Shown: piece by piece, positions 1 through 64,000 of the stretch
Position numbering within the stretch: position 1 is the stretch's first letter
Layout: the number at the start of each line of letters is the position of its first letter
Assembly (NCBI RefSeq): GCF_017565305.1
Contig: NZ_JAGEKP010000004.1
Span: 62,001-126,000, forward strand
Direction of reading: 5' to 3'
Origin: Leifsonia sp. TF02-11
Lineage (GTDB): Bacteria > Actinomycetota > Actinomycetes > Actinomycetales > Microbacteriaceae
Length of the DNA: 64,000 nt
Position numbers and translations under genes: made by a program
The notes under the pieces: model-generated
What the model was told of the DNA's origin: nothing
The model's database searches: none
The model's input: the letters and a program-made list of their open reading frames with translations, nothing else

Positions 1-844
1 TCCCCCGGTCGGGCACGTCGTTCGAGAACAGCAGGCCGATCGGGGACAGCACCCCGTAGCGCGACTGGGTGAGCAGGCCGATCACCGGGCCGAGCGCTGT
101 GATCGTCACGGCCGCCGCGAGCAGCACCCTGACCTCGTGATGGGAGCTGCGGCGCCAGCCGGCCAGGCGCACGTGCGGACGCAGCAGCACGCCGAGGCCG
201 AGACCGGCCAGGACGGCGAGGATGCGATAAAGGTCCGACGGCAGGCCGGAGTAGAGCACGTACATGATCGCCACGAGCAGCGTGATCACCCGGATCCGCC
301 GGCGCCAGAGCGTTCCGGCGAAGGCGCTCGCCGTCATGATGGTGCCGCCGATCCCCGTGAACACGTCGAGCGCGACGAGATGGTGAACGTTGCGCGACCA
401 CATCTCGCCGGTCTGCGAGCCGAGGAGCTGGATACCGATGCCCGCGGAGATGCCGACGGCAGACGTCGCCACGAAAGCGAGCGCGGTGCGCCACGTCCCC
501 ATCAGCTGCTCGGCGGCCCCCACCAGCACGACGGAGAGCACGAGCACGACGATGAGCTCTGCGAGGTTGTCGGTGAAGAGCACGGCTGTGACGGGCGACC
601 ACCAGTGCCCGTCGATCAGCTGGTCGGGACCAGCACCCAGCCAGACCCGCAGCGGTCGGTGCGGGCCGTGGATCGGTCCGGTCACCAGCGCCAGCACGAG
701 GATGAGCGCCGTGAGGCCGGTCGTGAACGGGTGACCGGCGATGAGCCGGCCGAACCTCTGCAGCGTGCCGCGCAGCCCGGACGCAGGCTCGGGCGTCGCG
801 GGCTCCTCCTGCGGCGCCGCGTCCGGGTCGGTCGCCTGGTCCAT
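1..844 (-). CDS. Rhomboid-like membrane protein, probably the amino end of an MprF/DUF2156-type aminoacyl-phospholipid synthase (cut by the window edge)
   Basis: The frame is open from ATG 844 to the left edge, so about 281 amino-terminal residues are visible and the rest is missing. A Pro/Glu-rich start of some 30 residues is followed by five or six hydrophobic segments, with a rhomboid-like GHWWSPVTAVLF stretch near residues 79-90. In Actinobacteria this kind of membrane domain often precedes a DUF2156 catalytic domain that attaches amino acids to phosphatidylglycerol; that part lies outside the window, so the function is inferred. A GGGGGGAGC ribosome site supports ATG 844. An in-frame GTG at 892 would instead overlap the stop of the upstream esterase gene. 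It could also be a stand-alone rhomboid-like protein. Confidence 0.55.
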   Translation of the reverse strand, partial: MDQATDPDAAPQEEPATPEPASGLRGTLQRFGRLIAGHPFTTGLTALILVLALVTGPIHGPHRPLRVWLGAGPDQLIDGHWWSPVTAVLFTDNLAELIVVLVLSVVLVGAAEQLMGTWRTALAFVATSAVGISAGIGIQLLGSQTGEMWSRNVHHLVALDVFTGIGGTIMTASAFAGTLWRRRIRVITLLVAIMYVLYSGLPSDLYRILAVLAGLGLGVLLRPHVRLAGWRRSSHHEVRVLLAAAVTITALGPVIGLLTQSRYGVLSPIGLLFSNDVPDRG

Positions 845-888
845 CGGCGCTCCCCCCGTCGGTGTCCCGCCCGCGGTCAGTGCATCGT

Positions 889-2169
889 TCACGGAGCCAG
901 CCCCATGTGCGCGGCCACCGCGGGGAAGCCGTTCGTGAGTGTGTAGCGCACCGTGTTCCAATCGTGTGCCGTGCCCGGCGAGATCAGAAGCTCGCTGCGG
1001 ATTCCCGCTGCGAGCGCCTCGGTATGCAGCGTCTTCGCGAATGCAGTGTACTTGGCGTCGTTCTGGCCCGCACCGAACACCATCAGCGAGTCGGCGTACG
1101 GCGCGTGCTTCTTCATCGCGGTGGCCGGCTGGGCGGCGGCGAACGCCGAGGTGGAGCCCTCGAAGCCGGTCGTAATGGTCAGCGTCTTATTGCCGAGGGT
1201 CGGGCCGAGCTCGCTGGAGGACGCGAGGGCCGATCCGAACAGGTCCGGGCGCGCCGTGGCGAACTGCACGGCGCACGTCGCGCCTTGCGAATAGCCGAAG
1301 ACGCCCCAGGCGGCAGGATCGCTGCTCACCCGCAGGTGGGACGTGACCCAGTCGCGGACGTCTTTCAGCAGGTAGGTCTCCGAATTCCCGTACGCGCGCG
1401 AGTCGACGCACATCGGGTTGCGACCGGGACCGCCCAGCTGGTCGGGCGCCACGACGATCGGCGCATAGCCGTTGTGCTTGGCGGCGAAGGCGTCGAGATA
1501 GGCGCCGATGCGACCGGCGGTGAACATGTCGGCGGGAGCTCCCGGTTGCCCCGACAGCGCGTAGAGCACCGGGAGGGCGGGCGGGTTCGGGCCGAGCGCG
1601 ACGGGCGGGAGGTAGACCACCGCCTTGCGGGCCGGGAAGCCGCTCGCGGTCCCCGGGATGCGGACCGTGCCGATCTCGCCCTTCGCCGGCGGATCCGCCT
1701 GTGTCGTCGAGGCCGACCACCCCGTGCCGCCGATGACCTCTCCGCGCTCGGCGTGCAGGTCGAGCGCCTTGTACGGCACGATCCCGAGCGCGTCGTTGAG
1801 GTTGCGGTACTCGCCGAAGTCCACGTTCACTCCGGCGAAGGCCGTGAGAAGGAACACCGGGATGCTCACGCCGGCGACGACCTTGCGCCACCACCGCGAC
1901 CGGAAGAAGTTCGCGACCGCGAGCGCGATGCCGCCGAAGCCGAGCGCCACCCACATCGTCGTCACCGGGGTGAGCCCGACTCCGAAGATGTTCATGACAT
2001 CGTCGGTGAGCCACACCAGGAACCAGCCGAGGAGCGCGCCGCCGGCGAACGCGAGCACGCCGACGAGCGCCCGCCGCCAGGTGGGACGCACGATCAGGTA
2101 GAGAGCGAAGAGCGCTGCGATGACGTCGAGCGTGATGAGGAACGGCGGCTTGTCGATCCTCAGGGTCAT
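889..2169 (-). CDS. Membrane-anchored alpha/beta hydrolase, putative esterase family
   Basis: This 426-residue protein has about four membrane segments in its first 110 residues and an extracytoplasmic esterase-type (PF00756-like) alpha/beta hydrolase domain. The nucleophile elbow GYSQG lies near residue 295; an aspartate in GQND near 369 and a histidine in GTAHDW near 399 complete a plausible catalytic triad. The next gene downstream is a rhomboid-like, possibly MprF-type protein and lies only 45 bases away. Aminoacyl-phospholipid hydrolases of the AhyD type have the same anchored-esterase layout and sit beside mprF, so hydrolysis of aminoacyl lipids is a reasonable guess. A role in other ester hydrolysis cannot be excluded. 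Confidence 0.8.
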   Translation of the reverse strand: MTLRIDKPPFLITLDVIAALFALYLIVRPTWRRALVGVLAFAGGALLGWFLVWLTDDVMNIFGVGLTPVTTMWVALGFGGIALAVANFFRSRWWRKVVAGVSIPVFLLTAFAGVNVDFGEYRNLNDALGIVPYKALDLHAERGEVIGGTGWSASTTQADPPAKGEIGTVRIPGTASGFPARKAVVYLPPVALGPNPPALPVLYALSGQPGAPADMFTAGRIGAYLDAFAAKHNGYAPIVVAPDQLGGPGRNPMCVDSRAYGNSETYLLKDVRDWVTSHLRVSSDPAAWGVFGYSQGATCAVQFATARPDLFGSALASSSELGPTLGNKTLTITTGFEGSTSAFAAAQPATAMKKHAPYADSLMVFGAGQNDAKYTAFAKTLHTEALAAGIRSELLISPGTAHDWNTVRYTLTNGFPAVAAHMGLAP

Positions 2170-2248
2170 GAGCCAGTTCAGGGTGTTTCCTCTCGGCGGA
2201 GCAGCACGGCGGCAGAGTCGGCTGCCGTCGGTCCTTCAGTATCGGACA

Positions 2249-2269
2249 CTCAGCCTGCGGAAAGCTGAG
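2249..2269 (-). terminator. Weak hairpin downstream of the ABC permease
   Basis: The arms CTCAGC (2249-2254) and GCTGAG (2264-2269) can pair just past the permease stop. There is no T-run. The stem is short, so its role as a terminator is uncertain. Confidence 0.35.
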
Positions 2270-2301
2270 GCTTGATGAGCATCCAGGAAACTTGGAGATC
2301 G

Positions 2302-3741
2302 TCAGTCGATCGCGAGCGCCTCCACCGGGGACACCCGCGTGGCCCGCCTGGTCGGAGCGACGGACGCGCCGACGGCCAGCACGGCCGCCGCGACCACGAT
2401 CCCCCCGATGAACGGCCACGGCACGGCGGGCGCGATCAGCTCTGCACCTGGGAGCTGCCCGAGCAGAGTCTGAGCACCGATCCACCCGTAGAGGGTGCCG
2501 AGCACCAACCCGCAGAGGACCGCCGCGACGACCAGTTGCCCGCTCTCGGCGAGGATCATCCTGCGCACCTGCGTCGCGCTGAGGCCGAGAGCGCGCAGCA
2601 GCCCGAGTTCCCTGCGCCTCTGCAGCACGGCGAGCGACAGGCTGTTCACGACGCCTACGGCGGCGATCACCGCGGAGAATCCGACGAGCGCGCTGAACAC
2701 CAGCATCGTGGCCGTGAGTACGCTCTCGGCGCCCTGGTAGAGCTCGGGGTCTTTTGCGGCGGCGGCACGCATGATCACGAGCCAGGTCTGGGTGGCGACG
2801 ACGAACATCGTGATCAGAGTCACGCCGATGACGAGTCCGATCGCCGTGCGCGAGCTCCGCTCCGGGTTGCGCAGTGCGTTCGCGGCGGCAAGCCGGGTGG
2901 CAGCGCCGCGGCCCAGCAGCAATCCGATCCCGCGGAGGACGGCGGGGAGGAACAGGGGTGCCGCGACGATCACTCCCGTGAACGACACCAGTCCGCCGGC
3001 CATCGCGACCAGCACCCCGTAGCGGCCGAAATCGGCCAGTGCCGCGTTGCCGGAGTGGACGAAGAGGCCGAGTCCGAGCGCCAGCCCGAAGCCGAGCAGC
3101 GCGGCCCCCGGCACGATGAGCAGCAGGGACGCGGCGATCCTTCCCCTGCTGCGCAGTCCGCTCGACGGGCGCTCCTCCGCCGCTCCCAGGGCCTCCACCG
3201 GCGCGACGCCGAGCACTCGCCTGCTTCCGATCCAGGAGGCCAGCCAGGTGGTCGCGATCACCACGACCGGCGGTGCCACCAGCGATGGCGTGAGGACCGG
3301 GTACAGCGTGTCGGGGAGCACCCCCGTCCAGACGAACACGCGCACCGCGACGAAGGCGAGCACGACGGCCACGACGCCGCCGGCGGCTGCTCCGATCACG
3401 CCGACGGTCAGGCCCTCCCCCGCGACCGACCGGCGCTGGGCGCGCGCGGTCGAACCGAGCAGACGCAGGAGCGCGATCGTGCGGGTGCGCCCGGCGATCA
3501 CCGTCGCAAAGGTGTTCGTCGTGACGATGGCGCCGACGAACACCGCGATCACGAAGAACACGCCGGCGACCAGGGCCAGCGCGAACTGTGCGGAGCCGTG
3601 CGAGCCGACCTCCGTCGTCGAGATGAACGCCCCCAGCACGTTCGTGCAGGCCAGGAGGGCGACCCCGAAGGCGGCGCTCAGCGCGGCGACCAGGATGCTC
3701 GCCCTGTGGTCCCTGGCATTGGCGCGGAAGGCCCTGATCAC
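2302..3741 (-). CDS. ABC transporter permease, FtsX/MacB type
   Basis: This 479-residue permease is the membrane partner of the ATPase encoded directly upstream. The first membrane segment follows a basic start (residues 1-14). Two FtsX-type three-helix units are visible, one in the first half and one at the carboxyl end, separated by further helices, as in large actinobacterial MacB-like permeases. The GTG at 3741 overlaps the TGA of the ATPase gene (GTGA), which indicates translational coupling; the frame stays open further upstream only as a shadow of the ATPase. Such exporters usually move peptides, antibiotics or lipoproteins or act mechanically, and the linked two-component system suggests response to a cell-envelope signal. 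Confidence 0.9.
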   Translation of the reverse strand: MIRAFRANARDHRASILVAALSAAFGVALLACTNVLGAFISTTEVGSHGSAQFALALVAGVFFVIAVFVGAIVTTNTFATVIAGRTRTIALLRLLGSTARAQRRSVAGEGLTVGVIGAAAGGVVAVVLAFVAVRVFVWTGVLPDTLYPVLTPSLVAPPVVVIATTWLASWIGSRRVLGVAPVEALGAAEERPSSGLRSRGRIAASLLLIVPGAALLGFGLALGLGLFVHSGNAALADFGRYGVLVAMAGGLVSFTGVIVAAPLFLPAVLRGIGLLLGRGAATRLAAANALRNPERSSRTAIGLVIGVTLITMFVVATQTWLVIMRAAAAKDPELYQGAESVLTATMLVFSALVGFSAVIAAVGVVNSLSLAVLQRRRELGLLRALGLSATQVRRMILAESGQLVVAAVLCGLVLGTLYGWIGAQTLLGQLPGAELIAPAVPWPFIGGIVVAAAVLAVGASVAPTRRATRVSPVEALAID

Positions 3742-4490
3742 GCGCGCGCCTCCATCCCGAGCATGAACGCGGAGACCTCTTCGGCGCTCGACCGCTCGCG
3801 TTCCGCGATCACGCGGCCGTCGGCGAGGAACACGATGCGGTCGGCGTAGCTGGCGGCCACCGGGTCGTGGGTGACCATGGCGATGCTCTGGCCGTGCACC
3901 CGGGAGGCCTCCTGCAGCACGCCCAGGACCTCCCGGCCGGTGCGCGAGTCGAGGTTGCCCGTCGGCTCGTCGGCGAAGATCAGGTCGGGCCGTGTGGCCA
4001 GCGCCCGCACGATCGCCACCCGCTGCTGCTGCCCGCCCGACAGCTCGTGCGGGCGGTGGGTCAGCCGGTCCTGCAACCCGAGCGACTCGATCAGGGTGTC
4101 CGTCCACTCGCGCTGGACGAGGGAAGGCTTGCGGCCGTCGATCTCGAACGGCAATTGGATGTTGGCGCGCACGTCCAGGGTGGGCACGAGGTTGAAGGAC
4201 TGGAAGACGAAGCCCACGCGCCGGCGGCGCAGCACCGTCAGCTCGGCGTCGCCCATCCCGCTGATCTCGGTGTCGCCGAGGAAGACCCGGCCGCTGGACA
4301 CCGAGTCCAGCCCGGCCATGACGTGCATGAGGGTCGACTTGCCCGAACCGCTCGGCCCCATCACCGCGGTGAACCGGCCGGCCGGGATCCCCACGCTCAC
4401 GTTGTCGAGGGCGATGACCCGATTCGGCCCGGATCCGTAGGTCTTCGTCGCAGCGTCCACGCGCGCGACCATGCTGGAAGGAGTGTCCAT
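3738..4490 (-). CDS. ABC transporter ATP-binding protein, MacB/LolD type
   Basis: This 250-residue ATPase energises the permease that follows. Walker A is GPSGSGKST (45-53), the Q-loop is at FQSFN (96-100), the signature LSGGQQQR is at 150-157, Walker B IFADEP is at 171-176 and the H-loop is VTHD near 207. All catalytic residues are intact. ATG 4490 lies six bases behind a TAGCCT hexamer and has no ribosome site, so the mRNA is probably leaderless. Four to five 11-bp direct repeats lie 68-123 bases upstream, next to the end of the response-regulator gene, and suggest control by that regulator. Confidence 0.95.
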   Translation of the reverse strand: MDTPSSMVARVDAATKTYGSGPNRVIALDNVSVGIPAGRFTAVMGPSGSGKSTLMHVMAGLDSVSSGRVFLGDTEISGMGDAELTVLRRRRVGFVFQSFNLVPTLDVRANIQLPFEIDGRKPSLVQREWTDTLIESLGLQDRLTHRPHELSGGQQQRVAIVRALATRPDLIFADEPTGNLDSRTGREVLGVLQEASRVHGQSIAMVTHDPVAASYADRIVFLADGRVIAERERSSAEEVSAFMLGMEARA

Positions 4491-4496
4491 ACTCTC

Positions 4497-4502
4497 AGGC
4501 TA
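4497..4502 (-). promoter_or_regulatory. -10 hexamer TAGCCT, leaderless promoter of the ABC operon
   Basis: TAGCCT is followed by six bases and the ATG at 4490. This spacing puts the first transcribed base at or next to the start codon. Confidence 0.65.
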
Positions 4503-4557
4503 GGAATCCGCTGCGCGCGGCGGATCCGGCTGTGGGGTCATCCGCCGTCCGCCCACA

Positions 4558-4613
4558 GGATGATTTGCGGGGTGATGAACGGGTGATGGTCGGCTGATGG
4601 ACGGCTGATCCCG
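4558..4613 (-). repeat. Array of 11-bp direct repeats, putative response-regulator binding region
   Basis: Four consecutive 11-bp units start at 4570, 4581, 4592 and 4603 and share the pattern GGSTGATG-R/T-N-C; a weaker copy starts at 4558 with one extra base before the next. On the transcribed strand the units read ATCASCCG. The period is close to one helical turn, so a protein array would bind one face of the DNA. The array ends 68 bases upstream of the ABC operon start and lies just after the stop of the response-regulator gene. Confidence 0.6.
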
Positions 4614-4621
4614 GCGCCGGA

Positions 4622-5311
4622 TCAGTCGGTGTCGCCGCCCGCGGGCGTCGTGAGCCCGTGTTCGAAGGCGTAGACGACCATCTGCACGCGGTCGCGCAGC
4701 CCCAGCTTCGACAGGATCCTGCTGATGTGGGTCTTGACCGTCGCCTCGCTCAGGAACTCCGACCCGGCGATCTCCGAGTTGCTGAGGCCGCGCGCGGCCA
4801 GGGCGAAGATCTCGCGCTCCCGGCCGGTGAGCGAAGTGAACTCCGCGGGCTCCTGTGTGGAGCGCTGACTGTCGGAGAAGTACTCGAACAGTTCCCGGGT
4901 CGCGCCAGCCGCGATGACGGCGCTGCCGGCGTGCACGGTGCGGATGGCGGCGAGGAGGAACTCCGGTTCCGCGTCCTTGAGCACGAACCCGCTGGCGCCG
5001 CCGCGGATGGCACGCGCCGCCGCCTCATCGAGGTCGAACGTGGTGAGCACGATGATGCGGGCGGGAGTCCGCCCCTCGCGCTCCGCCTCCTCCACGATCC
5101 GGGTCGTGGCGGCGATGCCGTCCATGACCGGCATCCGGATATCCATGAGCACGACGTCGGGCCGCGCCGCGCGCACGAGCTCCACGCCCTCCCGGCCGTC
5201 GGAGGCCTCGCCCGCGAACTCGAGATCGGGCTGCGAGCCGACGAGCATGCGGATCCCGGCACGGAACAACGCCTGATCGTCGACCAGGGCGACGCGGATC
5301 GGCGCGCTCAC
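4622..5311 (-). CDS. Response regulator, NarL/LuxR family
   Basis: This 229-residue regulator has a receiver domain (about 1-120) with acidic DD at 11-12, the phospho-acceptor D57 in VLMDIRMP, the switch threonines near 90 and K112. A LuxR-type helix-turn-helix (about 160-215) follows, with the typical LTGREREIFALAARGLSNSEIA. Its ATG overlaps the TGA of the kinase gene by four bases, so the pair is co-translated. The adjacent ABC operon with its 11-bp repeats is the likely target, although autoregulation or distant targets are also possible. Confidence 0.95.
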   Translation of the reverse strand: MSAPIRVALVDDQALFRAGIRMLVGSQPDLEFAGEASDGREGVELVRAARPDVVLMDIRMPVMDGIAATTRIVEEAEREGRTPARIIVLTTFDLDEAAARAIRGGASGFVLKDAEPEFLLAAIRTVHAGSAVIAAGATRELFEYFSDSQRSTQEPAEFTSLTGREREIFALAARGLSNSEIAGSEFLSEATVKTHISRILSKLGLRDRVQMVVYAFEHGLTTPAGGDTD

Positions 5312-7182
5312 GCGCGCACTCCCGCCACCACCGGCAGGAAGGCCTCGACGAGGAAGCCGTCGGCCGCCGGTCCGGCCGTGAGCGATCCGCCCGCGAGCAC
5401 GGCGCGTTCGCGCATGCCAGGGAGGCCGTGCCCGATGCGGGGCAACGAGCCGGTCGTCGTCGGGTCGGGTGGTGCTGTCTTCATACTGTTCCTCACGGTG
5501 ATGGCGATGCCGGGAGAGCCGTCGGCGCGGCCGGTCTGGGCGAGCACGACGGTGACCGGCATGCCGGTGTCGCCGTGCCGGAGCGCGTTGGTGAGCGCCT
5601 CCTGCACGATGCGGTACGCGGCGATCTGCTGCGCGGATCCCAGGCCGTCGAGCTGCCCGCGGCGCTCAATGGTCACCGGCAGACCCGCCGCACGCACCTG
5701 CTCGACGGTGTGGTCGATGTCGGCGAGCGACGGCTGGGGTCCTTCCGGCTGGCTCTGCCGCAGCTCCGCGAGCAGGACCCGCACGTCGACCAGCGCCGAC
5801 CGCGCCGTCGCGGCGATGGTCTCGAGGGCGGTGTCGACGGCGCCGGGATCGGTGTGACGCGCGTACCGTGCCCCGTCGGCCTGGGCGATGACGACGGCGA
5901 GCGAATGCGCGACGACGTCGTGCATGTCGCGCGCAATGCGCGTGCGCTCCTGCTCGACGACCACGACCTCCTCCGCCCGGTTGCGGTCGAGCTCCGCCGC
6001 GATCTGGGCGTGCCGGGAGGCGCGCGCGTTGCGCCACGTCCGCACCAGGAGCCCGAGCACCCACGACAGCCCGAGGACGGTGGCGCTCACGACGAAGAGG
6101 AACGCGAACTGCAGCGCGAGGCCGGTGAGCTGCGTCGACAGCAGATTGAAGTAGCCCTGCGCGAGAGCGGAGGTCAGCGAGAGGTACAGGGAAGCGACCA
6201 GCGCGCCGATCCCGGCCGAGATGAGGCCTGCGTACCGCACCACCCTGTCGCCGTAGAGCGCCGTCGCGTAGAGCACGATCAGCACCGCGATGTCGCTCAC
6301 CAGGATGTTGTGTCCCGTCGTCATCTGCACGACGGCGGCCAGCCACGCGATCGCCAGCGAGACGGCGGGAGACATCCGGCGCAGCGCGACCGCCACGGCG
6401 AAGACGATGAGCACGAGGAAGGTCGACCGCCCGCTGGCGTCGGGCATCAGGCTGGAACCGAAGTCCACGATCAGGCAGAAGAAGATGTAGGCGACGGCCC
6501 CGCCGATGTCGAAGGTCAGCTGCGGCCGGGTCAGCCGGCGCACGAGACCGGGCTCGTCGTCGCCTGCGGTGGCCGGCGCGCCACCGGAAGAGGCGAGCCA
6601 GACCAGCACGGAGGGCGCAGCGCTCGACCGCCCGGACGCCGCAGACGCTACGCGCTGACGCGCCACCAGGAAGCCGAGCATCCACGCGGTGACGAACACG
6701 ACGGCCAGCAGGAGGCTCATCATCAGGAACCCCACGCCCTGGCTCGTGTAGTAGCCGCCGATGACGGGTCCGAACTGCGGGAACTTCACCTCGCCGCGCA
6801 CCGTGAGGAGGTAGGCCTCGGCCGGAGCCCAGAGGATCGCGGAGCCGAAGGCGAACCAGCGCGAGACCTTGCCGCCGTGCGACGAGATTCCGAAGATCGC
6901 GATCACGACGGCCGTGGTGGCGAGCAGCCGGTGCGGCAGCGGAAGGGACATCCCCTCGGTCAGCTCGGCGATGACCGCGAGCCAGGCGATCTCGAGGGCG
7001 ACCACCGGCAGCACCCGCGAGAGGGCGACGGCCGCGCAGTACAGCAGCGACGCGAGCGCTCCGGCCAGGTTGTACGGGAGCCCGGTCAGCAGCCACACCC
7101 CGAACAGCACGACGGCGACAGCGGGCTCCAGCACCCACCTGTGTGGTGCGAGCGCGCTCAGGAGCCGCGTGCGATCCGACAT
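5308..7182 (-). CDS. Membrane sensor histidine kinase, NarL-type (HisKA_3)
   Basis: About 390 residues of hydrophobic sequence give some ten membrane segments and no large extracytoplasmic sensor domain. They are followed by a HisKA_3 dimerisation domain with phospho-acceptor H421 in RDMHDVVAHSL, and a HATPase domain ending the 624-residue protein. This layout is common in kinases that sense signals within the membrane, often together with a dedicated ABC exporter, as found here. The start is ATG at about 7182, six bases behind TACCGT, which implies a leaderless mRNA; an upstream TTG at 7233 is in frame but falls inside a palindrome that looks like an operator. Confidence 0.92.
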   Translation of the reverse strand: MSDRTRLLSALAPHRWVLEPAVAVVLFGVWLLTGLPYNLAGALASLLYCAAVALSRVLPVVALEIAWLAVIAELTEGMSLPLPHRLLATTAVVIAIFGISSHGGKVSRWFAFGSAILWAPAEAYLLTVRGEVKFPQFGPVIGGYYTSQGVGFLMMSLLLAVVFVTAWMLGFLVARQRVASAASGRSSAAPSVLVWLASSGGAPATAGDDEPGLVRRLTRPQLTFDIGGAVAYIFFCLIVDFGSSLMPDASGRSTFLVLIVFAVAVALRRMSPAVSLAIAWLAAVVQMTTGHNILVSDIAVLIVLYATALYGDRVVRYAGLISAGIGALVASLYLSLTSALAQGYFNLLSTQLTGLALQFAFLFVVSATVLGLSWVLGLLVRTWRNARASRHAQIAAELDRNRAEEVVVVEQERTRIARDMHDVVAHSLAVVIAQADGARYARHTDPGAVDTALETIAATARSALVDVRVLLAELRQSQPEGPQPSLADIDHTVEQVRAAGLPVTIERRGQLDGLGSAQQIAAYRIVQEALTNALRHGDTGMPVTVVLAQTGRADGSPGIAITVRNSMKTAPPDPTTTGSLPRIGHGLPGMRERAVLAGGSLTAGPAADGFLVEAFLPVVAGVRA

Positions 7183-7188
7183 AGCTCT

Positions 7189-7194
7189 ACGGTA
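7189..7194 (-). promoter_or_regulatory. -10 hexamer TACCGT of the histidine kinase gene
   Basis: TACCGT ends six bases before the start codon at 7182, which fits leaderless transcription of the kinase-regulator operon. Confidence 0.55.
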
Positions 7195-7210
7195 CGGGTA
7201 CGCGCCGGTG

Positions 7211-7231
7211 GGTTCCGCATCCGGCGGAACC
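7211..7231. promoter_or_regulatory. Perfect palindrome upstream of the kinase promoter
   Basis: The 8-bp arms GGTTCCGC (7211-7218) and GCGGAACC (7224-7231) are separated by five bases. The centre lies about 30 bases upstream of the kinase -10 box, over its -35 region, so a bound protein would affect the promoter. Confidence 0.5.
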
Positions 7232-7276
7232 AATCATCCTTCCGATGTACGCCAGTCCGCGCCAGGGACGACGCTC

Positions 7277-8170
7277 TCAGAACCCGAGGCGGCCGAGCTG
7301 CTTCGGGTCGCGCTGCCAGTCCTTCGCGACCTTCACCCGGAGCGAGAGGAACACCTTGCGCCCGAGCAGCTGCTCGATCGGCTTCCTGGCCTCCGCACCG
7401 ACATCGCGGATGCGCGAGCCGCCCTTGCCGATCACGATGGCCTTCTGGCTGTCGCGTTCCACGAACAGGTTAGCGTAGACCTCCACGAGGTCTTTGTCGT
7501 CGCGCTCGACGATGTCGTCGATCGTCACGGCGAGTGAATGCGGCAGCTCGTCTTCGACACCCTCGAGCACGGCCTCGCGGATGTACTCCGCGATCCGCTC
7601 CTCCAGTCCCTCGTCGGTGACGGCGTCCTCGGGGTAGAGCGGGCCGGGCGACTCCGGGAGGAGCTTCAGCAGCTCGCTCGTGAGCGTGTCCAACTGGATG
7701 CGACTCGTGGCGGAGATCGGGATGATCGCCTCCCACTCGCGCAGCGCGGAGACGGCGAGCAACTGCTCGGCGACCTGCGTCTTGCCCGCCGCATCGATCT
7801 TGGTCACGATCGCGACCTTCTTCGCGTTCGGGTAGTCGTCGAGCTGGTCGTTGATGAACCGGTCGCCCGGACCGATCTTCTCGTCGGCCGGCACGCAGAA
7901 GCCGATCACGTCGACATCGCCGAGCGTCGACTGGACGAGAGTGTTCAGCCGCTCGCCCAACAGCGTGCGCGGCCGGTGGATCCCCGGCGTGTCGACCAGC
8001 ACGAGCTGTCCGCCGCGCTGGTGCACGATGCCGCGGATCGCCCGGCGCGTCGTCTGCGGCTTGGAACTCGTGATCGCCACCTTCTCGCCGACCAGGGCGT
8101 TGGTCAGCGTCGACTTGCCCACGTTGGGGCGGCCGACGAACGAGACGAATCCGGCGTGGTAGTCGGTCAC
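7277..8170 (-). CDS. era: GTPase Era
   Basis: Era is a GTPase that binds the 3' end of 16S rRNA during assembly of the small ribosomal subunit. The 297-residue length is normal. The P-loop GRPNVGKST is at 13-21, the G3 motif DTPG near 60-63, the G4 motif TKID near 123, and the KH RNA-binding domain with GKGGSRI is in the last third. The ATG overlaps the stop of the upstream CBS-domain gene (ATGA). It is the last gene of the run that begins with hrcA. Confidence 0.98.
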   Translation of the reverse strand: MTDYHAGFVSFVGRPNVGKSTLTNALVGEKVAITSSKPQTTRRAIRGIVHQRGGQLVLVDTPGIHRPRTLLGERLNTLVQSTLGDVDVIGFCVPADEKIGPGDRFINDQLDDYPNAKKVAIVTKIDAAGKTQVAEQLLAVSALREWEAIIPISATSRIQLDTLTSELLKLLPESPGPLYPEDAVTDEGLEERIAEYIREAVLEGVEDELPHSLAVTIDDIVERDDKDLVEVYANLFVERDSQKAIVIGKGGSRIRDVGAEARKPIEQLLGRKVFLSLRVKVAKDWQRDPKQLGRLGF

Positions 8171-9474
8171 CTGCGGGCCTCCTTGTGTGTGATCTGATGG
8201 ACGTCCGGCTCGGGAAGGAGCGCGGTGTCCGGCTCCACCAGCACCGTGCTCACGTGCTTGTGCCGGCCGTCGATCCGGTCGACGGTGAACCGGAGGCCGT
8301 GCACGGCGACCGTGGAACCCACCTCCGGCAGGCGGCCAAGGGCCTTCGCGACCAGGCCGCCCACGCTGTCGACGTCCTCATCCTCGATCTCGAGATCGAA
8401 CAGCTCCCCGAGGTCGTCGATTCCGAGCCGGGTCGCGACCCGGCGACGCCCTCCGCCGAGCTCCTGCACGAGCGCGACCTCGTGGTCGTACTCGTCCGAG
8501 ATGTCGCCGATCAACTCCTCGATCAAGTCTTCGAGCGTGACGAGGCCGGCGATCCCGCCGTATTCGTCGACCACCATCGCGAGGTGATTCTTCTCGCCCT
8601 GCATCTGACGCAGGAGCGCGTCGGCCTTCTGCGACTCCGGGACGAACAGCGCGGGGCGCGCCAGCTCGCCCATGGTGAGGGTGTCGGAGCCGAGCGCGCT
8701 CTCGAAGCTCAGCTTGGCCACGTCCTTGAGATAGAGCACCCCCGCGACCTCATCGGGGTCGCCGTCGATGACCGGCATGCGGGACACGCCGGTCGAGAAG
8801 AACAGCCCCATGGCGGTGCCGAGCCCCGCCGAGATGTCCACGGTGATCATGTCGGTGCGCGGCACCATCACCTCGCGGACGACCGTGTCGCTGAACTCGA
8901 AGATCGAGTGGATCAGCTCTCGGTCGTCCTCCTCCAGGACATCGAACTCGGTCGCCTCGTCCACGATGCTCAGCAGCTGCTCCTCGCTCGTCACCGGCGC
9001 CGAACGGGAACGGGACGGGGTCACCCGGTTGCCCAGCGCGACCAGGCCGCCGGGGATCGGCCCGAGGATCACCCGGATGCCGCGCACGAGCGGCGCGGTC
9101 AGCCGCAGCAGCGCGGTCGAGTTCGCTCTCCCGACGCTGCGCGGGCTCGCGCCCACCAGCACGAACGACACCCCGGTCATGATGGCCGCCGACAGGATCA
9201 GCGAGATCCACCACTCCTCGAAGATCTGCTCGAAGGCGAGCGTCACGAGCACGGCGGCCGTGGTCTCGGCGATGATCCGGCTGAAGTTGATGGCGTTGAA
9301 GTACGCCCCGGGGTCTTCGGCGATCGACGCCAGCGACTTCTTGGCCCGCGAGGTCTCGGCGAGGTCCGCGATGTCGCCGCGCGACTGAACGGCGAGAGCC
9401 GAGTCGACCGCGGCCATCAGGCCGCCGAACGCCACCAGCAGAAAGGCGACGACGAAGAACAGGGTCGCGAGCAT
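8167..9474 (-). CDS. CNNM/CorC-HlyC family membrane protein with CBS domains
   Basis: This 435-residue protein has an amino-terminal CNNM membrane domain of about four segments (1-190), a CBS pair (about 210-335) and a CorC_HlyC domain at the carboxyl end. The family is linked to magnesium/cobalt efflux or tolerance; a haemolysin role is only a historical label. The start is ATG 9474, five bases past the ybeY stop. The frame extends much further upstream, but there it overlaps ybeY and has no homologous look. It is translationally coupled to era downstream. Confidence 0.92.
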   Translation of the reverse strand: MLATLFFVVAFLLVAFGGLMAAVDSALAVQSRGDIADLAETSRAKKSLASIAEDPGAYFNAINFSRIIAETTAAVLVTLAFEQIFEEWWISLILSAAIMTGVSFVLVGASPRSVGRANSTALLRLTAPLVRGIRVILGPIPGGLVALGNRVTPSRSRSAPVTSEEQLLSIVDEATEFDVLEEDDRELIHSIFEFSDTVVREVMVPRTDMITVDISAGLGTAMGLFFSTGVSRMPVIDGDPDEVAGVLYLKDVAKLSFESALGSDTLTMGELARPALFVPESQKADALLRQMQGEKNHLAMVVDEYGGIAGLVTLEDLIEELIGDISDEYDHEVALVQELGGGRRRVATRLGIDDLGELFDLEIEDEDVDSVGGLVAKALGRLPEVGSTVAVHGLRFTVDRIDGRHKHVSTVLVEPDTALLPEPDVHQITHKEARR

Positions 9475-9479
9475 GGCGC

Positions 9480-9941
9480 CTAGCGCTGTCGGTCGTAGCG
9501 CGAGAAGCCGACGAGGATGTCGCGCTGGATACCGAACATCTCGCGCTCCTCCGCCGGCTCCGCGTGATCGAAGCCCAGCAGGTGGAGGATGCCGTGTGTG
9601 GTCAGCAGCAGCAGCTCGTCCATCAACGTGTGCCCGGCGGTCTCCGCCTGCACCTGCGCCACCTGGGGGCACAGCACGACGTCGCCGAGCAGGCCGGCCG
9701 GCGCCGGCTCCTCCTCGGTTCCCGGCCGCAGCTCGTCCATGGGGAAGCTGAGGACGTCGGTGGGACCGGGCTCGTCCATCCACTGCACGTGCAGCTGCTC
9801 CATCGCGGCCTCGTCCACCAGGACGATCGCGAGCTCGGCGTCCGGGTGCACGTGCATGATGTCGAGCGCATAGCCGGCGAGGCGCTGCAGGGCGGACTCG
9901 TCCACCTCGATGGACGACTCGTTGTTGATCTCGATGCTCAT
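9480..9941 (-). CDS. ybeY: Endoribonuclease YbeY
   Basis: YbeY is a zinc-dependent RNase that matures 16S rRNA and takes part in ribosome quality control. The signature [11 protein letters not shown] places the three zinc ligands at H116, H120 and H126, and the 153-residue length is normal. The gene overlaps the upstream phoH by four bases (ATGA). The phoH-ybeY pair is a conserved functional neighbourhood. Confidence 0.97.
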
Positions 9942-11062
9942 CGTGCGGGGCCCTGTCGTTTCGGGAGGTGGTCGCGGGGCGTGGCTGCTCGCCGCTCGGC
10001 GCGGTTGGCGAACTCGCGTGCCTCGTCGCGCTCGTATTGCCTGGCCTGCTGCCTGGCGTCGTACTCGGTGTACGCGTCGACGATGCGGCCGACGAGACTG
10101 TGGCGGACCACGTCTTCGCTGGTCAGCCGCGCGAAGTGGATGTCGTCGATCTCTTTCAGCACCCGGGTGACCAGTCGGAGGCCGCTCGCCGCGTTCGGCA
10201 GGTCAATCTGCGTGATGTCGCCGGTGACGACCATCTTCGAGTTGAACCCGAGCCGCGTGAGAAACATCTTCATCTGCTCCGGCGTGGTGTTCTGCGCCTC
10301 GTCGAGGATGATGAACGAGTCGTTGAGCGTGCGCCCGCGCATGTAGGCGAGCGGTGCGACCTCGATGGTCCCTGCCGCGAGCAGCTTGGGCACGAGGTCG
10401 GGGTCGAGCATCTCGTTCAGCGCGTCGTAGAGCGGCCGCAGGTACGGGTCGATCTTGTCCGTCAGCGTGCCGGGCAGATAGCCGAGCCGCTCGCCGGCCT
10501 CCACCGCCGGGCGGGTCAGGATGATCCTGCTGACCTCCTTGCGCTGGAGAGCCTGAACGGCCTTCGCCATCGCGAGGTAGGTCTTGCCCGTTCCCGCAGG
10601 GCCGATGCCGAAGACGATCGTGTTGTGGTCGATGGCGTCCACATACTGGCTCTGGCCGAGGGTCTTCGGCCGGATGCTCTTGCCGCGCGCGGTCAGGATG
10701 GCCTGGCTCAGCACATCGGACGGGCTGAGCCCAAGATCGCTGCGCATCATCCGCGCAGAGCTCGCCACCTCGGCCGGGCCGATGTCCTGGCCGTTGCGGA
10801 CCATCTGCAGGAGCTCCTCGAGCAGCGCCCGGGCGGCGGCGACCTGGGTGGCATCACCCGTCAGACTGATCTCGTTGCCGCGCACGTGCACGTCGACCAG
10901 GGGATACTGGCGCTCCAGGGTAGTCAACAGGCGGTCCTGCGGCCCGAGCAGACGCACCATCTGGATTCCGTCGACGCTCAGTCGGGCCTCCGCCGAACTC
11001 GCAGGGGCAACCGGGCCGGACGCGTCCGCCGGCGGGGTCGGCGTCGGTTCACTCGTCGCCAA
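9938..11062 (-). CDS. phoH: PhoH-family ATPase
   Basis: This 374-residue protein combines an amino-terminal KH-like region (about 20-110) with a PhoH ATPase core. Walker A is GPAGTGKT (154-161) and Walker B is FIILDEAQN further on. The family (YbeZ) works with YbeY in rRNA processing. The TTG at 11062 is chosen because AGGAAGG lies just upstream and the gene then overlaps the HIT gene by 14 bases. The frame continues upstream to 11143 only inside the HIT gene. Confidence 0.93.
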
Positions 11063-11414
11063 GGCTTCCTTCCTCGAGCCCGCCCGCGGGCGAACCCAGA
11101 ATGTGGGCGTGGACGTGGAACACGGTCTGTCCCGCCCCCGCACCGGTGTTGAAGATCAGTCGGAAATCACCGTCGGCGTGCTCGTCGGCGAGCTGCTTGG
11201 CGGTCGCCACCAGCTCGGCGAGCAGGTCGGGATCACCGGCGGCGAGCTCGACGACGTCGCGGTACCGCTCCGTCTTGGGCACGACCAGCAGGTGCACGGG
11301 TGCCTTCGGCGCGATGTCGCGGAACGCGATGATCCGCTCGCTGTCGAACACGACGTCGGCCGGGATCTCGCCCGCGATGATGCGCGAGAAGATCGAGCGC
11401 TCCCCTGTCTCCAT
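11049..11414 (-). CDS. HIT-family nucleotide hydrolase
   Basis: This 121-residue histidine-triad protein carries HVHAH at 100-104 and probably hydrolyses adenosine phosphoramidates or related nucleotides (HinT-like). The start is taken as ATG 11414, seven bases behind a TAGGAT hexamer. The ATG nine bases further upstream at 11423 lies inside that hexamer and cannot be used if the mRNA is leaderless. The gene thus seems to have its own promoter while still overlapping phoH. Confidence 0.94.
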   Translation of the reverse strand: METGERSIFSRIIAGEIPADVVFDSERIIAFRDIAPKAPVHLLVVPKTERYRDVVELAAGDPDLLAELVATAKQLADEHADGDFRLIFNTGAGAGQTVFHVHAHILGSPAGGLEEGSLGDE

Positions 11415-11421
11415 GTCATCC

Positions 11422-11427
11422 ATCCTA
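11422..11427 (-). promoter_or_regulatory. -10 hexamer TAGGAT of the HIT gene
   Basis: TAGGAT is followed by seven bases and ATG 11414. It would start a leaderless transcript that continues into phoH, ybeY, the CBS gene and era. Confidence 0.55.
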
Positions 11428-11454
11428 TTCGTCGGGCCGACCGTCGTCGCGGGA

Positions 11455-12183
11455 CTACCAGCGCCCGAGCGCCGCGTTCAGCACCGCCAGCGCCGCGGGA
11501 CCGGCGGTGGAGGTGCGCAGCACGGTGTCGCCGAGGCGCACGATCTCGGCTCCGGCGGAGCGGAAGGCGTCCAGCTCGTGCGGCGCGATCCCGCCCTCCG
11601 GGCCGACGACGAGCGCCAGCGGGCGGCCGTCCGGCCGGACCGAGGTCAACCCGTCCGTCGCGCCGGGCTCGAGCACCAGCAGACGATGCGTGGCCGTCAT
11701 CGCGGCCACCTGCTTCGTGGACGACAGCCCGCCGACCTCCGGGGTCCAGGCCCGGATGGACTGCTTGCTCGCCTCGCGCACGATCGCGGCCCAGCGGTCG
11801 CGGCCCTTCGCGACCTTCGCTCCCTCCCAGCGCGACACCGATCGGGAGGCCGCCCACGGAACGACCGCGTCCACCCCGAGCTCGGTGGCCGCCTGCACCG
11901 CGAGCTCGTCGCGGTCGCCCTTGGCGAGGGCCTGCACCAGGGTGATGGCGGGTTCGGAGCGCGGAACCCGCTCGACGGCCTCCACGTCGATCGTCAGCTC
12001 GGAGTTCGTGGCGACCAGGACCTCGCCGGAGGCGACCAGCCCGCGTCCGTTGCCGATCAGGACGCTCTCGCCCGGCCGGGTGCGGTTGACGGTCGACGCG
12101 TGCTTCGCCTCGGCGCCGGTCAGGGTCAGCCGGGCGCCCACCTCGACCTCGGCGAGGTCTTCGCGCAGGTACAGGGAGCTCAT
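11455..12183 (-). CDS. rsmE: 16S rRNA (uracil-1498-N3)-methyltransferase RsmE
   Basis: RsmE methylates U1498 of 16S rRNA. The 242-residue protein has a PUA-like amino domain and a SPOUT methyltransferase domain whose knot carries VVGPEGGIAPHE and, near the end, RLGDTVLRTSTAGPAAL, the usual S-adenosylmethionine-binding loops. The start ATG 12183 lies 16 bases past the dnaJ stop, so it belongs to the hrcA-dnaJ operon. Confidence 0.97.
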   Translation of the reverse strand: MSSLYLREDLAEVEVGARLTLTGAEAKHASTVNRTRPGESVLIGNGRGLVASGEVLVATNSELTIDVEAVERVPRSEPAITLVQALAKGDRDELAVQAATELGVDAVVPWAASRSVSRWEGAKVAKGRDRWAAIVREASKQSIRAWTPEVGGLSSTKQVAAMTATHRLLVLEPGATDGLTSVRPDGRPLALVVGPEGGIAPHELDAFRSAGAEIVRLGDTVLRTSTAGPAALAVLNAALGRW

Positions 12184-12199
12184 CGGCGGCGCCGCATGC

Positions 12200-13312
12200 T
12201 CAGAGGTTGAGGAACCGGTCGCGGAGCTTGGCGAACAGCCCCTGCTGGAACCGCGCGAGCGACGGTTCCGCGCTGTGGTGGCTCGCCGCGAACTTCTTGA
12301 TCAGTTCCTTCTCTTTGTGATCGAGCTTCGTGGGCGTCACGACCTGGATGCCGACCCGGAGGTCGCCCCGGCCGCTGCCGCGCAGGTGCGTGATCCCGCG
12401 GTCCTTGACCGAGACGATGTCCGCGCTCTGGGTGCCGGGCTTCAGCTCGAGGCGGATGTCGCCGTCCAGGGCCTTCACCGTGGCCGTTGTGCCGAGGATG
12501 GCGTCGGCCATCGACACCTCCAGCGTGCAGAGCAGGTCGTCGCCGTCACGGCTGAAGACGTCGTGGTGCTTCACCTTGATCTCGAGGTAGAGGTCGCCGT
12601 TGGGGCCGCCCGCGGGACCGGCCTCGCCCGAGCCGGGCATCTGCAGGCGCAGGCCCGTGTCGACGCCGGCGGGGATGTCGACGGGAACGGTGCGACGCGC
12701 GCGGACCCGCCCCTGCCCCTGGCAGGTCACGCACGGCGTGGCGATGACCGTGCCGTAGCCGCGGCAGCTGCCGCACGGGCTGGAGGTCATCACGTTGCCG
12801 AGCAGCGAGCGCACCGAGCGCTGGATGCTGCCCGTGCCGTGGCAGATGTCGCAGGTCACCGGAGCGGTGCCGGGCTGGCAGCAGGAACCGTTGCAGGTCT
12901 CGCAGACCACCGCTGTGTCGACCTCCAGGTCGCGGTGGGTGCCGAAGACGACCTCGTCGAGGTCGACCTCCACGCGCAGCAGAGCGTCCTGGCCGCGCTC
13001 GCGGCGCGACCGAGGGCCGCGCGTCGCGCCGCCGCCCCCGCCGAAGAACGTCTCGAAGATGTCGCCGAAACCCGCGAAGTCGCCGGGCGCGCCTCCACCG
13101 AAACCGGTGGAGCCGCCCAGGTCGTACTGCTGGCGCTGCTGCGGGTCGCTGAGCACGTCGTAGGCGTGCGTGACGAGCTTGAAGCGCTCCTGCGCCTCGC
13201 TGCTCGGGTTGACGTCGGGGTGCAGCTCGCGCGCGAGCCGGCGGTACGCCTTCTTGATCTCGTCGGGGGTGGCGTTGCGGTCAACGCCGAGTACTTCGTA
13301 GTGGTCGGCCAA
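12200..13312 (-). CDS. dnaJ: Chaperone DnaJ
   Basis: DnaJ stimulates the ATPase of DnaK and presents unfolded substrates. The 370-residue protein has a J domain with HPD at 31-33, a Gly/Phe-rich stretch (about 70-100), four CxxCxGxG-type zinc motifs (about 130-210; the first is degenerate, CETCNGSC) and the carboxyl substrate-binding domains. The start is a TTG with AGGAAC upstream. It follows hrcA by 48 bases. This hrcA-linked gene is the type called DnaJ2 in Actinobacteria, in contrast to the dnaJ next to dnaK. Confidence 0.97.
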
Positions 13313-13360
13313 AGTGAGGCTGTTCCTTCTGTTCGTCGCGTCGTTTTCGTCAGGTCGGTG

Positions 13361-14377
13361 TCAGTCGCCGAGGAGGCGGGAGAGGTAGCGTGCCACAGCG
13401 CGGACCGCGGCCATGTTGCCCGAGTAGTCCATGCGGAGCGGCCCGAGGAGGCCGACACGTGCGACATCGGAACCCGAGCTGTAGGTGCTCGACATCACGG
13501 ACGTCTCGGTCAGCCCCACCACGGGGTTCTCGCGGCCGATGCTCACGGCGACGCCGTGCTGGTCGAGCGCCATCTCGTCGAAGAGCCGCAGCAGGACCAC
13601 CTGCTCCTCGATGGCCTCGAGCACCGGTGTGATGGAACCGGGGAAATCGGTCTCGGTGCGGGCCAGGTTCGCCGCACCGGCCATCACCAGCTTGTCCTGG
13701 CGGTTGGCGGCGATCTGATCCAGCAGCGCCCCGGCTACCGGCGCCACCAGCGCCCTGGTGCGATCGCTCAGGTGCTCGGGGAGCTCCCGCAGGCGGGTGG
13801 CGGCGTCGATGAGCGAGAGACCCGCCGCAGCACCGTTGATGGCGCCCCTGATCTCCGCGATCTCGGTGTCGTCGAGCTCCTCCGGCAGCTCGATCACGCG
13901 CTGCTCGACCGCTCCGGAGTCGGTGATGAGCACGCTGAGGAGCCGGCGCGGAGCGAGCGAGACCAGCTCGATGTGCCGGATCCTCGACCGCGCCACCGAC
14001 GGGTACTGCACGAGCGCGACCTGGTTGGTCAGCTGCGACAGCAGCCGCACGGTGCGCGACAGCACGTCGTCCACGTCGACCGATTGCCCGAGGAACGTCT
14101 CGATCGCGGTGCGCTGTGCCGCGGACAGCGGGCGTGCCTCCGCGAGGTGGTCGACGAACAGCCGATACCCCTTGTCGGTGGGGACACGCCCGGACGAGGT
14201 GTGCGGTGCCGCGATCAGCTGCTCCTCCTCGAGGAGCGCCATGTCGTTGCGGATCGTCGCAGCGGACACGCCGAACGAGTGCCGTTCCACGATGCTCTTG
14301 GAGCCGACCGGCTCCCGGGAGGCGACATAGTCCTGCACGATGACGCGGAGCACTTCGAGACTGCGTTCCGAGACCAC
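13361..14377 (-). CDS. hrcA: Heat-inducible transcription repressor HrcA
   Basis: HrcA represses heat-shock genes by binding CIRCE operators. The 338-residue protein begins with a winged helix (about 1-75, including VGSKSIVERHSFGVSAATIRND) and has the HrcA GAF-like and dimerisation regions. GTG 14377 has AGGAGG eight bases upstream. A CIRCE element sits 76-102 bases upstream, so the gene represses its own operon with dnaJ. Confidence 0.97.
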   Translation of the reverse strand: MVSERSLEVLRVIVQDYVASREPVGSKSIVERHSFGVSAATIRNDMALLEEEQLIAAPHTSSGRVPTDKGYRLFVDHLAEARPLSAAQRTAIETFLGQSVDVDDVLSRTVRLLSQLTNQVALVQYPSVARSRIRHIELVSLAPRRLLSVLITDSGAVEQRVIELPEELDDTEIAEIRGAINGAAAGLSLIDAATRLRELPEHLSDRTRALVAPVAGALLDQIAANRQDKLVMAGAANLARTETDFPGSITPVLEAIEEQVVLLRLFDEMALDQHGVAVSIGRENPVVGLTETSVMSSTYSSGSDVARVGLLGPLRMDYSGNMAAVRAVARYLSRLLGD

Positions 14378-14452
14378 GCCAACCGCCTCCTGTCGTCACT
14401 GGGGCTCGAGGTTCGAGCGTACGGATCGAGCACGGGAAGGACCCCGGGCGGG

Positions 14453-14479
14453 CTGGCACTCGGAGATCCTGAGTGCTAA
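14453..14479. promoter_or_regulatory. CIRCE operator
   Basis: The half sites CTGGCACTC (14453-14461) and GAGTGCTAA (14471-14479) are separated by nine bases. The consensus is TTAGCACTC-N9-GAGTGCTAA; only two left-arm bases differ. It lies just downstream of a TATGAT -10 box for hrcA and would cover the transcription start. Confidence 0.93.
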
Positions 14480-14484
14480 TCATA
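14479..14484 (-). promoter_or_regulatory. -10 hexamer TATGAT of the hrcA operon
   Basis: TATGAT directly abuts the CIRCE element. A TTGCCC stretch lies about 20 bases upstream and could be a poorly spaced -35 box. HrcA bound to CIRCE would block this promoter. Confidence 0.6.
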
Positions 14485-14605
14485 ACGCCTCAGACTCGGA
14501 GATCGGGCAACGCGCGACACCGATGATTTACGCTGCGCCCCCGCGGTTGTACGGTATGCGCACCAGCTCGGAACAGTCCGCAGCCGACCACGAAAGGGTT
14601 TCCTC

Positions 14606-15094
14606 ATGACAGACCCGACCCAGCCTCCCGCCGATGGCGACAACGGCGTCCCCCCGCAGCAGCCGTACAGCGCTCCCGCCGGACAACCCGCCGGCTCCGT
14701 CCCGCCCCAGCAGCAGTACGCGTCGGCAGCCGCCGCTCCCCTCGACCCCGCCCAGGACAAGCAGTGGGCCTCGTTCGCCCACCTCGGCGGCATTCTCTGG
14801 TTCCTCCCCTCGCTGATCATCTGGCTCGTCTTCAAAGACCGCGGAGCACTCACCAACCAGGAGGCCAAGGAGGCGCTCAACTGGCAGATCACCTGGATCA
14901 TCGCGTGGGCCGTCTCGCAGATCCTCGGCGTGATCATCGGCTCGTTCACGCTCGGGATCGGCTTCCTCCTGTTCAGCCTCCTCATCCCGTGGGCGCTCTA
15001 CATCGTGAACCTGGTGTTCTCGATCCTCGGGTTCGTGAAGGTCAACAGTGGCGGCAGCTACCGCTACCCGATCAACTTCCGGTTCATCAAATAG
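14606..15094 (+). CDS. DUF4870 membrane protein with Pro/Gln-rich start
   Basis: The first 45 residues are rich in Pro, Gln and Ala. They are followed by a DUF4870 (Tic20-like) domain with three hydrophobic segments and the motifs FAHLGGILWFLPSLIIWLVFKD and ALNWQITW. The function of the family is unknown. The gene is divergent from hrcA. Its leader contains a possible TACGGT -10 box about 60 bases before the ATG, and GAAAGG gives a ribosome site. The next gene encodes a shorter paralogue. Confidence 0.9.
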   Translation: MTDPTQPPADGDNGVPPQQPYSAPAGQPAGSVPPQQQYASAAAAPLDPAQDKQWASFAHLGGILWFLPSLIIWLVFKDRGALTNQEAKEALNWQITWIIAWAVSQILGVIIGSFTLGIGFLLFSLLIPWALYIVNLVFSILGFVKVNSGGSYRYPINFRFIK

Positions 15095-15150
15095 TCGACA
15101 GAAACCAGGCAAAGGCTCTCGGCTGCTTCTCAGGATCGCCCTCCGACCTC

Positions 15151-15156
15151 TAGGCT
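15151..15156 (+). promoter_or_regulatory. -10 hexamer TAGGCT of the second DUF4870 gene
   Basis: TAGGCT lies 36 bases before the start, and GGAGG follows closer to the ATG. The gene therefore probably has a leadered transcript of its own. Confidence 0.45.
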
Positions 15157-15192
15157 GAGACGCGTCATTACCCCATTGGAGGAGACAACACC

Positions 15193-15576
15193 ATGTCCGC
15201 AACGCCCCCACCCCCGCCGCCCCAGCAGCCGTACGGAGGTCAGGCGCAGTCGCTGAGCCCGGCCGACGAGAAGCTCTGGGCCACCCTGATCCACATCGGC
15301 GGCATCCTGTTCAACTGGATCCCCGCCCTGGTCGGGTACCTCGTGCTCAAAGACCGCGGCCCGTTCATCCGGTCGCACACGGCCACCGCGCTGAACTTCC
15401 AGATCACGCTCTTCATCGGCTACGTCGTCGGCTGGATCCTCAGCATCGTCGGCATCGGCCTGATCATCCTGCTCGCGGTCTGGGTGCTCAACATCGTGTT
15501 CAGCATCATCGCGGCGATCAAGGCCAACCAGGGACAGTTCTACACCTACCCGGTCGCCATCAAGTTCGTGAGCTGA
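15193..15576 (+). CDS. DUF4870 membrane protein, paralogue
   Basis: This 127-residue protein has a short Pro/Gln-rich start and the same domain as the preceding gene (WATLIHIGGILFNWIPALVGYLVLKDRG, ALNFQITLF, then two hydrophobic segments and YPVAIKF). It looks like a tandem duplicate that diverged. GGAGGAGAC precedes ATG 15193. It converges with hemW. Confidence 0.9.
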   Translation: MSATPPPPPPQQPYGGQAQSLSPADEKLWATLIHIGGILFNWIPALVGYLVLKDRGPFIRSHTATALNFQITLFIGYVVGWILSIVGIGLIILLAVWVLNIVFSIIAAIKANQGQFYTYPVAIKFVS

Positions 15577-15590
15577 GACCGGCCCCGGTC
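15577..15590. terminator. Short hairpin between convergent genes
   Basis: GACCGG and CCGGTC can pair between the DUF4870 and hemW stops. The stem is only six bases, so termination is uncertain. Confidence 0.35.
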
Positions 15591-15596
15591 ACACGA

Positions 15597-16826
15597 TCAC
15601 TCCTCGGCGAGCAGCCGTCGCACGACGGCGTCCGCCAGAAGCCGCCCTCGCAGGGTCAGCACCACCGACCCGGCGAGGGCGGCTTTCGCGTCCACCAGAC
15701 CATCCGCGATGAGACCGGCGACCGCACGCCGCCCCGGGGCCTCCAGCTCGTCGACGGTCACGCCCTCGCGGATCCGGGTGAGCAGCAGCACCCGCTCGAC
15801 GCGCCGCGTCTCGGGGTCGAGGGTCTCGCGGCCCGCCGCGGGCGACTCCCCCGCCAGCACCCGCTGGGCGTACGCGGCGGGATGCTTCACGTTCCACCAG
15901 CGCACGCCGCCGACGTGACTGTGCGCGCCGGGCCCGACGCCCCACCAGTCGTGCCCGAGCCAGTACGCCAGGTTGTGCCTGGAGCGGTGGGCGTCGTCGG
16001 TCGCCCAGTTGCTGACCTCGTACCAGCCGTAGCCGGCGGCGGCGAGCCGCGCGTCGGCCAGCTCGTACATGTCGGCCTCGAGGTCGTCGTCCGGCTCCTG
16101 GACGGCGCCGGAGCGGATCTGACGCGCGAGCTTGGTGCCGGGCTCGACGATCAGCGCATACGCCGACACGTGGTCGGGTTCGCACGCCAGCGCGGCATCC
16201 AGCGAACGCGACCAGTCGTCGAGGGACTCTCCCGGCGTGCCGTAGATCAGGTCGAGACTCACCTGGAGGCCGGCCTCCCGCGCCCAGCGGACGACCAGCG
16301 GGACGCGCTCAGGGTCGTGCGTCCGCTCCAGGGTCGCCAGAACGCTCGGCACCGCGGACTGCATCCCGAACGAGACACGCGTGAACCCGGCGTCGGCGAG
16401 CCGGCGCAGGTCGTCGGCGTCGACGGAGTCGGGGTTGGCCTCGGTCGTCACCTCCGCGCCGTCCGCGATCCCCCACGCGCCGCGCACGGCCGCGAGCATC
16501 GCACCCAGGTCGTCCGGCGGGAGCAGCGTCGGCGTACCGCCCCCGAAGAAGACGGTCGACACCTCCCGGGTCGGCACCCCGCTGCGCTCGAGCGCCTCGG
16601 CGGCGAACGCGACCTCCCGGACCGCGTGTCCGGCGTAGTCGGACTGCGACACGCCGCGGAGTTCGGTGGCGGTGTACGTGTTGAAGTCGCAGTACCCGCA
16701 GCGCACCCGGCAGAACGGCACGTGGAGGTACACCCCGAAATCGCGCTCGCCTGCTCCGACGGCCGCCGTGCCGGGAAGCACGCCGTCGGCGGGCGCCGGA
16801 TCGCCCAGCGGGAGGCCCCCCGGCAT
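15597..16826 (-). CDS. hemW: HemW-type radical SAM protein (coproporphyrinogen III oxidase-like)
   Basis: The radical SAM cluster motif CRVRCGYC provides C39, C43 and C46. The 409-residue protein has the HemW carboxyl domain and FFGGGTPTLLPP near residue 96. HemW proteins act as haem chaperones and differ from true HemN oxidases; neighbourhood with lepA and hrcA is typical of hemW. The start ATG 16826 overlaps the stop of the upstream DUF1990 gene (TGATG). Confidence 0.93.
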   Translation of the reverse strand: MPGGLPLGDPAPADGVLPGTAAVGAGERDFGVYLHVPFCRVRCGYCDFNTYTATELRGVSQSDYAGHAVREVAFAAEALERSGVPTREVSTVFFGGGTPTLLPPDDLGAMLAAVRGAWGIADGAEVTTEANPDSVDADDLRRLADAGFTRVSFGMQSAVPSVLATLERTHDPERVPLVVRWAREAGLQVSLDLIYGTPGESLDDWSRSLDAALACEPDHVSAYALIVEPGTKLARQIRSGAVQEPDDDLEADMYELADARLAAAGYGWYEVSNWATDDAHRSRHNLAYWLGHDWWGVGPGAHSHVGGVRWWNVKHPAAYAQRVLAGESPAAGRETLDPETRRVERVLLLTRIREGVTVDELEAPGRRAVAGLIADGLVDAKAALAGSVVLTLRGRLLADAVVRRLLAEE

Positions 16827-17473
16827 CAGGCCGACCGCGCGGGCAGCAGCGAGCGGAGGTAGCGCTTGGTGTAGGTGTTCTGGGTCGCGCGCAGCACCGG
16901 GTAGCCCAGGCGGTAGAAGCCGTTCGAGGGCCGCGAGAACGCGCGGACGACGAACCAGACCGTCCCGTCGTCCCGCAGCTCGACCAGGAAGGCCTCCTCA
17001 CCGCTCTCCGGATGCCCCTTGAGCGTTCCGTACGCGAAGCCGCGACGGTGCGGCTCGTCCACGACGTAGACGACCCGGCACGGAGCCGACACCTTGAACG
17101 GACCGAACGGGATCTTGAGCACCGCGGTCATCCCGTTGCGGATGAAGGGTGTGCCGTCGTCGGCGAACACGTCCTCCTCCACCCGGTGCTCGCGCATCCC
17201 GCGCGGCGTTCCGTCGTCGTCGAACTCGATGCCCTCGTACTGGACGCCGGTGCCCTCTTCGACCTGGGTGACGCGGATGCCGCTGCCGCGCTGCACACCC
17301 CACGTCATCAGCGCGGCCGAGGCGGCCTCGAACCGCTCCTCACCGCTGCCCAGGCGCACCTTCCGCTCCAGCGGCCGGTAGCCCTTCGGCGGGTAGTACA
17401 GCAGGTCGGCGGCCTGCGTACCGCCGACGGACCCGTAGGTGACGGGCTGGTCGGTGAAGCTGGAGCGGCGCAT
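16826..17473 (-). CDS. DUF1990 family protein
   Basis: This 215-residue protein of the DUF1990 family has the typical YPPKGYRPLERKVRLGSGEERF near residues 27-48. Its function is unknown; the fold is thought to be of the lipid/ligand-binding START-like kind. ATG 17473 is preferred because GGAGG lies nine bases upstream; the ATG at 17482 would touch that site. It is coupled to hemW. Confidence 0.9.
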   Translation of the reverse strand: MRRSSFTDQPVTYGSVGGTQAADLLYYPPKGYRPLERKVRLGSGEERFEAASAALMTWGVQRGSGIRVTQVEEGTGVQYEGIEFDDDGTPRGMREHRVEEDVFADDGTPFIRNGMTAVLKIPFGPFKVSAPCRVVYVVDEPHRRGFAYGTLKGHPESGEEAFLVELRDDGTVWFVVRAFSRPSNGFYRLGYPVLRATQNTYTKRYLRSLLPARSA

Positions 17474-17598
17474 GGAAACCATCCTCCGTCAATCAGCGCC
17501 CGAGCGCGAACCGACCGGCCTCGCCCCCGCCGCCGAGACGCGAGTATCCGCGGGAATCCGGCTGCCGATCGCGGCGATCACTCACGTTTCGGGCGCTA

Positions 17599-17820
17599 CT
17601 ACTTTTCAGTCAGGAACTCTCGGCGGGCGAGCTCAACGAGCTTCGCGGCCGCGGCGAAACTCACGCTGACGGTCCCGAAGGAGTTGAACGTGAGCTCGCC
17701 GCCCCGGTCGTCGTCGCGGAACACCTCCAGGAGCCTCTCGCCGTCGGCGTCGACGAGCTCGACCGCGAGACCGTCCCGAGTCGAACCGTCGCTCGCGACC
17801 TGGAAACGATATGAATCCAC
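17599..17820 (-). CDS. Small conserved-looking hypothetical protein
   Basis: This 73-residue acidic protein (start MDSYRFQVASDG) shows alternating strand-like stretches and a carboxyl helix (FAAAAKLVELARREFL), suggesting a small alpha/beta domain. No family is recognised. It follows lepA by 19 bases, and GGAGGGGAAC precedes its GTG, so it is well placed for translation from the lepA transcript. About 125 bases separate it from the DUF1990 gene. Confidence 0.75.
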   Translation of the reverse strand: MDSYRFQVASDGSTRDGLAVELVDADGERLLEVFRDDDRGGELTFNSFGTVSVSFAAAAKLVELARREFLTEK

Positions 17821-17839
17821 GTGTTCCCCTCCGGACGAG

Positions 17840-19690
17840 CTACTTCTTGTCCTTCTTCTCGACGTCGCCCGACAGCGCCGCGATGAAGGCCTCCTGGGGG
17901 ACCTCGACGCGGCCGACCATCTTCATGCGCTTCTTGCCCTCCTTCTGCTTCTCGAGGAGCTTGCGCTTGCGGGTGATGTCGCCGCCGTAGCACTTGGCCA
18001 GGACGTCCTTGCGCATCGCGCGGATGTTCTCGCGCGCGATGATGCGGGCGCCGATCGCCGCCTGGATGGGGACCTCGAACTGCTGGCGCGGGATGAGCTC
18101 GCGCAGGCGGCCGGCCATCATGGTGCCGTAGGCGTAGGCCTTGTCGCGGTGCACGATCGCGCTGAACGCGTCGACCGTCTCGCCCTGCAACAGGATGTCG
18201 ACCTTGACGAGGTCGGCCTCCTGCTCGCCGAACGGCTCGTAGTCGAGGGAGGCGTAGCCGGCGGTGCGGCTCTTCAGCTGGTCGAAGAAGTCGAAGACGA
18301 TCTCGCCGAGCGGCATGGTGTAGCGGATCTCGACGCGGTCTTCGCCGAGGTACTCCATGCCGAGCAGGGTGCCGCGGCGGCCCTGGCAGAGCTCCATGAT
18401 CACGCCGACGTAGTCCTTCGGCGCGAGGATGGCCGCCTTGACGACCGGCTCCTCCACCCTGTCGATCTTGCCGCCGGGGAACTCGCTCGGGTTGGTGACC
18501 GTGACGACCTTCTTGTCCTCGGTGGTGACCTCGTAGATCACGCTCGGCGCCGTCGTGATCAGGTCGAGACCGAACTCGCGCTCCAGACGCTCGGTGACGA
18601 TCTCCAGGTGCAGGAGGCCGAGGAAGCCGCAGCGGAAGCCGAAGCCGAGTGCCACTGAGGTCTCCGGCTCGTAGACGAGCGCGGCGTCGGACAGCTTGAG
18701 CTTGTCGAGCGCCTCGCGCAGCTCGGGGTAGTCGCTGCCGTCGATCGGGTACAGGCCCGAGAACACCATCGGCTTGGGCTCGGTGTAGCCGGCGAGGGCT
18801 TCCGTCGCCGGCTTGACGGCCGTGGTGACGGTGTCGCCGACCTTCGACTGGCGGACGTCCTTCACGCCGGTGATCAGGTAGCCCACCTCGCCGACGCCGA
18901 GGCCCTTCGACGGGGTCGGCTCCGGCGCGGACACGCCGATCTCGAGGATCTCGTGGGTGGCCTTCGTCGACATCATCTGGATGCGCTCGCGCGGGCCCAG
19001 CTTGCCGTCCACCATGCGGACGTACGTCACGACGCCGCGGTAGCTGTCGTACACGGAGTCGAAGATCATCGCCCGGGCCGGAGCGTCCGCCACGCCGACC
19101 GGAGCGGGGATCTCCTGCACGACCCGGTCGAGCAGAGCCTCCACGCCCATGCCGGTCTTGCCGGAGACACGGAGCACGTCTTCCGGGCGGCCGCCGATGA
19201 GGCTGGCGAGCTCGGCCGCGTACTTGTCGGGGTCTGCCGCCGGGAGGTCGATCTTGTTGAGCACCGGGACGATCGTGAGGTCGTTCTCCAACGCCAGGTA
19301 CAGGTTCGCCAGCGTCTGCGCCTCGATGCCCTGCGCTGCGTCGACGAGCAGGATCGCGCCCTCGCACGCGGCCAGCGAACGCGACACCTCGTAGGTGAAG
19401 TCCACGTGCCCCGGGGTGTCGATCATGTTGAGCGCGAAGGTCTCGCCGTCGAGCGCCCACGGCATCCGGACGGCCTGGCTCTTGATCGTGATGCCGCGCT
19501 CGCGCTCGATGTCCATGCGATCGAGATACTGCGCGCGCATGTCCCGGTCGGAGACCACTCCGGTGATCTGCAGCATGCGATCGGCCAGCGTCGACTTGCC
19601 GTGGTCGATGTGCGCGATGATGCAGAAGTTGCGGATGGAGGCCGGGTCGGTCGCGGCGGGCTCGAGGGGCTTCAGGGCTCGTGGTGACAT
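17840..19690 (-). CDS. lepA: Elongation factor 4 (LepA)
   Basis: LepA is a ribosome-binding GTPase that affects initiation and back-translocation. The 616-residue length is standard. The P-loop AHIDHGKST is near residues 29-37, DTPGHVDF near 95, NKID near 150, and the family's own carboxyl domain ([22 protein letters not shown]) ends the protein. The start is ATG 19690. A strong hairpin upstream separates it from the amidohydrolase gene. Confidence 0.98.
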
Positions 19691-19762
19691 TGTGGGCTCA
19701 TTCTCCCATGAACGCCGGCCCGGCTCGAACGAACGAGACGGCGCGAATTCGGGCGAAAACCG

Positions 19763-19791
19763 TCGAGTGGGCGGACCTTCCGCCCACTCGA
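19763..19791 (-). terminator. Strong hairpin after the amidohydrolase gene
   Basis: Arms of 13 bp (19763-19775 and 19779-19791) pair perfectly around a 3-base loop, with further AACCG/CGGTT pairing outside. There is no T-run, as is common for terminators in G+C-rich Actinobacteria. It ends the amidohydrolase transcript before lepA. Confidence 0.8.
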
Positions 19792-19802
19792 TGCCGGACG
19801 GT

Positions 19803-21023
19803 TCAGGCGAAGCGCTCGCCGCGCTCGACGACGTGGCCGGCGCCGTCCTGCCAGCGGTAGACCTCCGTGCCGTCGATGAAGACGCGCTCGGCCCGGGAGG
19901 TGACGTCCAGCGGGTCGCCGGACCAGATCACGACATCGCCGTCGCGGCCCGGCTCGAGGGCGCCGACCCGGTCGTCGAGGCCGAGGAACGATGCCGGGTT
20001 CGCCGTGAGCGCCGCCAGCGCCGTCTCGCGCGGCAAGCCTTCTTTGACCGCGAGCGAGGCCTGGTGGACCAGGAAATTGATCGGGACGACGGGGTGGTCC
20101 GTCGTGATCGCGACGCGCACGCCCGCCGCGGCGATCAGGGCGAGGTTGCCGATGGCGCGGTCGCGCAGCTCGACCTTGGAGCGCGAGGTGAACATCGGGC
20201 CGAAGATGACCGGGATGTCGCGCTCGGCCAGCACGTCCGCGATCTTGTGCGCCTCGGTGCCGTGGTTGACGACGAGTTTGTAGCCGAACTCGTCGGCCAG
20301 GCGGATGGCCGTCGCGATGTCGTCATGGCGGTGGGTGTGCTGATCCCAGACGAGCTCACCGGCGAGCACGCGCGCGAGCGTCTCCTTGGTCAGGTCGCGC
20401 GCGAACGGCTTGCCGTCGCGCTCGGCCTCCGCACGGGCCGCGGCGTAGTTCTGGGCGTCGACGAACGCCTCGCGGATGATCAGGGCGACGCCCAAGCGAG
20501 TGCTCGGCGTCTGGTTCTTGCCGCCGTAGACGCGCTTCGGGTTCTCGCCCAGCGCGGACTTGACGCTCACGGCCTCCTTGATCACCTGCTCGTCGATCGT
20601 GCGCCCGCCCCAGCTCTTGATCGCGACGGTCTGTCCGCCGATCGGGTTGCCGGATCCCGGCTTGACGACGATGGCGGTGACGCCCCCGGCGAGTGCGTCC
20701 CTGAAGCCCTCGTCGTCGATGTTCACGGCGTCGATCGCGCGGACCGCCGCCGTGTTCGGCGTGGTCATCTCGTTGGTGTCGTCGCCGGCCGGGCCGTTCG
20801 CCTCCTCGTGGATGCCGACGTGGCCGTGGGCCTCCACGAACCCGGGGAGCACCCACTTGCCTGTCGCGTCGAGGGTCTCGATACCCTCCGGCACCGCGAT
20901 CTCGGACGACGGGCCGACCGCGCTGATCCGACCGTCTTCGACGACGACGGTGCCCTTCTCGATCGGATCCCCGACGACGGGGACGACATACGCGTTGACG
21001 ATGGCGATGCTCGATGCGGTCAT
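19803..21023 (-). CDS. Amidohydrolase, imidazolonepropionase-like
   Basis: This 406-residue metal-dependent hydrolase has the family layout: a small beta domain at both ends ([16 protein letters not shown] near residue 30) around a TIM barrel that holds [11 protein letters not shown] near residue 65, HTHRHDD, a later NHGTEAH and a TTDHPVVP aspartate. The substrate is unknown. The first metal motif reads HGH rather than the more usual HxH after VDxH. ATG 21023 is seven bases behind TAGGCT, which implies a leaderless mRNA; a longer upstream frame is not supported. Confidence 0.88.
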
Positions 21024-21030
21024 GGAGTCG

Positions 21031-21036
21031 AGCCTA
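21031..21036 (-). promoter_or_regulatory. -10 hexamer TAGGCT of the amidohydrolase gene
   Basis: TAGGCT is followed by seven bases and ATG 21023. Confidence 0.6.
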
Positions 21037-21109
21037 CGCTCGGCGGCACGGCGTAGGTCCGGAGCACACTCTCGGGAATGCGCGGGCAGGTCCCGCGTTG
21101 ACTGGAGGT

Positions 21110-21997
21110 ATGAGCATTCTCCTGACCGGCGCGACCGGCTACATCGGATCCTCCGTCCTCCCCCGCCTCCTCGACGAGGGGCACGCTGTGACCGCGCTGG
21201 TGCGCGACGAGTCGAAGGCGCAGCTCGTGCGCGACGCCGGGGCCGCCGCCGTCGTGGGCGACGCGACGGACAGCGCACTCGTCGCCCGTCTCGCACAGGA
21301 GAGCGACGGTGTCATCCACCTCGCCTCCGGTCACGACGTCGACCCGGTGTTCATCGCTGCAGTGCTCGACGGTCTCGCCGGCAGCGGCAAGCCGTTCGTG
21401 CACACCGGCGGCATCTGGACCTACGGATCGAACCCGGACATCGCGGAGGGCTCCCCCGTTGCGCCTCCCGCGATCACGGCCTGGCGCGCGGCCAACGAGG
21501 CCGTGGTGCTGGGCGCCGAAGGTGTTCGCGGCTCGGTCGTCGTGCCGTCGATCGTCTACGGCCACGGCAAGGGGCTCGCCCGGGTGATCGTCGACGCGCC
21601 GCGCGGATCGGGCGTCGCCCCGGCGCTGCAGCTCATCGGCGACGGCTCGCAACACTGGGCGACCGTGCACGTGGACGACGTCGCCGCGCTCTACGTGCTC
21701 GCGTTCGAGAACGGTGCAGCAGGCGAGGTGTACATCGCCGCAGGTGGCGCGAACCCGACGGTCCGCGAGCTCGGTGAGCTCGCTGCGCGCGCCGCCGGCC
21801 TGGACGGGCGTGTGGAGGCCGAGAGCGTCGAGCAGACGTCGGCGCGGCTCGGTGCCGGGCTCGCGGAGGCGCTGCTGCTCGACCAGCAGGCGCGAGGAAC
21901 CAAGGCGCGCATCGATCTGGGCTGGGAGCCGAACGGCCCGTCGCTGGCGGACGAGATCCTCTCGGGCAGCTACGCACCGGAGCTGTCGCGCAGCTGA
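21110..21997 (+). CDS. NAD(P)-dependent epimerase/dehydratase family protein
   Basis: This 295-residue protein of the extended short-chain dehydrogenase type starts with the nucleotide-binding GATGYIGSS (6-14). It has GDATD near 53, a YGHGKG stretch in the active-site region and WATVHVDDVAALY in the second half, as in NmrA/atypical epimerases. The usual YxxxK catalytic pair is not clear. The substrate is unknown. It is divergent from the amidohydrolase gene. ATG 21110 follows a TTGACT-like hexamer by six bases. Confidence 0.88.
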   Translation: MSILLTGATGYIGSSVLPRLLDEGHAVTALVRDESKAQLVRDAGAAAVVGDATDSALVARLAQESDGVIHLASGHDVDPVFIAAVLDGLAGSGKPFVHTGGIWTYGSNPDIAEGSPVAPPAITAWRAANEAVVLGAEGVRGSVVVPSIVYGHGKGLARVIVDAPRGSGVAPALQLIGDGSQHWATVHVDDVAALYVLAFENGAAGEVYIAAGGANPTVRELGELAARAAGLDGRVEAESVEQTSARLGAGLAEALLLDQQARGTKARIDLGWEPNGPSLADEILSGSYAPELSRS

Positions 21998-22024
21998 CAC
22001 GGCGTCCGCGCGTTCCCGCGCGTT

Positions 22025-22053
22025 TTGGCGCGGAGGCCGCCCGCTGCTAAAGT
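22025..22053 (+). promoter_or_regulatory. Promoter of rpsT
   Basis: TTGGCG (22025-22030) and TAAAGT (22048-22053) are separated by the ideal 17 bases. They would start a leader of about 95 bases before the rpsT GTG, long enough for feedback control by S20. Confidence 0.65.
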
Positions 22054-22156
22054 TGTTTGTTGGCTTGCGTGTGGGTTCGTCCGCACGAACGCCGCGAGGC
22101 GCCCTCTCTCGCTGAGCGGCACATCCGATACCCACTTCGAACGAAAGTAACCATCC

Positions 22157-22417
22157 GTGGCAAACATCAAGTCGCAGATCAAGCGCAACAAGACCAACAA
22201 GAAGGCGCAGGAGCGCAACAAGGCGGTCAAGAGCGAGCTGAAGACGGCCATCCGCGCCACTCGCGAGGCTGTCGTCGCCGGCGACAAGGAGAAGGCGACC
22301 GCGGCGCTGCGTCTCGCCGTCAAGAAGATCGACAAGGCCGCCAGCAAGGGCGTCATCCACAAGAACCAGGCGGCGAACCGCAAGTCGGCCATCGCCAAGC
22401 AGGTCGCCGCTCTCTGA
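22157..22417 (+). CDS. rpsT: 30S ribosomal protein S20
   Basis: This 86-residue, lysine-rich protein begins [22 protein letters not shown], matching S20. It binds 16S rRNA early in assembly. The start is GTG 22157. A strong hairpin follows the stop and makes the gene a single transcription unit. Confidence 0.98.
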
Positions 22418-22453
22418 GCAGCGACCGCTCGCGGGACCTGTCCCGCGCCGCGA

Positions 22454-22491
22454 CGAACCCCCGCCCCGTGGACAACGGGTGCGGGGGTTCG
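22454..22491 (+). terminator. Terminator of rpsT
   Basis: Perfect 11-bp arms CGAACCCCCGC and GCGGGGGTTCG enclose a loop that itself pairs CCCGT with ACGGG. There is no T-run. Confidence 0.85.
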
Positions 22492-22573
22492 CTGCATCAG
22501 CCCGGTTGATCCGCTCCCCTTCTCGCTACGATCGTCAGACGCTTCGAGCACGCATCAGACGAAGGAGAACGAC

Positions 22574-23155
22574 GTGGGGACCGTTGTCATGTACAGCTCA
22601 GTGTCGGTCGACGGCTTCATTGCCGACGACAGCGATCAGCCCGGCCCGCTGTTCGACTGGCTGACCAGCGGCGATGTCCCGCTGGACGACAGCGGCGTGC
22701 TGAGGGTGTCGCAGGCGTCGTACGACTACACCCGCGCCTACTGGGATCGGATCGGGGCGACGATCGTCGGTCGTCACGTCTTCGACCTGACCGACGGGTG
22801 GGACGGCGTGCCACCCGGCGGCGTCGACCACGTCGTCGTCGTGACACACCGGCCTCAACCCGACGGCTGGGACCCCGAAGCGCCCTTCCATTTCGTCGCA
22901 AGCGTCGAGGCCGCCGTGGCGACCGCCCTGGAGCTCGCGGGCGACCGCCTGGTCGAGGTCGCCGCCGGTGACGTCGGTGGCCAGGTGTTCGCAGCCGGCC
23001 TGGTCGACGAGGTGCGCATGGATGTCGCACCCGTGGTGCTCGGCTCGGGCAAACGCTACTTCGGGTCGGTCGCGGCACCACATGGGCTGGTCGGCCCGGT
23101 CGAGGTGGTCCAGGGCGACCGGGTTCTCCACCTGCGGTATCGAGTGCAGCGCTGA
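22574..23155 (+). CDS. RibD carboxyl-domain / dihydrofolate reductase-like protein
   Basis: This 193-residue protein has the RibD_C fold: VVMYSSVSVDGFIAD at the start, TIVGRHVFDLTDGW in the middle and a late EVAAGDVGGQVFAAGLVDEVRMDVAPVVLGSGKRYF. Members are NADPH-dependent reductases of unknown substrate, often stand-alone as here. GAAGGAG precedes the GTG at 22574, and a TACGAT -10 box lies about 35 bases upstream. Confidence 0.92.
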   Translation: MGTVVMYSSVSVDGFIADDSDQPGPLFDWLTSGDVPLDDSGVLRVSQASYDYTRAYWDRIGATIVGRHVFDLTDGWDGVPPGGVDHVVVVTHRPQPDGWDPEAPFHFVASVEAAVATALELAGDRLVEVAAGDVGGQVFAAGLVDEVRMDVAPVVLGSGKRYFGSVAAPHGLVGPVEVVQGDRVLHLRYRVQR

Positions 23156-23214
23156 GGCGAGCGCCGGTACCGCGGCGACACGCAGCAGCGGCCTATCGGC
23201 GCGTCCCGCTGACC

Positions 23215-24267
23215 TCAGGCGCGGCCGCGCGTGCTCACGATGCGGATCATCCGTTCGAGGGCGAAGACCGGGTCACGACCGCCGCCCTTGACGTTGGCGT
23301 CGGTTTCGGCGAGCACCTCGATGCAGCGCCCGAGGCCGTCTTCCGTCCAGCCGGACAGATCGCGCCGGGCTCGGTCGACCTGCCAGGGCGCCAGCCCGAA
23401 CTGCTGCGCGAGCTGGCCGGAACCGCCCCTGGCACCCGACAGCTTGGCCATGGTCCGGAGCTTACTGGCGAACGCCGCCACCATCGGCACCGGATCGGCA
23501 CCGGACGCGAGCGCGTGCCGCATCGTCACCAGCGCTTCGCCGTGACGGCCCGCGATCGCGGCGTCGGCGACCTGGAACGCGTTGGTCTCGACCCTGCCGC
23601 CGTAGTACTTGTCGACCGTTGCTTCCGTGATCTGCTCCGCCGAATCGGAGAGCAGCTGCTGGCACGCCGCGGCGAGCTCCGCCAGATCGTCGGTGAATGC
23701 CGACGTGAGCGACCGCAGTGCACCAGGCGTGATCTTGCGGCCGGCGGCGGCGAACTCCGCCTGTGCGAACTCGTACTTCTCGGTGTCCTTCTTGAGCTCG
23801 GCGCACACCACCTCGACGCCGCCGCCGGTGCCCGCACGGATCGCGTCGAGCAGCTTCTTGCCGCGAACGCCGCCGGCGTGCCGGAGGACGACGACCGTGC
23901 CGTCCGCCGGTGAGGTGAGGTAGTCGAGCATGTCGGCGAGGAAGCCGTCGCCCGTCTTCTCGACCGCGTCGACCCGGATGAGGCGCGGCTCACCGAACAG
24001 GGAGGGGCTCGCGAGCGTGAGCAGCTCGCCCGGCGCATAGTCCGCGGCGGAGATGTCACTGATCTCCAGGCTCGGATCATCTGCCTTGAGGAGGTCGCGC
24101 AGCATCCGCGTGGAGCGATCCGCGAGGAAACCCTCCGTTCCCGACACCAGCACGACCGGAGCAGGCCGGATCTGGTTCCACGCCAGCTGAGGGATAGCGC
24201 TCTTCGGTGCGCTCGCGCCCGCACGGCCGCGAGAGCCGCCGGCTCTGCTGTTGCTTCGTGTCGCCAC
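23215..24267 (-). CDS. holA: DNA polymerase III subunit delta
   Basis: HolA opens the sliding clamp within the clamp-loader complex. The 350-residue length is typical, and the start of the family domain (PAPVVLVSGTEGFLADRS) follows a short basic leader. GTG 24267 has GAGGAGG just upstream. The comEC frame stays open across 742 bases of this gene, a much longer overlap than usual. Confidence 0.94.
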   Translation of the reverse strand: MATRSNSRAGGSRGRAGASAPKSAIPQLAWNQIRPAPVVLVSGTEGFLADRSTRMLRDLLKADDPSLEISDISAADYAPGELLTLASPSLFGEPRLIRVDAVEKTGDGFLADMLDYLTSPADGTVVVLRHAGGVRGKKLLDAIRAGTGGGVEVVCAELKKDTEKYEFAQAEFAAAGRKITPGALRSLTSAFTDDLAELAAACQQLLSDSAEQITEATVDKYYGGRVETNAFQVADAAIAGRHGEALVTMRHALASGADPVPMVAAFASKLRTMAKLSGARGGSGQLAQQFGLAPWQVDRARRDLSGWTEDGLGRCIEVLAETDANVKGGGRDPVFALERMIRIVSTRGRA

Positions 24268-26876
24268 GTTCCTCCTCGTCCGTATCCAGGATAGGGGCGA
24301 CCACCGGCACTCGCGGCCGCCTCCACCTCGTCGGAACGCTCGGTCCAGAGCGCCGGCCCGCCCGGTGTCGCCGAGACCAGCAGCATGCCCGAGCGATCGG
24401 TGCGCGCCGCGACTGTACCGGACTCCCGCAGCATCGACAGCGCGCGGTCGGTCGGATGGCCGTAGCCGTTGTCGACGCCGACGGAGACCAGGCCGAGAGG
24501 CGCACGCAGCTTCTGGTAGAGGTGTGCGCTCTGGTCGGCCGAACCGTGGTGGGAGACCTTCACGACGTCGATCGGCCCGATCGATCCCGACGACTGCAGG
24601 ACGTCCTGCTCGGTCTCTCCGAGATCGCCGAGGAAGAGCGCGCTCAGCCCGGGCGCCTCCGTGCGGACGACCAGGCTGCCCGGATTGCCGCTCAGCTGCG
24701 TTCCGCCCGGCTCGGCGGCCGGCGGCCAGACGATCTGCCAGGGCGTGCTGCCCAGCACTCCGGACATGCCCGCCCGCCCGGCCTCGAGGGTGATACCGGC
24801 CGCTCTGAGCCGTTCGAGATAGCGGTGGTCGGCCGGACGGTCCGGCTGCCCGACGATCGCCCGGTCGGTACGCCCGAGCACCGCCTCGACCCCGCCCGCG
24901 TGGTCGGCGTCGAAGTGGGTGAGCAGGACCCAGTCGAGGCGGTCGACACCGAGCGTCTCCAAGCAGCGCACGAGCGGTTCCGGCTTGCGCCCCACGTCGA
25001 TGAGAGCGACGTGGTCTCCGTCCCTGACCAGTAGCGCATCGCCCTGTCCGACATCGCAGGCCGCGATACGCCATTCCCCCGGCCGGCTCACCGTGCGACC
25101 GACTTCGAGGCCGCCCAGTGCCCCGGCGTAGACCGACACACCGCCGAGCAGGGCGATCGTCACCGCCGACGCGAGCATCCGGGGCAGACGACTGCGCACT
25201 GCAAGGAGTGCGACCGCCGCGAGGGTGAGCGCGCACAGCAGCACGCCGAGAAGCCCGTCCGGCCAGGGCAGGGCGGCACCGGGCAGCTCCGCCGCGAATC
25301 GGGCGACCAGCGCGATCCAGGCCGACGGCAGCCAGGCGACCCAGACCACGAGCTGTCCGAGCGCGGCAGCCCAGGGCAGGAGCAGGCACGCGACGCACCC
25401 GAGGACGGTCGCGACCGGAGCGGCCGGCTCCGCGACGAGGTTGGCCAGGACGCCGTATAGCGGAAGCGTCGGCGTCAACAGGATGAGCACCGGTTGACAG
25501 GCGAGCTGCGCAGCGAGCGGTACCGCGAGCGCGAGGGCGATGCCGCGCGGCAGCCACCGCGTCAGAGTGGCCGCCAGCGGGCGCGCGAGCACCAGCAGTC
25601 CCGCCGTGGCCAGAGCAGACAGTGCGAAGCCGTAGTCGCGGGCGAGCCACGGATCATGCACGAGCAGGACCACGACGGCCAACGCCAGGGCAGGCAGGCC
25701 GTCGGCGACACGGCCGCGCGCCAGCCCCACGAGGACGACCGTCGCCATCGCCGCAGCGCGGAGCACACTGGCCCCCGGACCCACGAGGGCCACGAACGCC
25801 GCGAGGGCGGCGGCAGCGGCGACGGTTCGACTTCGACGCCCGAGGCCGACGCTTCGCGCGATCAGGAACACGACCCCCGTGACGAGCGCGCAGTTCGCTC
25901 CGGACACCGCTGTGAGATGGCTGAGCGCCGAGACCTTCATCGCCTCGTCGAGGCCGGGACTCACAGCCGTCTCGTCGCCGATGGCGAGACCGGGCAGCAG
26001 ATCGCCGCCGTCGCCCGGTGCGGAGGCGGCGGCCCGGGCGAACGCGTCGCGCGCGGGGGCCGCCCAGGCGAGCCAGAGCGGCGGCTGGTCGCGGACGGTG
26101 GGAGGCTCGGACGCCCGAACCCGGTACGTGGTTCTCTCCCCCGGCTCGTTGCGCAATACGGACACCTGCGCCGTGATGACGGCTCCGAGCGCGTAGGAGC
26201 GCACCGACCGGGCATCACCCGGCGCGACGATCGACACGGGCACGCCGCCACCGACGACGGCATTCGGGTCGGCTTCCCTCGCCGCGAGAGGTTCCGCGCC
26301 CACCGGGTCGAGCGCCACGGTCGTGCCGCGCAACCTCCAGTGCTCGACGCCGTCGAAACCCGCGGCCGACCGCTGGGGCGCGCTCTCGACCCGCACCGCG
26401 ACCTCCGCACGATGCTTCTTCTGCACTGCGCTCTCGAGCACCGCGTCCGTCCGCTGGGGCGCCTGTGCGCCGATCGCGGCCGCCCCGAGCGCCACCGCAG
26501 CGAGAGCGACGGCCGAGGCGGCGAGGCCGCGGGACCAAGAGCGACCCAGCGGATGTCGAGGCGCCGAACGGGCCGGCCGTCGGCGCCTCTGCGGCGAACG
26601 TGGCCTCTCTCCGCGGGCGCCGACGGACGAGCCGGCACCGAGCGGCGACGGACCTGCCGGTTGGCGGCCAGACGATTTCCGACGGATGCAGCCCCTCCCG
26701 CCGGATCGAACAGCACCTCGTCCGAACCGTTCTCTCAGGGCGGCCATAGCCAAAGCCGTCGCCGCCAGCAGGCCGGCGCCCACCGCCACGATCGGCATCG
26801 CGCCGCTCACGCCGACCCCGATCCCGCAACAGATCCACAGGGCAACCGCGGGGATGACGAGCCGGAGGTCGGGCAT
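23526..26876 (-). CDS. comEC: ComEC/Rec2 DNA-uptake channel, with an unusual carboxyl extension overlapping holA
   Basis: ComEC forms the membrane channel for single-stranded DNA uptake. Residues 1-47 hold two membrane segments, followed by a DUF4131 region, a competence domain with some ten segments (VSALSHLTAVSGANCAL near 315), and a metallo-beta-lactamase domain with DVGQGDALLV and H654-F-D656-A-D658-H659. The recognisable protein ends near residue 850, but the frame stays open to residue 1116, inside holA. The tail is Arg/Ser-rich and looks like an out-of-frame reading of holA, so the true stop may have been lost by mutation or sequence error. Residues 48-116 form an Arg-rich linker with unusual codon use. 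ATG 26876 overlaps the comEA stop. Confidence 0.88.
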   Translation of the reverse strand: MPDLRLVIPAVALWICCGIGVGVSGAMPIVAVGAGLLAATALAMAALRERFGRGAVRSGGRGCIRRKSSGRQPAGPSPLGAGSSVGARGERPRSPQRRRRPARSAPRHPLGRSWSRGLAASAVALAAVALGAAAIGAQAPQRTDAVLESAVQKKHRAEVAVRVESAPQRSAAGFDGVEHWRLRGTTVALDPVGAEPLAAREADPNAVVGGGVPVSIVAPGDARSVRSYALGAVITAQVSVLRNEPGERTTYRVRASEPPTVRDQPPLWLAWAAPARDAFARAAASAPGDGGDLLPGLAIGDETAVSPGLDEAMKVSALSHLTAVSGANCALVTGVVFLIARSVGLGRRSRTVAAAAALAAFVALVGPGASVLRAAAMATVVLVGLARGRVADGLPALALAVVVLLVHDPWLARDYGFALSALATAGLLVLARPLAATLTRWLPRGIALALAVPLAAQLACQPVLILLTPTLPLYGVLANLVAEPAAPVATVLGCVACLLLPWAAALGQLVVWVAWLPSAWIALVARFAAELPGAALPWPDGLLGVLLCALTLAAVALLAVRSRLPRMLASAVTIALLGGVSVYAGALGGLEVGRTVSRPGEWRIAACDVGQGDALLVRDGDHVALIDVGRKPEPLVRCLETLGVDRLDWVLLTHFDADHAGGVEAVLGRTDRAIVGQPDRPADHRYLERLRAAGITLEAGRAGMSGVLGSTPWQIVWPPAAEPGGTQLSGNPGSLVVRTEAPGLSALFLGDLGETEQDVLQSSGSIGPIDVVKVSHHGSADQSAHLYQKLRAPLGLVSVGVDNGYGHPTDRALSMLRESGTVAARTDRSGMLLVSATPGGPALWTERSDEVEAAASAGGRPYPGYGRGGTWRHEATAEPAALAAVRARAHRRALSLSWRGTRSGLLRSCWCRERRVSSRIAPRGCCATSSRQMIRAWRSVTSPPRTMRRASCSRSRAPPCSVSRASSGSTRSRRRATASSPTCSTTSPHRRTARSSSSGTPAAFAARSCSTRSVRAPAAASRWCAPSSRRTPRSTSSHRRSSPPPAARSRLVHCGRSRRHSPTIWRSSPRRASSCSPIRRSRSRKQRSTSTTAAGSRPTRSRSPTPRSRAVTAKRW

Positions 26877-27517
26877 CAGACCGTCACCCGGTCCTTCAGC
26901 GCGTCGAACAGCTTCTCGCCCACACCGGACACGCTCCGCAGGTCGGTCACGGCGGAGAACCCGCCGTGCGCCTCACGCCATTCGATGATGCGCTGAGCCA
27001 ACGCCGGCCCGATCCGGGGCAGCGTCTCGAGCTGCGTGGTGGTCGCCCGGTTCAGATCGACAAGACCGCCGACGGCTCCGCCCGCACCGGCCTCCCCCGT
27101 CGCACCATCGACCACGGCGGCCACTTCACCCAGCGCCGGAACCCGCAACTGCTCTCCGTCGCGGACGAAGCGCGCGAGGTTGACGCCCGCCGGGTCTGCC
27201 GTCTCGGCGAATCCGCCGGCCGCGTCGACCGCGTCGACGACGCGCGAGCCGCTCGCGACCCTGATCAGGCCCGGTCGCGCGACCGCCCCCGAGACGTGCA
27301 CGTACAGCTCATCACCTTCGGCGGCCTGTGGGGTGCCCGACGGCGTCGCCGGCGCCGAGGCCGCGACAGACGGAAGCGGTACGCTCTGCCCTCCGCTCAT
27401 CCCCGAGACCAGCGCTGCGATGACGAACGCGGCGATGAGCAGCACGGTCGCTGCACCGACGCCGACCCTCAGGCGGCGCGACGGTGCGCGTTCCGTCTCC
27501 CCCGCCCGATGCCGCAT
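26876..27517 (-). CDS. comEA: ComEA helix-hairpin-helix DNA-binding protein
   Basis: ComEA binds incoming double-stranded DNA outside the membrane and hands it to ComEC. The 213-residue protein has one membrane anchor (about 17-40), a Pro/Ser/Ala linker, an SLBB domain (YVHVSGAVARPGLIRV, about 72-130) and two helix-hairpin-helix motifs at the end (DLNRATTTQLETLPRIGPALAQRII). ATG 27517 lies six bases behind TAACGT, so the mRNA is probably leaderless. It overlaps comEC (TGATG). Confidence 0.96.
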   Translation of the reverse strand: MRHRAGETERAPSRRLRVGVGAATVLLIAAFVIAALVSGMSGGQSVPLPSVAASAPATPSGTPQAAEGDELYVHVSGAVARPGLIRVASGSRVVDAVDAAGGFAETADPAGVNLARFVRDGEQLRVPALGEVAAVVDGATGEAGAGGAVGGLVDLNRATTTQLETLPRIGPALAQRIIEWREAHGGFSAVTDLRSVSGVGEKLFDALKDRVTV

Positions 27518-27523
27518 GCCTCC

Positions 27524-27529
27524 ACGTTA
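27524..27529 (-). promoter_or_regulatory. -10 hexamer TAACGT of the comEA-comEC operon
   Basis: TAACGT is followed by six bases and ATG 27517. Confidence 0.55.
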
Positions 27530-27637
27530 GGAAGGAGCTGAGGCCGGTATCCGGGCGGGCGCCGGATCGGTGGACAACAAGGATGGCGGCCGCACTGGGG
27601 AGGACATTCCCACCCCGGTGGCGCCAGGTGACGCACG

Positions 27638-27668
27638 AGCGGCGGCCCTCCACCGGAGGACCGCCGCT
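27638..27668 (-). terminator. Terminator of leuS
   Basis: Arms of 14 bases with a single C/A mismatch (27638-27651 and 27655-27668) form a hairpin just after the leuS stop. It separates leuS from comEA. Confidence 0.7.
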
Positions 27669-27698
27669 CACCGTCGCGACAGCGACGAACGCTCAGGC

Positions 27699-30287
27699 TC
27701 AGCCGCGGGTTGCGATGTTCACCAGGCGCGGTGCGCGCACGATCACGTTCACGATCTCGCGGTCGCCCACCGAGCGGGTCACGGCCTCCGAGCCGCGGGC
27801 CAGGGCCTCCAGTTCGTCGGTGGAGATCTTCGGCGAGACCTCGACGCGGTCGCGCACCTTGCCGTCGACCTGGAAGACCGCGGTGACGGCCTCTTCTATC
27901 AGCAGCGTCGGGTCGGCCTTGCGCCACTGCACCAGAGCGACGGACGGCTCGTAGCCCAGCTTCTGCCACATGTCCTCCGCCGTGTACGGCGCGAACAGGT
28001 TCAGGGCCATCGCTGTGACCTCGGCGGCCTCGCGCACGGCCGCGTCTGCGGCGCCGGGCGCTCCGTCGATGGCCTTGCGGGTCGCGTTCACCAGCTCCAT
28101 CAGGCGCGCGACGACCACGTTGAACTTGAACGCCTCCACCAGGCCGGGCGCATCGGCGAGGAACCGGTGCGTGATGCGGCGCAGCGCAGGGTCGCCGGTC
28201 TTCCAGACCACGTCGGGCGCGCTCGAGACGTCCTGGGCGACGCGCCAGGCGCGCGCCAGGAACTTCGCGCTGCCCGACGGCGACACGTCGGCCCAGTCGA
28301 TGTCGTCCTCCGGCGGCCCGGCGAACGACATGGTCAGGCGCACCGCGTCGACGCCGTGCTCGTCGAGCTGCTCGGACAGCTTCACCAGGTTGCCGCGCGA
28401 CTTGCTCATGGCGGAACCGTCCATCAGCACCATGCCCTGGTTGAGCAGCGCCGTGAAGGGCTCCGTGAAGCTGATCGAGCCCAGGTCGAACAGCACCTTG
28501 GTGATGAAGCGCGCGTACAGCAGGTGCAGGATCGCGTGCGTCACGCCGCCGACGTACTGGTCGACGGGCGCCCACTTCTCTGCCTCCTTCGGGTCGAACG
28601 CCTGGGTCGGGTCGTTCGGGTTCAGGAAGCGCAGGAAGTACCAGGAGCTGTCGACGAACGTGTCCATGGTGTCCGTGTCACGCTTCGCCGGACCCCCGCA
28701 GTTCGGGCAGGAGACGTTGACCCAGTCGGAGGCCGCGCCCAGCGGGCTGGTGCCCTTCGGCTGCAGGTCCAGGCCCTCGGCGGGACGCAGCAGCACCGGC
28801 AGCTCGGACTCAGGGACCCGCACCTCGCCGCACTGCTCGCAGTGGATGATCGGGATGGGCGTGCCCCAGTACCGCTGGCGCGAGATCAGCCAGTCGCGCA
28901 GGCGGAAGTTCTTCGCCGGCGCGCCCAGGCCGGAACCCTGCAGCGCCTCGGTGACGCGGCGAATGGCGTTCGACTTGCTCAGCCCGTCGAACGGGCCGGA
29001 GTTGATCAGGCGGCCCTCGCCGGTCAGCGCGACGCCGGTCTCCGACGGATTCTCCAGCGGAGCATCCTCCGGCAGGATCGGCTCGCCCGTCACCGGATCG
29101 GTGTGGATGACCGGGATGGCCCCCGTGACTGGCTGCGTGGTGTCGACGACGATGCGCACGGGCAGGTCGAAGGCGCGCGCGAAGTCCAGGTCGCGCTGGT
29201 CGTGGGCCGGCACGGCCATGATCGCGCCGTGACCGTAGTCGCTCAGCACGTAGTCCGCCGCCCAGATCGGGATGCGCTCCCCCGTCAGCGGGTTGATCGC
29301 GTGCCGCTCCAGGAAGACCCCCGTCTTCTCGCGGTCGGTGCTCAGCCGGTCCATCTCGGTCGTGCCGCGCACGGCCTCCAGGTACTCGTCGAATCGCGCG
29401 CGCACCTCCGGGCGCACGTCGGCGACCAGCTCGGCGGCCAGCTCGGAGTCGGGCGCCACCACCATGAACGTCACGCCGTACAGCGTGTCGGGGCGCGTCG
29501 TGTAGACGGTGACCGGCTCGTCACGGCCCTCGATCGCGAACTGCACGTCAGCGCCGGTCGAGCGGCCGATCCAGTTGCGCTGCATCGACAGCACCTTGGA
29601 GGGCCAGGCGCCCTCCAGCTGGTTCAGGTCGTCCAGCAGCCGGTCAGCGTAGTCGGTGATCCGGAAGTACCACTGGGTCAGCTTCTTCTTGGTGACCAGG
29701 TTGTCGCAGCGCTCGCAGCGGCCGTTGACCACCTGCTCGTTGGCCAGCACGGTCTGGTCGAACGGGCACCAGTTGACCTGGGAGGCCTTGCGGTAGGCCA
29801 GGCCCTTTTCGTGCAGCTGCAGGAACAGCCACTGGTTCCAGCGGTAATAGTCGGGGTCGCTGGTCTGCAACACGCGATCCCAGTCGAAGCTGGGCGCGTA
29901 GCGGCGCATGGAGGCCTTCTGCTGTGCGATGTTGTCGTTGGTCCAGCCGGCCGGGTCGAGCCCGCGCTTGATCGCGGCGTTCTCGGCGGGCAGGCCGAAG
30001 GAGTCCCAACCGATCGGGTGCAGCACATTGAAGCCCTGGTGGCGCCAGTAACGCGCGATCACGTCACCCAGCGCGTACGCCTCCGCGTGGCCCATGTGCA
30101 GGTCTCCGGAGGGGTACGGGAACATGTCCAGCACGTACTTGCGCGGCCGCTTGTCGTCGGGGTCGGCCGTGGAGAACGGCTTCAGCTCGTCCCAGACCGG
30201 AAGCCACTTGTTCTGGATCTCGGCGAAGTCGTAGTGCGCTCCGGCCTCGCGGACCGGGGTTGTCGCTGAATCGTGCTCGTGTGCCAC
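27699..30287 (-). CDS. leuS: Leucyl-tRNA synthetase
   Basis: This class I synthetase of 862 residues charges tRNA-Leu. HMGH (64-67) is the HIGH motif, and AMSKS (626-630) is the KMSKS motif, here with Ala in first position. Zinc-like cysteine pairs and the editing domain ([12 protein letters not shown]) are present. GTG 30287 follows a GAGAGAG ribosome site. A TACCCT -10 box sits at 30365-30370, directly after the pabB stop. The upstream space is too short for a T-box. Confidence 0.97.
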
Positions 30288-30364
30288 TGGACTCTCTCTC
30301 GGATGTCGCCGCGGCCGGACCGGCCTCTCGGCGAGAAGGCGTCGGGCGCGTGGCCCGAGCTTCC

Positions 30365-30370
30365 AGGGTA
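30365..30370 (-). promoter_or_regulatory. -10 hexamer TACCCT of leuS
   Basis: TACCCT lies at the boundary between the pabB stop and the leuS leader. It would give a leader of about 70 bases. Confidence 0.45.
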
Positions 30371-31777
30371 CTAAACGTTCGCGCCTTCCGATCCGTTCCC
30401 TGGGAGCGGGCCGGGAGATCGCAGACCGGCCGCTCGGAGGAGGGCGGCGGCCTTCACACGCACTTCGTCCAGCTCCTCCTCCGGTACCGACAGCGCGGTG
30501 ATCCCGCCGCCGGCGCCGATCGTCACCCTGCCGCCGCAGAACCGCAGGCTGCGGATCACCATCGCGAGGTCGGCGGAGCCATCGGCGCCGAGGACTCCGA
30601 AGCAGCCGGAGTAGATTCCGCGCGGGCCGTTCTCGAGCCTGTCGAGGATGCGCATCGCCGAGAGCTTCGGCGCGCCCGTCATCGATCCGGCGGGGAACGC
30701 GGCGGCCAGAGCGTCCACGGCCGTGAGGCCGGGGAGCAGCTGTCCCTCGACGGTGCTCACGAGCTGGTGCACCTGCGCGTAGCTCTCGACCTCGAGGAGG
30801 TGACGGACGCCGACGCTTCCGGTGATGCTCACCCGGCCGAGATCGTTGCGCATCAGATCGACGATCATCACGTTCTCCGCGCGCTCCTTCTCGCTCGCCT
30901 CCAGCTCGGCCCGGAGCCGGAGGTCGTCGGCGAGCGTCGCACCGCGCGGGCGCGTGCCCTTGATGGGCTTGGTGCGCACGGCGCCGCCGGCCGTCACGAG
31001 CAGGAACTGCTCCGGCGAGGAGCTGACCAGGGTCTCGCCGCCGATCCGCAGGAAGCCGGCGTGGTGCGACGGACTCGCGCGGCGCAGGCGGAGGTGCACG
31101 GCCAGCGGGTCGGCATCGGTGCGGGCCGTCGCCGTGTTGGTCAGGCAGAGCTGGTAGGCGTCGCCGGCGCGGATGGCCTCCTGGCACGCGGCGATCATGC
31201 CGAGGTAGGTCGCATCGTCGTGACGCCAGGCGACCTCCGCCGTCGCGTCCGGCGTGTCGACCTGGTGCACCCGCTCGTAGGTCGAGGCGGACCCCGCTGC
31301 CGTCTCGAGCGTCGCGGCGGCGGACCCGAGCCACCCGCCGTCGTCGGTCGCGTCAACGATGGTCACCGAGCCGTCGACGTGGTCGAACGCGATCAGGCGG
31401 TCGACGAGCAGGAACGCGGCATCCGTTCCGTCGCCGGGGTGGACAGGCAGCCCGAGCGCTGCCACGCCGGCCTCGTAGCCGAGCCAGCCGGTCCAACCGA
31501 GCGGGAAGCCCAGGGTGTCGTCGCCCCGGTCGAGGCGCTCGCGGAGCAGCTCCAGGATGGCGCCGCCCCTGGTCACGCCGTCCTCCGTGACGGTGCCGGC
31601 GGAAACCGACGCGCTGATGACGTGGGTACCGGTGCCGATGAAACTACGTCCGCGCTCTGCACCGACCCCGCCGTCGAGCCAGACGGCGTCGCCGTCCGCG
31701 TCGCCGAAGAGGGCGACGAAGGAATCGGCCGGGTCGACGGCGGTGTCGAGGCGGCGCGTGCGGGGCGGGAGGAGCAC
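30371..31777 (-). CDS. pabB: Aminodeoxychorismate synthase component I (PabB-like)
   Basis: This 468-residue protein has the chorismate-binding fold in its second half ([12 protein letters not shown], then [23 protein letters not shown] and [15 protein letters not shown]). Family members are PabB, TrpE or MenF. The KPIKGT lysine and the divergent aminotransferase class IV gene favour p-aminobenzoate synthesis. No pabA glutaminase is next to it. GTG 31777 follows CAGACT by six bases; a GTG at 31792 is also in frame. Confidence 0.85.
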
Positions 31778-31792
31778 CCACCCAGTCTGCAC

Positions 31793-31798
31793 TAGCCT
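31793..31798 (+). promoter_or_regulatory. -10 hexamer TAGCCT of the aminotransferase IV gene
   Basis: TAGCCT is followed by six bases and ATG 31805. It lies in the 27-base gap between the divergent pabB and pabC-like genes. Confidence 0.6.
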
Positions 31799-31804
31799 GA
31801 TCGG

Positions 31805-32590
31805 ATGGACGCGACGGCCACCCTCTACGACTGGGCGGCCGGCGCGCTCGCGGTCCGCGATCACTGCGAGGTGGTGGAGACCGAACTGCTGGCCGCCGAC
31901 TCGTTCCTCGTCGCCTCCGGCCGGTCGCTCGCACTCGGTCTGCACCGCCAGCGCTTCGCCGAGTCCGCGGCGGAGCAGGGATTCGACGACCGGGCGTCGC
32001 TCGACGCGTTCTGGGACGCCGGCCTCGCACTCCTGCCCGGCGATGGCCGGTGGTTCCCCCGGTTCGAGCTCGTGCGGGCGCGGGACGCCCTCCGCCTCCG
32101 CTTCCGTCTGCGGACGGCCCCTCCGTTGGGCGCCGACCTGGTGGTGGCGACCGCGGCGACGGACCCGCGGCAGGTTCCGCATCTCAAGGGGCCGGACATC
32201 GACCGCCTCACCGTGCTCCGCCAGCACGCGCAGCGCGACGGGGCTCAGGAGGCCGTGCTGCTGGACGGCGGCCGGGTCAGCGACGGGACGACCACCGCCC
32301 TGCTCTGGTGGCGCGGCGAGACGCTCTACGCACCGCCGTTCGAGTTCGCGCGGGTGGACAGCGTGTCGGCGCGGACGGTCCGCGGTATCGCCGCCGCCTT
32401 GGGCATCCCCGTCGAGGAGGAGGCGGTGCGCCCCTCCGAGCTCGCGGGCGCGACGCTCTGGGCCGTCAACGCCCTGCACGGCATCCGCGACGTCACGGTC
32501 TGGGTCGACGGCCCCGCCCTCGGCCACGATCCCGCGCGCACCGCGGCCTGGCGCGCGCGCTTCGCCGCGCTCGCGCGACCGCTCCGCTGA
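31805..32590 (+). CDS. pabC: Aminotransferase class IV, probable 4-amino-4-deoxychorismate lyase
   Basis: This 261-residue pyridoxal-phosphate enzyme of fold type IV has the lysine K128 in VPHLKGPD and a late substrate loop with DGTTTALLWW. Placement opposite pabB suggests the lyase that yields p-aminobenzoate; a D-amino acid or branched-chain aminotransferase is the main alternative. The mRNA appears leaderless. The gene converges on cydC. Confidence 0.8.
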   Translation: MDATATLYDWAAGALAVRDHCEVVETELLAADSFLVASGRSLALGLHRQRFAESAAEQGFDDRASLDAFWDAGLALLPGDGRWFPRFELVRARDALRLRFRLRTAPPLGADLVVATAATDPRQVPHLKGPDIDRLTVLRQHAQRDGAQEAVLLDGGRVSDGTTTALLWWRGETLYAPPFEFARVDSVSARTVRGIAAALGIPVEEEAVRPSELAGATLWAVNALHGIRDVTVWVDGPALGHDPARTAAWRARFAALARPLR

Positions 32591-32608
32591 GCGCTCCCCC
32601 GCGCGGCG

Positions 32609-34345
32609 CTACAGGACCAGCGTGCCCGACTCCAACCGGAGACGACGGGTGATCAGGGCGTCCGGGACGTCGGTGTGCGAGATCAGGAGCACCGTGCGGC
32701 CGTCCTCCGCGGCTGTGCGGAGGATGTCGCGCACGATGCGCTCCGCGACCGCGGTGTCCACATTGGCTGTCGGCTCGTCCACGACGAGCACCGGGAAGTC
32801 GGCCAGCAGTGCACGGGCGAGCGCGATGCGCTGAGCCTGCCCTCCGGAGACCAGCGCGCCCCGTTCGCCGACAGGCGTGCCCAGGCCGCCGCGCGCCGCC
32901 GTCCACTCGCCGAGTCCTACGCGGTCGAGCACGGCCAGCAGCTCGTCGTCTGTCGCGGTGTCACGCGCGAACAGGAGGTTCTGCCGCAGGTCGGAGTCGA
33001 ACAGGTAGGGCTGCTGCTCCACCAGCCCGACGACGCGACGCACGTCGTCCTGGCGGACCGTGCGCACGTCGACGCCGTCGATCGTGTAGGAGCCGTCGAG
33101 GTCCAGGAAGCGGGTCAGAACGTGGGCGAGCGCGGTCTTGCCCGTTCCGGTCGGACCGCTGAGGATCACCCGCTCGCCCGCGCGCAGCTCGAGGTCGACC
33201 TCGTGGAGCACCGGCGAGGTCGTACCGGGCCAGTGCGCCGACGCCACCTTCACCCGGAGGTCGGGGACGCCGGTCACCGCGAACTCCGCCGCGTCGGCGG
33301 CATCGACGGGGACCCCGTCGGGAACGGTGGCCGGCACGGTGTCGGCGATCCGTTCCGCACTCGCGCGCACCCGCCGCCACGCGCCGAACGCCAGCGGCAG
33401 CGCGCCGAACACCTCGAACACGGCGAGCGGCAGCAGGGCGACGACGGCCAGGGACGGACCGTCGAGGCGCCCGTCCTGCAGGGCGGGGATGCCGCCGGCG
33501 AGGGCGAGCAGTGTCGCGGCGCCCGCGAGCACCGACACCGCACCGGCGGTCACGCCGAGTCCCGCCGCGCGGGCGCGCATCGCCGCGGTCAACCGAGCAC
33601 TCGCGGTGCGGACGCGCTCGCCGGCCGCCGCAAGACCGTCGAAGGCGACCAGCACGTCGAGGTTCGTGACGAGGTCGTTCACCGCACCGGCCACCTCGGC
33701 GCGGAGGGGCGAGATCCGCCGCTCCGATGCTCCGGCCGCCCAGCGGTTCACCAGCGTGCCGATCACGAAAGCTACGGTGAGCGTCACGAGCAGCGCGACA
33801 CCGGCCTCCGGGAGGAACAGGAACGCCGCGACGACGGTCGCCAGCACCACGATCCCGCCCGACACCAGAGGCTGGACGACCCGGAGAGCGAAGTCGGGCA
33901 GTTCGTCGACGTCGTCTGCCAGCCGGGCGAGCAGCTGGCCGCCGCGCGCGCTTTCGTCACGGCGCCCGTCGGCGGTGTGCCGGGCACCGATGCCGTCGGG
34001 ACCGAGCGGCACCATCCGCGCAAAGAGGTCGGAGCGGATGGCCCCCAGCCGTCCGAACGCGGCGTCGTGGCCGGCCAGTCGCTCGAGGTAGCGGAAGAAC
34101 GCCCGCCCGAGCGCGAAGGCACGGACGCCGACGACCGCCATCGAGATGTACATGAGCGCCGGCTGCTCCGCCGCGCGCGTGATCAGCCACGCGGAAACCC
34201 CGAGCAGGGCGACGGCGCAGGCGCCGCTCAAGGCCCCGAACGCGATGGCCACCCACAGCCGGCGGGCCGGAGGCAGGGCGAGGCGGAGGATTCGCCGCGT
34301 CTGTGCCTGCTCCTCCACGGGCTGCGTGCGTTCAGCGAGCGACAT
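32609..34345 (-). CDS. cydC: Thiol reductant ABC exporter subunit CydC
   Basis: This 578-residue half-transporter combines six membrane segments (about 25-320) with an ATPase domain having SGPTGTGKTAL, VSGGQAQRIALAR and LVVDEPTAN. With CydD it exports cysteine or glutathione, needed for assembly of cytochrome bd. ATG 34345 overlaps cydD by 14 bases, and GGAGG lies nine bases upstream. It is the last gene of cydABDC. Confidence 0.95.
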   Translation of the reverse strand: MSLAERTQPVEEQAQTRRILRLALPPARRLWVAIAFGALSGACAVALLGVSAWLITRAAEQPALMYISMAVVGVRAFALGRAFFRYLERLAGHDAAFGRLGAIRSDLFARMVPLGPDGIGARHTADGRRDESARGGQLLARLADDVDELPDFALRVVQPLVSGGIVVLATVVAAFLFLPEAGVALLVTLTVAFVIGTLVNRWAAGASERRISPLRAEVAGAVNDLVTNLDVLVAFDGLAAAGERVRTASARLTAAMRARAAGLGVTAGAVSVLAGAATLLALAGGIPALQDGRLDGPSLAVVALLPLAVFEVFGALPLAFGAWRRVRASAERIADTVPATVPDGVPVDAADAAEFAVTGVPDLRVKVASAHWPGTTSPVLHEVDLELRAGERVILSGPTGTGKTALAHVLTRFLDLDGSYTIDGVDVRTVRQDDVRRVVGLVEQQPYLFDSDLRQNLLFARDTATDDELLAVLDRVGLGEWTAARGGLGTPVGERGALVSGGQAQRIALARALLADFPVLVVDEPTANVDTAVAERIVRDILRTAAEDGRTVLLISHTDVPDALITRRLRLESGTLVL

Positions 34346-35960
34346 CGAACAGCACCTCCGTCGACAGGATCGTGTCGGCCGCGGCCACGACGGACTCCCG
34401 GTGGCTGACGATGAGCACGGCCACCCCGCTGTCGGCGATACGGCGGAGCGAGGCCAGCAGCTCCCCCTCCGTCGCCGCGTCGAGTGCGGAGGTCGGCTCG
34501 TCCAGGATCAGTACGGAACACGACCGCGCGCGCAGTCGGTAGAGAGCCCGTGCCACCGCCACCCGCTGCGCCTGCCCGCCGGACAGCCCCACGCCGCCGG
34601 CGCCCACGACGAGCCCCGGCGACAGCTCGCCGGCCGCCGCCGCTCGCAACGCCTCCTCGATGGCGGGAGCGGACGGTTCCGGGTCGCCCAGCGCCACGTT
34701 CTCCGCGATGGTTCCCGCGAGCAGACCCGGACGCTGACCCGCCCAGGCGATCGCAGCGCGGCGCCCGGCCGCGTCCTGCCGCCCGCCCGCGGCGATCCTG
34801 CCGCTGTAGGCCACGAAACCGAGAGCGGCGGCCACCAGGCTCGACTTGCCCGCTCCGCTCGGAGCGCTCAGCACCGCGAGCTCGCCAGGCGGCACCTCCG
34901 CGGCGAAGCCGGACACGGCATCCCGCCCGTCGTACTGGACACTGACATCGCTGAACACGAGTCCGGAAGCGTTCACAGCCGCGACGGGCTCGTCCGACGG
35001 CACCCCGGCCGCGGCGTCGAGCACCTCGAAGGCGTCGGCCGCGGCCGCCATGCCCTCCGTCGCGGCGTGGTAGGCGGCGCCGACGTTCCGCAGCGGCAGG
35101 AAGGCCTCCGGCGCCAGCAGGAGCACGAAGAGCCCCACCGACAGGTCCAGCGAGCCGCCCAGCAGGCGCAAGCCGATCGCCACCGCGATGAGCGCGACCG
35201 ACAGACTGGCCGCGAGCTCGAGCACGAACCCGGAGAGGAACGACATCCGCAAGACCTTCATCGTGCGCGACCGGTACTCCTCGCTCACCTGACGGATTTG
35301 CGCCTCCTGCCGGTGCTGGCGACCGAAGAGCGTGAGCGTCGGCAGGCCTGCGACGACGTCGATGAAGCCTTTCGACAGCGTCGAGAGAGCCGACCACTGG
35401 CGCTTCTGCGCCGCCTGGGTCGCCCAGCCGACGAGGACCATGAACACCGGGATCAGCGGAAGGGTCAGCACGAGGATGATCCCGCTGGTCAGGTCCTGCC
35501 AGCCGATCACGAGCACCAGCAGCGGCATCGCCACCGCGGTGGCGATCAGCTGCGGCAGGTAGCGGGCGAAGTAGCCGTCGAGCGCGTCCATCCCGCGACC
35601 GGCCACGAGGGTGAGTTCCGCGCTGCTGCGCCCGGCGAGCCCGCCAGGGCCGAGCCGTCCGAACGCGTCGACCAGCTGCCCGCGCAGCTGCCCGACGACG
35701 GTCGCTCCCCCGCGCGCCGACACGGCCTCCGCGAGCCACAGCAGCGCCCCGCGCGCGATGACCACGATGACGAGTCCGGCGAACAGCGCGCTGAGCTCGG
35801 GGAACGGTGCACCCGCGATCCCGCGCACCACCAGCTGCGTGACGAGCCAGGCGAACGCGACGATCGCCGCCGTCTGCGCCAGGGTGACGAGCGCACCCGC
35901 CGCCAGCGTCAGCCGAGTGGCCGACGCGTAGCGGAGGAGGCGGGGGTCGAGCGGACGCAT
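34332..35960 (-). CDS. cydD: Thiol reductant ABC exporter subunit CydD
   Basis: This 542-residue half-transporter has a membrane domain (about 15-310) and an ATPase domain with LSAPSGAGKSSLV and LSGGQAQRVAVAR, followed by LILDEPTSALD. It pairs with CydC. The start lies one base after the cydB stop, showing tight coupling. Confidence 0.95.
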   Translation of the reverse strand: MRPLDPRLLRYASATRLTLAAGALVTLAQTAAIVAFAWLVTQLVVRGIAGAPFPELSALFAGLVIVVIARGALLWLAEAVSARGGATVVGQLRGQLVDAFGRLGPGGLAGRSSAELTLVAGRGMDALDGYFARYLPQLIATAVAMPLLVLVIGWQDLTSGIILVLTLPLIPVFMVLVGWATQAAQKRQWSALSTLSKGFIDVVAGLPTLTLFGRQHRQEAQIRQVSEEYRSRTMKVLRMSFLSGFVLELAASLSVALIAVAIGLRLLGGSLDLSVGLFVLLLAPEAFLPLRNVGAAYHAATEGMAAAADAFEVLDAAAGVPSDEPVAAVNASGLVFSDVSVQYDGRDAVSGFAAEVPPGELAVLSAPSGAGKSSLVAAALGFVAYSGRIAAGGRQDAAGRRAAIAWAGQRPGLLAGTIAENVALGDPEPSAPAIEEALRAAAAGELSPGLVVGAGGVGLSGGQAQRVAVARALYRLRARSCSVLILDEPTSALDAATEGELLASLRRIADSGVAVLIVSHRESVVAAADTILSTEVLFDVAR

Positions 35961-35961
35961 C

Positions 35962-36987
35962 TCAGGCGGCTGCGGGTTCGGGTTCGGGGTGGTCGTCGGG
36001 GATCTGCGCGCGGGTCACGCGCTTGCGGAAGACCCAGTAGGTGAAGCCCTGGTAGAGCAGGATCAGCGGAAGGAAGATCACCGCCACCCAGGTCATGATC
36101 GTGAGCGTGGTCTCCGAGCTGGAGGCGTTCGCGATCGTCAGGCTGTTCTCCGGGTTGGGGACCGACGGCATCACGTCCGGGAACAGCGCCGTGAACAGCG
36201 CCGCCACTGCGAGGGCGATCGTCGCCGCCATGAAGCCGAACGACCAGCCTTCTGCGCCGCGGAGGTTGAGGACCCACGAGGTGACGAGGGCGACGGCCGC
36301 GAGCAGGGCGAGCACCAGGAGCGCGACGGAGAAGTGCGCGATCACGGTCCAGGCCAGGAAGGCCGCGGCGACGACGATGGTGAGCACACCGGACCGGGTC
36401 GCGAGCCTCCTGGCCCGCTGGCGGATGTCGCCGTCCGTCTTCAACGAGACGAAGACGGCGCCGTGCGTGAAGAACAGCAGGAGCGTCGTCAGGCCGCCCA
36501 GCAGTGCATAGCCGTTCAGGAGGTCGAACAGCGTGCCGGTGTAGTCGTGGTGCGCGTTCAGGGCGACGCCCTGGACGATGTTGGCGAAGGCGACGCCCCA
36601 GAGCAGCGCCGGTACGGCGGAGCCGATCACGATCATGGCGTCGAACCGGCGCTTCCACGTCGACTCCGGCCGCTGGTGCCGGTACTCGAACGACACGCCG
36701 CGCAGGATGAGCGCGATGAGGATGAGCAGCAGGGCCAGGTAGAAGCCGCTGAACAGGGTGGCGTACCACTCCGGGAACGCGGCGAACAGGGCCGCGCCGC
36801 CGACGATCAGCCAGGTCTCGTTGAGGTCCCAGACCGGGCCGATCGTGTTGATGAGGACGCGCCGGTCGGTCTCGTCCCTGCCGAGGAACGGGAGGGACAT
36901 CCCGACGCCGAAGTCGAACCCGTCGAGCACGAAGTAGCCGACGAACAGGAAGCCGATGATGCCGAACCAGAGAACTGCGAGATCCAT
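35962..36987 (-). CDS. cydB: Cytochrome bd ubiquinol/menaquinol oxidase subunit II
   Basis: CydB is the second membrane subunit of the bd oxidase, which reduces oxygen with high affinity. The 341-residue protein has about nine membrane segments and the family start MDLAVLWFGIIGFLFVGYFVLDGFDFGVG. The carboxyl tail is Pro/Glu-rich. It follows cydA by 12 bases. Confidence 0.97.
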   Translation of the reverse strand: MDLAVLWFGIIGFLFVGYFVLDGFDFGVGMSLPFLGRDETDRRVLINTIGPVWDLNETWLIVGGAALFAAFPEWYATLFSGFYLALLLILIALILRGVSFEYRHQRPESTWKRRFDAMIVIGSAVPALLWGVAFANIVQGVALNAHHDYTGTLFDLLNGYALLGGLTTLLLFFTHGAVFVSLKTDGDIRQRARRLATRSGVLTIVVAAAFLAWTVIAHFSVALLVLALLAAVALVTSWVLNLRGAEGWSFGFMAATIALAVAALFTALFPDVMPSVPNPENSLTIANASSSETTLTIMTWVAVIFLPLILLYQGFTYWVFRKRVTRAQIPDDHPEPEPAAA

Positions 36988-36999
36988 TGCCGTCTCCTC

Positions 37000-38412
37000 C
37001 TAGTAGACCGTCGCGACCGGGACGTGCTTGCCCTCGTCGTCGAGGTGGTCCTCGGCGGGGGCTGGTCCCTTCTGGGCCGCGCGCTTGATGAGCTTGAACT
37101 CGACGACCGCGAGGGTGCCGTAGACCGCGGTGAAGGCAAGGAGCGAGATCAGGACTTCGAGTCCGGTGGTTCCCGGCGAGACGCCGTCCTGGGTCTTCAT
37201 GAGGCTGAACACGATCCAGGGCTGCCTGCCCATCTCGGTGAAGATCCAGCCGACGATCATGGCGCCGAGCGAGAGCGGGAACGCCCAGATCGCCACCTTC
37301 CACATCCACGGCCACGGTGGTGTGCGGCCCTTGCGGGTGAGCCAGAGGCCGACGACGGCCACGAGCACGTGCAGGAGGCCGAGGCCGATCATCCAGCGGA
37401 ACGACCAGTAGGTCACCCAGATGATCGGGGTGTAGTCGCCGGGGCCGAAGATGTCCTGGTAGTGCGCGTTGAGGTCGTTGATGCCTTCGACAGTGCCGTC
37501 CAGGGTGTGCGTCGACAGGAACGACAGCAGATAGGGCACGCGGATGGAGAACAGTTCGTGCACGCCGTCCGGCGTTCCGAGGGTGAAGATCGAGAACGAG
37601 GCGTCCGCTCCCGTCGAGGTCTTGTAGAGCGCTTCGGCCGCCGCCATCTTCATCGGCTGCGTCTGCACCATCGCCAGGCCGAGCTGGTCACCGCTGATGA
37701 CGCTGCCGATACCGGCGACGACCATCATCCAGAGGCCGAACTTGAGCGCGGGACGCATGGTCTCGAGATTGCGGGTGCGCGAGAGGTGCCAGGCCGCGAC
37801 TGCGATGATCAGGCCGGCCGAGACCATGAAGCAGCCGAACATCGTGTGCGGGAACGCCGCAAGCGCCACCTTGTTCGTGAGCACGGCCCAGAGATCGGTG
37901 AGCTCGGCGCGGCCTCGTGCGGGGTCGAGCTTGAAGCCGACCGGGTTCTGCATGAACGCGTTGGCCGCGAGGATGAAGTACGCCGAGAGGATGGAGCCGA
38001 CGGCGACGATCCAGATGCAGGCCAGATGGATGCCGCGCGGCAGTTTGTCCCAGCCGAAGATCCAGAGGCCGATGAACGTCGCTTCGAGGAAGAACGCGAG
38101 CAGGCCCTCCAGCGCCAGCGGAGCACCGAAGATGTCGCCGACGAAACGCGAGTAGTTCGACCAGTTCATCCCGAACTGGAACTCCTGCACGATGCCCGTC
38201 ACGACGCCCATGGCGAAGTTGATGAGGAACAGCTTGCCGAAGAAGTGCGTGAGCTGGAGGTAGTGGACCTTGCCCGTGCGGTACCAGGCGGTCTGGTAGA
38301 CCGCGACGACGGTCACGAGACCGATGGTGAGCGGGACGAACAGGAAGTGATAGATGGTCGTGAGTCCGAATTGCCAGCGTGCCAGCAGCAGCGGATCGAG
38401 GATCTCGTTCAC
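37000..38412 (-). CDS. cydA: Cytochrome bd oxidase subunit I
   Basis: CydA carries the haems and the quinol site. The 470-residue protein starts with LDPLLLARWQFGLTTIYHFLFVPLTIG, whose histidine is a haem b595/d ligand. It also has GRQPW and the short Q-loop form typical of Actinobacteria. GTG 38412 is 22 bases from a palindrome that resembles a BlaI operator, so the cyd operon may answer to the divergently encoded BlaI-type repressor. Confidence 0.97.
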   Translation of the reverse strand: MNEILDPLLLARWQFGLTTIYHFLFVPLTIGLVTVVAVYQTAWYRTGKVHYLQLTHFFGKLFLINFAMGVVTGIVQEFQFGMNWSNYSRFVGDIFGAPLALEGLLAFFLEATFIGLWIFGWDKLPRGIHLACIWIVAVGSILSAYFILAANAFMQNPVGFKLDPARGRAELTDLWAVLTNKVALAAFPHTMFGCFMVSAGLIIAVAAWHLSRTRNLETMRPALKFGLWMMVVAGIGSVISGDQLGLAMVQTQPMKMAAAEALYKTSTGADASFSIFTLGTPDGVHELFSIRVPYLLSFLSTHTLDGTVEGINDLNAHYQDIFGPGDYTPIIWVTYWSFRWMIGLGLLHVLVAVVGLWLTRKGRTPPWPWMWKVAIWAFPLSLGAMIVGWIFTEMGRQPWIVFSLMKTQDGVSPGTTGLEVLISLLAFTAVYGTLAVVEFKLIKRAAQKGPAPAEDHLDDEGKHVPVATVY

Positions 38413-38434
38413 GCAGCCCTACCCTTCCGGTCAA

Positions 38435-38453
38435 GTTCTACGTTCTGTAGAAC
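38435..38453. promoter_or_regulatory. BlaI-like operator 1, near cydA
   Basis: The arms GTTCTAC (38435-38441) and GTAGAAC (38447-38453) are perfect and five bases apart. It lies 23 bases upstream of the cydA start and 24 bases, centre to centre, from a second copy. Confidence 0.75.
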
Positions 38454-38459
38454 GGCTAC

Positions 38460-38476
38460 TTCTACAGAGTGTAGAA
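38460..38476. promoter_or_regulatory. BlaI-like operator 2, near blaI
   Basis: TTCTACA (38460-38466) and TGTAGAA (38470-38476) form a perfect palindrome with a 3-base centre. It shares the TTCTAC-N5-GTAGAA core with operator 1 and lies over the upstream part of the blaI promoter. Confidence 0.75.
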
Positions 38477-38496
38477 CATTCACAGCTACTTCGCGC

Positions 38497-38502
38497 TACC
38501 CT
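38497..38502 (+). promoter_or_regulatory. -10 hexamer TACCCT of the blaI gene
   Basis: TACCCT is followed by six bases and GTG 38509. Operator 2 lies about 20 bases upstream, over the -35 region. Confidence 0.6.
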
Positions 38503-38508
38503 GGAGGC

Positions 38509-38874
38509 GTGGCGAATCTCGGAGAACTCGAACGAGCGGTGATGGACGCCCTCTGGTCGGGCGACTCCCCCATCACCGCAGGCGAACTGCGCGACAAATT
38601 AGCGGCCTCCCGCACCGACGGCAAGACCCCGGCGCTCACCACCGTCCTCACCGTGCTCTCCCGCCTCGAGCAGAAGGGCTTCGTCGACCGCGACCGCGAC
38701 GCACGCCCGCACGTCTATTTCGCCACCCTCACGCGCGCCGGCCACGTGGCCGACCTGATGCGCGAAGTGCTGGAGACCTCCTCCGATCGCACAGAGGCAC
38801 TGGCGTACTTCGTGGGCTCCGTCGACGAGTCCGAGGCCCAGGTGCTGCGCCGACTCCTCGACGCCCGCAGCTGA
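38509..38874 (+). CDS. BlaI/MecI/CopY-family transcriptional repressor
   Basis: This 121-residue winged-helix protein has the family features ELERAVMDALWSGDSPITAGEL at the start and TTVLTVLSRLEQKGFVDRDRD in the wing. The carboxyl part dimerises. It is followed five bases later by an M56 peptidase, the standard signal-sensing partner that inactivates such repressors. The two palindromes upstream are likely operators, shared with the divergent cyd operon. Ligand or signal cannot be told from sequence. Confidence 0.93.
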   Translation: MANLGELERAVMDALWSGDSPITAGELRDKLAASRTDGKTPALTTVLTVLSRLEQKGFVDRDRDARPHVYFATLTRAGHVADLMREVLETSSDRTEALAYFVGSVDESEAQVLRRLLDARS

Positions 38875-38879
38875 CCGGG

Positions 38880-39821
38880 ATGCCCGTCGACTCGACCGCC
38901 GTCGTCCTCGGCGTGCTCGCGCTGGCCCTCGCCTGGCCGGTGCCGCTGATCCTCGCGCGCGCGAAGTGGCCCGCCGCCGCCCCGGTGCTCGCTCTCGCGC
39001 TCTGGCAGTCGATCGCGCTCGCCGGAGGGATCTCGATGATCGGCTCGCTGCTGCTCGCCGGCCTCGAACCGTTCGGCGACGACCTGGCGAGCCGTGTCTC
39101 GGGGGCCGCGGCGGCGCTGTTCAGCGGGCCGCTCCCTCCGGACGTGTCGCTGCTGCACACGTTCTTCCTGAGCGCGGCGGTGCTGTTGACGGCGCACCTC
39201 GTCCTGAACCTCGCCCTCACCTCGGTGCGCAGCCGACGCCAGCGTCACCGGCACATGGAGCTGCTGCGCCTGCTCAGCTCGCCGCTGCCGGACGAACCGG
39301 CGACGCGCATCATCGACCATCCCGCCCCTGCGGCATACTGCCTCCCCGGCGCGCGCAGCGTCACGGTGCTCTCCGAGGGCATGATCGAGCTTCTCAGCCC
39401 CGAAGAGCTGGAGGCCGTGATCGCCCACGAACGCGCCCACCTGCGCCAGAAGCACCACCTGCTGCTCGACGCCTTCCGGTCGTGGAAGCGCGCACTCCCC
39501 TGGTTCCCGATCGCCACCCGGGCGCAGGACGCGGTGGCGCTCCTCGTGGAGATGCTCGCCGACGACACCGCGCGGCGCGCCTCCGGCGACGCGGTGCTGG
39601 CCGATGCCATCCGGATCGTCGACTCGACCGGGTCAGCAGGCACCGCGCTCGGCGCGCCGAAGGACCCCCGCACGCCGGAGCAGCGACGAACCGCGCTGCT
39701 CGCACGCGAGGACCGGCTCACCGCCGACCACAGGACGGTCGGCACCGGTGTCCGCCTGTTCGTGGTCGTCGCGATCGTGCTGCTGGTCGTGGTGCCGCCG
39801 GTGCTCGTGCTCACGAGCTGA
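38880..39821 (+). CDS. M56-family membrane metallopeptidase (BlaR1-like)
   Basis: This 313-residue protein has membrane segments near residues 5-25, 35-60 and 90-112 and one at the end. A zinc motif HERAH at 183-187 and the acidic region around E224 complete the active site. There is no penicillin-binding sensor domain, unlike BlaR1 of staphylococci, so it probably senses another signal. It would cleave or inactivate the repressor encoded just upstream. Confidence 0.92.
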   Translation: MPVDSTAVVLGVLALALAWPVPLILARAKWPAAAPVLALALWQSIALAGGISMIGSLLLAGLEPFGDDLASRVSGAAAALFSGPLPPDVSLLHTFFLSAAVLLTAHLVLNLALTSVRSRRQRHRHMELLRLLSSPLPDEPATRIIDHPAPAAYCLPGARSVTVLSEGMIELLSPEELEAVIAHERAHLRQKHHLLLDAFRSWKRALPWFPIATRAQDAVALLVEMLADDTARRASGDAVLADAIRIVDSTGSAGTALGAPKDPRTPEQRRTALLAREDRLTADHRTVGTGVRLFVVVAIVLLVVVPPVLVLTS

Positions 39822-39836
39822 TCAGGCGCCTCCCGC

Positions 39837-39842
39837 TAGCCT
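39837..39842 (+). promoter_or_regulatory. -10 hexamer TAGCCT of the TetR gene
   Basis: TAGCCT is followed by six bases and ATG 39849. Confidence 0.6.
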
Positions 39843-39848
39843 GGAAGC

Positions 39849-40439
39849 ATGCCGGAGAAGCGGGGATACGCCAAGGGAATCGCCAAACGCGAGGAGATCC
39901 TCGCGCGAGCCTTGGAGGTGTTCGCCGACAAGGGCTACCGCAAGGCCTCGCTGCGCGAGATCGCCGACTCGGTCGGCCTCAGCCAGGCCGGCCTCCTGCA
40001 TCACTTCTCGTCGAAGGAGGAGCTGTTCGCCGAGGTGCTGCGCAAGCGCGACGAGGTCGACTCCGCCGGCGGTGAGCTCGGGGCCGACTGGACGGGGGCG
40101 CTCGACGGTCTGGTCGGGATCGTGCGCCACAACGCGGAAGTTCCCGGACTGGTGCAGCTCTACGCCACCATCTCCGCCGAGGCGGCGGACCCGGAGCACC
40201 CTGGCCACGACTACTTCGTCTCGCGCTACGCGCAGATCGTCGGCGGTCTGGAGCAGTACCTCCGCTCCGAGCAGGAGGCCGGACGCATCCGCGCCGACGC
40301 CGACCCGCGTACGCTCGCTCGCCTGGCGGTCGCCGTCGCCGACGGGATGCAGGTGCAGTGGATGCTCGATCCCAGCGCCGACATGGCCGACGCCGTCGAG
40401 GCGTACTGGTCGCTGATCCGGTCGGCACCGGGCACATGA
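39849..40439 (+). CDS. TetR/AcrR-family transcriptional regulator
   Basis: This 196-residue regulator has an amino-terminal helix-turn-helix (about 15-60, AKREEILARALEVFADKGYRKASLREIADSVGLSQAGLLHHF) and a larger ligand domain. It overlaps the DedA gene by four bases (ATGA), so the two are co-expressed and autoregulation is likely. The effector is unknown. Confidence 0.95.
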   Translation: MPEKRGYAKGIAKREEILARALEVFADKGYRKASLREIADSVGLSQAGLLHHFSSKEELFAEVLRKRDEVDSAGGELGADWTGALDGLVGIVRHNAEVPGLVQLYATISAEAADPEHPGHDYFVSRYAQIVGGLEQYLRSEQEAGRIRADADPRTLARLAVAVADGMQVQWMLDPSADMADAVEAYWSLIRSAPGT

Positions 40440-41110
40440 ACGACGCGCTCACCTGGATCCTCGACCTCGTCCAGTCCGTCGACCCCGTCCTCCGCACCCT
40501 GCTCGCGGGGGTCGGGATCATGCTGGAGACCTCGATCCTCGTCGGGCTGATCGTTCCGGGCGACACGATCGTGCTGGTCGCCTCCACCGCTGTCGCGGGC
40601 CCGCTGGAGTACGCCGCCCTCGTGATCGCGGTGATCGTCGGCGCACTCTGCGGCGAGTCGATCGGCTTCGCCCTCGGCCGCTACTTCGGCCCGCGCATCC
40701 GCGCCAGCCGGCTCGGCCGGCGGCTCGGCCCCCAGAACTTCGACCGCGCAGAGGCCTACCTCGCCAAGCGCGGCGGCATCGCCGTGTTCCTCTCGCGCTT
40801 CCTCCCCGTGCTGCACTCGCTCATCCCCCTCACGGTCGGGATGAGTCCGATGCGCTATCGCACATTCATGGCGTGGACGGTACCCGCGTGCGTGATCTGG
40901 GCGTTCGCGTACGTCACAGTGGGTTCGCTCGCCGCCGGCGGCTACCGCGAGCTCTCCGAGGAGCTCCACTGGGCGGGCTACGCCTTCGTCGCCGTGATCG
41001 CGGTGTTCATCGGGGTGGTGTTCGTGGTGAAGAAGGTCCTCCAGAAGCGCGAGGCGGCACACATGGGTGCGGCGGCCCGGTCGCCCGAGCCGCCGCACGC
41101 GGAGCTGTGA
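40436..41110 (+). CDS. DedA-family membrane protein
   Basis: This 224-residue protein has four or five hydrophobic segments and the DedA signatures ETSILVGLIVPGDTI near residue 31 and FLSRFLPVLHSLIPLTVG near 121. DedA proteins are implicated in lipid flipping, for example of undecaprenyl phosphate, and in envelope homeostasis. It is coupled to the TetR gene and converges with the substrate-binding protein gene. Confidence 0.95.
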   Translation: MNDALTWILDLVQSVDPVLRTLLAGVGIMLETSILVGLIVPGDTIVLVASTAVAGPLEYAALVIAVIVGALCGESIGFALGRYFGPRIRASRLGRRLGPQNFDRAEAYLAKRGGIAVFLSRFLPVLHSLIPLTVGMSPMRYRTFMAWTVPACVIWAFAYVTVGSLAAGGYRELSEELHWAGYAFVAVIAVFIGVVFVVKKVLQKREAAHMGAAARSPEPPHAEL

Positions 41111-41126
41111 GGAGGCCGGGGCCTCC
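41111..41126. terminator. Bidirectional hairpin between convergent genes
   Basis: GGAGGCC and GGCCTCC pair directly after the DedA stop and ten bases from the stop of the substrate-binding protein gene. No T-run is present. Confidence 0.6.
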
Positions 41127-41135
41127 CGCTTCAAC

Positions 41136-42071
41136 CTAGATCTTGATCGGGTGCTCCTGCAGCCACTTCTTCGCCACGGCGTCGGGCTGGGTCTTGTTCG
41201 CGCCCTGGTTCTCGGCGTTCATGGCGATGAGATCGTCCGTGGTCAACTCGGCCGAGACCTTGTTGAGCACCGACTTCACCTTGTCGGAGGCCTTCTTGGT
41301 GTTGATCAACGGCACGATGTTCTGCGCGGCGATCAGGTTCTTCGGGTCCTTCAGCACGACGAAACCGTTGTCCTTGATGGCCGGGGTCGTCGTGTAGATG
41401 TCAGCGAGCTCCACGTCACCGTTCTTGAGCGCGGTGACGGTGAGCGGGCCGCCCGAGTCGCTGATCGGGGTGAGCGTCGCCGTCACGCCGTAGGTCGACT
41501 TGAGGCCCGGGATGCCGTAGGGACGGGTGGCGAACTCGGGGTTCGCGCCGACCCTCAGCGGGACGGTGACCTTCTTCAGGTCCTCCAGGCTCGTCACGCC
41601 GTACTTGTCCGAGAACTCCTTGGTGACGTTGTAGGAGTCGGCGTCCTGCGCCTTTGCCTGGTCGAGCACCTCGAAGCCCTTCGGCAGGGCGTCGTTCAGC
41701 GCGGCGTAGACGTCTGCGCTCGAGCTGGCCGTGCTGGTCTTGTCGTAGAACTGGAGCAGGTTGCCCGAGTACTCCGGGACGAGGTCGATCGAGCCGTCCT
41801 GCAGCGCCTTCAGGTAGACGTCACGCTGGCCGATGCTGGGCTTGTAGTTGACCGTGATGCCGTTGGCGGCTAGGGCCTGGCCGTAGACCTGCATCAGGAT
41901 CTCCGACTCGCCGAAGGCGGCCGAGCCGACGGTGACGCTGTCGCTGGACGAGGAACTGCTGCCGCTGGTGTTGAATGCGCCGCCGCCTCCGGACGAGCAC
42001 GCGCTGAGGGCCAGGAGCGCCCCCGCCGCGAGCACACCGGCCGCGATGCGGCCCTTCGTGGATCCGAACAT
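41136..42071 (-). CDS. Substrate-binding lipoprotein of an OpuC/ProX-type osmoprotectant ABC transporter
   Basis: The 311-residue protein starts with a lipoprotein signal (AAGALLALSAC, cysteine near residue 25). It is followed by a Ser/Gly linker and an OpuAC-type domain for glycine betaine, choline or carnitine (VTVGSAAFGESEILMQVYGQAL, SIGQRDVYLKALQDGSIDLVPEYSGNLLQFY). It is the last of four genes with ATPase and two permeases upstream. The ligand is inferred from family only. Confidence 0.93.
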   Translation of the reverse strand: MFGSTKGRIAAGVLAAGALLALSACSSGGGGAFNTSGSSSSSSDSVTVGSAAFGESEILMQVYGQALAANGITVNYKPSIGQRDVYLKALQDGSIDLVPEYSGNLLQFYDKTSTASSSADVYAALNDALPKGFEVLDQAKAQDADSYNVTKEFSDKYGVTSLEDLKKVTVPLRVGANPEFATRPYGIPGLKSTYGVTATLTPISDSGGPLTVTALKNGDVELADIYTTTPAIKDNGFVVLKDPKNLIAAQNIVPLINTKKASDKVKSVLNKVSAELTTDDLIAMNAENQGANKTQPDAVAKKWLQEHPIKI

Positions 42072-42133
42072 GTGATTCTCTCTCTTCTGTGTGCGATGGG
42101 TCTCTGTGAGCAGGAATGGGGAGGACGAGGAGG

Positions 42134-42877
42134 TCAGTGGGTCGGCTGCCGCCCGGGCACCGTGATGCCGAGGGCGCGCCAGGGGTCCTTCGCCCGGTCG
42201 GAACGGACCGTGCCGGCCGTGACACCGCGCGGGACGACGAGCTTCTGCGTGATCGCGAACAGGCCGTCGACGACCAGGGCCAGCACGACCACGATGATCG
42301 AACCGCCGAGCATCTCCGCGTAGTTCTGCACCGGAAGGCCGTCGAACAGGAACCGTCCGAGGCCGCCGACCGGCAGGATCGCCGCGACAGTCCACGTCGC
42401 GATGACCTGGAGGGCGCCGGACCGCAGGCCGCCGAGCACGAGCGGCAGCGACAACGGCAGCTCGACCTTGCCGAAGATCTGCCACTCGGTCATACCGATC
42501 GCGCGCGCGGCGTCGATCGTGCTCCTGTTCACCGACTCCAGCCCGGAGTACGCGCCGGCGAGCAGTGGCGGAACGGCCAGGATGGTGAGGGCGATGAGCG
42601 GCGGGACGATCGAGATGTTCGCCATGATGAGCGCGAGATAGACCACGAGTCCCAGCGTCGGAAGCGCGCGCAGCGCACCGGAGACCCCGACCGCGAGCCC
42701 CCGCAGTCTTCCGGTGTGCCCGATCAGGAATCCGATCGGGAGGGCGATGATGCTCGCGATCAGGAGTGTGAGCAGTGTGTAGACGATGTGCTCTCCCGTG
42801 CGGGCGGGGATGCCGGCGGGACCCGCCCAGTTGGCGGGTGCGAACAGCCACTGGAAGGCGGCGAGGAAGTCCGTCAT
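42134..42877 (-). CDS. OpuC-type ABC transporter permease
   Basis: This 247-residue BPD-type permease has about five membrane segments and the EAA-like loop DAARAIGMTEWQIFGKVELPLSLPLVLGGL. ATG 42877 overlaps the stop of the upstream permease (ATGA). It works with the second permease, the ATPase and the lipoprotein. Confidence 0.94.
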   Translation of the reverse strand: MTDFLAAFQWLFAPANWAGPAGIPARTGEHIVYTLLTLLIASIIALPIGFLIGHTGRLRGLAVGVSGALRALPTLGLVVYLALIMANISIVPPLIALTILAVPPLLAGAYSGLESVNRSTIDAARAIGMTEWQIFGKVELPLSLPLVLGGLRSGALQVIATWTVAAILPVGGLGRFLFDGLPVQNYAEMLGGSIIVVVLALVVDGLFAITQKLVVPRGVTAGTVRSDRAKDPWRALGITVPGRQPTH

Positions 42878-43563
42878 GCGCCGGTCACCGCCTTCATCGC
42901 CGCCGAGCGCCGCAGTCGCCCGGTGCGCCGGTCGAGCCGCGACCACGGCAGGAGCAGCCGCCCGAGCAGCACGAGGACGAGGTCGAACACCAGGGCGACG
43001 ACCATGATGAGGATGATGCCGACCGCCACTTCCTCCGGGTAGTAGCGGTTGAGCCCGTCGGTGAAGAGTTGCCCGAGGTTGGCTACGCCGAGGAGCGCGC
43101 CGATGCTCACGAGACTCACCGTCGAGACCGAGACCACCCGCAGGCCGGCCAGCAGCACGGGCCCGGCGAGGGGCAGCTCGACGGACCAGAACCTCCGCCA
43201 GCTCGAGAACCCGATCGCGGTCGCGGACTGGACCACGTCAGCCGGTACCGACGCGAGCGCGTCCGCGGTGGTGCGCACCATGAGCGCCAGCGCGTAGATG
43301 CTCAACGCGACGACGAGGTTGACCGGATCGAGGATCTTCGTGCCGATCAACGCAGGCATGGCGACGAGGAGCGGAAGCGACGGGATCGCGTAGAGGATGC
43401 CGCCGATGGTCAGCAGGACGGGACGGCTCACCCGATACCGGTTGGCCACCCAGCCGATCGGCAGTGACACCACGAAGCCGACCACGATCGGGATGGCGCT
43501 CAGCCACACGTGGGAGACCGTGAGATTCCAGACCTGGCCGAGATTCGACCACAGGAAGTTCAC
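42874..43563 (-). CDS. OpuC-type ABC transporter permease
   Basis: This 229-residue permease has five to six membrane segments and the loop SATAIGFSSWRRFWSVELPLAGPVLLAGLR. It overlaps the ATPase gene upstream and the other permease downstream by four bases each, showing a tightly coupled operon. Confidence 0.94.
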   Translation of the reverse strand: MNFLWSNLGQVWNLTVSHVWLSAIPIVVGFVVSLPIGWVANRYRVSRPVLLTIGGILYAIPSLPLLVAMPALIGTKILDPVNLVVALSIYALALMVRTTADALASVPADVVQSATAIGFSSWRRFWSVELPLAGPVLLAGLRVVSVSTVSLVSIGALLGVANLGQLFTDGLNRYYPEEVAVGIILIMVVALVFDLVLVLLGRLLLPWSRLDRRTGRLRRSAAMKAVTGA

Positions 43564-44471
43564 TGCGGAAGCCGTGGAGGGGCGCCACCCTGCGTTACGG
43601 CGTCCGCACCACCCGCGACGGACACCGCCGCGGCCTTTGAATCTCGGTCAGGGGAAAGCTCGGAGCTCAGGACGCCCGCAGTGCGCCCCTCGCTGTCGAC
43701 GAGCACCGACCCAGTGGGGGTCTGCTCGATGTGGAGGGCGCGCTTGCCGCGGTCGGCGCCGACGAACGACGCGACGAAGTCGTCGGCGGGCGACGCGAGG
43801 ATCTCGGCGGGCGTGCCCTTCTGGGCCACGATCCCGCCCTTGCGGAAGATGACCACCTGGTCGCCGAGCCGGAACGCCTCGTCGATGTCGTGCGTCACGA
43901 ACAGCACCGTCTTGCCGAGGTCACGCTGCAACCGCAACAGCTCGTTCTGGAGGTCGTCGCGCACGATCGGGTCGACGGCGCCGAACGGCTCGTCCATCAG
44001 CAGGATGTTCGGGTCGACCGCGAGGCCGCGGGCCACTCCCACGCGCTGCTGCTGGCCTCCCGAGAGCTGGCTGGGGTACTTGTCGGCGAGCGACCGCTCG
44101 AGGCCGACCGTGTCCATCAGTTCGAGCGCGTGCTCATAGGCGACCTTCTTCTTCACGCCGGTGAGCACGGGGACCGTCGCGATGTTGTCGACGACCTTGC
44201 GGTGCGGCAGCAGGCCCGAGTTCTGCATCACGTAGCCGATGCGTCGGCGCAGGTGCACGGGCTTGAGGCTCTGCACGTCTTCGCCGTCGATCGACACGGT
44301 GCCGCTGGTCGGGTCGACCATGCGGTTCACCATGCGCAGGATGGTCGTCTTGCCGCTGCCCGACGACCCCACGAGGACGGTGATCTTTCTCGACGGGATC
44401 ACCAGCGAGAAGTCGTCGACCGCGACCGTCCCGTCGGGGAACCGCTTCGTCACCGAGCGGAACTCGATCAT
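43560..44471 (-). CDS. OpuC/ProV-type ABC transporter ATP-binding protein
   Basis: This 303-residue ATPase has Walker A VGSSGSGKTT (33-42), LSGGQQQR near residue 135 and LLMDEPFGAVD after it. About 60 residues beyond the ATPase core form a partial regulatory tail, shorter than the two CBS domains of some homologues. It is the first gene of the operon; a perfect palindrome lies 97 bases upstream. Confidence 0.95.
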   Translation of the reverse strand: MIEFRSVTKRFPDGTVAVDDFSLVIPSRKITVLVGSSGSGKTTILRMVNRMVDPTSGTVSIDGEDVQSLKPVHLRRRIGYVMQNSGLLPHRKVVDNIATVPVLTGVKKKVAYEHALELMDTVGLERSLADKYPSQLSGGQQQRVGVARGLAVDPNILLMDEPFGAVDPIVRDDLQNELLRLQRDLGKTVLFVTHDIDEAFRLGDQVVIFRKGGIVAQKGTPAEILASPADDFVASFVGADRGKRALHIEQTPTGSVLVDSEGRTAGVLSSELSPDRDSKAAAVSVAGGADAVTQGGAPPRLPQ

Positions 44472-44567
44472 CGGCTCTCACTTCTCGGGAGGTACGGATC
44501 TCTCGATCCGGGCGGCAGGCTGGTCACGATCGTCTGGGCCATCTCTTCCACCCAAACAGCCTTTCGG

Positions 44568-44586
44568 TCAATTCGCAATGAATTGA
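44568..44586. promoter_or_regulatory. Perfect palindrome upstream of the OpuC-type operon
   Basis: TCAATTC (44568-44574) and GAATTGA (44580-44586) are separated by five bases. The site lies in an A+T-richer 200-base gap between the TetR gene and the ATPase gene, and has the size of a TetR operator. Confidence 0.55.
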
Positions 44587-44673
44587 GTCGGTTTATGGCA
44601 GGAAACCCAGGCACCATGTGACAACTCTGTCCGGTACCACCGACATTCCCGAGGAGCGCGAACTCGAAGAGCG

Positions 44674-45333
44674 TCAGCCCTTCGGGTCGTACCGCCGCTC
44701 CAGGTACTCGCGCGCCACGATGCGCGCCTCGTCGATGTAGCGCGGGTCGCCCATCGGGTCGTCGAGGAACGCCCGGTTGATGAGGCCGTCCATGATCTCC
44801 ACGACGATCTCGAGGCGGAAGGCCAGGTCTTCTCCGGCCGGGAGGCCGAACTCCTCCGAGAGGATCGCCGCGAATTGGGAGGCGAACGACGCGGTGCGCT
44901 CGACCTCCTCTTCTCCCGGGAGACCCGAGCGCTCGGCGTCGGTGAAACGGATGATGCGGAATCCCGGCTCCGTGCGGAACATCGCCACGAACGCGTCGAT
45001 CGCGCACTCCACGGCGTTCCACCAGTGCTCGGCGCCCTCGGTGCGGATGGCCTCGACGACCGAGTGCCGGTAGCGCAGGAGGGCGCGGTCGCGGAGGGCC
45101 TGCAAGAGCACGATGCGGTCGGGGAAGTACCGGTAGACCGTGCCGATGGACGCACCGGCGCGTTCGGCGACCATCGCCGTGGTCAGCCGGTCGAAGCCGA
45201 TCTCGTCGACCACCTCCGCCGCTGCGTCGAGCAGGGCGTCGATCCGGGCGGCGCTGCGCTCCTGGATCGGCTCCGTGCGCACGAGCGGCGCTCCTACAGT
45301 GTTCTGTGCGGCGACCAGGTCGTTGATGGGCAC
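44674..45333 (-). CDS. TetR-family transcriptional regulator
   Basis: This 219-residue regulator has a helix-turn-helix near 30-75 (RIDALLDAAAEVVDEIGFDRLTTAMVAERAGASIGTVYRYFPDR) and a helical ligand domain. GTG 45333 has AAGGAG upstream. Its position just before the osmoprotectant operon on the same strand suggests it controls that operon; the palindrome between them would be the operator. This is inference. Confidence 0.93.
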   Translation of the reverse strand: MPINDLVAAQNTVGAPLVRTEPIQERSAARIDALLDAAAEVVDEIGFDRLTTAMVAERAGASIGTVYRYFPDRIVLLQALRDRALLRYRHSVVEAIRTEGAEHWWNAVECAIDAFVAMFRTEPGFRIIRFTDAERSGLPGEEEVERTASFASQFAAILSEEFGLPAGEDLAFRLEIVVEIMDGLINRAFLDDPMGDPRYIDEARIVAREYLERRYDPKG

Positions 45334-45478
45334 GAGGGTGACTCCTTCTTTCTGTGTTCCACGATACGCGTGCGGGTCCCCAGTCCGGCGGCGGGATCTT
45401 TCCGTCGCTCACCTCGGATCATATTCGGGGAAACCTCACCTTTGCTCGGGAAATGCTCCAGACACACCGAAGATCTGT

Positions 45479-45494
45479 CCCCCAGATCTGGGGG
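45479..45494. promoter_or_regulatory. Perfect 16-bp palindrome in a divergent intergenic region
   Basis: CCCCCAGATCTGGGGG has no spacer. A further AGATCTG occurs eight bases to its left (45471-45477). The gap lies between divergent genes (TetR and App1), so a terminator is not expected and an operator is more likely. Confidence 0.45.
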
Positions 45495-45538
45495 CTGCGT
45501 CGGGGCGAACGTTCACTCCATGAGAAACTGGTACCTCT

Positions 45539-46606
45539 ATGACCTCCACCCCAGCCAAGCGCAGCGCGAGCGTCGAGCCCATCATGCACCGCGCAGCGCG
45601 CGTCGAGGACGCCTTCCACGAGTTCCGCGCCCGCCGTGCCCGCAAGCGCGGATTCCTGGAGACCGTCGTCCCCTACACCGGCTACGGCGCGCCGTCGTGG
45701 GTCCGCATCCTCGGTCGCGTCGTGCTGGCCAAGGAGCCCCGTCCCGGCAGCCGCGCCGAACGCAAGCACCGTAAGCGCGAGGAATCCATCCGCGGCTGGC
45801 GCTCCTTCATCAGCGTGCCGGTCGCCGATGTGCCGGTCGTCATCGAGGTGGAGGGCGACCGCCACGAGGTGATGCCCGACCGCGGAGGCGTCATCGACAC
45901 CGTCATCCCGGTTCAGCTGACGCCCGGCTGGCACACCGTCACGCTGACGGTCCCCGCGTCGGCGCGCGTCTTCGAGGCGCCCGTCTTCATCGTGGACCCC
46001 AAGGCCACGTTCGGGATCATCTCGGACGTGGACGACACCGTCATGGTCACCGCTCTCCCCCGGCCGTTGCTCGCGGCGTGGAACACCTTCGTGCTCGACG
46101 AGCACGCCCGGGTCCCGACGCCCGGCATGTCGGTCCTCCTCGAGCGGCTGGCGGCGGCACATCCCGGCGCCCCGGTGATCTACCTCTCGACGGGCGCCTG
46201 GAACGTCGCCCCCACGCTCACCCGCTTCCTGTCGCGCAACCTGTTCCCCGCCGGCCCGCTGCTGCTCACCGACTGGGGCCCGACGCACGACCGCTTCTTC
46301 CGCTCCGGCCGCGAGCACAAACGCACCAGCCTCGCCCGGCTGGCCGACGAGTTCCCTGGCCTGCGCTGGCTGCTGGTCGGCGACGACGGCCAGCACGACG
46401 AGGCGCTCTACGGCGAGTTCACGACCGCCCATCCGGGAAACGTGGCCGCCGTGGCCATCCGGCAGCTGTCGAGCGGCGAAGCGGTGCTCGCCGGCGGACG
46501 GTCGAAGGCCGAGAAGCACAGCGAGATCTCGGGAGCGCCGTGGGTCTACGCTCCTGACGGCGCCGGGCTGCTCGAGCAGCTCCGCGACCTCGACCTCCTG
46601 CCCTGA
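45539..46606 (+). CDS. App1-family phosphatase (DUF2183)
   Basis: This 355-residue protein has an App1 phosphatidate-phosphatase catalytic domain with D163-V-D165-D-T167 as the HAD-like motif, and a later YLSTGAWNVAPTL and LLVGDDGQHDEALY. In fungi App1 acts on phosphatidic acid; the bacterial substrate is unproven. The start ATG 45539 has no clear ribosome site, and a second ATG at 45584 is also possible. Confidence 0.9.
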   Translation: MTSTPAKRSASVEPIMHRAARVEDAFHEFRARRARKRGFLETVVPYTGYGAPSWVRILGRVVLAKEPRPGSRAERKHRKREESIRGWRSFISVPVADVPVVIEVEGDRHEVMPDRGGVIDTVIPVQLTPGWHTVTLTVPASARVFEAPVFIVDPKATFGIISDVDDTVMVTALPRPLLAAWNTFVLDEHARVPTPGMSVLLERLAAAHPGAPVIYLSTGAWNVAPTLTRFLSRNLFPAGPLLLTDWGPTHDRFFRSGREHKRTSLARLADEFPGLRWLLVGDDGQHDEALYGEFTTAHPGNVAAVAIRQLSSGEAVLAGGRSKAEKHSEISGAPWVYAPDGAGLLEQLRDLDLLP

Positions 46607-46673
46607 CAGCGTTCCGGACGGACCTCCCCGCCCTCCCGCGCCGACTGTCGGCGGCGTGCACCAGACTGGCCCC

Positions 46674-47750
46674 ATGACGTCTCGCGCCAATCTGCTCCGG
46701 ATGCGCCGCCTCGCGCAGGCGATCGACGGCGAACGGGAGGCCGCCCCTGCCGACGTCGCCCGCCGGCTGCTCGCCGTTCAGGCGCAGGACTTCGCCGCCG
46801 GCTGCTGGGCGCTCGCCGTGCGCACGACCGGAGCGACACGCGCCGACGTGCTCGCCGATCTCGACGCGGGGCGGATCGTCCGCTCGTGGCCGATGCGTGG
46901 AACGCTCCACTTCGTGCCGCCGAAAGACCTGCGTTGGATGCTCGGCATCACGACCGCCCGCATGCTGGCGGGTCTCACCGCGCGCCACCGGCAGCTGGAG
47001 TTGGAGTCCGGCGACTTCGCCCGCGCCCGCGACCTCGTGGTAGCCGCACTGTCCGGCGGCCGCAGTATCGGCCGGGCCGAGCTCATGGAGCTCTGGGAGG
47101 ACGCCGGCATCGCGACGGCCGGTCAGCGCGGCTACCACCTGATCTACTTCCTCGCTCAGACCGGCGTGCTCTGCTGGGGGCCGACGCTGCGGACGCAGCA
47201 GGCGCTCGTACTGCTCGACGAGTGGGCCCCCACGACGCGTCACCTCGAGCCCGACGAAGCCTGGGGAGAGTTCCTCCTGCGCTACCTCCAGGGCCACGGG
47301 CCGGCCACGATCAAGGACTTCGTCTGGTGGACGAAGGGCACGGTGGCCGGCGCGAAGACCGGGCTCGCCGTGTTGGGCGACGCCGTGACCACGCTGGAGG
47401 TCGACGGGGTCTCGTATCTCGTGACGGCCGAACTCGCCGATCGCGCGGCCTCCACCCCGCAGAGCCGCAGGGAGCGCGACGCCGTGGAGCTCCTGCCCGC
47501 GTTCGACGAGTACCTGCTGGGCTACCAGGACCGCCGCGCGGTTCTCGACGACGAGCACTTCGAGCGGATCGTGCCGGGCGGCAACGGCGTCTTCCAGCCG
47601 ACGATCGTCGCGCGCGGCCGCGTCGTCGGCACCTGGCGCCGCCCCGCGGGTGACGGCACCGTCGATCTTCAGCCGTTCGAACCGCTGACCGCGTCGCAGG
47701 AGCGCGCCGCCGCGCGGTCTGCGGAGGCCTACCGCCGTTTCGCCGTCTGA
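46674..47750 (+). CDS. Winged-helix DNA-binding protein, AlkZ-like (HTH_42)
   Basis: This 358-residue protein belongs to the HTH_42/AlkZ superfamily, with three winged helices. The LLAVQAQDFAAG segment near residue 35 matches the Q-x-Q catalytic loop of AlkZ-type DNA glycosylases, and RSWPMRGTLHFVPPKDLRWML and PAFDEYLLGY are family signatures. A role in DNA alkylation or crosslink repair is likely but not shown. ATG 46674 follows CAGACT by six bases; a GTG at 46656 is in frame. Confidence 0.9.
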   Translation: MTSRANLLRMRRLAQAIDGEREAAPADVARRLLAVQAQDFAAGCWALAVRTTGATRADVLADLDAGRIVRSWPMRGTLHFVPPKDLRWMLGITTARMLAGLTARHRQLELESGDFARARDLVVAALSGGRSIGRAELMELWEDAGIATAGQRGYHLIYFLAQTGVLCWGPTLRTQQALVLLDEWAPTTRHLEPDEAWGEFLLRYLQGHGPATIKDFVWWTKGTVAGAKTGLAVLGDAVTTLEVDGVSYLVTAELADRAASTPQSRRERDAVELLPAFDEYLLGYQDRRAVLDDEHFERIVPGGNGVFQPTIVARGRVVGTWRRPAGDGTVDLQPFEPLTASQERAAARSAEAYRRFAV

Positions 47751-47770
47751 GACGGGAGCTTTCGGCGGGC

Positions 47771-47776
47771 TACGCT
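47771..47776 (+). promoter_or_regulatory. -10 hexamer TACGCT of the FUSC gene
   Basis: TACGCT is followed by six bases and GTG 47783. Confidence 0.6.
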
Positions 47777-47782
47777 GGTCAC

Positions 47783-48856
47783 GTGGCTCCGAAGTTCCCG
47801 GTCAAGATCCAGCTGCCCGCGAACATCCGGGCCGCCTCAAGGGTGCCGTTCCTCCAGGTGGCCAAGACCGCTGCCGCGATGATCATCTCCTGGGGCATCG
47901 CCACCCTGCTCTTCCCCGGCGAGCTCCCGGTGTTCGCGGCGATCGCCGCCCTGCTCGTCGTCCAGCCGAGCGTCAACCAGTCGGTCGGGCGCGCGATCGA
48001 GCGGTCGATCGGCGTGATCTTCGGCGTGGTCATCGCCTACGTCGTCGGGCTGGCCTTCGGGAGCAACACCTGGATCGTGCTCCTCACCCTGGTCGCGTCG
48101 CTCTTCCTGGCCTGGGCGCTCAAGCTCACCCCGGGCACGGCCAACCAGGTCCCGATCAGCGTCATGCTCGTGCTCTCGTTGGGCGCGGCGAATCTCGAGT
48201 ACCCGCTCGCCCGCATCGTCGAGACCGTGCTCGGCGCGGCCGTCGGAGTGATCATCAACATCCTCGTGGTCCCTCCCGTGCTCACCGGACCGGCCCGCAC
48301 GTCCGTCCTCACGCTCGGCACGGAGATCGCTGCGACGCTCGACCGGCTCGCGGCGGCGCTGACCAGCCGGCCGACCCCCGGCGAGCGGGACGCCCTCCTG
48401 ATCGAGGCGCGCCTGCTGCGCCCGATGGAGAAGAAGGCCGAGGCGGCGCTCACGGCCGCCGACGAGAGCCTCACGCTCAACCCACGGCAGTCCCGGCACC
48501 GGGCCGTGCTGGAGCACGACCAGGAACTCTTCTCGCGCCTGCGGCCGTTGATCACCCGTTCCCTCGGAATGACCCGCGCCTTCCACGACCACTACGACGA
48601 CAGCCTCGCCGACGAGCCGACGATCGCCGCCATCGCGGACGAGCTGGAACGTTCGGCGCACGACCTCCGCCTTCTGTCCCGGGACCCCGACGCGCCGGTC
48701 GAGGAGCCGGCGACCGAGACGGCGGGGCTGCCCGTGCTCACCGCGCCCCTCGTCATCACCACGCCGAATCCCCGGCACTGGGTGCTCATCGGCTCGCTGA
48801 TGGAGGACCTGCGCCGCATCCACGCGGAGATCACCGGAGACGACGACGCCGCCTGA
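47783..48856 (+). CDS. FUSC/aromatic acid exporter-type membrane protein
   Basis: This 357-residue protein has six hydrophobic segments (about 25-170) of the FUSC type (ALLVVQPSVNQSVGRAIERSIGVIFGVVIAYVVG) and a cytosolic helical carboxyl part. Relatives export aromatic acids or act on envelope precursors; substrate unknown. The mRNA appears leaderless. It converges with proS. Confidence 0.88.
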   Translation: MAPKFPVKIQLPANIRAASRVPFLQVAKTAAAMIISWGIATLLFPGELPVFAAIAALLVVQPSVNQSVGRAIERSIGVIFGVVIAYVVGLAFGSNTWIVLLTLVASLFLAWALKLTPGTANQVPISVMLVLSLGAANLEYPLARIVETVLGAAVGVIINILVVPPVLTGPARTSVLTLGTEIAATLDRLAAALTSRPTPGERDALLIEARLLRPMEKKAEAALTAADESLTLNPRQSRHRAVLEHDQELFSRLRPLITRSLGMTRAFHDHYDDSLADEPTIAAIADELERSAHDLRLLSRDPDAPVEEPATETAGLPVLTAPLVITTPNPRHWVLIGSLMEDLRRIHAEITGDDDAA

Positions 48857-48884
48857 GCCGCGCATTCGGCACGGTCAGGCGGCG
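48847..48884. terminator. Bidirectional hairpin between FUSC and proS
   Basis: CGCCGCCTGA (48847-48856) pairs with TCAGGCGGCG (48875-48884); the loop can pair GCCG with CGGC. The left arm includes the FUSC stop codon. Confidence 0.7.
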
Positions 48885-48908
48885 TGAGAGGTCGTTGCCT
48901 CCGCGTCG

Positions 48909-50675
48909 TCAGGCGGTCAGCGCCGCGATGGCCTCCGCGAGCGGGAGCGTCGCCCGCTCGCCGGTGCGGCGGTCCCACAGCTCGACCTCGCCGTCCGCGG
49001 CGCCGCGGCCGGCGACCAGGACGCGCGGGATGCCGATGAGCTCCGCATCGCCGAACTTGACGCCGGGAGAGACCTTAGGGCGGTCGTCCAGCAGCACGTC
49101 GAGCCCGGCGGCCTCCAGCTCGGCTGTCGCCTGCTCCGCCACCTCGAACGCGACGGCGTCGCGGCCCGCGGCGACAACGTGGACGTCGAACGGCGACACG
49201 GAGGCCGGCCAGACCAGACCCTTGTCGTCGTTGTTCTCCTCGGCGATGATCGCCAGGATGCGCGTCACCCCGATGCCGTAGGAGCCCATCGTCACGGTCA
49301 CGAGCTTGCCGTTCTCGTCCAGCACCTTCAGGCCGAGCGCGTCGGCGTACTTGCGACCCAACTGGAAGACGTGGCCGATCTCCATGCCGCGCGCGAGCTC
49401 GACGGGCCCAGAGCCGTCCGGAGCGGGGTCGCCCGCCCTGACCTCTGCGATCTCCACGATGCCGTCCCAGCCGAAGTCGCGGCCGGCGACCAGGCCGAAG
49501 ACGTGCTTGCCGTCGACGTTCGCGCCGGTGATCCAGCCCGAGCCGTCGACCACGCGCGGGTCGACGACGTAACGGATGCCGGTGGCGGCCTCCTCGCCGA
49601 GCACGGGGCCTTCGGCCGACCACGGACCGATGTAGCCCTTGACCAGGCCCGGGTGCTTTCGGAAGTCGTCTTCGGTCGCCGCATCCACCTCTGCGGGCGC
49701 GAACGCCACCTCCGCGCGCTTCAGGTCGACCTCGCGGTCGCCGGGCAGGCCGACGACGACGAGCTCGCGCGTACCGTCGAGGTGCGTGAGCGCCAGGACC
49801 ACGTTCTTGAGCGTGTCCGCTGCCGTCCAGGCGCGACCGTCGGGCCGGGGGTGCTTCTCGTTGGCGACATCGACGAGCGTCTGGATGGTGGGGGTGTTCG
49901 GGGTGTCGAGCACCTCCTGCGGCGTGAGGCCCTCGTACCCGCGGGCCGCGGGCGGCGTCGTGGTGAACGCCTCCACGTTGGCCGCATAGCCTCCGGCCGA
50001 CCGCACGAAGGTGTCCTCGCCGACCGGAGTGGGGTGCAGGAACTCCTCGCTGCGCGAGCCGCCCATCGCGCCGGCGTCGGCCTGCACGATCACGTAGTCG
50101 AGTCCGAGCCGCGTGAAGATCCGCTCGTACGCGTCGCGCTGAGCCGTGTAGCTGGCGTCGAGCCCCTCGTCGGTGTAGTCGAACGAGTAGGCGTCCTTCA
50201 TCGTGAACTCGCGGCCGCGGAGCAGCCCGGCGCGCGGACGCGCTTCGTCGCGGTACTTGTCCTGGATCTGGTAGATCGACAGGGGCAGGTCTTTGTACGA
50301 CGAGTAGAGGTCCTTCACCAGCAGCGTGAAGACCTCTTCGTGGGTGGGCGCGAGCAGGTAGTCGGCGTCTTTGCGGTCCTTGAGGCGGAAGATGCCGTCG
50401 CCGTACTCCTCCCAGCGTCCCGTGGCTTCGTAGGGCTCGCGCGGAAGCAGTGCGGGGAAGTGCACCTCGTGCGCGCCCGCCGCCGTCATCTCCTCACGGA
50501 TGATCTGCTCGATCTTGCCCTTGACCCGCAACCCCAGCGGCAACCACGCGAAGATGCCCGGCGCCTGGCGGCGGATGTAGCCCGCGCGCACGAGGAGCTT
50601 GTGGCTGGTCACCTCCGCGTCGGAGGGGTCTTCACGGAGGGTGCGGAGGAAGTAGTTCGTCAGGCGAGTAGGCAC
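48909..50675 (-). CDS. proS: Prolyl-tRNA synthetase
   Basis: This class II synthetase has 588 residues and the bacterial (ProS type 1) layout with an inserted editing domain (about 220-400). The motif 2 region is [27 protein letters not shown] and motif 3 is [20 protein letters not shown] 50675 lies six bases behind TAACAT, so the mRNA is probably leaderless. Confidence 0.98.
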
Positions 50676-50681
50676 CGTTCC

Positions 50682-50687
50682 ATGTTA
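50682..50687 (-). promoter_or_regulatory. -10 hexamer TAACAT of proS
   Basis: TAACAT is followed by six bases and GTG 50675. Confidence 0.6.
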
Positions 50688-50729
50688 GTGGTGCGATGGA
50701 GGTGGGCTCGGCCGCGGGGCGGCCGGCGG

Positions 50730-51887
50730 CTAGTGGCCGACGGTGACGATCGGCTCGCCCGAGGCGACCTGGGCGGCCTCCATCTCGGCGGCGATGCGGT
50801 TGGCCTCGTCGATCAGGGTCTGTACGATCTCGGCTTCCGGCACGGTCTTGATGACCTCGCCCTTGACGAAGATCTGGCCTTTGCCGTTGCCGCTGGCGAC
50901 GCCGAGGTCGGCCTCGCGCGCCTCCCCCGGTCCGTTGACGACGCAGCCCATGACCGCGACGCGCAGCGGGACGCTCATGCCCTGCAGGCCTTCGGTCACG
51001 CTGTCGGCGAGCGTGTAGACGTCGACCTGCGCACGCCCGCAGCTGGGGCACGACACGATCTCGAGCTTGCGCTCGCGAAGGTTGAGCGACTGCAGGATCT
51101 GGAGGCCCACCTTGACCTCTTCGGCCGGCGGCGCCGACAGCGAGACGCGGATCGTGTCGCCGATCCCCTCTGCCAGCAGGATGCCGAACGCGGTCGCGGA
51201 CTTGATGGTGCCCTGGAAGGCGGGACCGGCCTCCGTCACGCCGAGGTGGAGGGGCCAGTCGCCGCGCTCGGCGAGCTGACGGTAGGCCTTGACCATGACG
51301 ATCGGATCATTGTGCTTGACCGAGATCTTGAAGTCGTGGAAGTCGTGCTCCTCGAAGAGGCTGGCCTCCCAGACGGCGCTCTCGACGAGTGCCTCGGCCG
51401 TCGGCTTGCCGTACTTCTGCAGCAGGCTCGGCTCGAGGGAGCCGGCGTTGACGCCGATGCGCAGGGACACACCCGCGGCCTTCGCGTAGGCCGCGATCTT
51501 GCCGACCTGATCGTCGAACTTGCGGATGTTGCCCGGGTTGACGCGCACGGCCGCGCAGCCGGCGTCGATGGCCGCGTACACGTAGTTCGGCTGGAAGTGG
51601 ATGTCGGCGATCACCGGGATCTGGCTCTTCTTGGCGATGATCGGCAGCGCCTCGGCGTCGTCACGGCTCGGCACGGCGACACGCACGATGTCGCACCCGG
51701 AGGCCGTGAGTTCGGCGATCTGCTGGAGGGTCGCGTTGATGTTCGTCGTCGGCGTCGTGGTCATCGACTGCACGCTGACCGGGGCGTCACCGCCGACCAG
51801 GACCTTTCCGACACGGATCTGACGGGACTTGCGACGGGGTGCGAGGGTCTCGGGGACCTTGGGCATCCCCAGGTTGATTGCTGCCAC
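50730..51887 (-). CDS. ispG: 4-Hydroxy-3-methylbut-2-enyl diphosphate synthase (flavodoxin)
   Basis: IspG is the iron-sulfur enzyme of the penultimate step of the MEP isoprenoid pathway. The 385-residue protein has the TIM-barrel domain with [11 protein letters not shown] near residue 38 and three cluster cysteines in CPSC and [14 protein letters not shown] 51887 is six bases behind TAGGAT. It is near dxr, another pathway gene. Confidence 0.98.
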
Positions 51888-51893
51888 CCGATA

Positions 51894-51899
51894 ATCCTA
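51894..51899 (-). promoter_or_regulatory. -10 hexamer TAGGAT of ispG
   Basis: TAGGAT is followed by six bases and GTG 51887. Confidence 0.6.
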
Positions 51900-51942
51900 C
51901 GCGTGCGGGTGGGAGGTGGCTGGGCGCGCGCGGGGAGCCGGC

Positions 51943-53274
51943 TCAACCGAAGAGGTTGACCGGCTTCACGATGTCGGCGTACATCAGCAGGAGGCTCATC
52001 CCGCCCAGGACGACGACCACGGCCATGGTCAGCGGCATGAGCTTGGCCATGTCGACGGGTCCCGGGTCGCGTCGCTTGAACAGCTTGGCCATCGTGCGGC
52101 GGAAGCCCTCCCACAGCGCGCCGGCGATGTGCCCGCCGTCGAGCGGCAGCAGCGGGATGAGGTTGAAGACGAACAGCGCGATGTTCAACGACGCGAGGAT
52201 GCCCAGCATCGTGTACACCTTGTCGATCACCGGCACACCGTCGAGCGCGGTCAGCTCACCCGCCGCGCGACCGACCCCGACCAGGCTGAGCGGCCCGTTC
52301 GGGTCGCGCGGGGCGGAGCCGAACGCCGCGTTCCACACGTCGACCATGCGCTGCGGGAGATGGACGACCACGCCGACGACGGCGCCGGTCTGCGCGCCGA
52401 CCGCCGGCAGCACCGCTGTGATCGGCTGCGGCACGAGCTCCGGCATCGGGCTGATGCCGACGAACCCCACGGTCAGCGTCTGCGTGCTGCCGTCCGCGGC
52501 TTTGACCACTTTGCCGCTCGAATCCGTCTTCGCGACGGTGTTCGTCGTAGGAGTGAGGACGACGGTGCGCTCCTGGCCGTCGCGGCGGAGCACGACGGTC
52601 AACGGGCGGTCCGCCGACTCGCGGATGATCGCGGTGGACTGCGCCCACGACGTGATCGTCGTGCCGCCGATGCTCACGATGGTGTCGCCGGGCTTCAGCC
52701 CCGCCGCGGCCGCCGGACCCTGCGGAGCGTTCGGCTCGCAGGTCTTCGAGGTGCTCGTCGCCGGCTGGACGCACTGGTTCACCGCGCCGACGGTGGTCGA
52801 GTTCTGCGGCGCGCCGAAGCCCACCAGGATCACCCCGAACAGCACCGTCGCGATCACCAGGTTCATGAACGGGCCGCCGAACATGATGATGATGCGCTTC
52901 CAGACCGCCAGGCGGTAGAACGTGCGGTCCTCCTCGCCGACCATGACGGTCTCGGCGCTCGACGTGCGCGCATCCTGCACCATCGCCTGCATGAAACCGG
53001 TCGTCGCGTTACGGCCGCCGCCGCCCTCCTTGCCGGGCGGGAACATCCCGATCATCGAGATGTAGCCGCCGAGCGGGATCGCCTTGATTCCGTACTCGGT
53101 CTCACCCTTCTTGACCGAGAACAGCGTCCGGCCGAACCCGATCATGTACTGGGTGACCTTGACGCCGAACAGCTTCGCGGGCACCAGGTGGCCGATCTCG
53201 TGCAGCGCGATCGACACGGCGACGCCGATCAGCATGATGACGACGCCGAGGATGAACAGCAGCACGGAATCCAC
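51943..53274 (-). CDS. rseP: Site-2 protease RseP (M50 family)
   Basis: This intramembrane zinc protease of 443 residues has HEIGH at 25-29, one PDZ domain (about 165-260) and the second zinc motif LLPLDGGHI in the last third. In Actinobacteria it cleaves anti-sigma factors and other membrane proteins. The start is set at GTG 53274 because a TAGCCT hexamer ends exactly six bases before it; the in-frame GTG at 53280 directly abuts the hexamer. Confidence 0.96.
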   Translation of the reverse strand: MDSVLLFILGVVIMLIGVAVSIALHEIGHLVPAKLFGVKVTQYMIGFGRTLFSVKKGETEYGIKAIPLGGYISMIGMFPPGKEGGGGRNATTGFMQAMVQDARTSSAETVMVGEEDRTFYRLAVWKRIIIMFGGPFMNLVIATVLFGVILVGFGAPQNSTTVGAVNQCVQPATSTSKTCEPNAPQGPAAAAGLKPGDTIVSIGGTTITSWAQSTAIIRESADRPLTVVLRRDGQERTVVLTPTTNTVAKTDSSGKVVKAADGSTQTLTVGFVGISPMPELVPQPITAVLPAVGAQTGAVVGVVVHLPQRMVDVWNAAFGSAPRDPNGPLSLVGVGRAAGELTALDGVPVIDKVYTMLGILASLNIALFVFNLIPLLPLDGGHIAGALWEGFRRTMAKLFKRRDPGPVDMAKLMPLTMAVVVVLGGMSLLLMYADIVKPVNLFG

Positions 53275-53280
53275 GAGCAC

Positions 53281-53286
53281 AGGCTA
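53281..53286 (-). promoter_or_regulatory. -10 hexamer TAGCCT of rseP
   Basis: TAGCCT is followed by six bases and GTG 53274. Confidence 0.6.
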
Positions 53287-53318
53287 GCGGCGATCGCTTG
53301 GAGCGAGCCGGATGCGGG

Positions 53319-54020
53319 CTATGCGCCGCCCAACATGGCTGGTGCGGAGATCCAGCTGATCGGCCCCGGCCACGGGCGGGCGGCCACGAGCACGCCGACC
53401 GATCCCCCTTCGATCTCGGGGGAACCGGGCGACAGTTCCACCAGGATCCAGCTCTCCTGACTGCCGTCGGGCATGATGAACGAGGAGTGTCCCGATCCGA
53501 CGAGGGGCTTTGCGTTCTCGTACGGCTCACCCACCGCCACGCCGACGGTCGTGCCCAGGGCGACCTCGCCGACTGCAGGGGCCGAGAGCACCACACTCCA
53601 CGCCGGCGTGACGAGGTAGTCGTAGGTGACCGGCGCCCCGTAATGGTGGTCGATGATGCGCAGTCCGCCGAACTCGGTCAGCGTTGCCGGGACGGTGTGG
53701 TTCGTCCCCTTCGCCTCGGAGGTGGACGTCGGAGCGCCGAGCACCGCCGTCAGGGACGCGATTGTCTTCGCGGCGTCTGCGCGGTAGTCGAGCAGGGCCA
53801 CCGTCTCTTCACCGTGCTGCAGGTGCAGGCCGTCGCCGCCGACGAGTATCGCATCGACGGTCGAGAGCGGCTCCGCCGACGCCGATGGCGAGGGAGTTGA
53901 CGCCGGTGACGATGCGGTGGCCGTGGGCACTGGAGCGTCGGGCTTCCCCGAGCATCCAGCCAGCAGCAGCACACCGATGGTCGCTGCCGCGACCGCGATG
54001 AAAGCACGAATTCCCGCCAC
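53319..54020 (-). CDS. Secreted lipoprotein of unknown function
   Basis: The protein (233 residues from GTG 54020) has a lipoprotein signal with LLLAGC (cysteine 23), a Pro/Ser/Thr/Ala linker to about residue 58, and a beta-rich domain of some 170 residues with no recognised family. GGGGGA precedes GTG 54020; a GTG at 54041 is also in frame. It lies between rseP and dxr, which are usually adjacent in Actinobacteria. Confidence 0.85.
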   Translation of the reverse strand: MAGIRAFIAVAAATIGVLLLAGCSGKPDAPVPTATASSPASTPSPSASAEPLSTVDAILVGGDGLHLQHGEETVALLDYRADAAKTIASLTAVLGAPTSTSEAKGTNHTVPATLTEFGGLRIIDHHYGAPVTYDYLVTPAWSVVLSAPAVGEVALGTTVGVAVGEPYENAKPLVGSGHSSFIMPDGSQESWILVELSPGSPEIEGGSVGVLVAARPWPGPISWISAPAMLGGA

Positions 54021-54066
54021 GATCCCCCTGAACGAACACACACAAATACTGGTGGTGAGCAGTATC

Positions 54067-55152
54067 CTATGCCGCGATGATCGCGTCCGCCGTCGCCCGC
54101 GCCCAGCGCTCCGCCTCCGCCAGCGACTCCAACGTCAGTTCGGCAACCGGCTCGTGCTCGTCCACGACCCGCTCGACCGTGTCGACGATGTCGAGGTAGC
54201 CGATCGCTCCCGCGTGGAACGCCGCGACCGCCTGCTCGTTCGCGGCGTTGAAGACGGCCGGGTAGGTCGAGCCGGCCGTGCCGACGCGTTTGGCGAGTGC
54301 GACAGCGGGGAACGCCGCGTCGTCGAGCGGCTCGAAGGTCCAGCTGTGCGCGCGTGTCCAGTCGATCGGCGCGCCGACGCCCGGCACGCGGTCGGGCCAG
54401 CCGAGGCCGAGCGAGATCGGGAGGCGCATGTCGGGCGGAGACGCCTGGGCGATCGTGGAGCCGTCGACGAACTCCACCATCGAGTGGACGACGGACTGCG
54501 GATGCACCGTGACGTCGATGCGGTCGTACGGCACGTCGAACAGCAGGTGGGCCTCGATGACCTCAAGGCCCTTGTTCACGAGCGTCGCGGAATTGGTCGT
54601 GACGACGAGCCCCATGTCCCAGGTCGGGTGCGCCAGCGCCTCGGCTGGAGTCACGTCGCGCAGCGAGTCCCGTGACCTCCCCCGGAACGGACCGCCCGAC
54701 GCGGTCAGGACCAGCCTGCGCACCTCCGCCGCGGAGCCCGAACGCAGCGCCTGCGCCAGCGCCGAGTGCTCGGAGTCGACAGGCACGAGCTGGCCGGGCG
54801 CGGCCGCCTGCTTGACCAGCGCTCCCCCGACGATCAGCGACTCCTTGTTCGCCAGGGCGAGCATGGCGCCGGTCTCCAGCGCCGCCAGGGTCGGGCCGAG
54901 GCCCACGGAGCCGGTGATGCCGTTGAGCACCACGTCGGCCTCCACCGAGCGGATCAGCCGCACCGAGTCCTCGGCGCCGAGCGCCGTGTCGCGCACGCCG
55001 AACCGCGCCGCCTGCTCGGCCAGGAGATCAGCATTGCGCCCGGCGGTCAGGCCGACGACCTCGAACCGGCCGGGGTTCGCCGCGACGACGTCGAGCGCCT
55101 GCGTGCCGATCGAACCGGTGGACCCGAGGATGACGACGCGGCGCGGGGACAT
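54067..55152 (-). CDS. dxr: 1-Deoxy-D-xylulose 5-phosphate reductoisomerase
   Basis: Dxr commits the MEP pathway by making methylerythritol phosphate. The 361-residue protein has the NADPH-binding [14 protein letters not shown] at 10-23, [11 protein letters not shown] and the metal-binding VDSEHSA, and [12 protein letters not shown] 55152 overlaps the stop of the FKBP gene (TGATG). Confidence 0.97.
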
Positions 55153-56132
55153 CAGCGGTTCGTCTTCAGGATGTCGATCACGAACACCATGGTGTCGGTC
55201 GCCGTGATCTCGCCGGATCCGGCGCTGCCGTAGCCGTCGGCCGGCGGGACGATCGCGATGACCTGCGAGCCGACCTTCTGACCTTCGAGCGCCATCTGGA
55301 AGCCCTTGACCACCTTGGTGGTCTGGAACGACACGACCTGGCCGCGCCCCCAGCTGGAGTCGAAGACCTTGCCGTTGCGCCACAGGACGCCCTTGTACTG
55401 CACGGTCACGGTGTCGCCCGACTGCACGACCTCGCCGTCGCCCTGCTTGAGCACCGCGATCTTGGTCTCCGTCGGCGGGTCGGCCTTCGGGATGGTGATC
55501 GTCGGCTCGCCGGTCTTGGCGTCGTCCTTGACCGTCGGGAAGCCCGGCGTCGGTGCGACGGCCGTGCCGGTCGCCTTGGTCTGCGCGATGCCGGCGATGT
55601 CCGCGACGAAGACCACGGTGTCCTTGTCCGTCAGTTTGAGTTGCGAGATGTCAGCGCTCCCGAACGCGGTCTTCACGGGGGCCGTCAGTACGACGCGGGA
55701 CCCGACAGGGAGGCACTCCACGGCCCGCACGAGACCCGGGACGAAGGCCTTGTCGTCGACGGTGATGGTCTGGGTCGCGGAGCCGTCGAAGCCGACCTCG
55801 GTCAGAGACGCCCCGGTCGTTCCGTTGTACGCGGCCAGCGCGATGTCGGCGCTCGAACCGGCCTTCACTTCGGGGCCGTCGCCCTTGATGGCGACCGTTC
55901 GCTCGACGTCGGTGGTCTTCAGCGGCGCGGGGACGGTCACCGTCGGAGTCTTCAGGAAGTCGCCGGAGACTTTCACGGAATCGGAGGATGCCCCCGATTT
56001 CACGTTCTGACAGGTCGCCACCGAAGCCGACGTGGACGTCGGGGACGGCGTCGAGCCGTTGCCGGAGCTACTGCACGCGGCGAGGCCGGCGACGACGAGG
56101 GCTGCTGTGAGGACGGAGAGGGATCTGCGCAC
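55152..56132 (-). CDS. FKBP-type peptidyl-prolyl isomerase lipoprotein
   Basis: The protein has a lipoprotein signal (LVVAGLAAC) and a carboxyl FKBP domain of about 100 residues ([40 protein letters not shown]). The middle has a second, degenerate FKBP-like region ([15 protein letters not shown]), so the enzyme may be a two-domain form. GTG 56132 starts a good signal peptide; GTG 56156 is an alternative. Confidence 0.93.
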
Positions 56133-56193
56133 GATCAGCCAGTCTGCCGCATCCACCTAGGTTCCCGCTGAACGGACGCCCGGGAAGCGCCCA

Positions 56194-56199
56194 TACGAT
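56194..56199 (+). promoter_or_regulatory. -10 hexamer TACGAT of the first gabT gene
   Basis: TACGAT is followed by seven bases and ATG 56207. The ATG at 56198 falls inside it. Confidence 0.55.
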
Positions 56200-56206
56200 G
56201 GAGGTC

Positions 56207-57544
56207 ATGACCCGTGACTTCTCCGTTCCCCAGTCCCGCCACCTCGTCACCGAGCTGCCCGGCCCGCGGTCGGTCGAGCTGCAGCAGCGCAGAGTCGCCT
56301 CGGTCAGCCGAGGCGCCGGCACCCTGGCGAACATCTACATGGAGTCCGGTTCCGGCGCCATCCTGGTCGACGTCGACGGCAACCGTCTCATCGACCTGGG
56401 TTGCGGCATCGGCGTCACGACCATCGGCCACGCGCACCCCGGCGTCGCGGCGGCCGCCGCCGAGCAGGCCGCCAAGCTCACCCACACGCTCTTCACCGTG
56501 ACGCCGTACGAGAACTACGTGCGCGTCGCCGAGAAGCTCGCCGAGATCACCCCCGGCGACTTCGAGAAGCGCAGCATCCTGGTCAACTCGGGCGCGGAGG
56601 CCGTCGAGAACGCGGTGAAGATCGCGCGCAAGCACACGGGCCGGCGTGCGATCGCGACCCTCGACCACGCGTTCCACGGCCGCACGAACCTGACCATGGC
56701 GATGACCTACCGTCCCTGGCCGGAGCGCGCAGGCATGGGACCCTTCCCCGGCGAGATCTACAGCCTCCCGATCAGCTACCCCTTCCGCGATCCGGAGGGG
56801 ATGACCGGTGAGGAAGCCGCCGAGCGGACGATCGACTACATCACCACCCACATCGGCGCCACCGAGCTCGCGGCGCTGTTCGTGGAGCCGGTGCAGGGCG
56901 ACGGCGGCATCATCATCCCGGCTCCCGGCTACTTCCGACGGCTCTCGGAGTTCTGCACCGAGAACGGCATCGTGTTCGTGGCGGACGAGATCCAGGCCGG
57001 CATCGGCCGTACGGGAACGTGGTACTCGATCGAGCACCACGGCGTCGTCCCCGATCTGGTGACCAGCGCGAAGGGCATCGCCGGCGGTTTCCCGCTCGCC
57101 GCCGTGACCGGCCGCGCCGAGATCATGGACGCCGTGCAGCCCGGCGGCATCGGCGGCACCTTCGGCGGCAACCCGGTGTCGACGGCCGCGGCGCTGGCCG
57201 TGTTCGAGGCCTTCGAGCAGGAGGACCTGCTCGCGGAGGCCCGCCGCGTCGAGAAGGCCCTGTGGGCGCGCATCGGCGACTGGGCCGAACGGTTCCCGGT
57301 CGTCGGCGAGGTGCGCGGCGTCGGCGCGATGTTCGGCATCGAGCTCGTCGTCCCCGGTACGAAGAAGCCGAACCCGGAGGCGCTGAAGGCCGTCCTCGCG
57401 CACGCCACGGCCAACGGCGTCATCCCGCTCGACGCCGGAAGCTGGGACAGCGTCCTCCGCCTCCTGCCGTCCGTCGTGATCAGCGAGGAGCTGATCGACG
57501 ACGCGGCGACCGTGATCGAAGAGGCGCTCGGCCGCCTCGGCTGA
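56207..57544 (+). CDS. gabT: 4-Aminobutyrate aminotransferase, copy 1
   Basis: This pyridoxal-phosphate enzyme of 445 residues converts GABA to succinate semialdehyde. Lysine K289 in SAKGIAGGFPLAAVTG is the cofactor site, and FVADEIQAGIGRTG precedes it. It is clearly paralogous to the gene at 60622, with many shared blocks (SILVNSGAEAVENAVKIARKHTGRRA). ATG 56207 fits a leaderless mRNA. A secreted protein gene follows after ten bases. Confidence 0.92.
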   Translation: MTRDFSVPQSRHLVTELPGPRSVELQQRRVASVSRGAGTLANIYMESGSGAILVDVDGNRLIDLGCGIGVTTIGHAHPGVAAAAAEQAAKLTHTLFTVTPYENYVRVAEKLAEITPGDFEKRSILVNSGAEAVENAVKIARKHTGRRAIATLDHAFHGRTNLTMAMTYRPWPERAGMGPFPGEIYSLPISYPFRDPEGMTGEEAAERTIDYITTHIGATELAALFVEPVQGDGGIIIPAPGYFRRLSEFCTENGIVFVADEIQAGIGRTGTWYSIEHHGVVPDLVTSAKGIAGGFPLAAVTGRAEIMDAVQPGGIGGTFGGNPVSTAAALAVFEAFEQEDLLAEARRVEKALWARIGDWAERFPVVGEVRGVGAMFGIELVVPGTKKPNPEALKAVLAHATANGVIPLDAGSWDSVLRLLPSVVISEELIDDAATVIEEALGRLG

Positions 57545-57554
57545 CCGGCGCAGA

Positions 57555-58487
57555 ATGCACCAGGCACGCCGACGCATCGTCGCCGCGGTCCTTGCGGCCG
57601 CGGCGACACTGGCCGTGCTCCCGGCGCTCGGAGTGCAGGCCGCCGGCGCCGTCGAGCCGTCGAGCGCACGCCTTCCGAGCGTCACGGCGATCGGCACCGC
57701 GGTGATGGGCACCGCGAAGACCGCCGCCGGCTTCGACGCCGGCGACATCATCAGCGACGACAGCTTCTACAACCCGTACGCGATGACCGCGGCGCAGGTG
57801 CAGCGGTTCCTCGAGGGGCGCGACTGCACGCCCAAGGACGGCTCGCCGTGTCTCGCCGACTTCCGCATGGACGTACCGCGAACGCCGGCGTCCGCCGAAC
57901 GCTGCGCGGCGATCCCCGCCCGCACGAACGAGCGGGCGAGCAGCATCATCGCGCGCATCGCGGAGGCCTGCACCATCAGCCCGCGCGTCCTGCTCGTGCT
58001 GCTGCAGAAGGAGCAGTCGCTGCTGACCTCGCCCAGCGCCGGCGGCTACCAGAAGGCGACCGGATACGCGTGCCCGGACACCGCGGCCTGCGACGCGCGC
58101 TACTTCGGGTTCTTCAACCAGGTGTACCGCGCGGCCTGGCAGTTCCGCGAGTACACCGCACACCCCGGCGACTGGCGCTACCGGATCGGCTCGAACGCCA
58201 TCCAGTACCACCCCGATGCCGCGTGCGGGTCGAGCCGGGTCGCGATCGTCAATCAGGCGACCGCGAACCTCTACAACTACACGCCGTATCAGCCCGACGA
58301 GCAGACCCTTGCGCACCCGACGGGCCCGGCGGGAGCCTGCTCCGCCTACGGCAACCTCAACTTCTCGCGCCTCTACGACCAGTGGTTCGGCGACCCGCGC
58401 GCGGTGCGCTATCCCGGCTTCCAGCTGCCCTGCCTCGTCTACACCGGAGGCCACGGCTGCCCGCCGATCCGCCCCTTCCAGGTCTGA
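57555..58487 (+). CDS. Secreted protein of unknown function, lysozyme-like look
   Basis: This 310-residue protein has a Sec signal (MHQARRRIVAAVLAAAATLAVLPALGVQAAGA). The mature part is rich in aromatic residues and has about ten cysteines, fit for disulfides. ISPRVLLVLLQKEQSLLT near residue 140 and YFGFFNQVYRAAWQFREY near 183 recur in secreted proteins of Actinobacteria. The glutamate in QKEQ sits like the catalytic acid of lysozyme-type enzymes, so cell-wall cleavage is a weak guess. It follows gabT by ten bases. Confidence 0.8.
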   Translation: MHQARRRIVAAVLAAAATLAVLPALGVQAAGAVEPSSARLPSVTAIGTAVMGTAKTAAGFDAGDIISDDSFYNPYAMTAAQVQRFLEGRDCTPKDGSPCLADFRMDVPRTPASAERCAAIPARTNERASSIIARIAEACTISPRVLLVLLQKEQSLLTSPSAGGYQKATGYACPDTAACDARYFGFFNQVYRAAWQFREYTAHPGDWRYRIGSNAIQYHPDAACGSSRVAIVNQATANLYNYTPYQPDEQTLAHPTGPAGACSAYGNLNFSRLYDQWFGDPRAVRYPGFQLPCLVYTGGHGCPPIRPFQV

Positions 58488-58521
58488 CCGACACATGCCG
58501 GCCGAGGCATACGACCGGAAC

Positions 58522-58527
58522 TAATCT
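58522..58527 (+). promoter_or_regulatory. -10 hexamer TAATCT of the acyltransferase gene
   Basis: TAATCT is followed by six bases and GTG 58534. Confidence 0.6.
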
Positions 58528-58533
58528 CGTTCT

Positions 58534-59304
58534 GTGAACCAGCGCACTCCCGACGATGGGCAGCCGACCGACGACGACGTCGTCCCGCGCCCCGGCCTCA
58601 CGTATTTCGTAGGCCGGCACATCGTCGCTCCGCTGCTCCGGCTCGTCTACCGACCCAAGGTCATCGGGACTCGCAACGTCCCCAAGCACGGCAAGATCAT
58701 CCTCGCCAGCAACCACCTGTCGTTCATCGACTCCCTCGTCATCCCGATGACGGCGCCGCGCCGCGTGCAGTTCCTCGCCAAGTCGCACTACTTCGAAGGC
58801 ACGGGCCTGAAGGGTGCGATCTCCCGCTCCTTCTTCACCGCGATCGGCGCCGTCGGCGTCAAGCGCGGAGCAGGACAGGCGGCTCAGGAGGCTCTCGAGC
58901 AGTCCCGCCGCATCATCGACACCGGCGCAGCGTTCGCCGTCTATCCCGAAGGGACCCGCTCTCTCGACGGCCGTCTATACAAGGGCAGGACGGGGATCGG
59001 CTGGCTGGCGCTCACCACGGGTGCCAAAGTGGTGCCGGTCGGTCTGATCGGGACGGCCGAGGTGCAGCCGGTCGGAGCGAAGTTCCCCCGCGTGCGCCCG
59101 ATCACGATCGCCTTCGGCGAGCCCATCGACGTCGCACACTACGGATCGGCCGACTCCGGCCGCGCCCGCCGCCAGGCGACCGACGAGATCATGGCCGCCA
59201 TCCACGCCCTCACCGGGCAGGAGCTGGCCGGCACCTACAACGAGTCGCCGCCGGCCAACACCGTCGAGCGGGTCAAGCGGGCTCTGCGGCCCGAGCGCCT
59301 CTAG
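58534..59304 (+). CDS. 1-Acyl-sn-glycerol-3-phosphate acyltransferase (PlsC family)
   Basis: This 256-residue enzyme has the HX4D motif in NHLSFID (H61, D66) and the glycerol-phosphate-binding PEGTRS (138-143). It transfers an acyl chain in phospholipid synthesis, or a related acceptor. Its stop and that of the convergent CGNR gene share the palindrome CTAG (59301-59304). Confidence 0.95.
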   Translation: MNQRTPDDGQPTDDDVVPRPGLTYFVGRHIVAPLLRLVYRPKVIGTRNVPKHGKIILASNHLSFIDSLVIPMTAPRRVQFLAKSHYFEGTGLKGAISRSFFTAIGAVGVKRGAGQAAQEALEQSRRIIDTGAAFAVYPEGTRSLDGRLYKGRTGIGWLALTTGAKVVPVGLIGTAEVQPVGAKFPRVRPITIAFGEPIDVAHYGSADSGRARRQATDEIMAAIHALTGQELAGTYNESPPANTVERVKRALRPERL

Positions 59305-59798
59305 ACCTCGGCGGCAGACGCCGTTCCGGCGTGCTCCTCGCGGCGCGAGCGATAGGTGCGGGCCTTCTGGCGATTGCCGCACACCTCCATCGAGCACCAC
59401 TGTCGCGAGCCGTTCCGCGAGCTGTCGTAGAACGCCCAGCGGCAGTCGTCGCCTCCGCAGAGCTTCACTCGCGCGAGCTTGCCCTGGATGCTGAGCACCA
59501 CCGAGCTGGCCACCGCGGCCTCCGCAGCCGTGCGCGCACTCAGCTCGACCGTCCCCTCGTCGCACGCGGTCGCCAGTCGCACGTCGGGCAGCTCCGCCTG
59601 CTCGCCGTCGACGACCTGACGCAGCGCGTCACGCACCCGCCGGGCCTCGGCCGGCTCCCCCGCCTCGACGCCGTGCTCCCGCGCCCAGGCGGCGAAACCG
59701 GACGCGTCGTCGAGCGCGTCCGTCTGCTCCTCCACGTCGAGCGTGTTGAGAAACGCGACCAGGTAGTCGGCGCCGAGATCAGGCCTATTCGTACGCAT
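59301..59798 (-). CDS. CGNR zinc-finger transcriptional regulator
   Basis: This 165-residue protein has an amino-terminal ABATE-like stress-linked domain and a carboxyl CGNR zinc finger, with C114, C119, C135 and C140 and the CGNRQKA signature. Regulators of this family usually lie next to a transporter; here the neighbour is a 71-residue protein. ATG 59798 follows TACAAT by six bases. One of two 29-bp palindromes covers this promoter, so autoregulation is probable. Confidence 0.93.
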   Translation of the reverse strand: MRTNRPDLGADYLVAFLNTLDVEEQTDALDDASGFAAWAREHGVEAGEPAEARRVRDALRQVVDGEQAELPDVRLATACDEGTVELSARTAAEAAVASSVVLSIQGKLARVKLCGGDDCRWAFYDSSRNGSRQWCSMEVCGNRQKARTYRSRREEHAGTASAAEV

Positions 59799-59827
59799 GT
59801 AACCATTGTAACGCAATAGCGGGTTAC
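59799..59827. promoter_or_regulatory. 29-bp operator-like palindrome, copy 1
   Basis: GTAACC (59799-59804) and GGTTAC (59822-59827) are separated by 17 bases. It covers the -10 box and spacer of the CGNR gene. Copy 2, with the same 17-base spacing, matches it at 17 of 29 positions. Confidence 0.7.
59805..59810 (-). promoter_or_regulatory. -10 hexamer TACAAT of the CGNR gene
   Basis: TACAAT is followed by six bases and ATG 59798, and lies within palindrome copy 1. Confidence 0.6.
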
Positions 59828-59835
59828 GGTACGCT

Positions 59836-59864
59836 ATAACCACTCAACGCTGATAGGTGGTTAT
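59836..59864. promoter_or_regulatory. 29-bp operator-like palindrome, copy 2
   Basis: ATAACC (59836-59841) and GGTTAT (59859-59864) are separated by 17 bases; the outer 8 bases of each arm also pair. It ends just before the ATG of the 71-residue protein and includes its AGGTGG ribosome site. Its centre is 37 bases from that of copy 1. Confidence 0.7.
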
Positions 59865-59865
59865 C

Positions 59866-60081
59866 ATGCATCCGCTCGTCTTCTGGTCCATCTCGCAGGA
59901 CGCCCTGTTCCGTCGGCGGCAGGAGGACGCCATGCTCCGGGCGCAACACGACTCTGGAATCGAACAGCCCGCTCCGCTCAGCCGCGACGAACGCTGGGTC
60001 GCTGCCATCCACCGCTGGGCGGCGGCCGAACCGGTCCAGGCGCCGTCCGAGGCGCCGCGCCTGCGCAGACGCGCGGTCTGA
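59866..60081 (+). CDS. Small basic protein of unknown function, divergent from the CGNR gene
   Basis: This 71-residue protein has a hydrophobic start (MHPLVFWSISQDALF), then a charged helix-like RRRQEDAMLRAQHDS and a Pro/Arg-rich end. No family is recognised. AGGTGG lies five bases before ATG 59866; an in-frame GTG at 59857 is less likely. The paired palindromes upstream indicate control by the CGNR regulator. It could be a small regulatory or stress protein. Confidence 0.7.
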   Translation: MHPLVFWSISQDALFRRRQEDAMLRAQHDSGIEQPAPLSRDERWVAAIHRWAAAEPVQAPSEAPRLRRRAV

Positions 60082-60109
60082 GCGCCAGGCGACCCGCGGC
60101 CGACCGCAC

Positions 60110-60583
60110 TCAGGCGAGCGTCAGGAGCTCCGGCTCGTGACCGACCGGGAAGTTGACGCTCGCCGCGATGAAGCACTTGGCCGCGGCCGGCGCGTGCAGC
60201 GATGCGGCGAGTTCCGCCTGCGCAGGGTCGGCGATGGTGACCTTCGGGCGGAGGACGGCGCTGGTGAAGTGGCCGCCGCCGTCGTTGGTCTGCTCCATCA
60301 CACCGCTGGCGTGGTCGGTGTAGCCCACCACGACCACGCCGGCCCTGGCGGCCTCCGCCAGGTAGCTGAGCATGTGGCACTGACTGAGAGCCGCGAGCAG
60401 CAGCTCCTCCGGGTTCCACCGGTCGGTGTCGCCGAAGAAGGCGCGGTCGGCGGAACCCTCGATGGAATGCTTGCCCTCGGCGCTCACCGTGTGGTCGCGC
60501 CCATACGACTTGTAGCCGCTGGTCCCCTCCCCACGGTTGCCGGTCCACTGCACATCGATCTCGTAGCGGTGCTCAAGCTTCAT
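60110..60583 (-). CDS. OsmC-family peroxiredoxin-like protein
   Basis: This 157-residue OsmC/Ohr-fold protein has the two reactive cysteines C69 (LSQCHML) and C137 (AAKCFIA). It should reduce organic or lipid hydroperoxides. ATG 60583 follows a GAGAAT hexamer by six bases, a variant of the leaderless pattern. It converges with the 71-residue protein gene. Confidence 0.92.
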   Translation of the reverse strand: MKLEHRYEIDVQWTGNRGEGTSGYKSYGRDHTVSAEGKHSIEGSADRAFFGDTDRWNPEELLLAALSQCHMLSYLAEAARAGVVVVGYTDHASGVMEQTNDGGGHFTSAVLRPKVTIADPAQAELAASLHAPAAAKCFIAASVNFPVGHEPELLTLA

Positions 60584-60621
60584 GCGACGATTCTCGCACC
60601 CCGGCTAAACTGGCCAGCATC

Positions 60622-61977
60622 ATGACTGACACCCTGAGCACGCCCACGTTCACCGTGGAGCAAGAACGCCGTATCGTCACCGCCGTCCCCGGCCCCAAGT
60701 CTCAGGAGCTGCACCAGCGACGCCTCGCCGTCGTCCCGACCGGCGTGTCGTCTGCGCTCCCCGTGTACATCGCGCGCGCCAACGGCGCCATCCTGGTCGA
60801 CGTCGACGGCAACCAGTTCGTCGACTTCGGTGCGGGCATCGGCGTCACGACGGTCGGCCACACCGAGACCGCCGTCGTCGCCGCCGCGGCCGACCAGCTG
60901 CAGGACGTCATCCACACGCTCTTCACGATCACGCCGTACGAGGAGTACGTGCGCGTCGCCGAGCTCCTCGCCGAGCGCACGCCCGGCGACCACGCCAAGA
61001 AGTCGGTGCTGGTCAACTCGGGCGCCGAGGCCGTCGAGAACGGCGTCAAGATCGCCCGCAAGCACACCGGCCGCCGCGCCGTCGCCGTGCTCGACCACGC
61101 GTATCACGGCCGCACCAACCTCACCATGGCGATGAACTACAAGGCGATGCCGTACGCCACCGGCTTCGGCCCGTTCGCCGGCGACGTCTACCACGCGCCG
61201 AACTCCTACCCCTACCGCGACGGACTCAGCGGCCAGGAGGCCGCCGCCCGCACCATCGCGTACCTGGAGAAGGTCGTCGGCGCCTCCGACCTGGCCTGCC
61301 TCGTCGCCGAGCCCATCCAGGGCGAGGGCGGCTTCGTGGTGCCGGCAGAGGGATACCTCACCGCCCTGCAGGAGTGGTGCACGGCGAACGGCGTCGTGTT
61401 CATCGCCGACGAGATCCAGAGCGGCATGGCCCGGACCGGCGCCTACTTCGCGAGCGAGCACTTCGGTCTCGTCCCCGACCTGGTGCTCAGCGCCAAGGGC
61501 ATCGCGGGCGGCCTCCCCCTCGCCGCGGTCACGGGCCGGGCCGAGATCATGGACTCCGCGCAGCCCGGCGGACTGGGCGGCACGTTCGGGGGCAACCCGG
61601 TCGCCGCCGCCGCGGCCGTCGCGGTCTTCGAGCAGATCGAGAAGGGCGACCTCCTCGCCCACGGCGCGCGGATCGAGAACGCGCTCAAGCCGGCCCTCGA
61701 GAAGCTGCAGCAGAAGTACGACATCATCGGCGACGTGCGCGGCATCGGGGCGATGGTCGCCGTCGAGCTGGTGCAGCCCGGCACGGCGCAGACCACTAAG
61801 GCCCCCAACCCGGACGCCGTGAACGCGATCATCGCCTACGCAGCCCAGCGCGGCATCCTGTTCCTCAACGCGGGCACCTGGGGCAACGTGCTGCGGTTCT
61901 TGCCGAGCCTCGCTGTGTCGGACGCCCTCATCGCCGACGCCGTCTCGGTTCTCGACGACGCCTTCGCCGCGCTGTGA
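60622..61977 (+). CDS. gabT: 4-Aminobutyrate aminotransferase, copy 2
   Basis: This 451-residue enzyme has cofactor lysine K292 in SAKGIAGGLPLAAVTG and VFIADEIQSGMARTG. It shares the overall sequence of copy 1 but differs in its amino end and in the substrate-loop region, so the two may differ in specificity (GABA, beta-alanine or putrescine-derived amines). A TAAACT hexamer lies ten bases before the ATG. The asparaginase gene overlaps its stop by four bases. Confidence 0.93.
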   Translation: MTDTLSTPTFTVEQERRIVTAVPGPKSQELHQRRLAVVPTGVSSALPVYIARANGAILVDVDGNQFVDFGAGIGVTTVGHTETAVVAAAADQLQDVIHTLFTITPYEEYVRVAELLAERTPGDHAKKSVLVNSGAEAVENGVKIARKHTGRRAVAVLDHAYHGRTNLTMAMNYKAMPYATGFGPFAGDVYHAPNSYPYRDGLSGQEAAARTIAYLEKVVGASDLACLVAEPIQGEGGFVVPAEGYLTALQEWCTANGVVFIADEIQSGMARTGAYFASEHFGLVPDLVLSAKGIAGGLPLAAVTGRAEIMDSAQPGGLGGTFGGNPVAAAAAVAVFEQIEKGDLLAHGARIENALKPALEKLQQKYDIIGDVRGIGAMVAVELVQPGTAQTTKAPNPDAVNAIIAYAAQRGILFLNAGTWGNVLRFLPSLAVSDALIADAVSVLDDAFAAL

Positions 61978-62972
61978 CTCCGGAGGTCTTCGGCACAGCC
62001 GAGGCGGTCGAGCTCGCGGTCGTCGAGCGAAGCGGGTTCGTGGAGTCGCGGCATGCCGGCTCGGCCGTCGTGCTCGGCCCCGACGGCGCGGTGGCGATCT
62101 CGCTCGGCGCTCCGGAGAAGCCGGTGTTCCCGCGCTCGTCGCTCAAACCCTTCCAGGCGGTCGCCGTCATGGGCGCCGGGGTGCACCTGGAGGGCGCGGC
62201 CGCGGTCCTGGCGACCGCCAGCCACGCCGGGACCCCCGCGCACATCTCGGTGGTCCGCGGTCTGCTCGCGCAGGCCCAGTTGACGGAGGACGCCCTCCTC
62301 TGCCCCGCCGACTGGCCTCTCGACACGTCCGCGCGCGAAGCGGCGATCCGCGATGGCGCCCAGCGCAGCCCGGTGTTCATGAACTGCTCCGGCAAGCACG
62401 CCGCGATGCTGCTCGCCTGCCGGGTCAACAACTGGCCGTTCGAAAACTATCTCGACCCGCAGCACCCGCTGCAGCAACACATCCGCGACACGACGGAGCG
62501 CCTGACCGGCGAGAAGGTCGTGGCCACCGGAGTGGACGGCTGCGGGGCCCCCGTGCACGCCATGTCGCTCCTCGCGCTCGCGCGGGGCATCCAGCGGATC
62601 GGAACGGCCTCCGACGGTTCACCCTTCGCGTTGTTCCGCAACGCCGCCCAGCTGCGGTCCGCCGTGCTCGCCGACGGCTGGGCGATCGACGGGCCGGGGC
62701 GAGCCAACACCGTCGTGATCGACGAGCTGGGGATCTTCGCCAAGCTGGGCGCGGAAGGCGTCATGGTCATGGCGGCGCCCGACGGCACCACCGTCGCGCT
62801 CAAGATCCTCGACGGCAGCCTGCGGGCCGCCACCATCGTCGCACTGTCGCTGCTGGCGGACGCGGGAGCGCTCGAGCGCGCCGCCATCGAGCGGGTCGCA
62901 CCGAAACTCGACCTGGCCGTCCTCGGCCGCGGCGCGCCCGTCGGCGCCATCCGCGCCTCCTACACCCGCTGA
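61974..62972 (+). CDS. Asparaginase (PF06089 family)
   Basis: This 332-residue protein of the asparaginase family PF06089 shows SSLKPFQAVAVM, SHAGTPAHI, NCSGKHAAML and VDGCGAPVHAM. It would hydrolyse L-asparagine or a related amide to ammonia and aspartate. GTG 61974 overlaps the gabT stop (GTGA), so both are made from one message, which suggests a joint role in amino-acid nitrogen use. Confidence 0.93.
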   Translation: MTPEVFGTAEAVELAVVERSGFVESRHAGSAVVLGPDGAVAISLGAPEKPVFPRSSLKPFQAVAVMGAGVHLEGAAAVLATASHAGTPAHISVVRGLLAQAQLTEDALLCPADWPLDTSAREAAIRDGAQRSPVFMNCSGKHAAMLLACRVNNWPFENYLDPQHPLQQHIRDTTERLTGEKVVATGVDGCGAPVHAMSLLALARGIQRIGTASDGSPFALFRNAAQLRSAVLADGWAIDGPGRANTVVIDELGIFAKLGAEGVMVMAAPDGTTVALKILDGSLRAATIVALSLLADAGALERAAIERVAPKLDLAVLGRGAPVGAIRASYTR

Positions 62973-62983
62973 CCCACGTCGAA

Positions 62984-63032
62984 GGGCACGTCGTTGTCGC
63001 TTTCGCGCGCGAAAAGCGACAACGACGTGCCC
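62984..63032. terminator. Bidirectional terminator with perfect 20-bp stem
   Basis: The arms 62984-63003 and 63013-63032 pair at all 20 positions around a 9-base loop. It lies between the convergent asparaginase and polyamine permease genes. The stem is longer than any other in the window and could be a dispersed repeat. Confidence 0.85.
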
Positions 63033-63042
63033 CTCGGGTTCG

Positions 63043-63867
63043 CTACTGAGTAGAGCGGGCGAGGCGTCGGGCGCGGGCGGCTGCGGTGAGCTGGGCGATC
63101 AGGACCACGAGGATGGTCAGGATGAACACGGCGGACGCGATCACGTTCGCCTGCGCAGGGATGCCGCGCGACGCCGCGATGTAGATGTACATCGGGAACG
63201 TCGTCACCGCGCCGGCGTTGAAGTTCGTGATGATGAAGTCGTCGAAGCTCAGCGAGAACGACAGCAGGGCGGCCGACAGGATGCCCGGCAGCAGCAGCGG
63301 GAACGTGATCCGCCAGAAGACCGCGTTGGGCGACCCGTAGAGATCGCGCCCCGCCTCCTCCAGCGCAGGGTCGAGCGACGCGACGCGCGCCTTCACAGTG
63401 ACCACCACGAAGCTGATGCAGAACATGACGTGGGCGACGATGATCGTCCCGAAGCCCTTGTTCACGCCCAGGCTCAGGAACTGCGCCGCGAGTCCGGCGC
63501 CGAGCACGACCTCCGGGCTGGCCATCGGCAGGAACAGCAGCAGGCTGGTCTGCGAGCGGAACCGGAAGCGGTAGCGCATCAGGGCGATGGCGATCATCGT
63601 CCCGAGGATCGTCGCGATCACGGTCGAGACGATGCCGATGATGATGCTGGCCGCGAAGGCGTCGCAGATGCCGGCCGCGTCGCACACGTTCGTCCAATTG
63701 CGCAGCGTGAACCCGCGCCAGGCGATGTTGTTCTTGATCGCGTCGTTGAACGAGAACACGAACGTGTAGACGATCGGGATCAGCAGGAAGGCCAGGGCCA
63801 GGAAAGCGTAGACGCCCAGTCCCAGTCCGCGGAAGCGGAACCGTGCACGGGGTTCGGTGGTCGTCAC
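63043..63867 (-). CDS. potC: Spermidine/putrescine-type ABC transporter permease PotC
   Basis: This 274-residue permease has six membrane segments and the loop EEAGRDLYGSPNAVFWRITFPLLLPGIL, as in PotC. It imports polyamines with PotB, an ATPase and a binding protein beyond the window. The GTG at 63867 overlaps the stop of potB (GTGA). Confidence 0.92.
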   Translation of the reverse strand: MTTTEPRARFRFRGLGLGVYAFLALAFLLIPIVYTFVFSFNDAIKNNIAWRGFTLRNWTNVCDAAGICDAFAASIIIGIVSTVIATILGTMIAIALMRYRFRFRSQTSLLLFLPMASPEVVLGAGLAAQFLSLGVNKGFGTIIVAHVMFCISFVVVTVKARVASLDPALEEAGRDLYGSPNAVFWRITFPLLLPGILSAALLSFSLSFDDFIITNFNAGAVTTFPMYIYIAASRGIPAQANVIASAVFILTILVVLIAQLTAAARARRLARSTQ

Positions 63868-64000
63868 AGCAGGTCCTCCGTCCCGCTCCGCCGCACATAG
63901 AGGCCGACGATGACCAGGATGACCGCCATCAGGATCACCGACATGCTGGCCGCCGTCGGATAGTTCTGCAACACCAGGAAGTTGCTCTCGATGACGTTGC
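63864..64000 (-). CDS. potB: ABC transporter permease PotB, carboxyl end only
   Basis: The last 45 residues are visible and end in the PotB-like NVIESNFLVLQNYPTAASMS followed by a final membrane segment. The rest lies beyond the right edge. It is coupled to potC by a four-base overlap. Confidence 0.88.
   Translation of the reverse strand, partial: NVIESNFLVLQNYPTAASMSVILMAVILVIVGLYVRRSGTEDLL

Follow-up and report, generated by a model that had tools for sequence, protein, structure and literature searches.

In the window, i.e. the whole 64,000-nucleotide stretch of DNA analysed here, two 29-bp elements lie between a gene for a CGNR-type regulator and a divergent gene for a 71-residue protein, and I propose, with a good deal of confidence, that they are operators at which a dimer of the CGNR protein binds, blocking and repressing both promoters. 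Judged from sequence comparison, the case for the sites as operators is very strong, that for the CGNR protein as their reader is strong but indirect, and repression is suggested by their position. The features are as follows:

59301..59798, minus strand: CGNR regulator gene, 165 aa, ABATE domain and CGNR zinc finger, ATG at 59798-59796
59799..59827, no strand: putative operator site 1, GTAACC-N17-GGTTAC, immediately beside the start codon of the CGNR gene, kept in 21/21 orthologous loci
59805..59810, minus strand: putative -10 of the CGNR gene, TACAAT, 6 nt before the ATG
59806..59811, plus strand: putative -35 of the small gene, TTGTAA, overlapping the CGNR -10, assigned by position and conservation
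59830..59835, plus strand: putative -10 of the small gene, TACGCT, 18 nt past the -35, with the left arm of site 2 directly after it
59836..59864, no strand: putative operator site 2, ATAACC-N17-GGTTAT, over the putative transcription start of the small gene, kept in 20/20 loci with the small gene
59855..59860, plus strand: AGGTGG, a putative Shine-Dalgarno-like sequence before the small gene, shared with the right part of site 2
59866..60081, plus strand: small protein gene, 71 aa, divergent from CGNR, with orthologues beside CGNR

The gene pair and its two sites

The regulator belongs to the ABATE-CGNR family (PF07336/PF11706), having both the N-terminal ABATE domain (Pfam, 4.6e-7, 30.9 bits, cut-off 24.4) and the C-terminal CGNR treble-clef zinc finger (zf-CGNR, 7.7e-20, 70.9 bits, cut-off 24, residues 110-153); its four cysteines and the CGNR motif are invariant across 17 aligned orthologues. 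The predicted model has a mean pLDDT of 81.1, with low confidence in the zinc-finger part. Among PDB sequences, 3h0n alone matches below E 0.001 (Jann_2411; 3.7e-6, on the zinc finger), and it is also the top fold match of the model, a weak one with poor overall superposition (E 1.7e-3, TM 0.28).

Neither Pfam nor NCBIfam gives a match to the 71-residue protein up to E 0.1, and its AlphaFold model, two helices of low confidence, is too weak (pTM 0.32) to read a function from. The gene very likely encodes a real protein, since third-position changes dominate in the comparison of the window's genome (G000) with G026 (13 of 18 differences in 55 codons); 19 residues are invariant among the 13 of 15 genus sequences that were aligned. 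Across 396 genomes of the order its profile matched three, G000, G334 and G098, the last of which was set aside as weak (9.1e-4), with an in-frame stop, frames resembling an ABC transporter by eye, and no CGNR gene seen. As for the surroundings, an OsmC gene (60110-60583, minus strand) adjoins the small gene, an OsmC-like frame adjoins it in G334 as well, and two similar-looking aminotransferase genes stand either side of the region (56198-57544 and 60622-61977, the latter class III by Pfam).

The two genes are separated by 67 nt, and in this gap lie both copies of RTAACC-N17-GGTTAY, 37 bases apart from start to start and in agreement at 17 of 29 positions. The first-pass annotation had described precisely these copies and thought chance an unlikely origin, and on both points it was right: the window holds exactly two exact matches to the pattern, compared with a mean of 0.00 in 100 dinucleotide shuffles, and the whole 5.09-Mb genome holds the pattern at these two places only. 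Its term "29-bp palindromes" is apt for the outer hexamers, which are inverted repeats, but not for the 17 inner bases, which are asymmetric and may contain promoter elements.

Conservation of the sites and of the putative promoters

I compared 21 orthologous CGNR loci from three genera, 16 from the genus of the window and the others from g36 (G334, G518, G620) and g136 (G448, G519), scanning them with N17 required and one-base arm variants allowed. Among the 28 genomes of the genus, 16 have a strong CGNR orthologue and 15 of these also have the small gene, in each case beside the CGNR gene, and the pair is also found at all five loci of the two further genera. The gap between the genes is 67 nt in 14 of the 15 genus loci (75 nt in G003). 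The expectation that the palindromes accompany orthologous CGNR genes is borne out, with the variants allowed: site 1 occurs at 21/21 loci, always directly beside the CGNR start codon (one arm base is changed in G003 and in G009), and site 2 at 20/20 loci with the small gene, its left arm reading TAACC in 13 and TAACT in 7. The two sites lie 37 apart in 17 of the 20 loci, 38 apart in two others and 45 apart in the last; the small gene starts 1, 19 or 46-52 nt past site 2, with N17 kept throughout. A constant interior together with variable spacing outside is as expected of two separate protein-binding sites.

The distribution among genomes follows that of the regulator. Exact N17 motifs were found in 14 of the 28 genus genomes, all of them with an orthologue (G003 and G009 carry the variants), and in none of the 12 genus genomes without one. 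G006, which has the CGNR gene without the small gene, lacks site 2 and still has site 1, both arms included, with the remainder of the N17 partly altered. Among 398 genomes of the family, the double-site pattern alone, with no CGNR sequence used, picks out 11 (the reversed control picks out 2 other genomes), and all 11 are among the 13 that have a CGNR orthologue (E <= 1e-17). The remaining two of the 13, G446 and G650, whose CGNR proteins are at 44 and 42% identity and do not belong to the 21 loci, carry a single N17 site apiece, the former with one mismatch and the latter with none. Two loci deserve separate mention. In L016 (G005:C1:386543-387022) the CGNR orthologue shifts to another frame within the zinc finger, while the two operators are retained, the second with a single change in an arm; I take the frame change for a recent pseudogene or a sequence error. 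In L012 (G001) a run of ATTCGTSACGAAT-like palindromes lies beside the CGNR locus.

A generic promoter scan returned no promoter at this locus, and the promoter elements were assigned by conservation. Six nucleotides before the CGNR ATG stands TACAAT in 18 and TACAGT in 3 of the 21 loci, which suggests a leaderless CGNR transcript. At the place of the small-gene -10, TANNNT is present in 20/20 loci, and site 2 follows it directly in 17 of them, 1 nt later in two and 8 nt later in G003. Site 1 covers both the putative CGNR -10 and the putative small-gene -35, and its GGTTA lies between that -10 and the CGNR start codon. With promoters assigned in this way, the locus has what a local divergent autorepressor would have, i.e. 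operators over its own promoter and over that of its target.

Away from the CGNR locus, the genus contains two exact N17 sites. One of them, in G006 (L046:2520-2548), abuts the GTG of an EamA transporter gene in the order TACGCT-GGTTAT-GTG, a layout like the TACAAT-GGTTAC-ATG of the CGNR gene. This site looks real, and the gene, present in one of the 28 genus genomes (E <= 1e-40), is possibly a newly acquired target. The other, G019:C1:2636516, lies near an integrase-like frame (by eye) and has no clear target. Allowing one mismatch and requiring a start codon, the same search in the genus returned, besides the CGNR locus and the EamA site, a single GC-rich match in each of G021 and G001; the reversed control returned two matches. 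A wider regulon outside the locus was not found in the 28 genus genomes with either the exact or the one-mismatch N17 pattern.

A probable common half-site with clade-specific spacing

The first-pass annotation had suggested a possible operator motif for the CGNR family, and the motif turns out to reach further than proposed, with a spacer of 9, 17, 18 or 19 depending on the clade, though not in every clade. Probably, a large CGNR branch in Actinomycetes, among the proteins with a W-C-x-M finger, reads the common half-site GGTTA, its clades differing in the spacing of two inverted half-sites (9 or 17-19 bp, a difference of about one helical turn), and the sites, often paired, would be operators over leaderless promoters of the CGNR gene and a divergent target.

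The comparison covers 227 CGNR loci: 80 regions from genus-genome matches, 80 from class-sample matches, 30 more class-sample loci, 16 further genus or family homologues and the 21 orthologues. Spacers were counted in 187 of these genes, over the 450 nt before the zinc finger, as exact TAACC-Nn-GGTTA; the other 40 loci were missed by the zinc-finger expression and scanned separately, giving N18 in L269, L275 and L279, N6 in L304, N17 plus an N8 cross-arm match in the orthologue L016, and nothing in 35. One gene, on G000:C5, was counted twice (L102 and L213); it has no exact site and both copies entered the clusters. In the 187 genes, orthologues included, there are 57 exact counts versus 0.13 expected by shuffling: n = 9 in 19, n = 17 in 25, n = 18 in 7 and n = 19 in 1, with five further counts at n = 0, 8 or 24 in orthologues of the window's gene (L004, L007, L008, L095, L096), where arms of different site copies combine. 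The 167 non-orthologues have 35 exact sites in 74,591 upstream bases, with n = 9 (19), 17 (8), 18 (7) and 19 (1) only, and in the 221,944 other bases of their loci TAACC-Nn-GGTTA with n = 0-30 was not found.

Clustering at 50% identity gives 54 CGNR clusters. Exact sites occur in 17 of them, five with N9, six with N17, five with N18 and one with N19; the orthologues of the window's gene make up two of the six N17 clusters (L001 and L099). A site is present in 17 of 35 clusters with the W-C-x-M zinc finger versus 0 of 19 others (Fisher p 1.3e-4, for an association that was first noticed and then tested on the same data), which leaves 18 of the 35, and all 19 others, without an exact site in the region scanned. 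A universal TAACC/GGTTA code has to be rejected, as the FCSVRCGNR cluster (L128) has exact sites in 0/32 and the YCDSRTCGNR cluster (L231) in 0/18; these two clades may use another operator.

Other CGNR genes, too, have GGTTA a single base ahead of the start codon. The pattern TAACC-N9-GGTTA-N-RTG occurs exactly at 18 loci in the 28 genus genomes; 17 are starts of CGNR-family genes, and 16 start a protein with an in-frame CGNR finger. L186 (G006:C2:1633796-1633818 and downstream) has an intact N9 operator, a start and a matching N-terminus with no in-frame zinc finger, and the match at G004:C1:4069788 coincides with no CGNR place found in the genus. With one mismatch the N9 pattern is unspecific (56 rows versus 35 in the reversed control). 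In 88 genomes of the class, the exact pattern matched 6 genomes (reversed control, 1); two of the six loci are CGNR genes, at 72-73% GC, and the other four are in loci of 47-52% GC.

The genes divergent from these regulators were identified by a Pfam run on 9 proteins. Where the sites are paired, the gene in this place encodes an alpha/beta hydrolase in L324 and L329 and, judged by sequence similarity, in L325, an MFS transporter in L326 and, judged in the same way, in L330, or a glyoxalase in L337. Single sites stand beside an MFS gene in L334, the unit of G650, with a similar-looking gene in G446, and beside a flavodoxin-like protein in L328; the N9 unit L323 has a glyoxalase gene beside two one-mismatch sites, and Pfam gave no match for the L331 partner. 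Within these units, adjacent sites are 31 to 57 apart from start to start, and several pairs have a mismatch in one or both sites. In G870 a single 19-bp site is shared by two divergent genes, CGNR and a frame that looks glyoxalase-type by eye, both of which start 1 nt beyond a GGTTA. As other CGNR units place an enzyme or transporter there, the small protein is presumably the regulated output of the CGNR unit in the window. The absence of the usual transporter, which the first-pass annotation had remarked upon, is correct for this locus; it does not extend to the other CGNR units, which do have an enzyme or transporter in this position, nor to G006, where the EamA start abuts an exact N17 site.

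Proposed mechanism, alternatives and known systems

The mechanism that I infer combines putative promoters, binding by the CGNR protein, repression rather than activation, a ligand, and the small protein as output. An ABATE-CGNR dimer, which inverted-repeat operators fit, would bind RTAACC-N17-GGTTAY with one zinc finger per TAACC/GGTTA half-site. At site 1 it would cover the -10 of the leaderless CGNR gene up to the start codon, together with the -35 of the divergent small gene, and at site 2 the start point and the ribosome-binding region of the small gene. As the sites lie over both promoters, the bound protein would block both, resulting in autorepression and repression of the small gene, which a ligand of the ABATE domain would relieve. 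A protein bound at GGTTA between the -10 and the start codon of CGNR, or at site 2 just past the small-gene -10, should block the polymerase.

Alternatively, the sites may be CGNR operators that serve to activate the small gene, and perhaps the CGNR gene as well, or to combine autorepression with activation of the partner. The -35 elements of both putative promoters are weak (the small gene has TTGTAA, and nothing clear stands in front of CGNR) and the generic scan saw no promoter, as activation would allow. However, both sites overlap a putative -10, start point or ribosome-binding region instead of lying upstream of the -35, positions that usually mean repression, and the recurrent GGTTA one base before the start codon of other CGNR genes also speaks against activation, which I regard as unlikely. 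It is more doubtful still, and quite improbable, that a regulator other than CGNR binds TAACC/GGTTA and controls the CGNR genes. The two exact N17 sites away from the CGNR locus could be read in this way, but the 12 genus genomes without the orthologue lack the exact motif, and the spacer goes with the CGNR clade (9, 17, 18, 19), which is hard to explain by a third protein.

There is very little chance that site 2 acts as RNA, with ATAACCAC and GTGGTTAT pairing in the leader of the small gene and hiding the Shine-Dalgarno sequence. The arms in G000 could indeed pair over 8 bases, the right one overlapping AGGTGG (by eye); however, the left arm is at or before the putative start point, five loci in the two other genera keep N17 at 19 or 46-52 nt before the start codon, and site 1 abuts its start codon without any leader. 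That overlapping promoter and start signals alone account for the conservation, with no bound regulator, is next to negligible, for even though the N17 of site 1 partly consists of the putative CGNR -10 and small-gene -35, the arms fall outside the promoter hexamers and, together with N17, are conserved across three genera, and the right arm of site 1 persists in G006, where the small gene is missing.

CGNR matches are present in 60 of 89 Actinomycetes genomes sampled, up to 12 per genome, and the literature found treats CGNR proteins as putative regulators only. If true, the half-site and spacer rule would be the first operator code for the family, as far as the literature searched shows; no CGNR operator was found there, in a search covering a minority of the subscription papers, and one may be in print elsewhere. 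The rule would allow targets to be predicted from sequence, and the sites point to the functions controlled: detoxification-like enzymes and exporters elsewhere, and an uncharacterised small protein at this locus. A Bordetella CGNR gene, bp3097, is listed with altered expression in a table that also contains modA and modB, in the portion of the report drawn on here (PMC9976334).

The closest described protein is Jann_2411 (PDB 3h0n), for which the portion of its report used here describes the ABATE fold, considers a dimer likely and predicts that the zinc finger binds DNA (PMC2954205). No operator, target or ligand is given in that portion (PMC2954205), whereas for the CGNR protein of the window the operators, their spacing and the partners are defined by comparison. 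The same two domains are found in the window's protein, both above the Pfam cut-offs.

In its arrangement, the proposed unit is like the local divergent autorepressors of the TetR/LacI kind, in which regulator and target are divergent, their promoters overlap and inverted-repeat operators lie over both. It differs from them in the predicted DNA reader, which is the C-terminal treble-clef zinc finger and not a helix-turn-helix, and in the sites, as those of CGNR have half-sites of 5-6 bp and spacers (9 or 17-19) that are specific to the clade.
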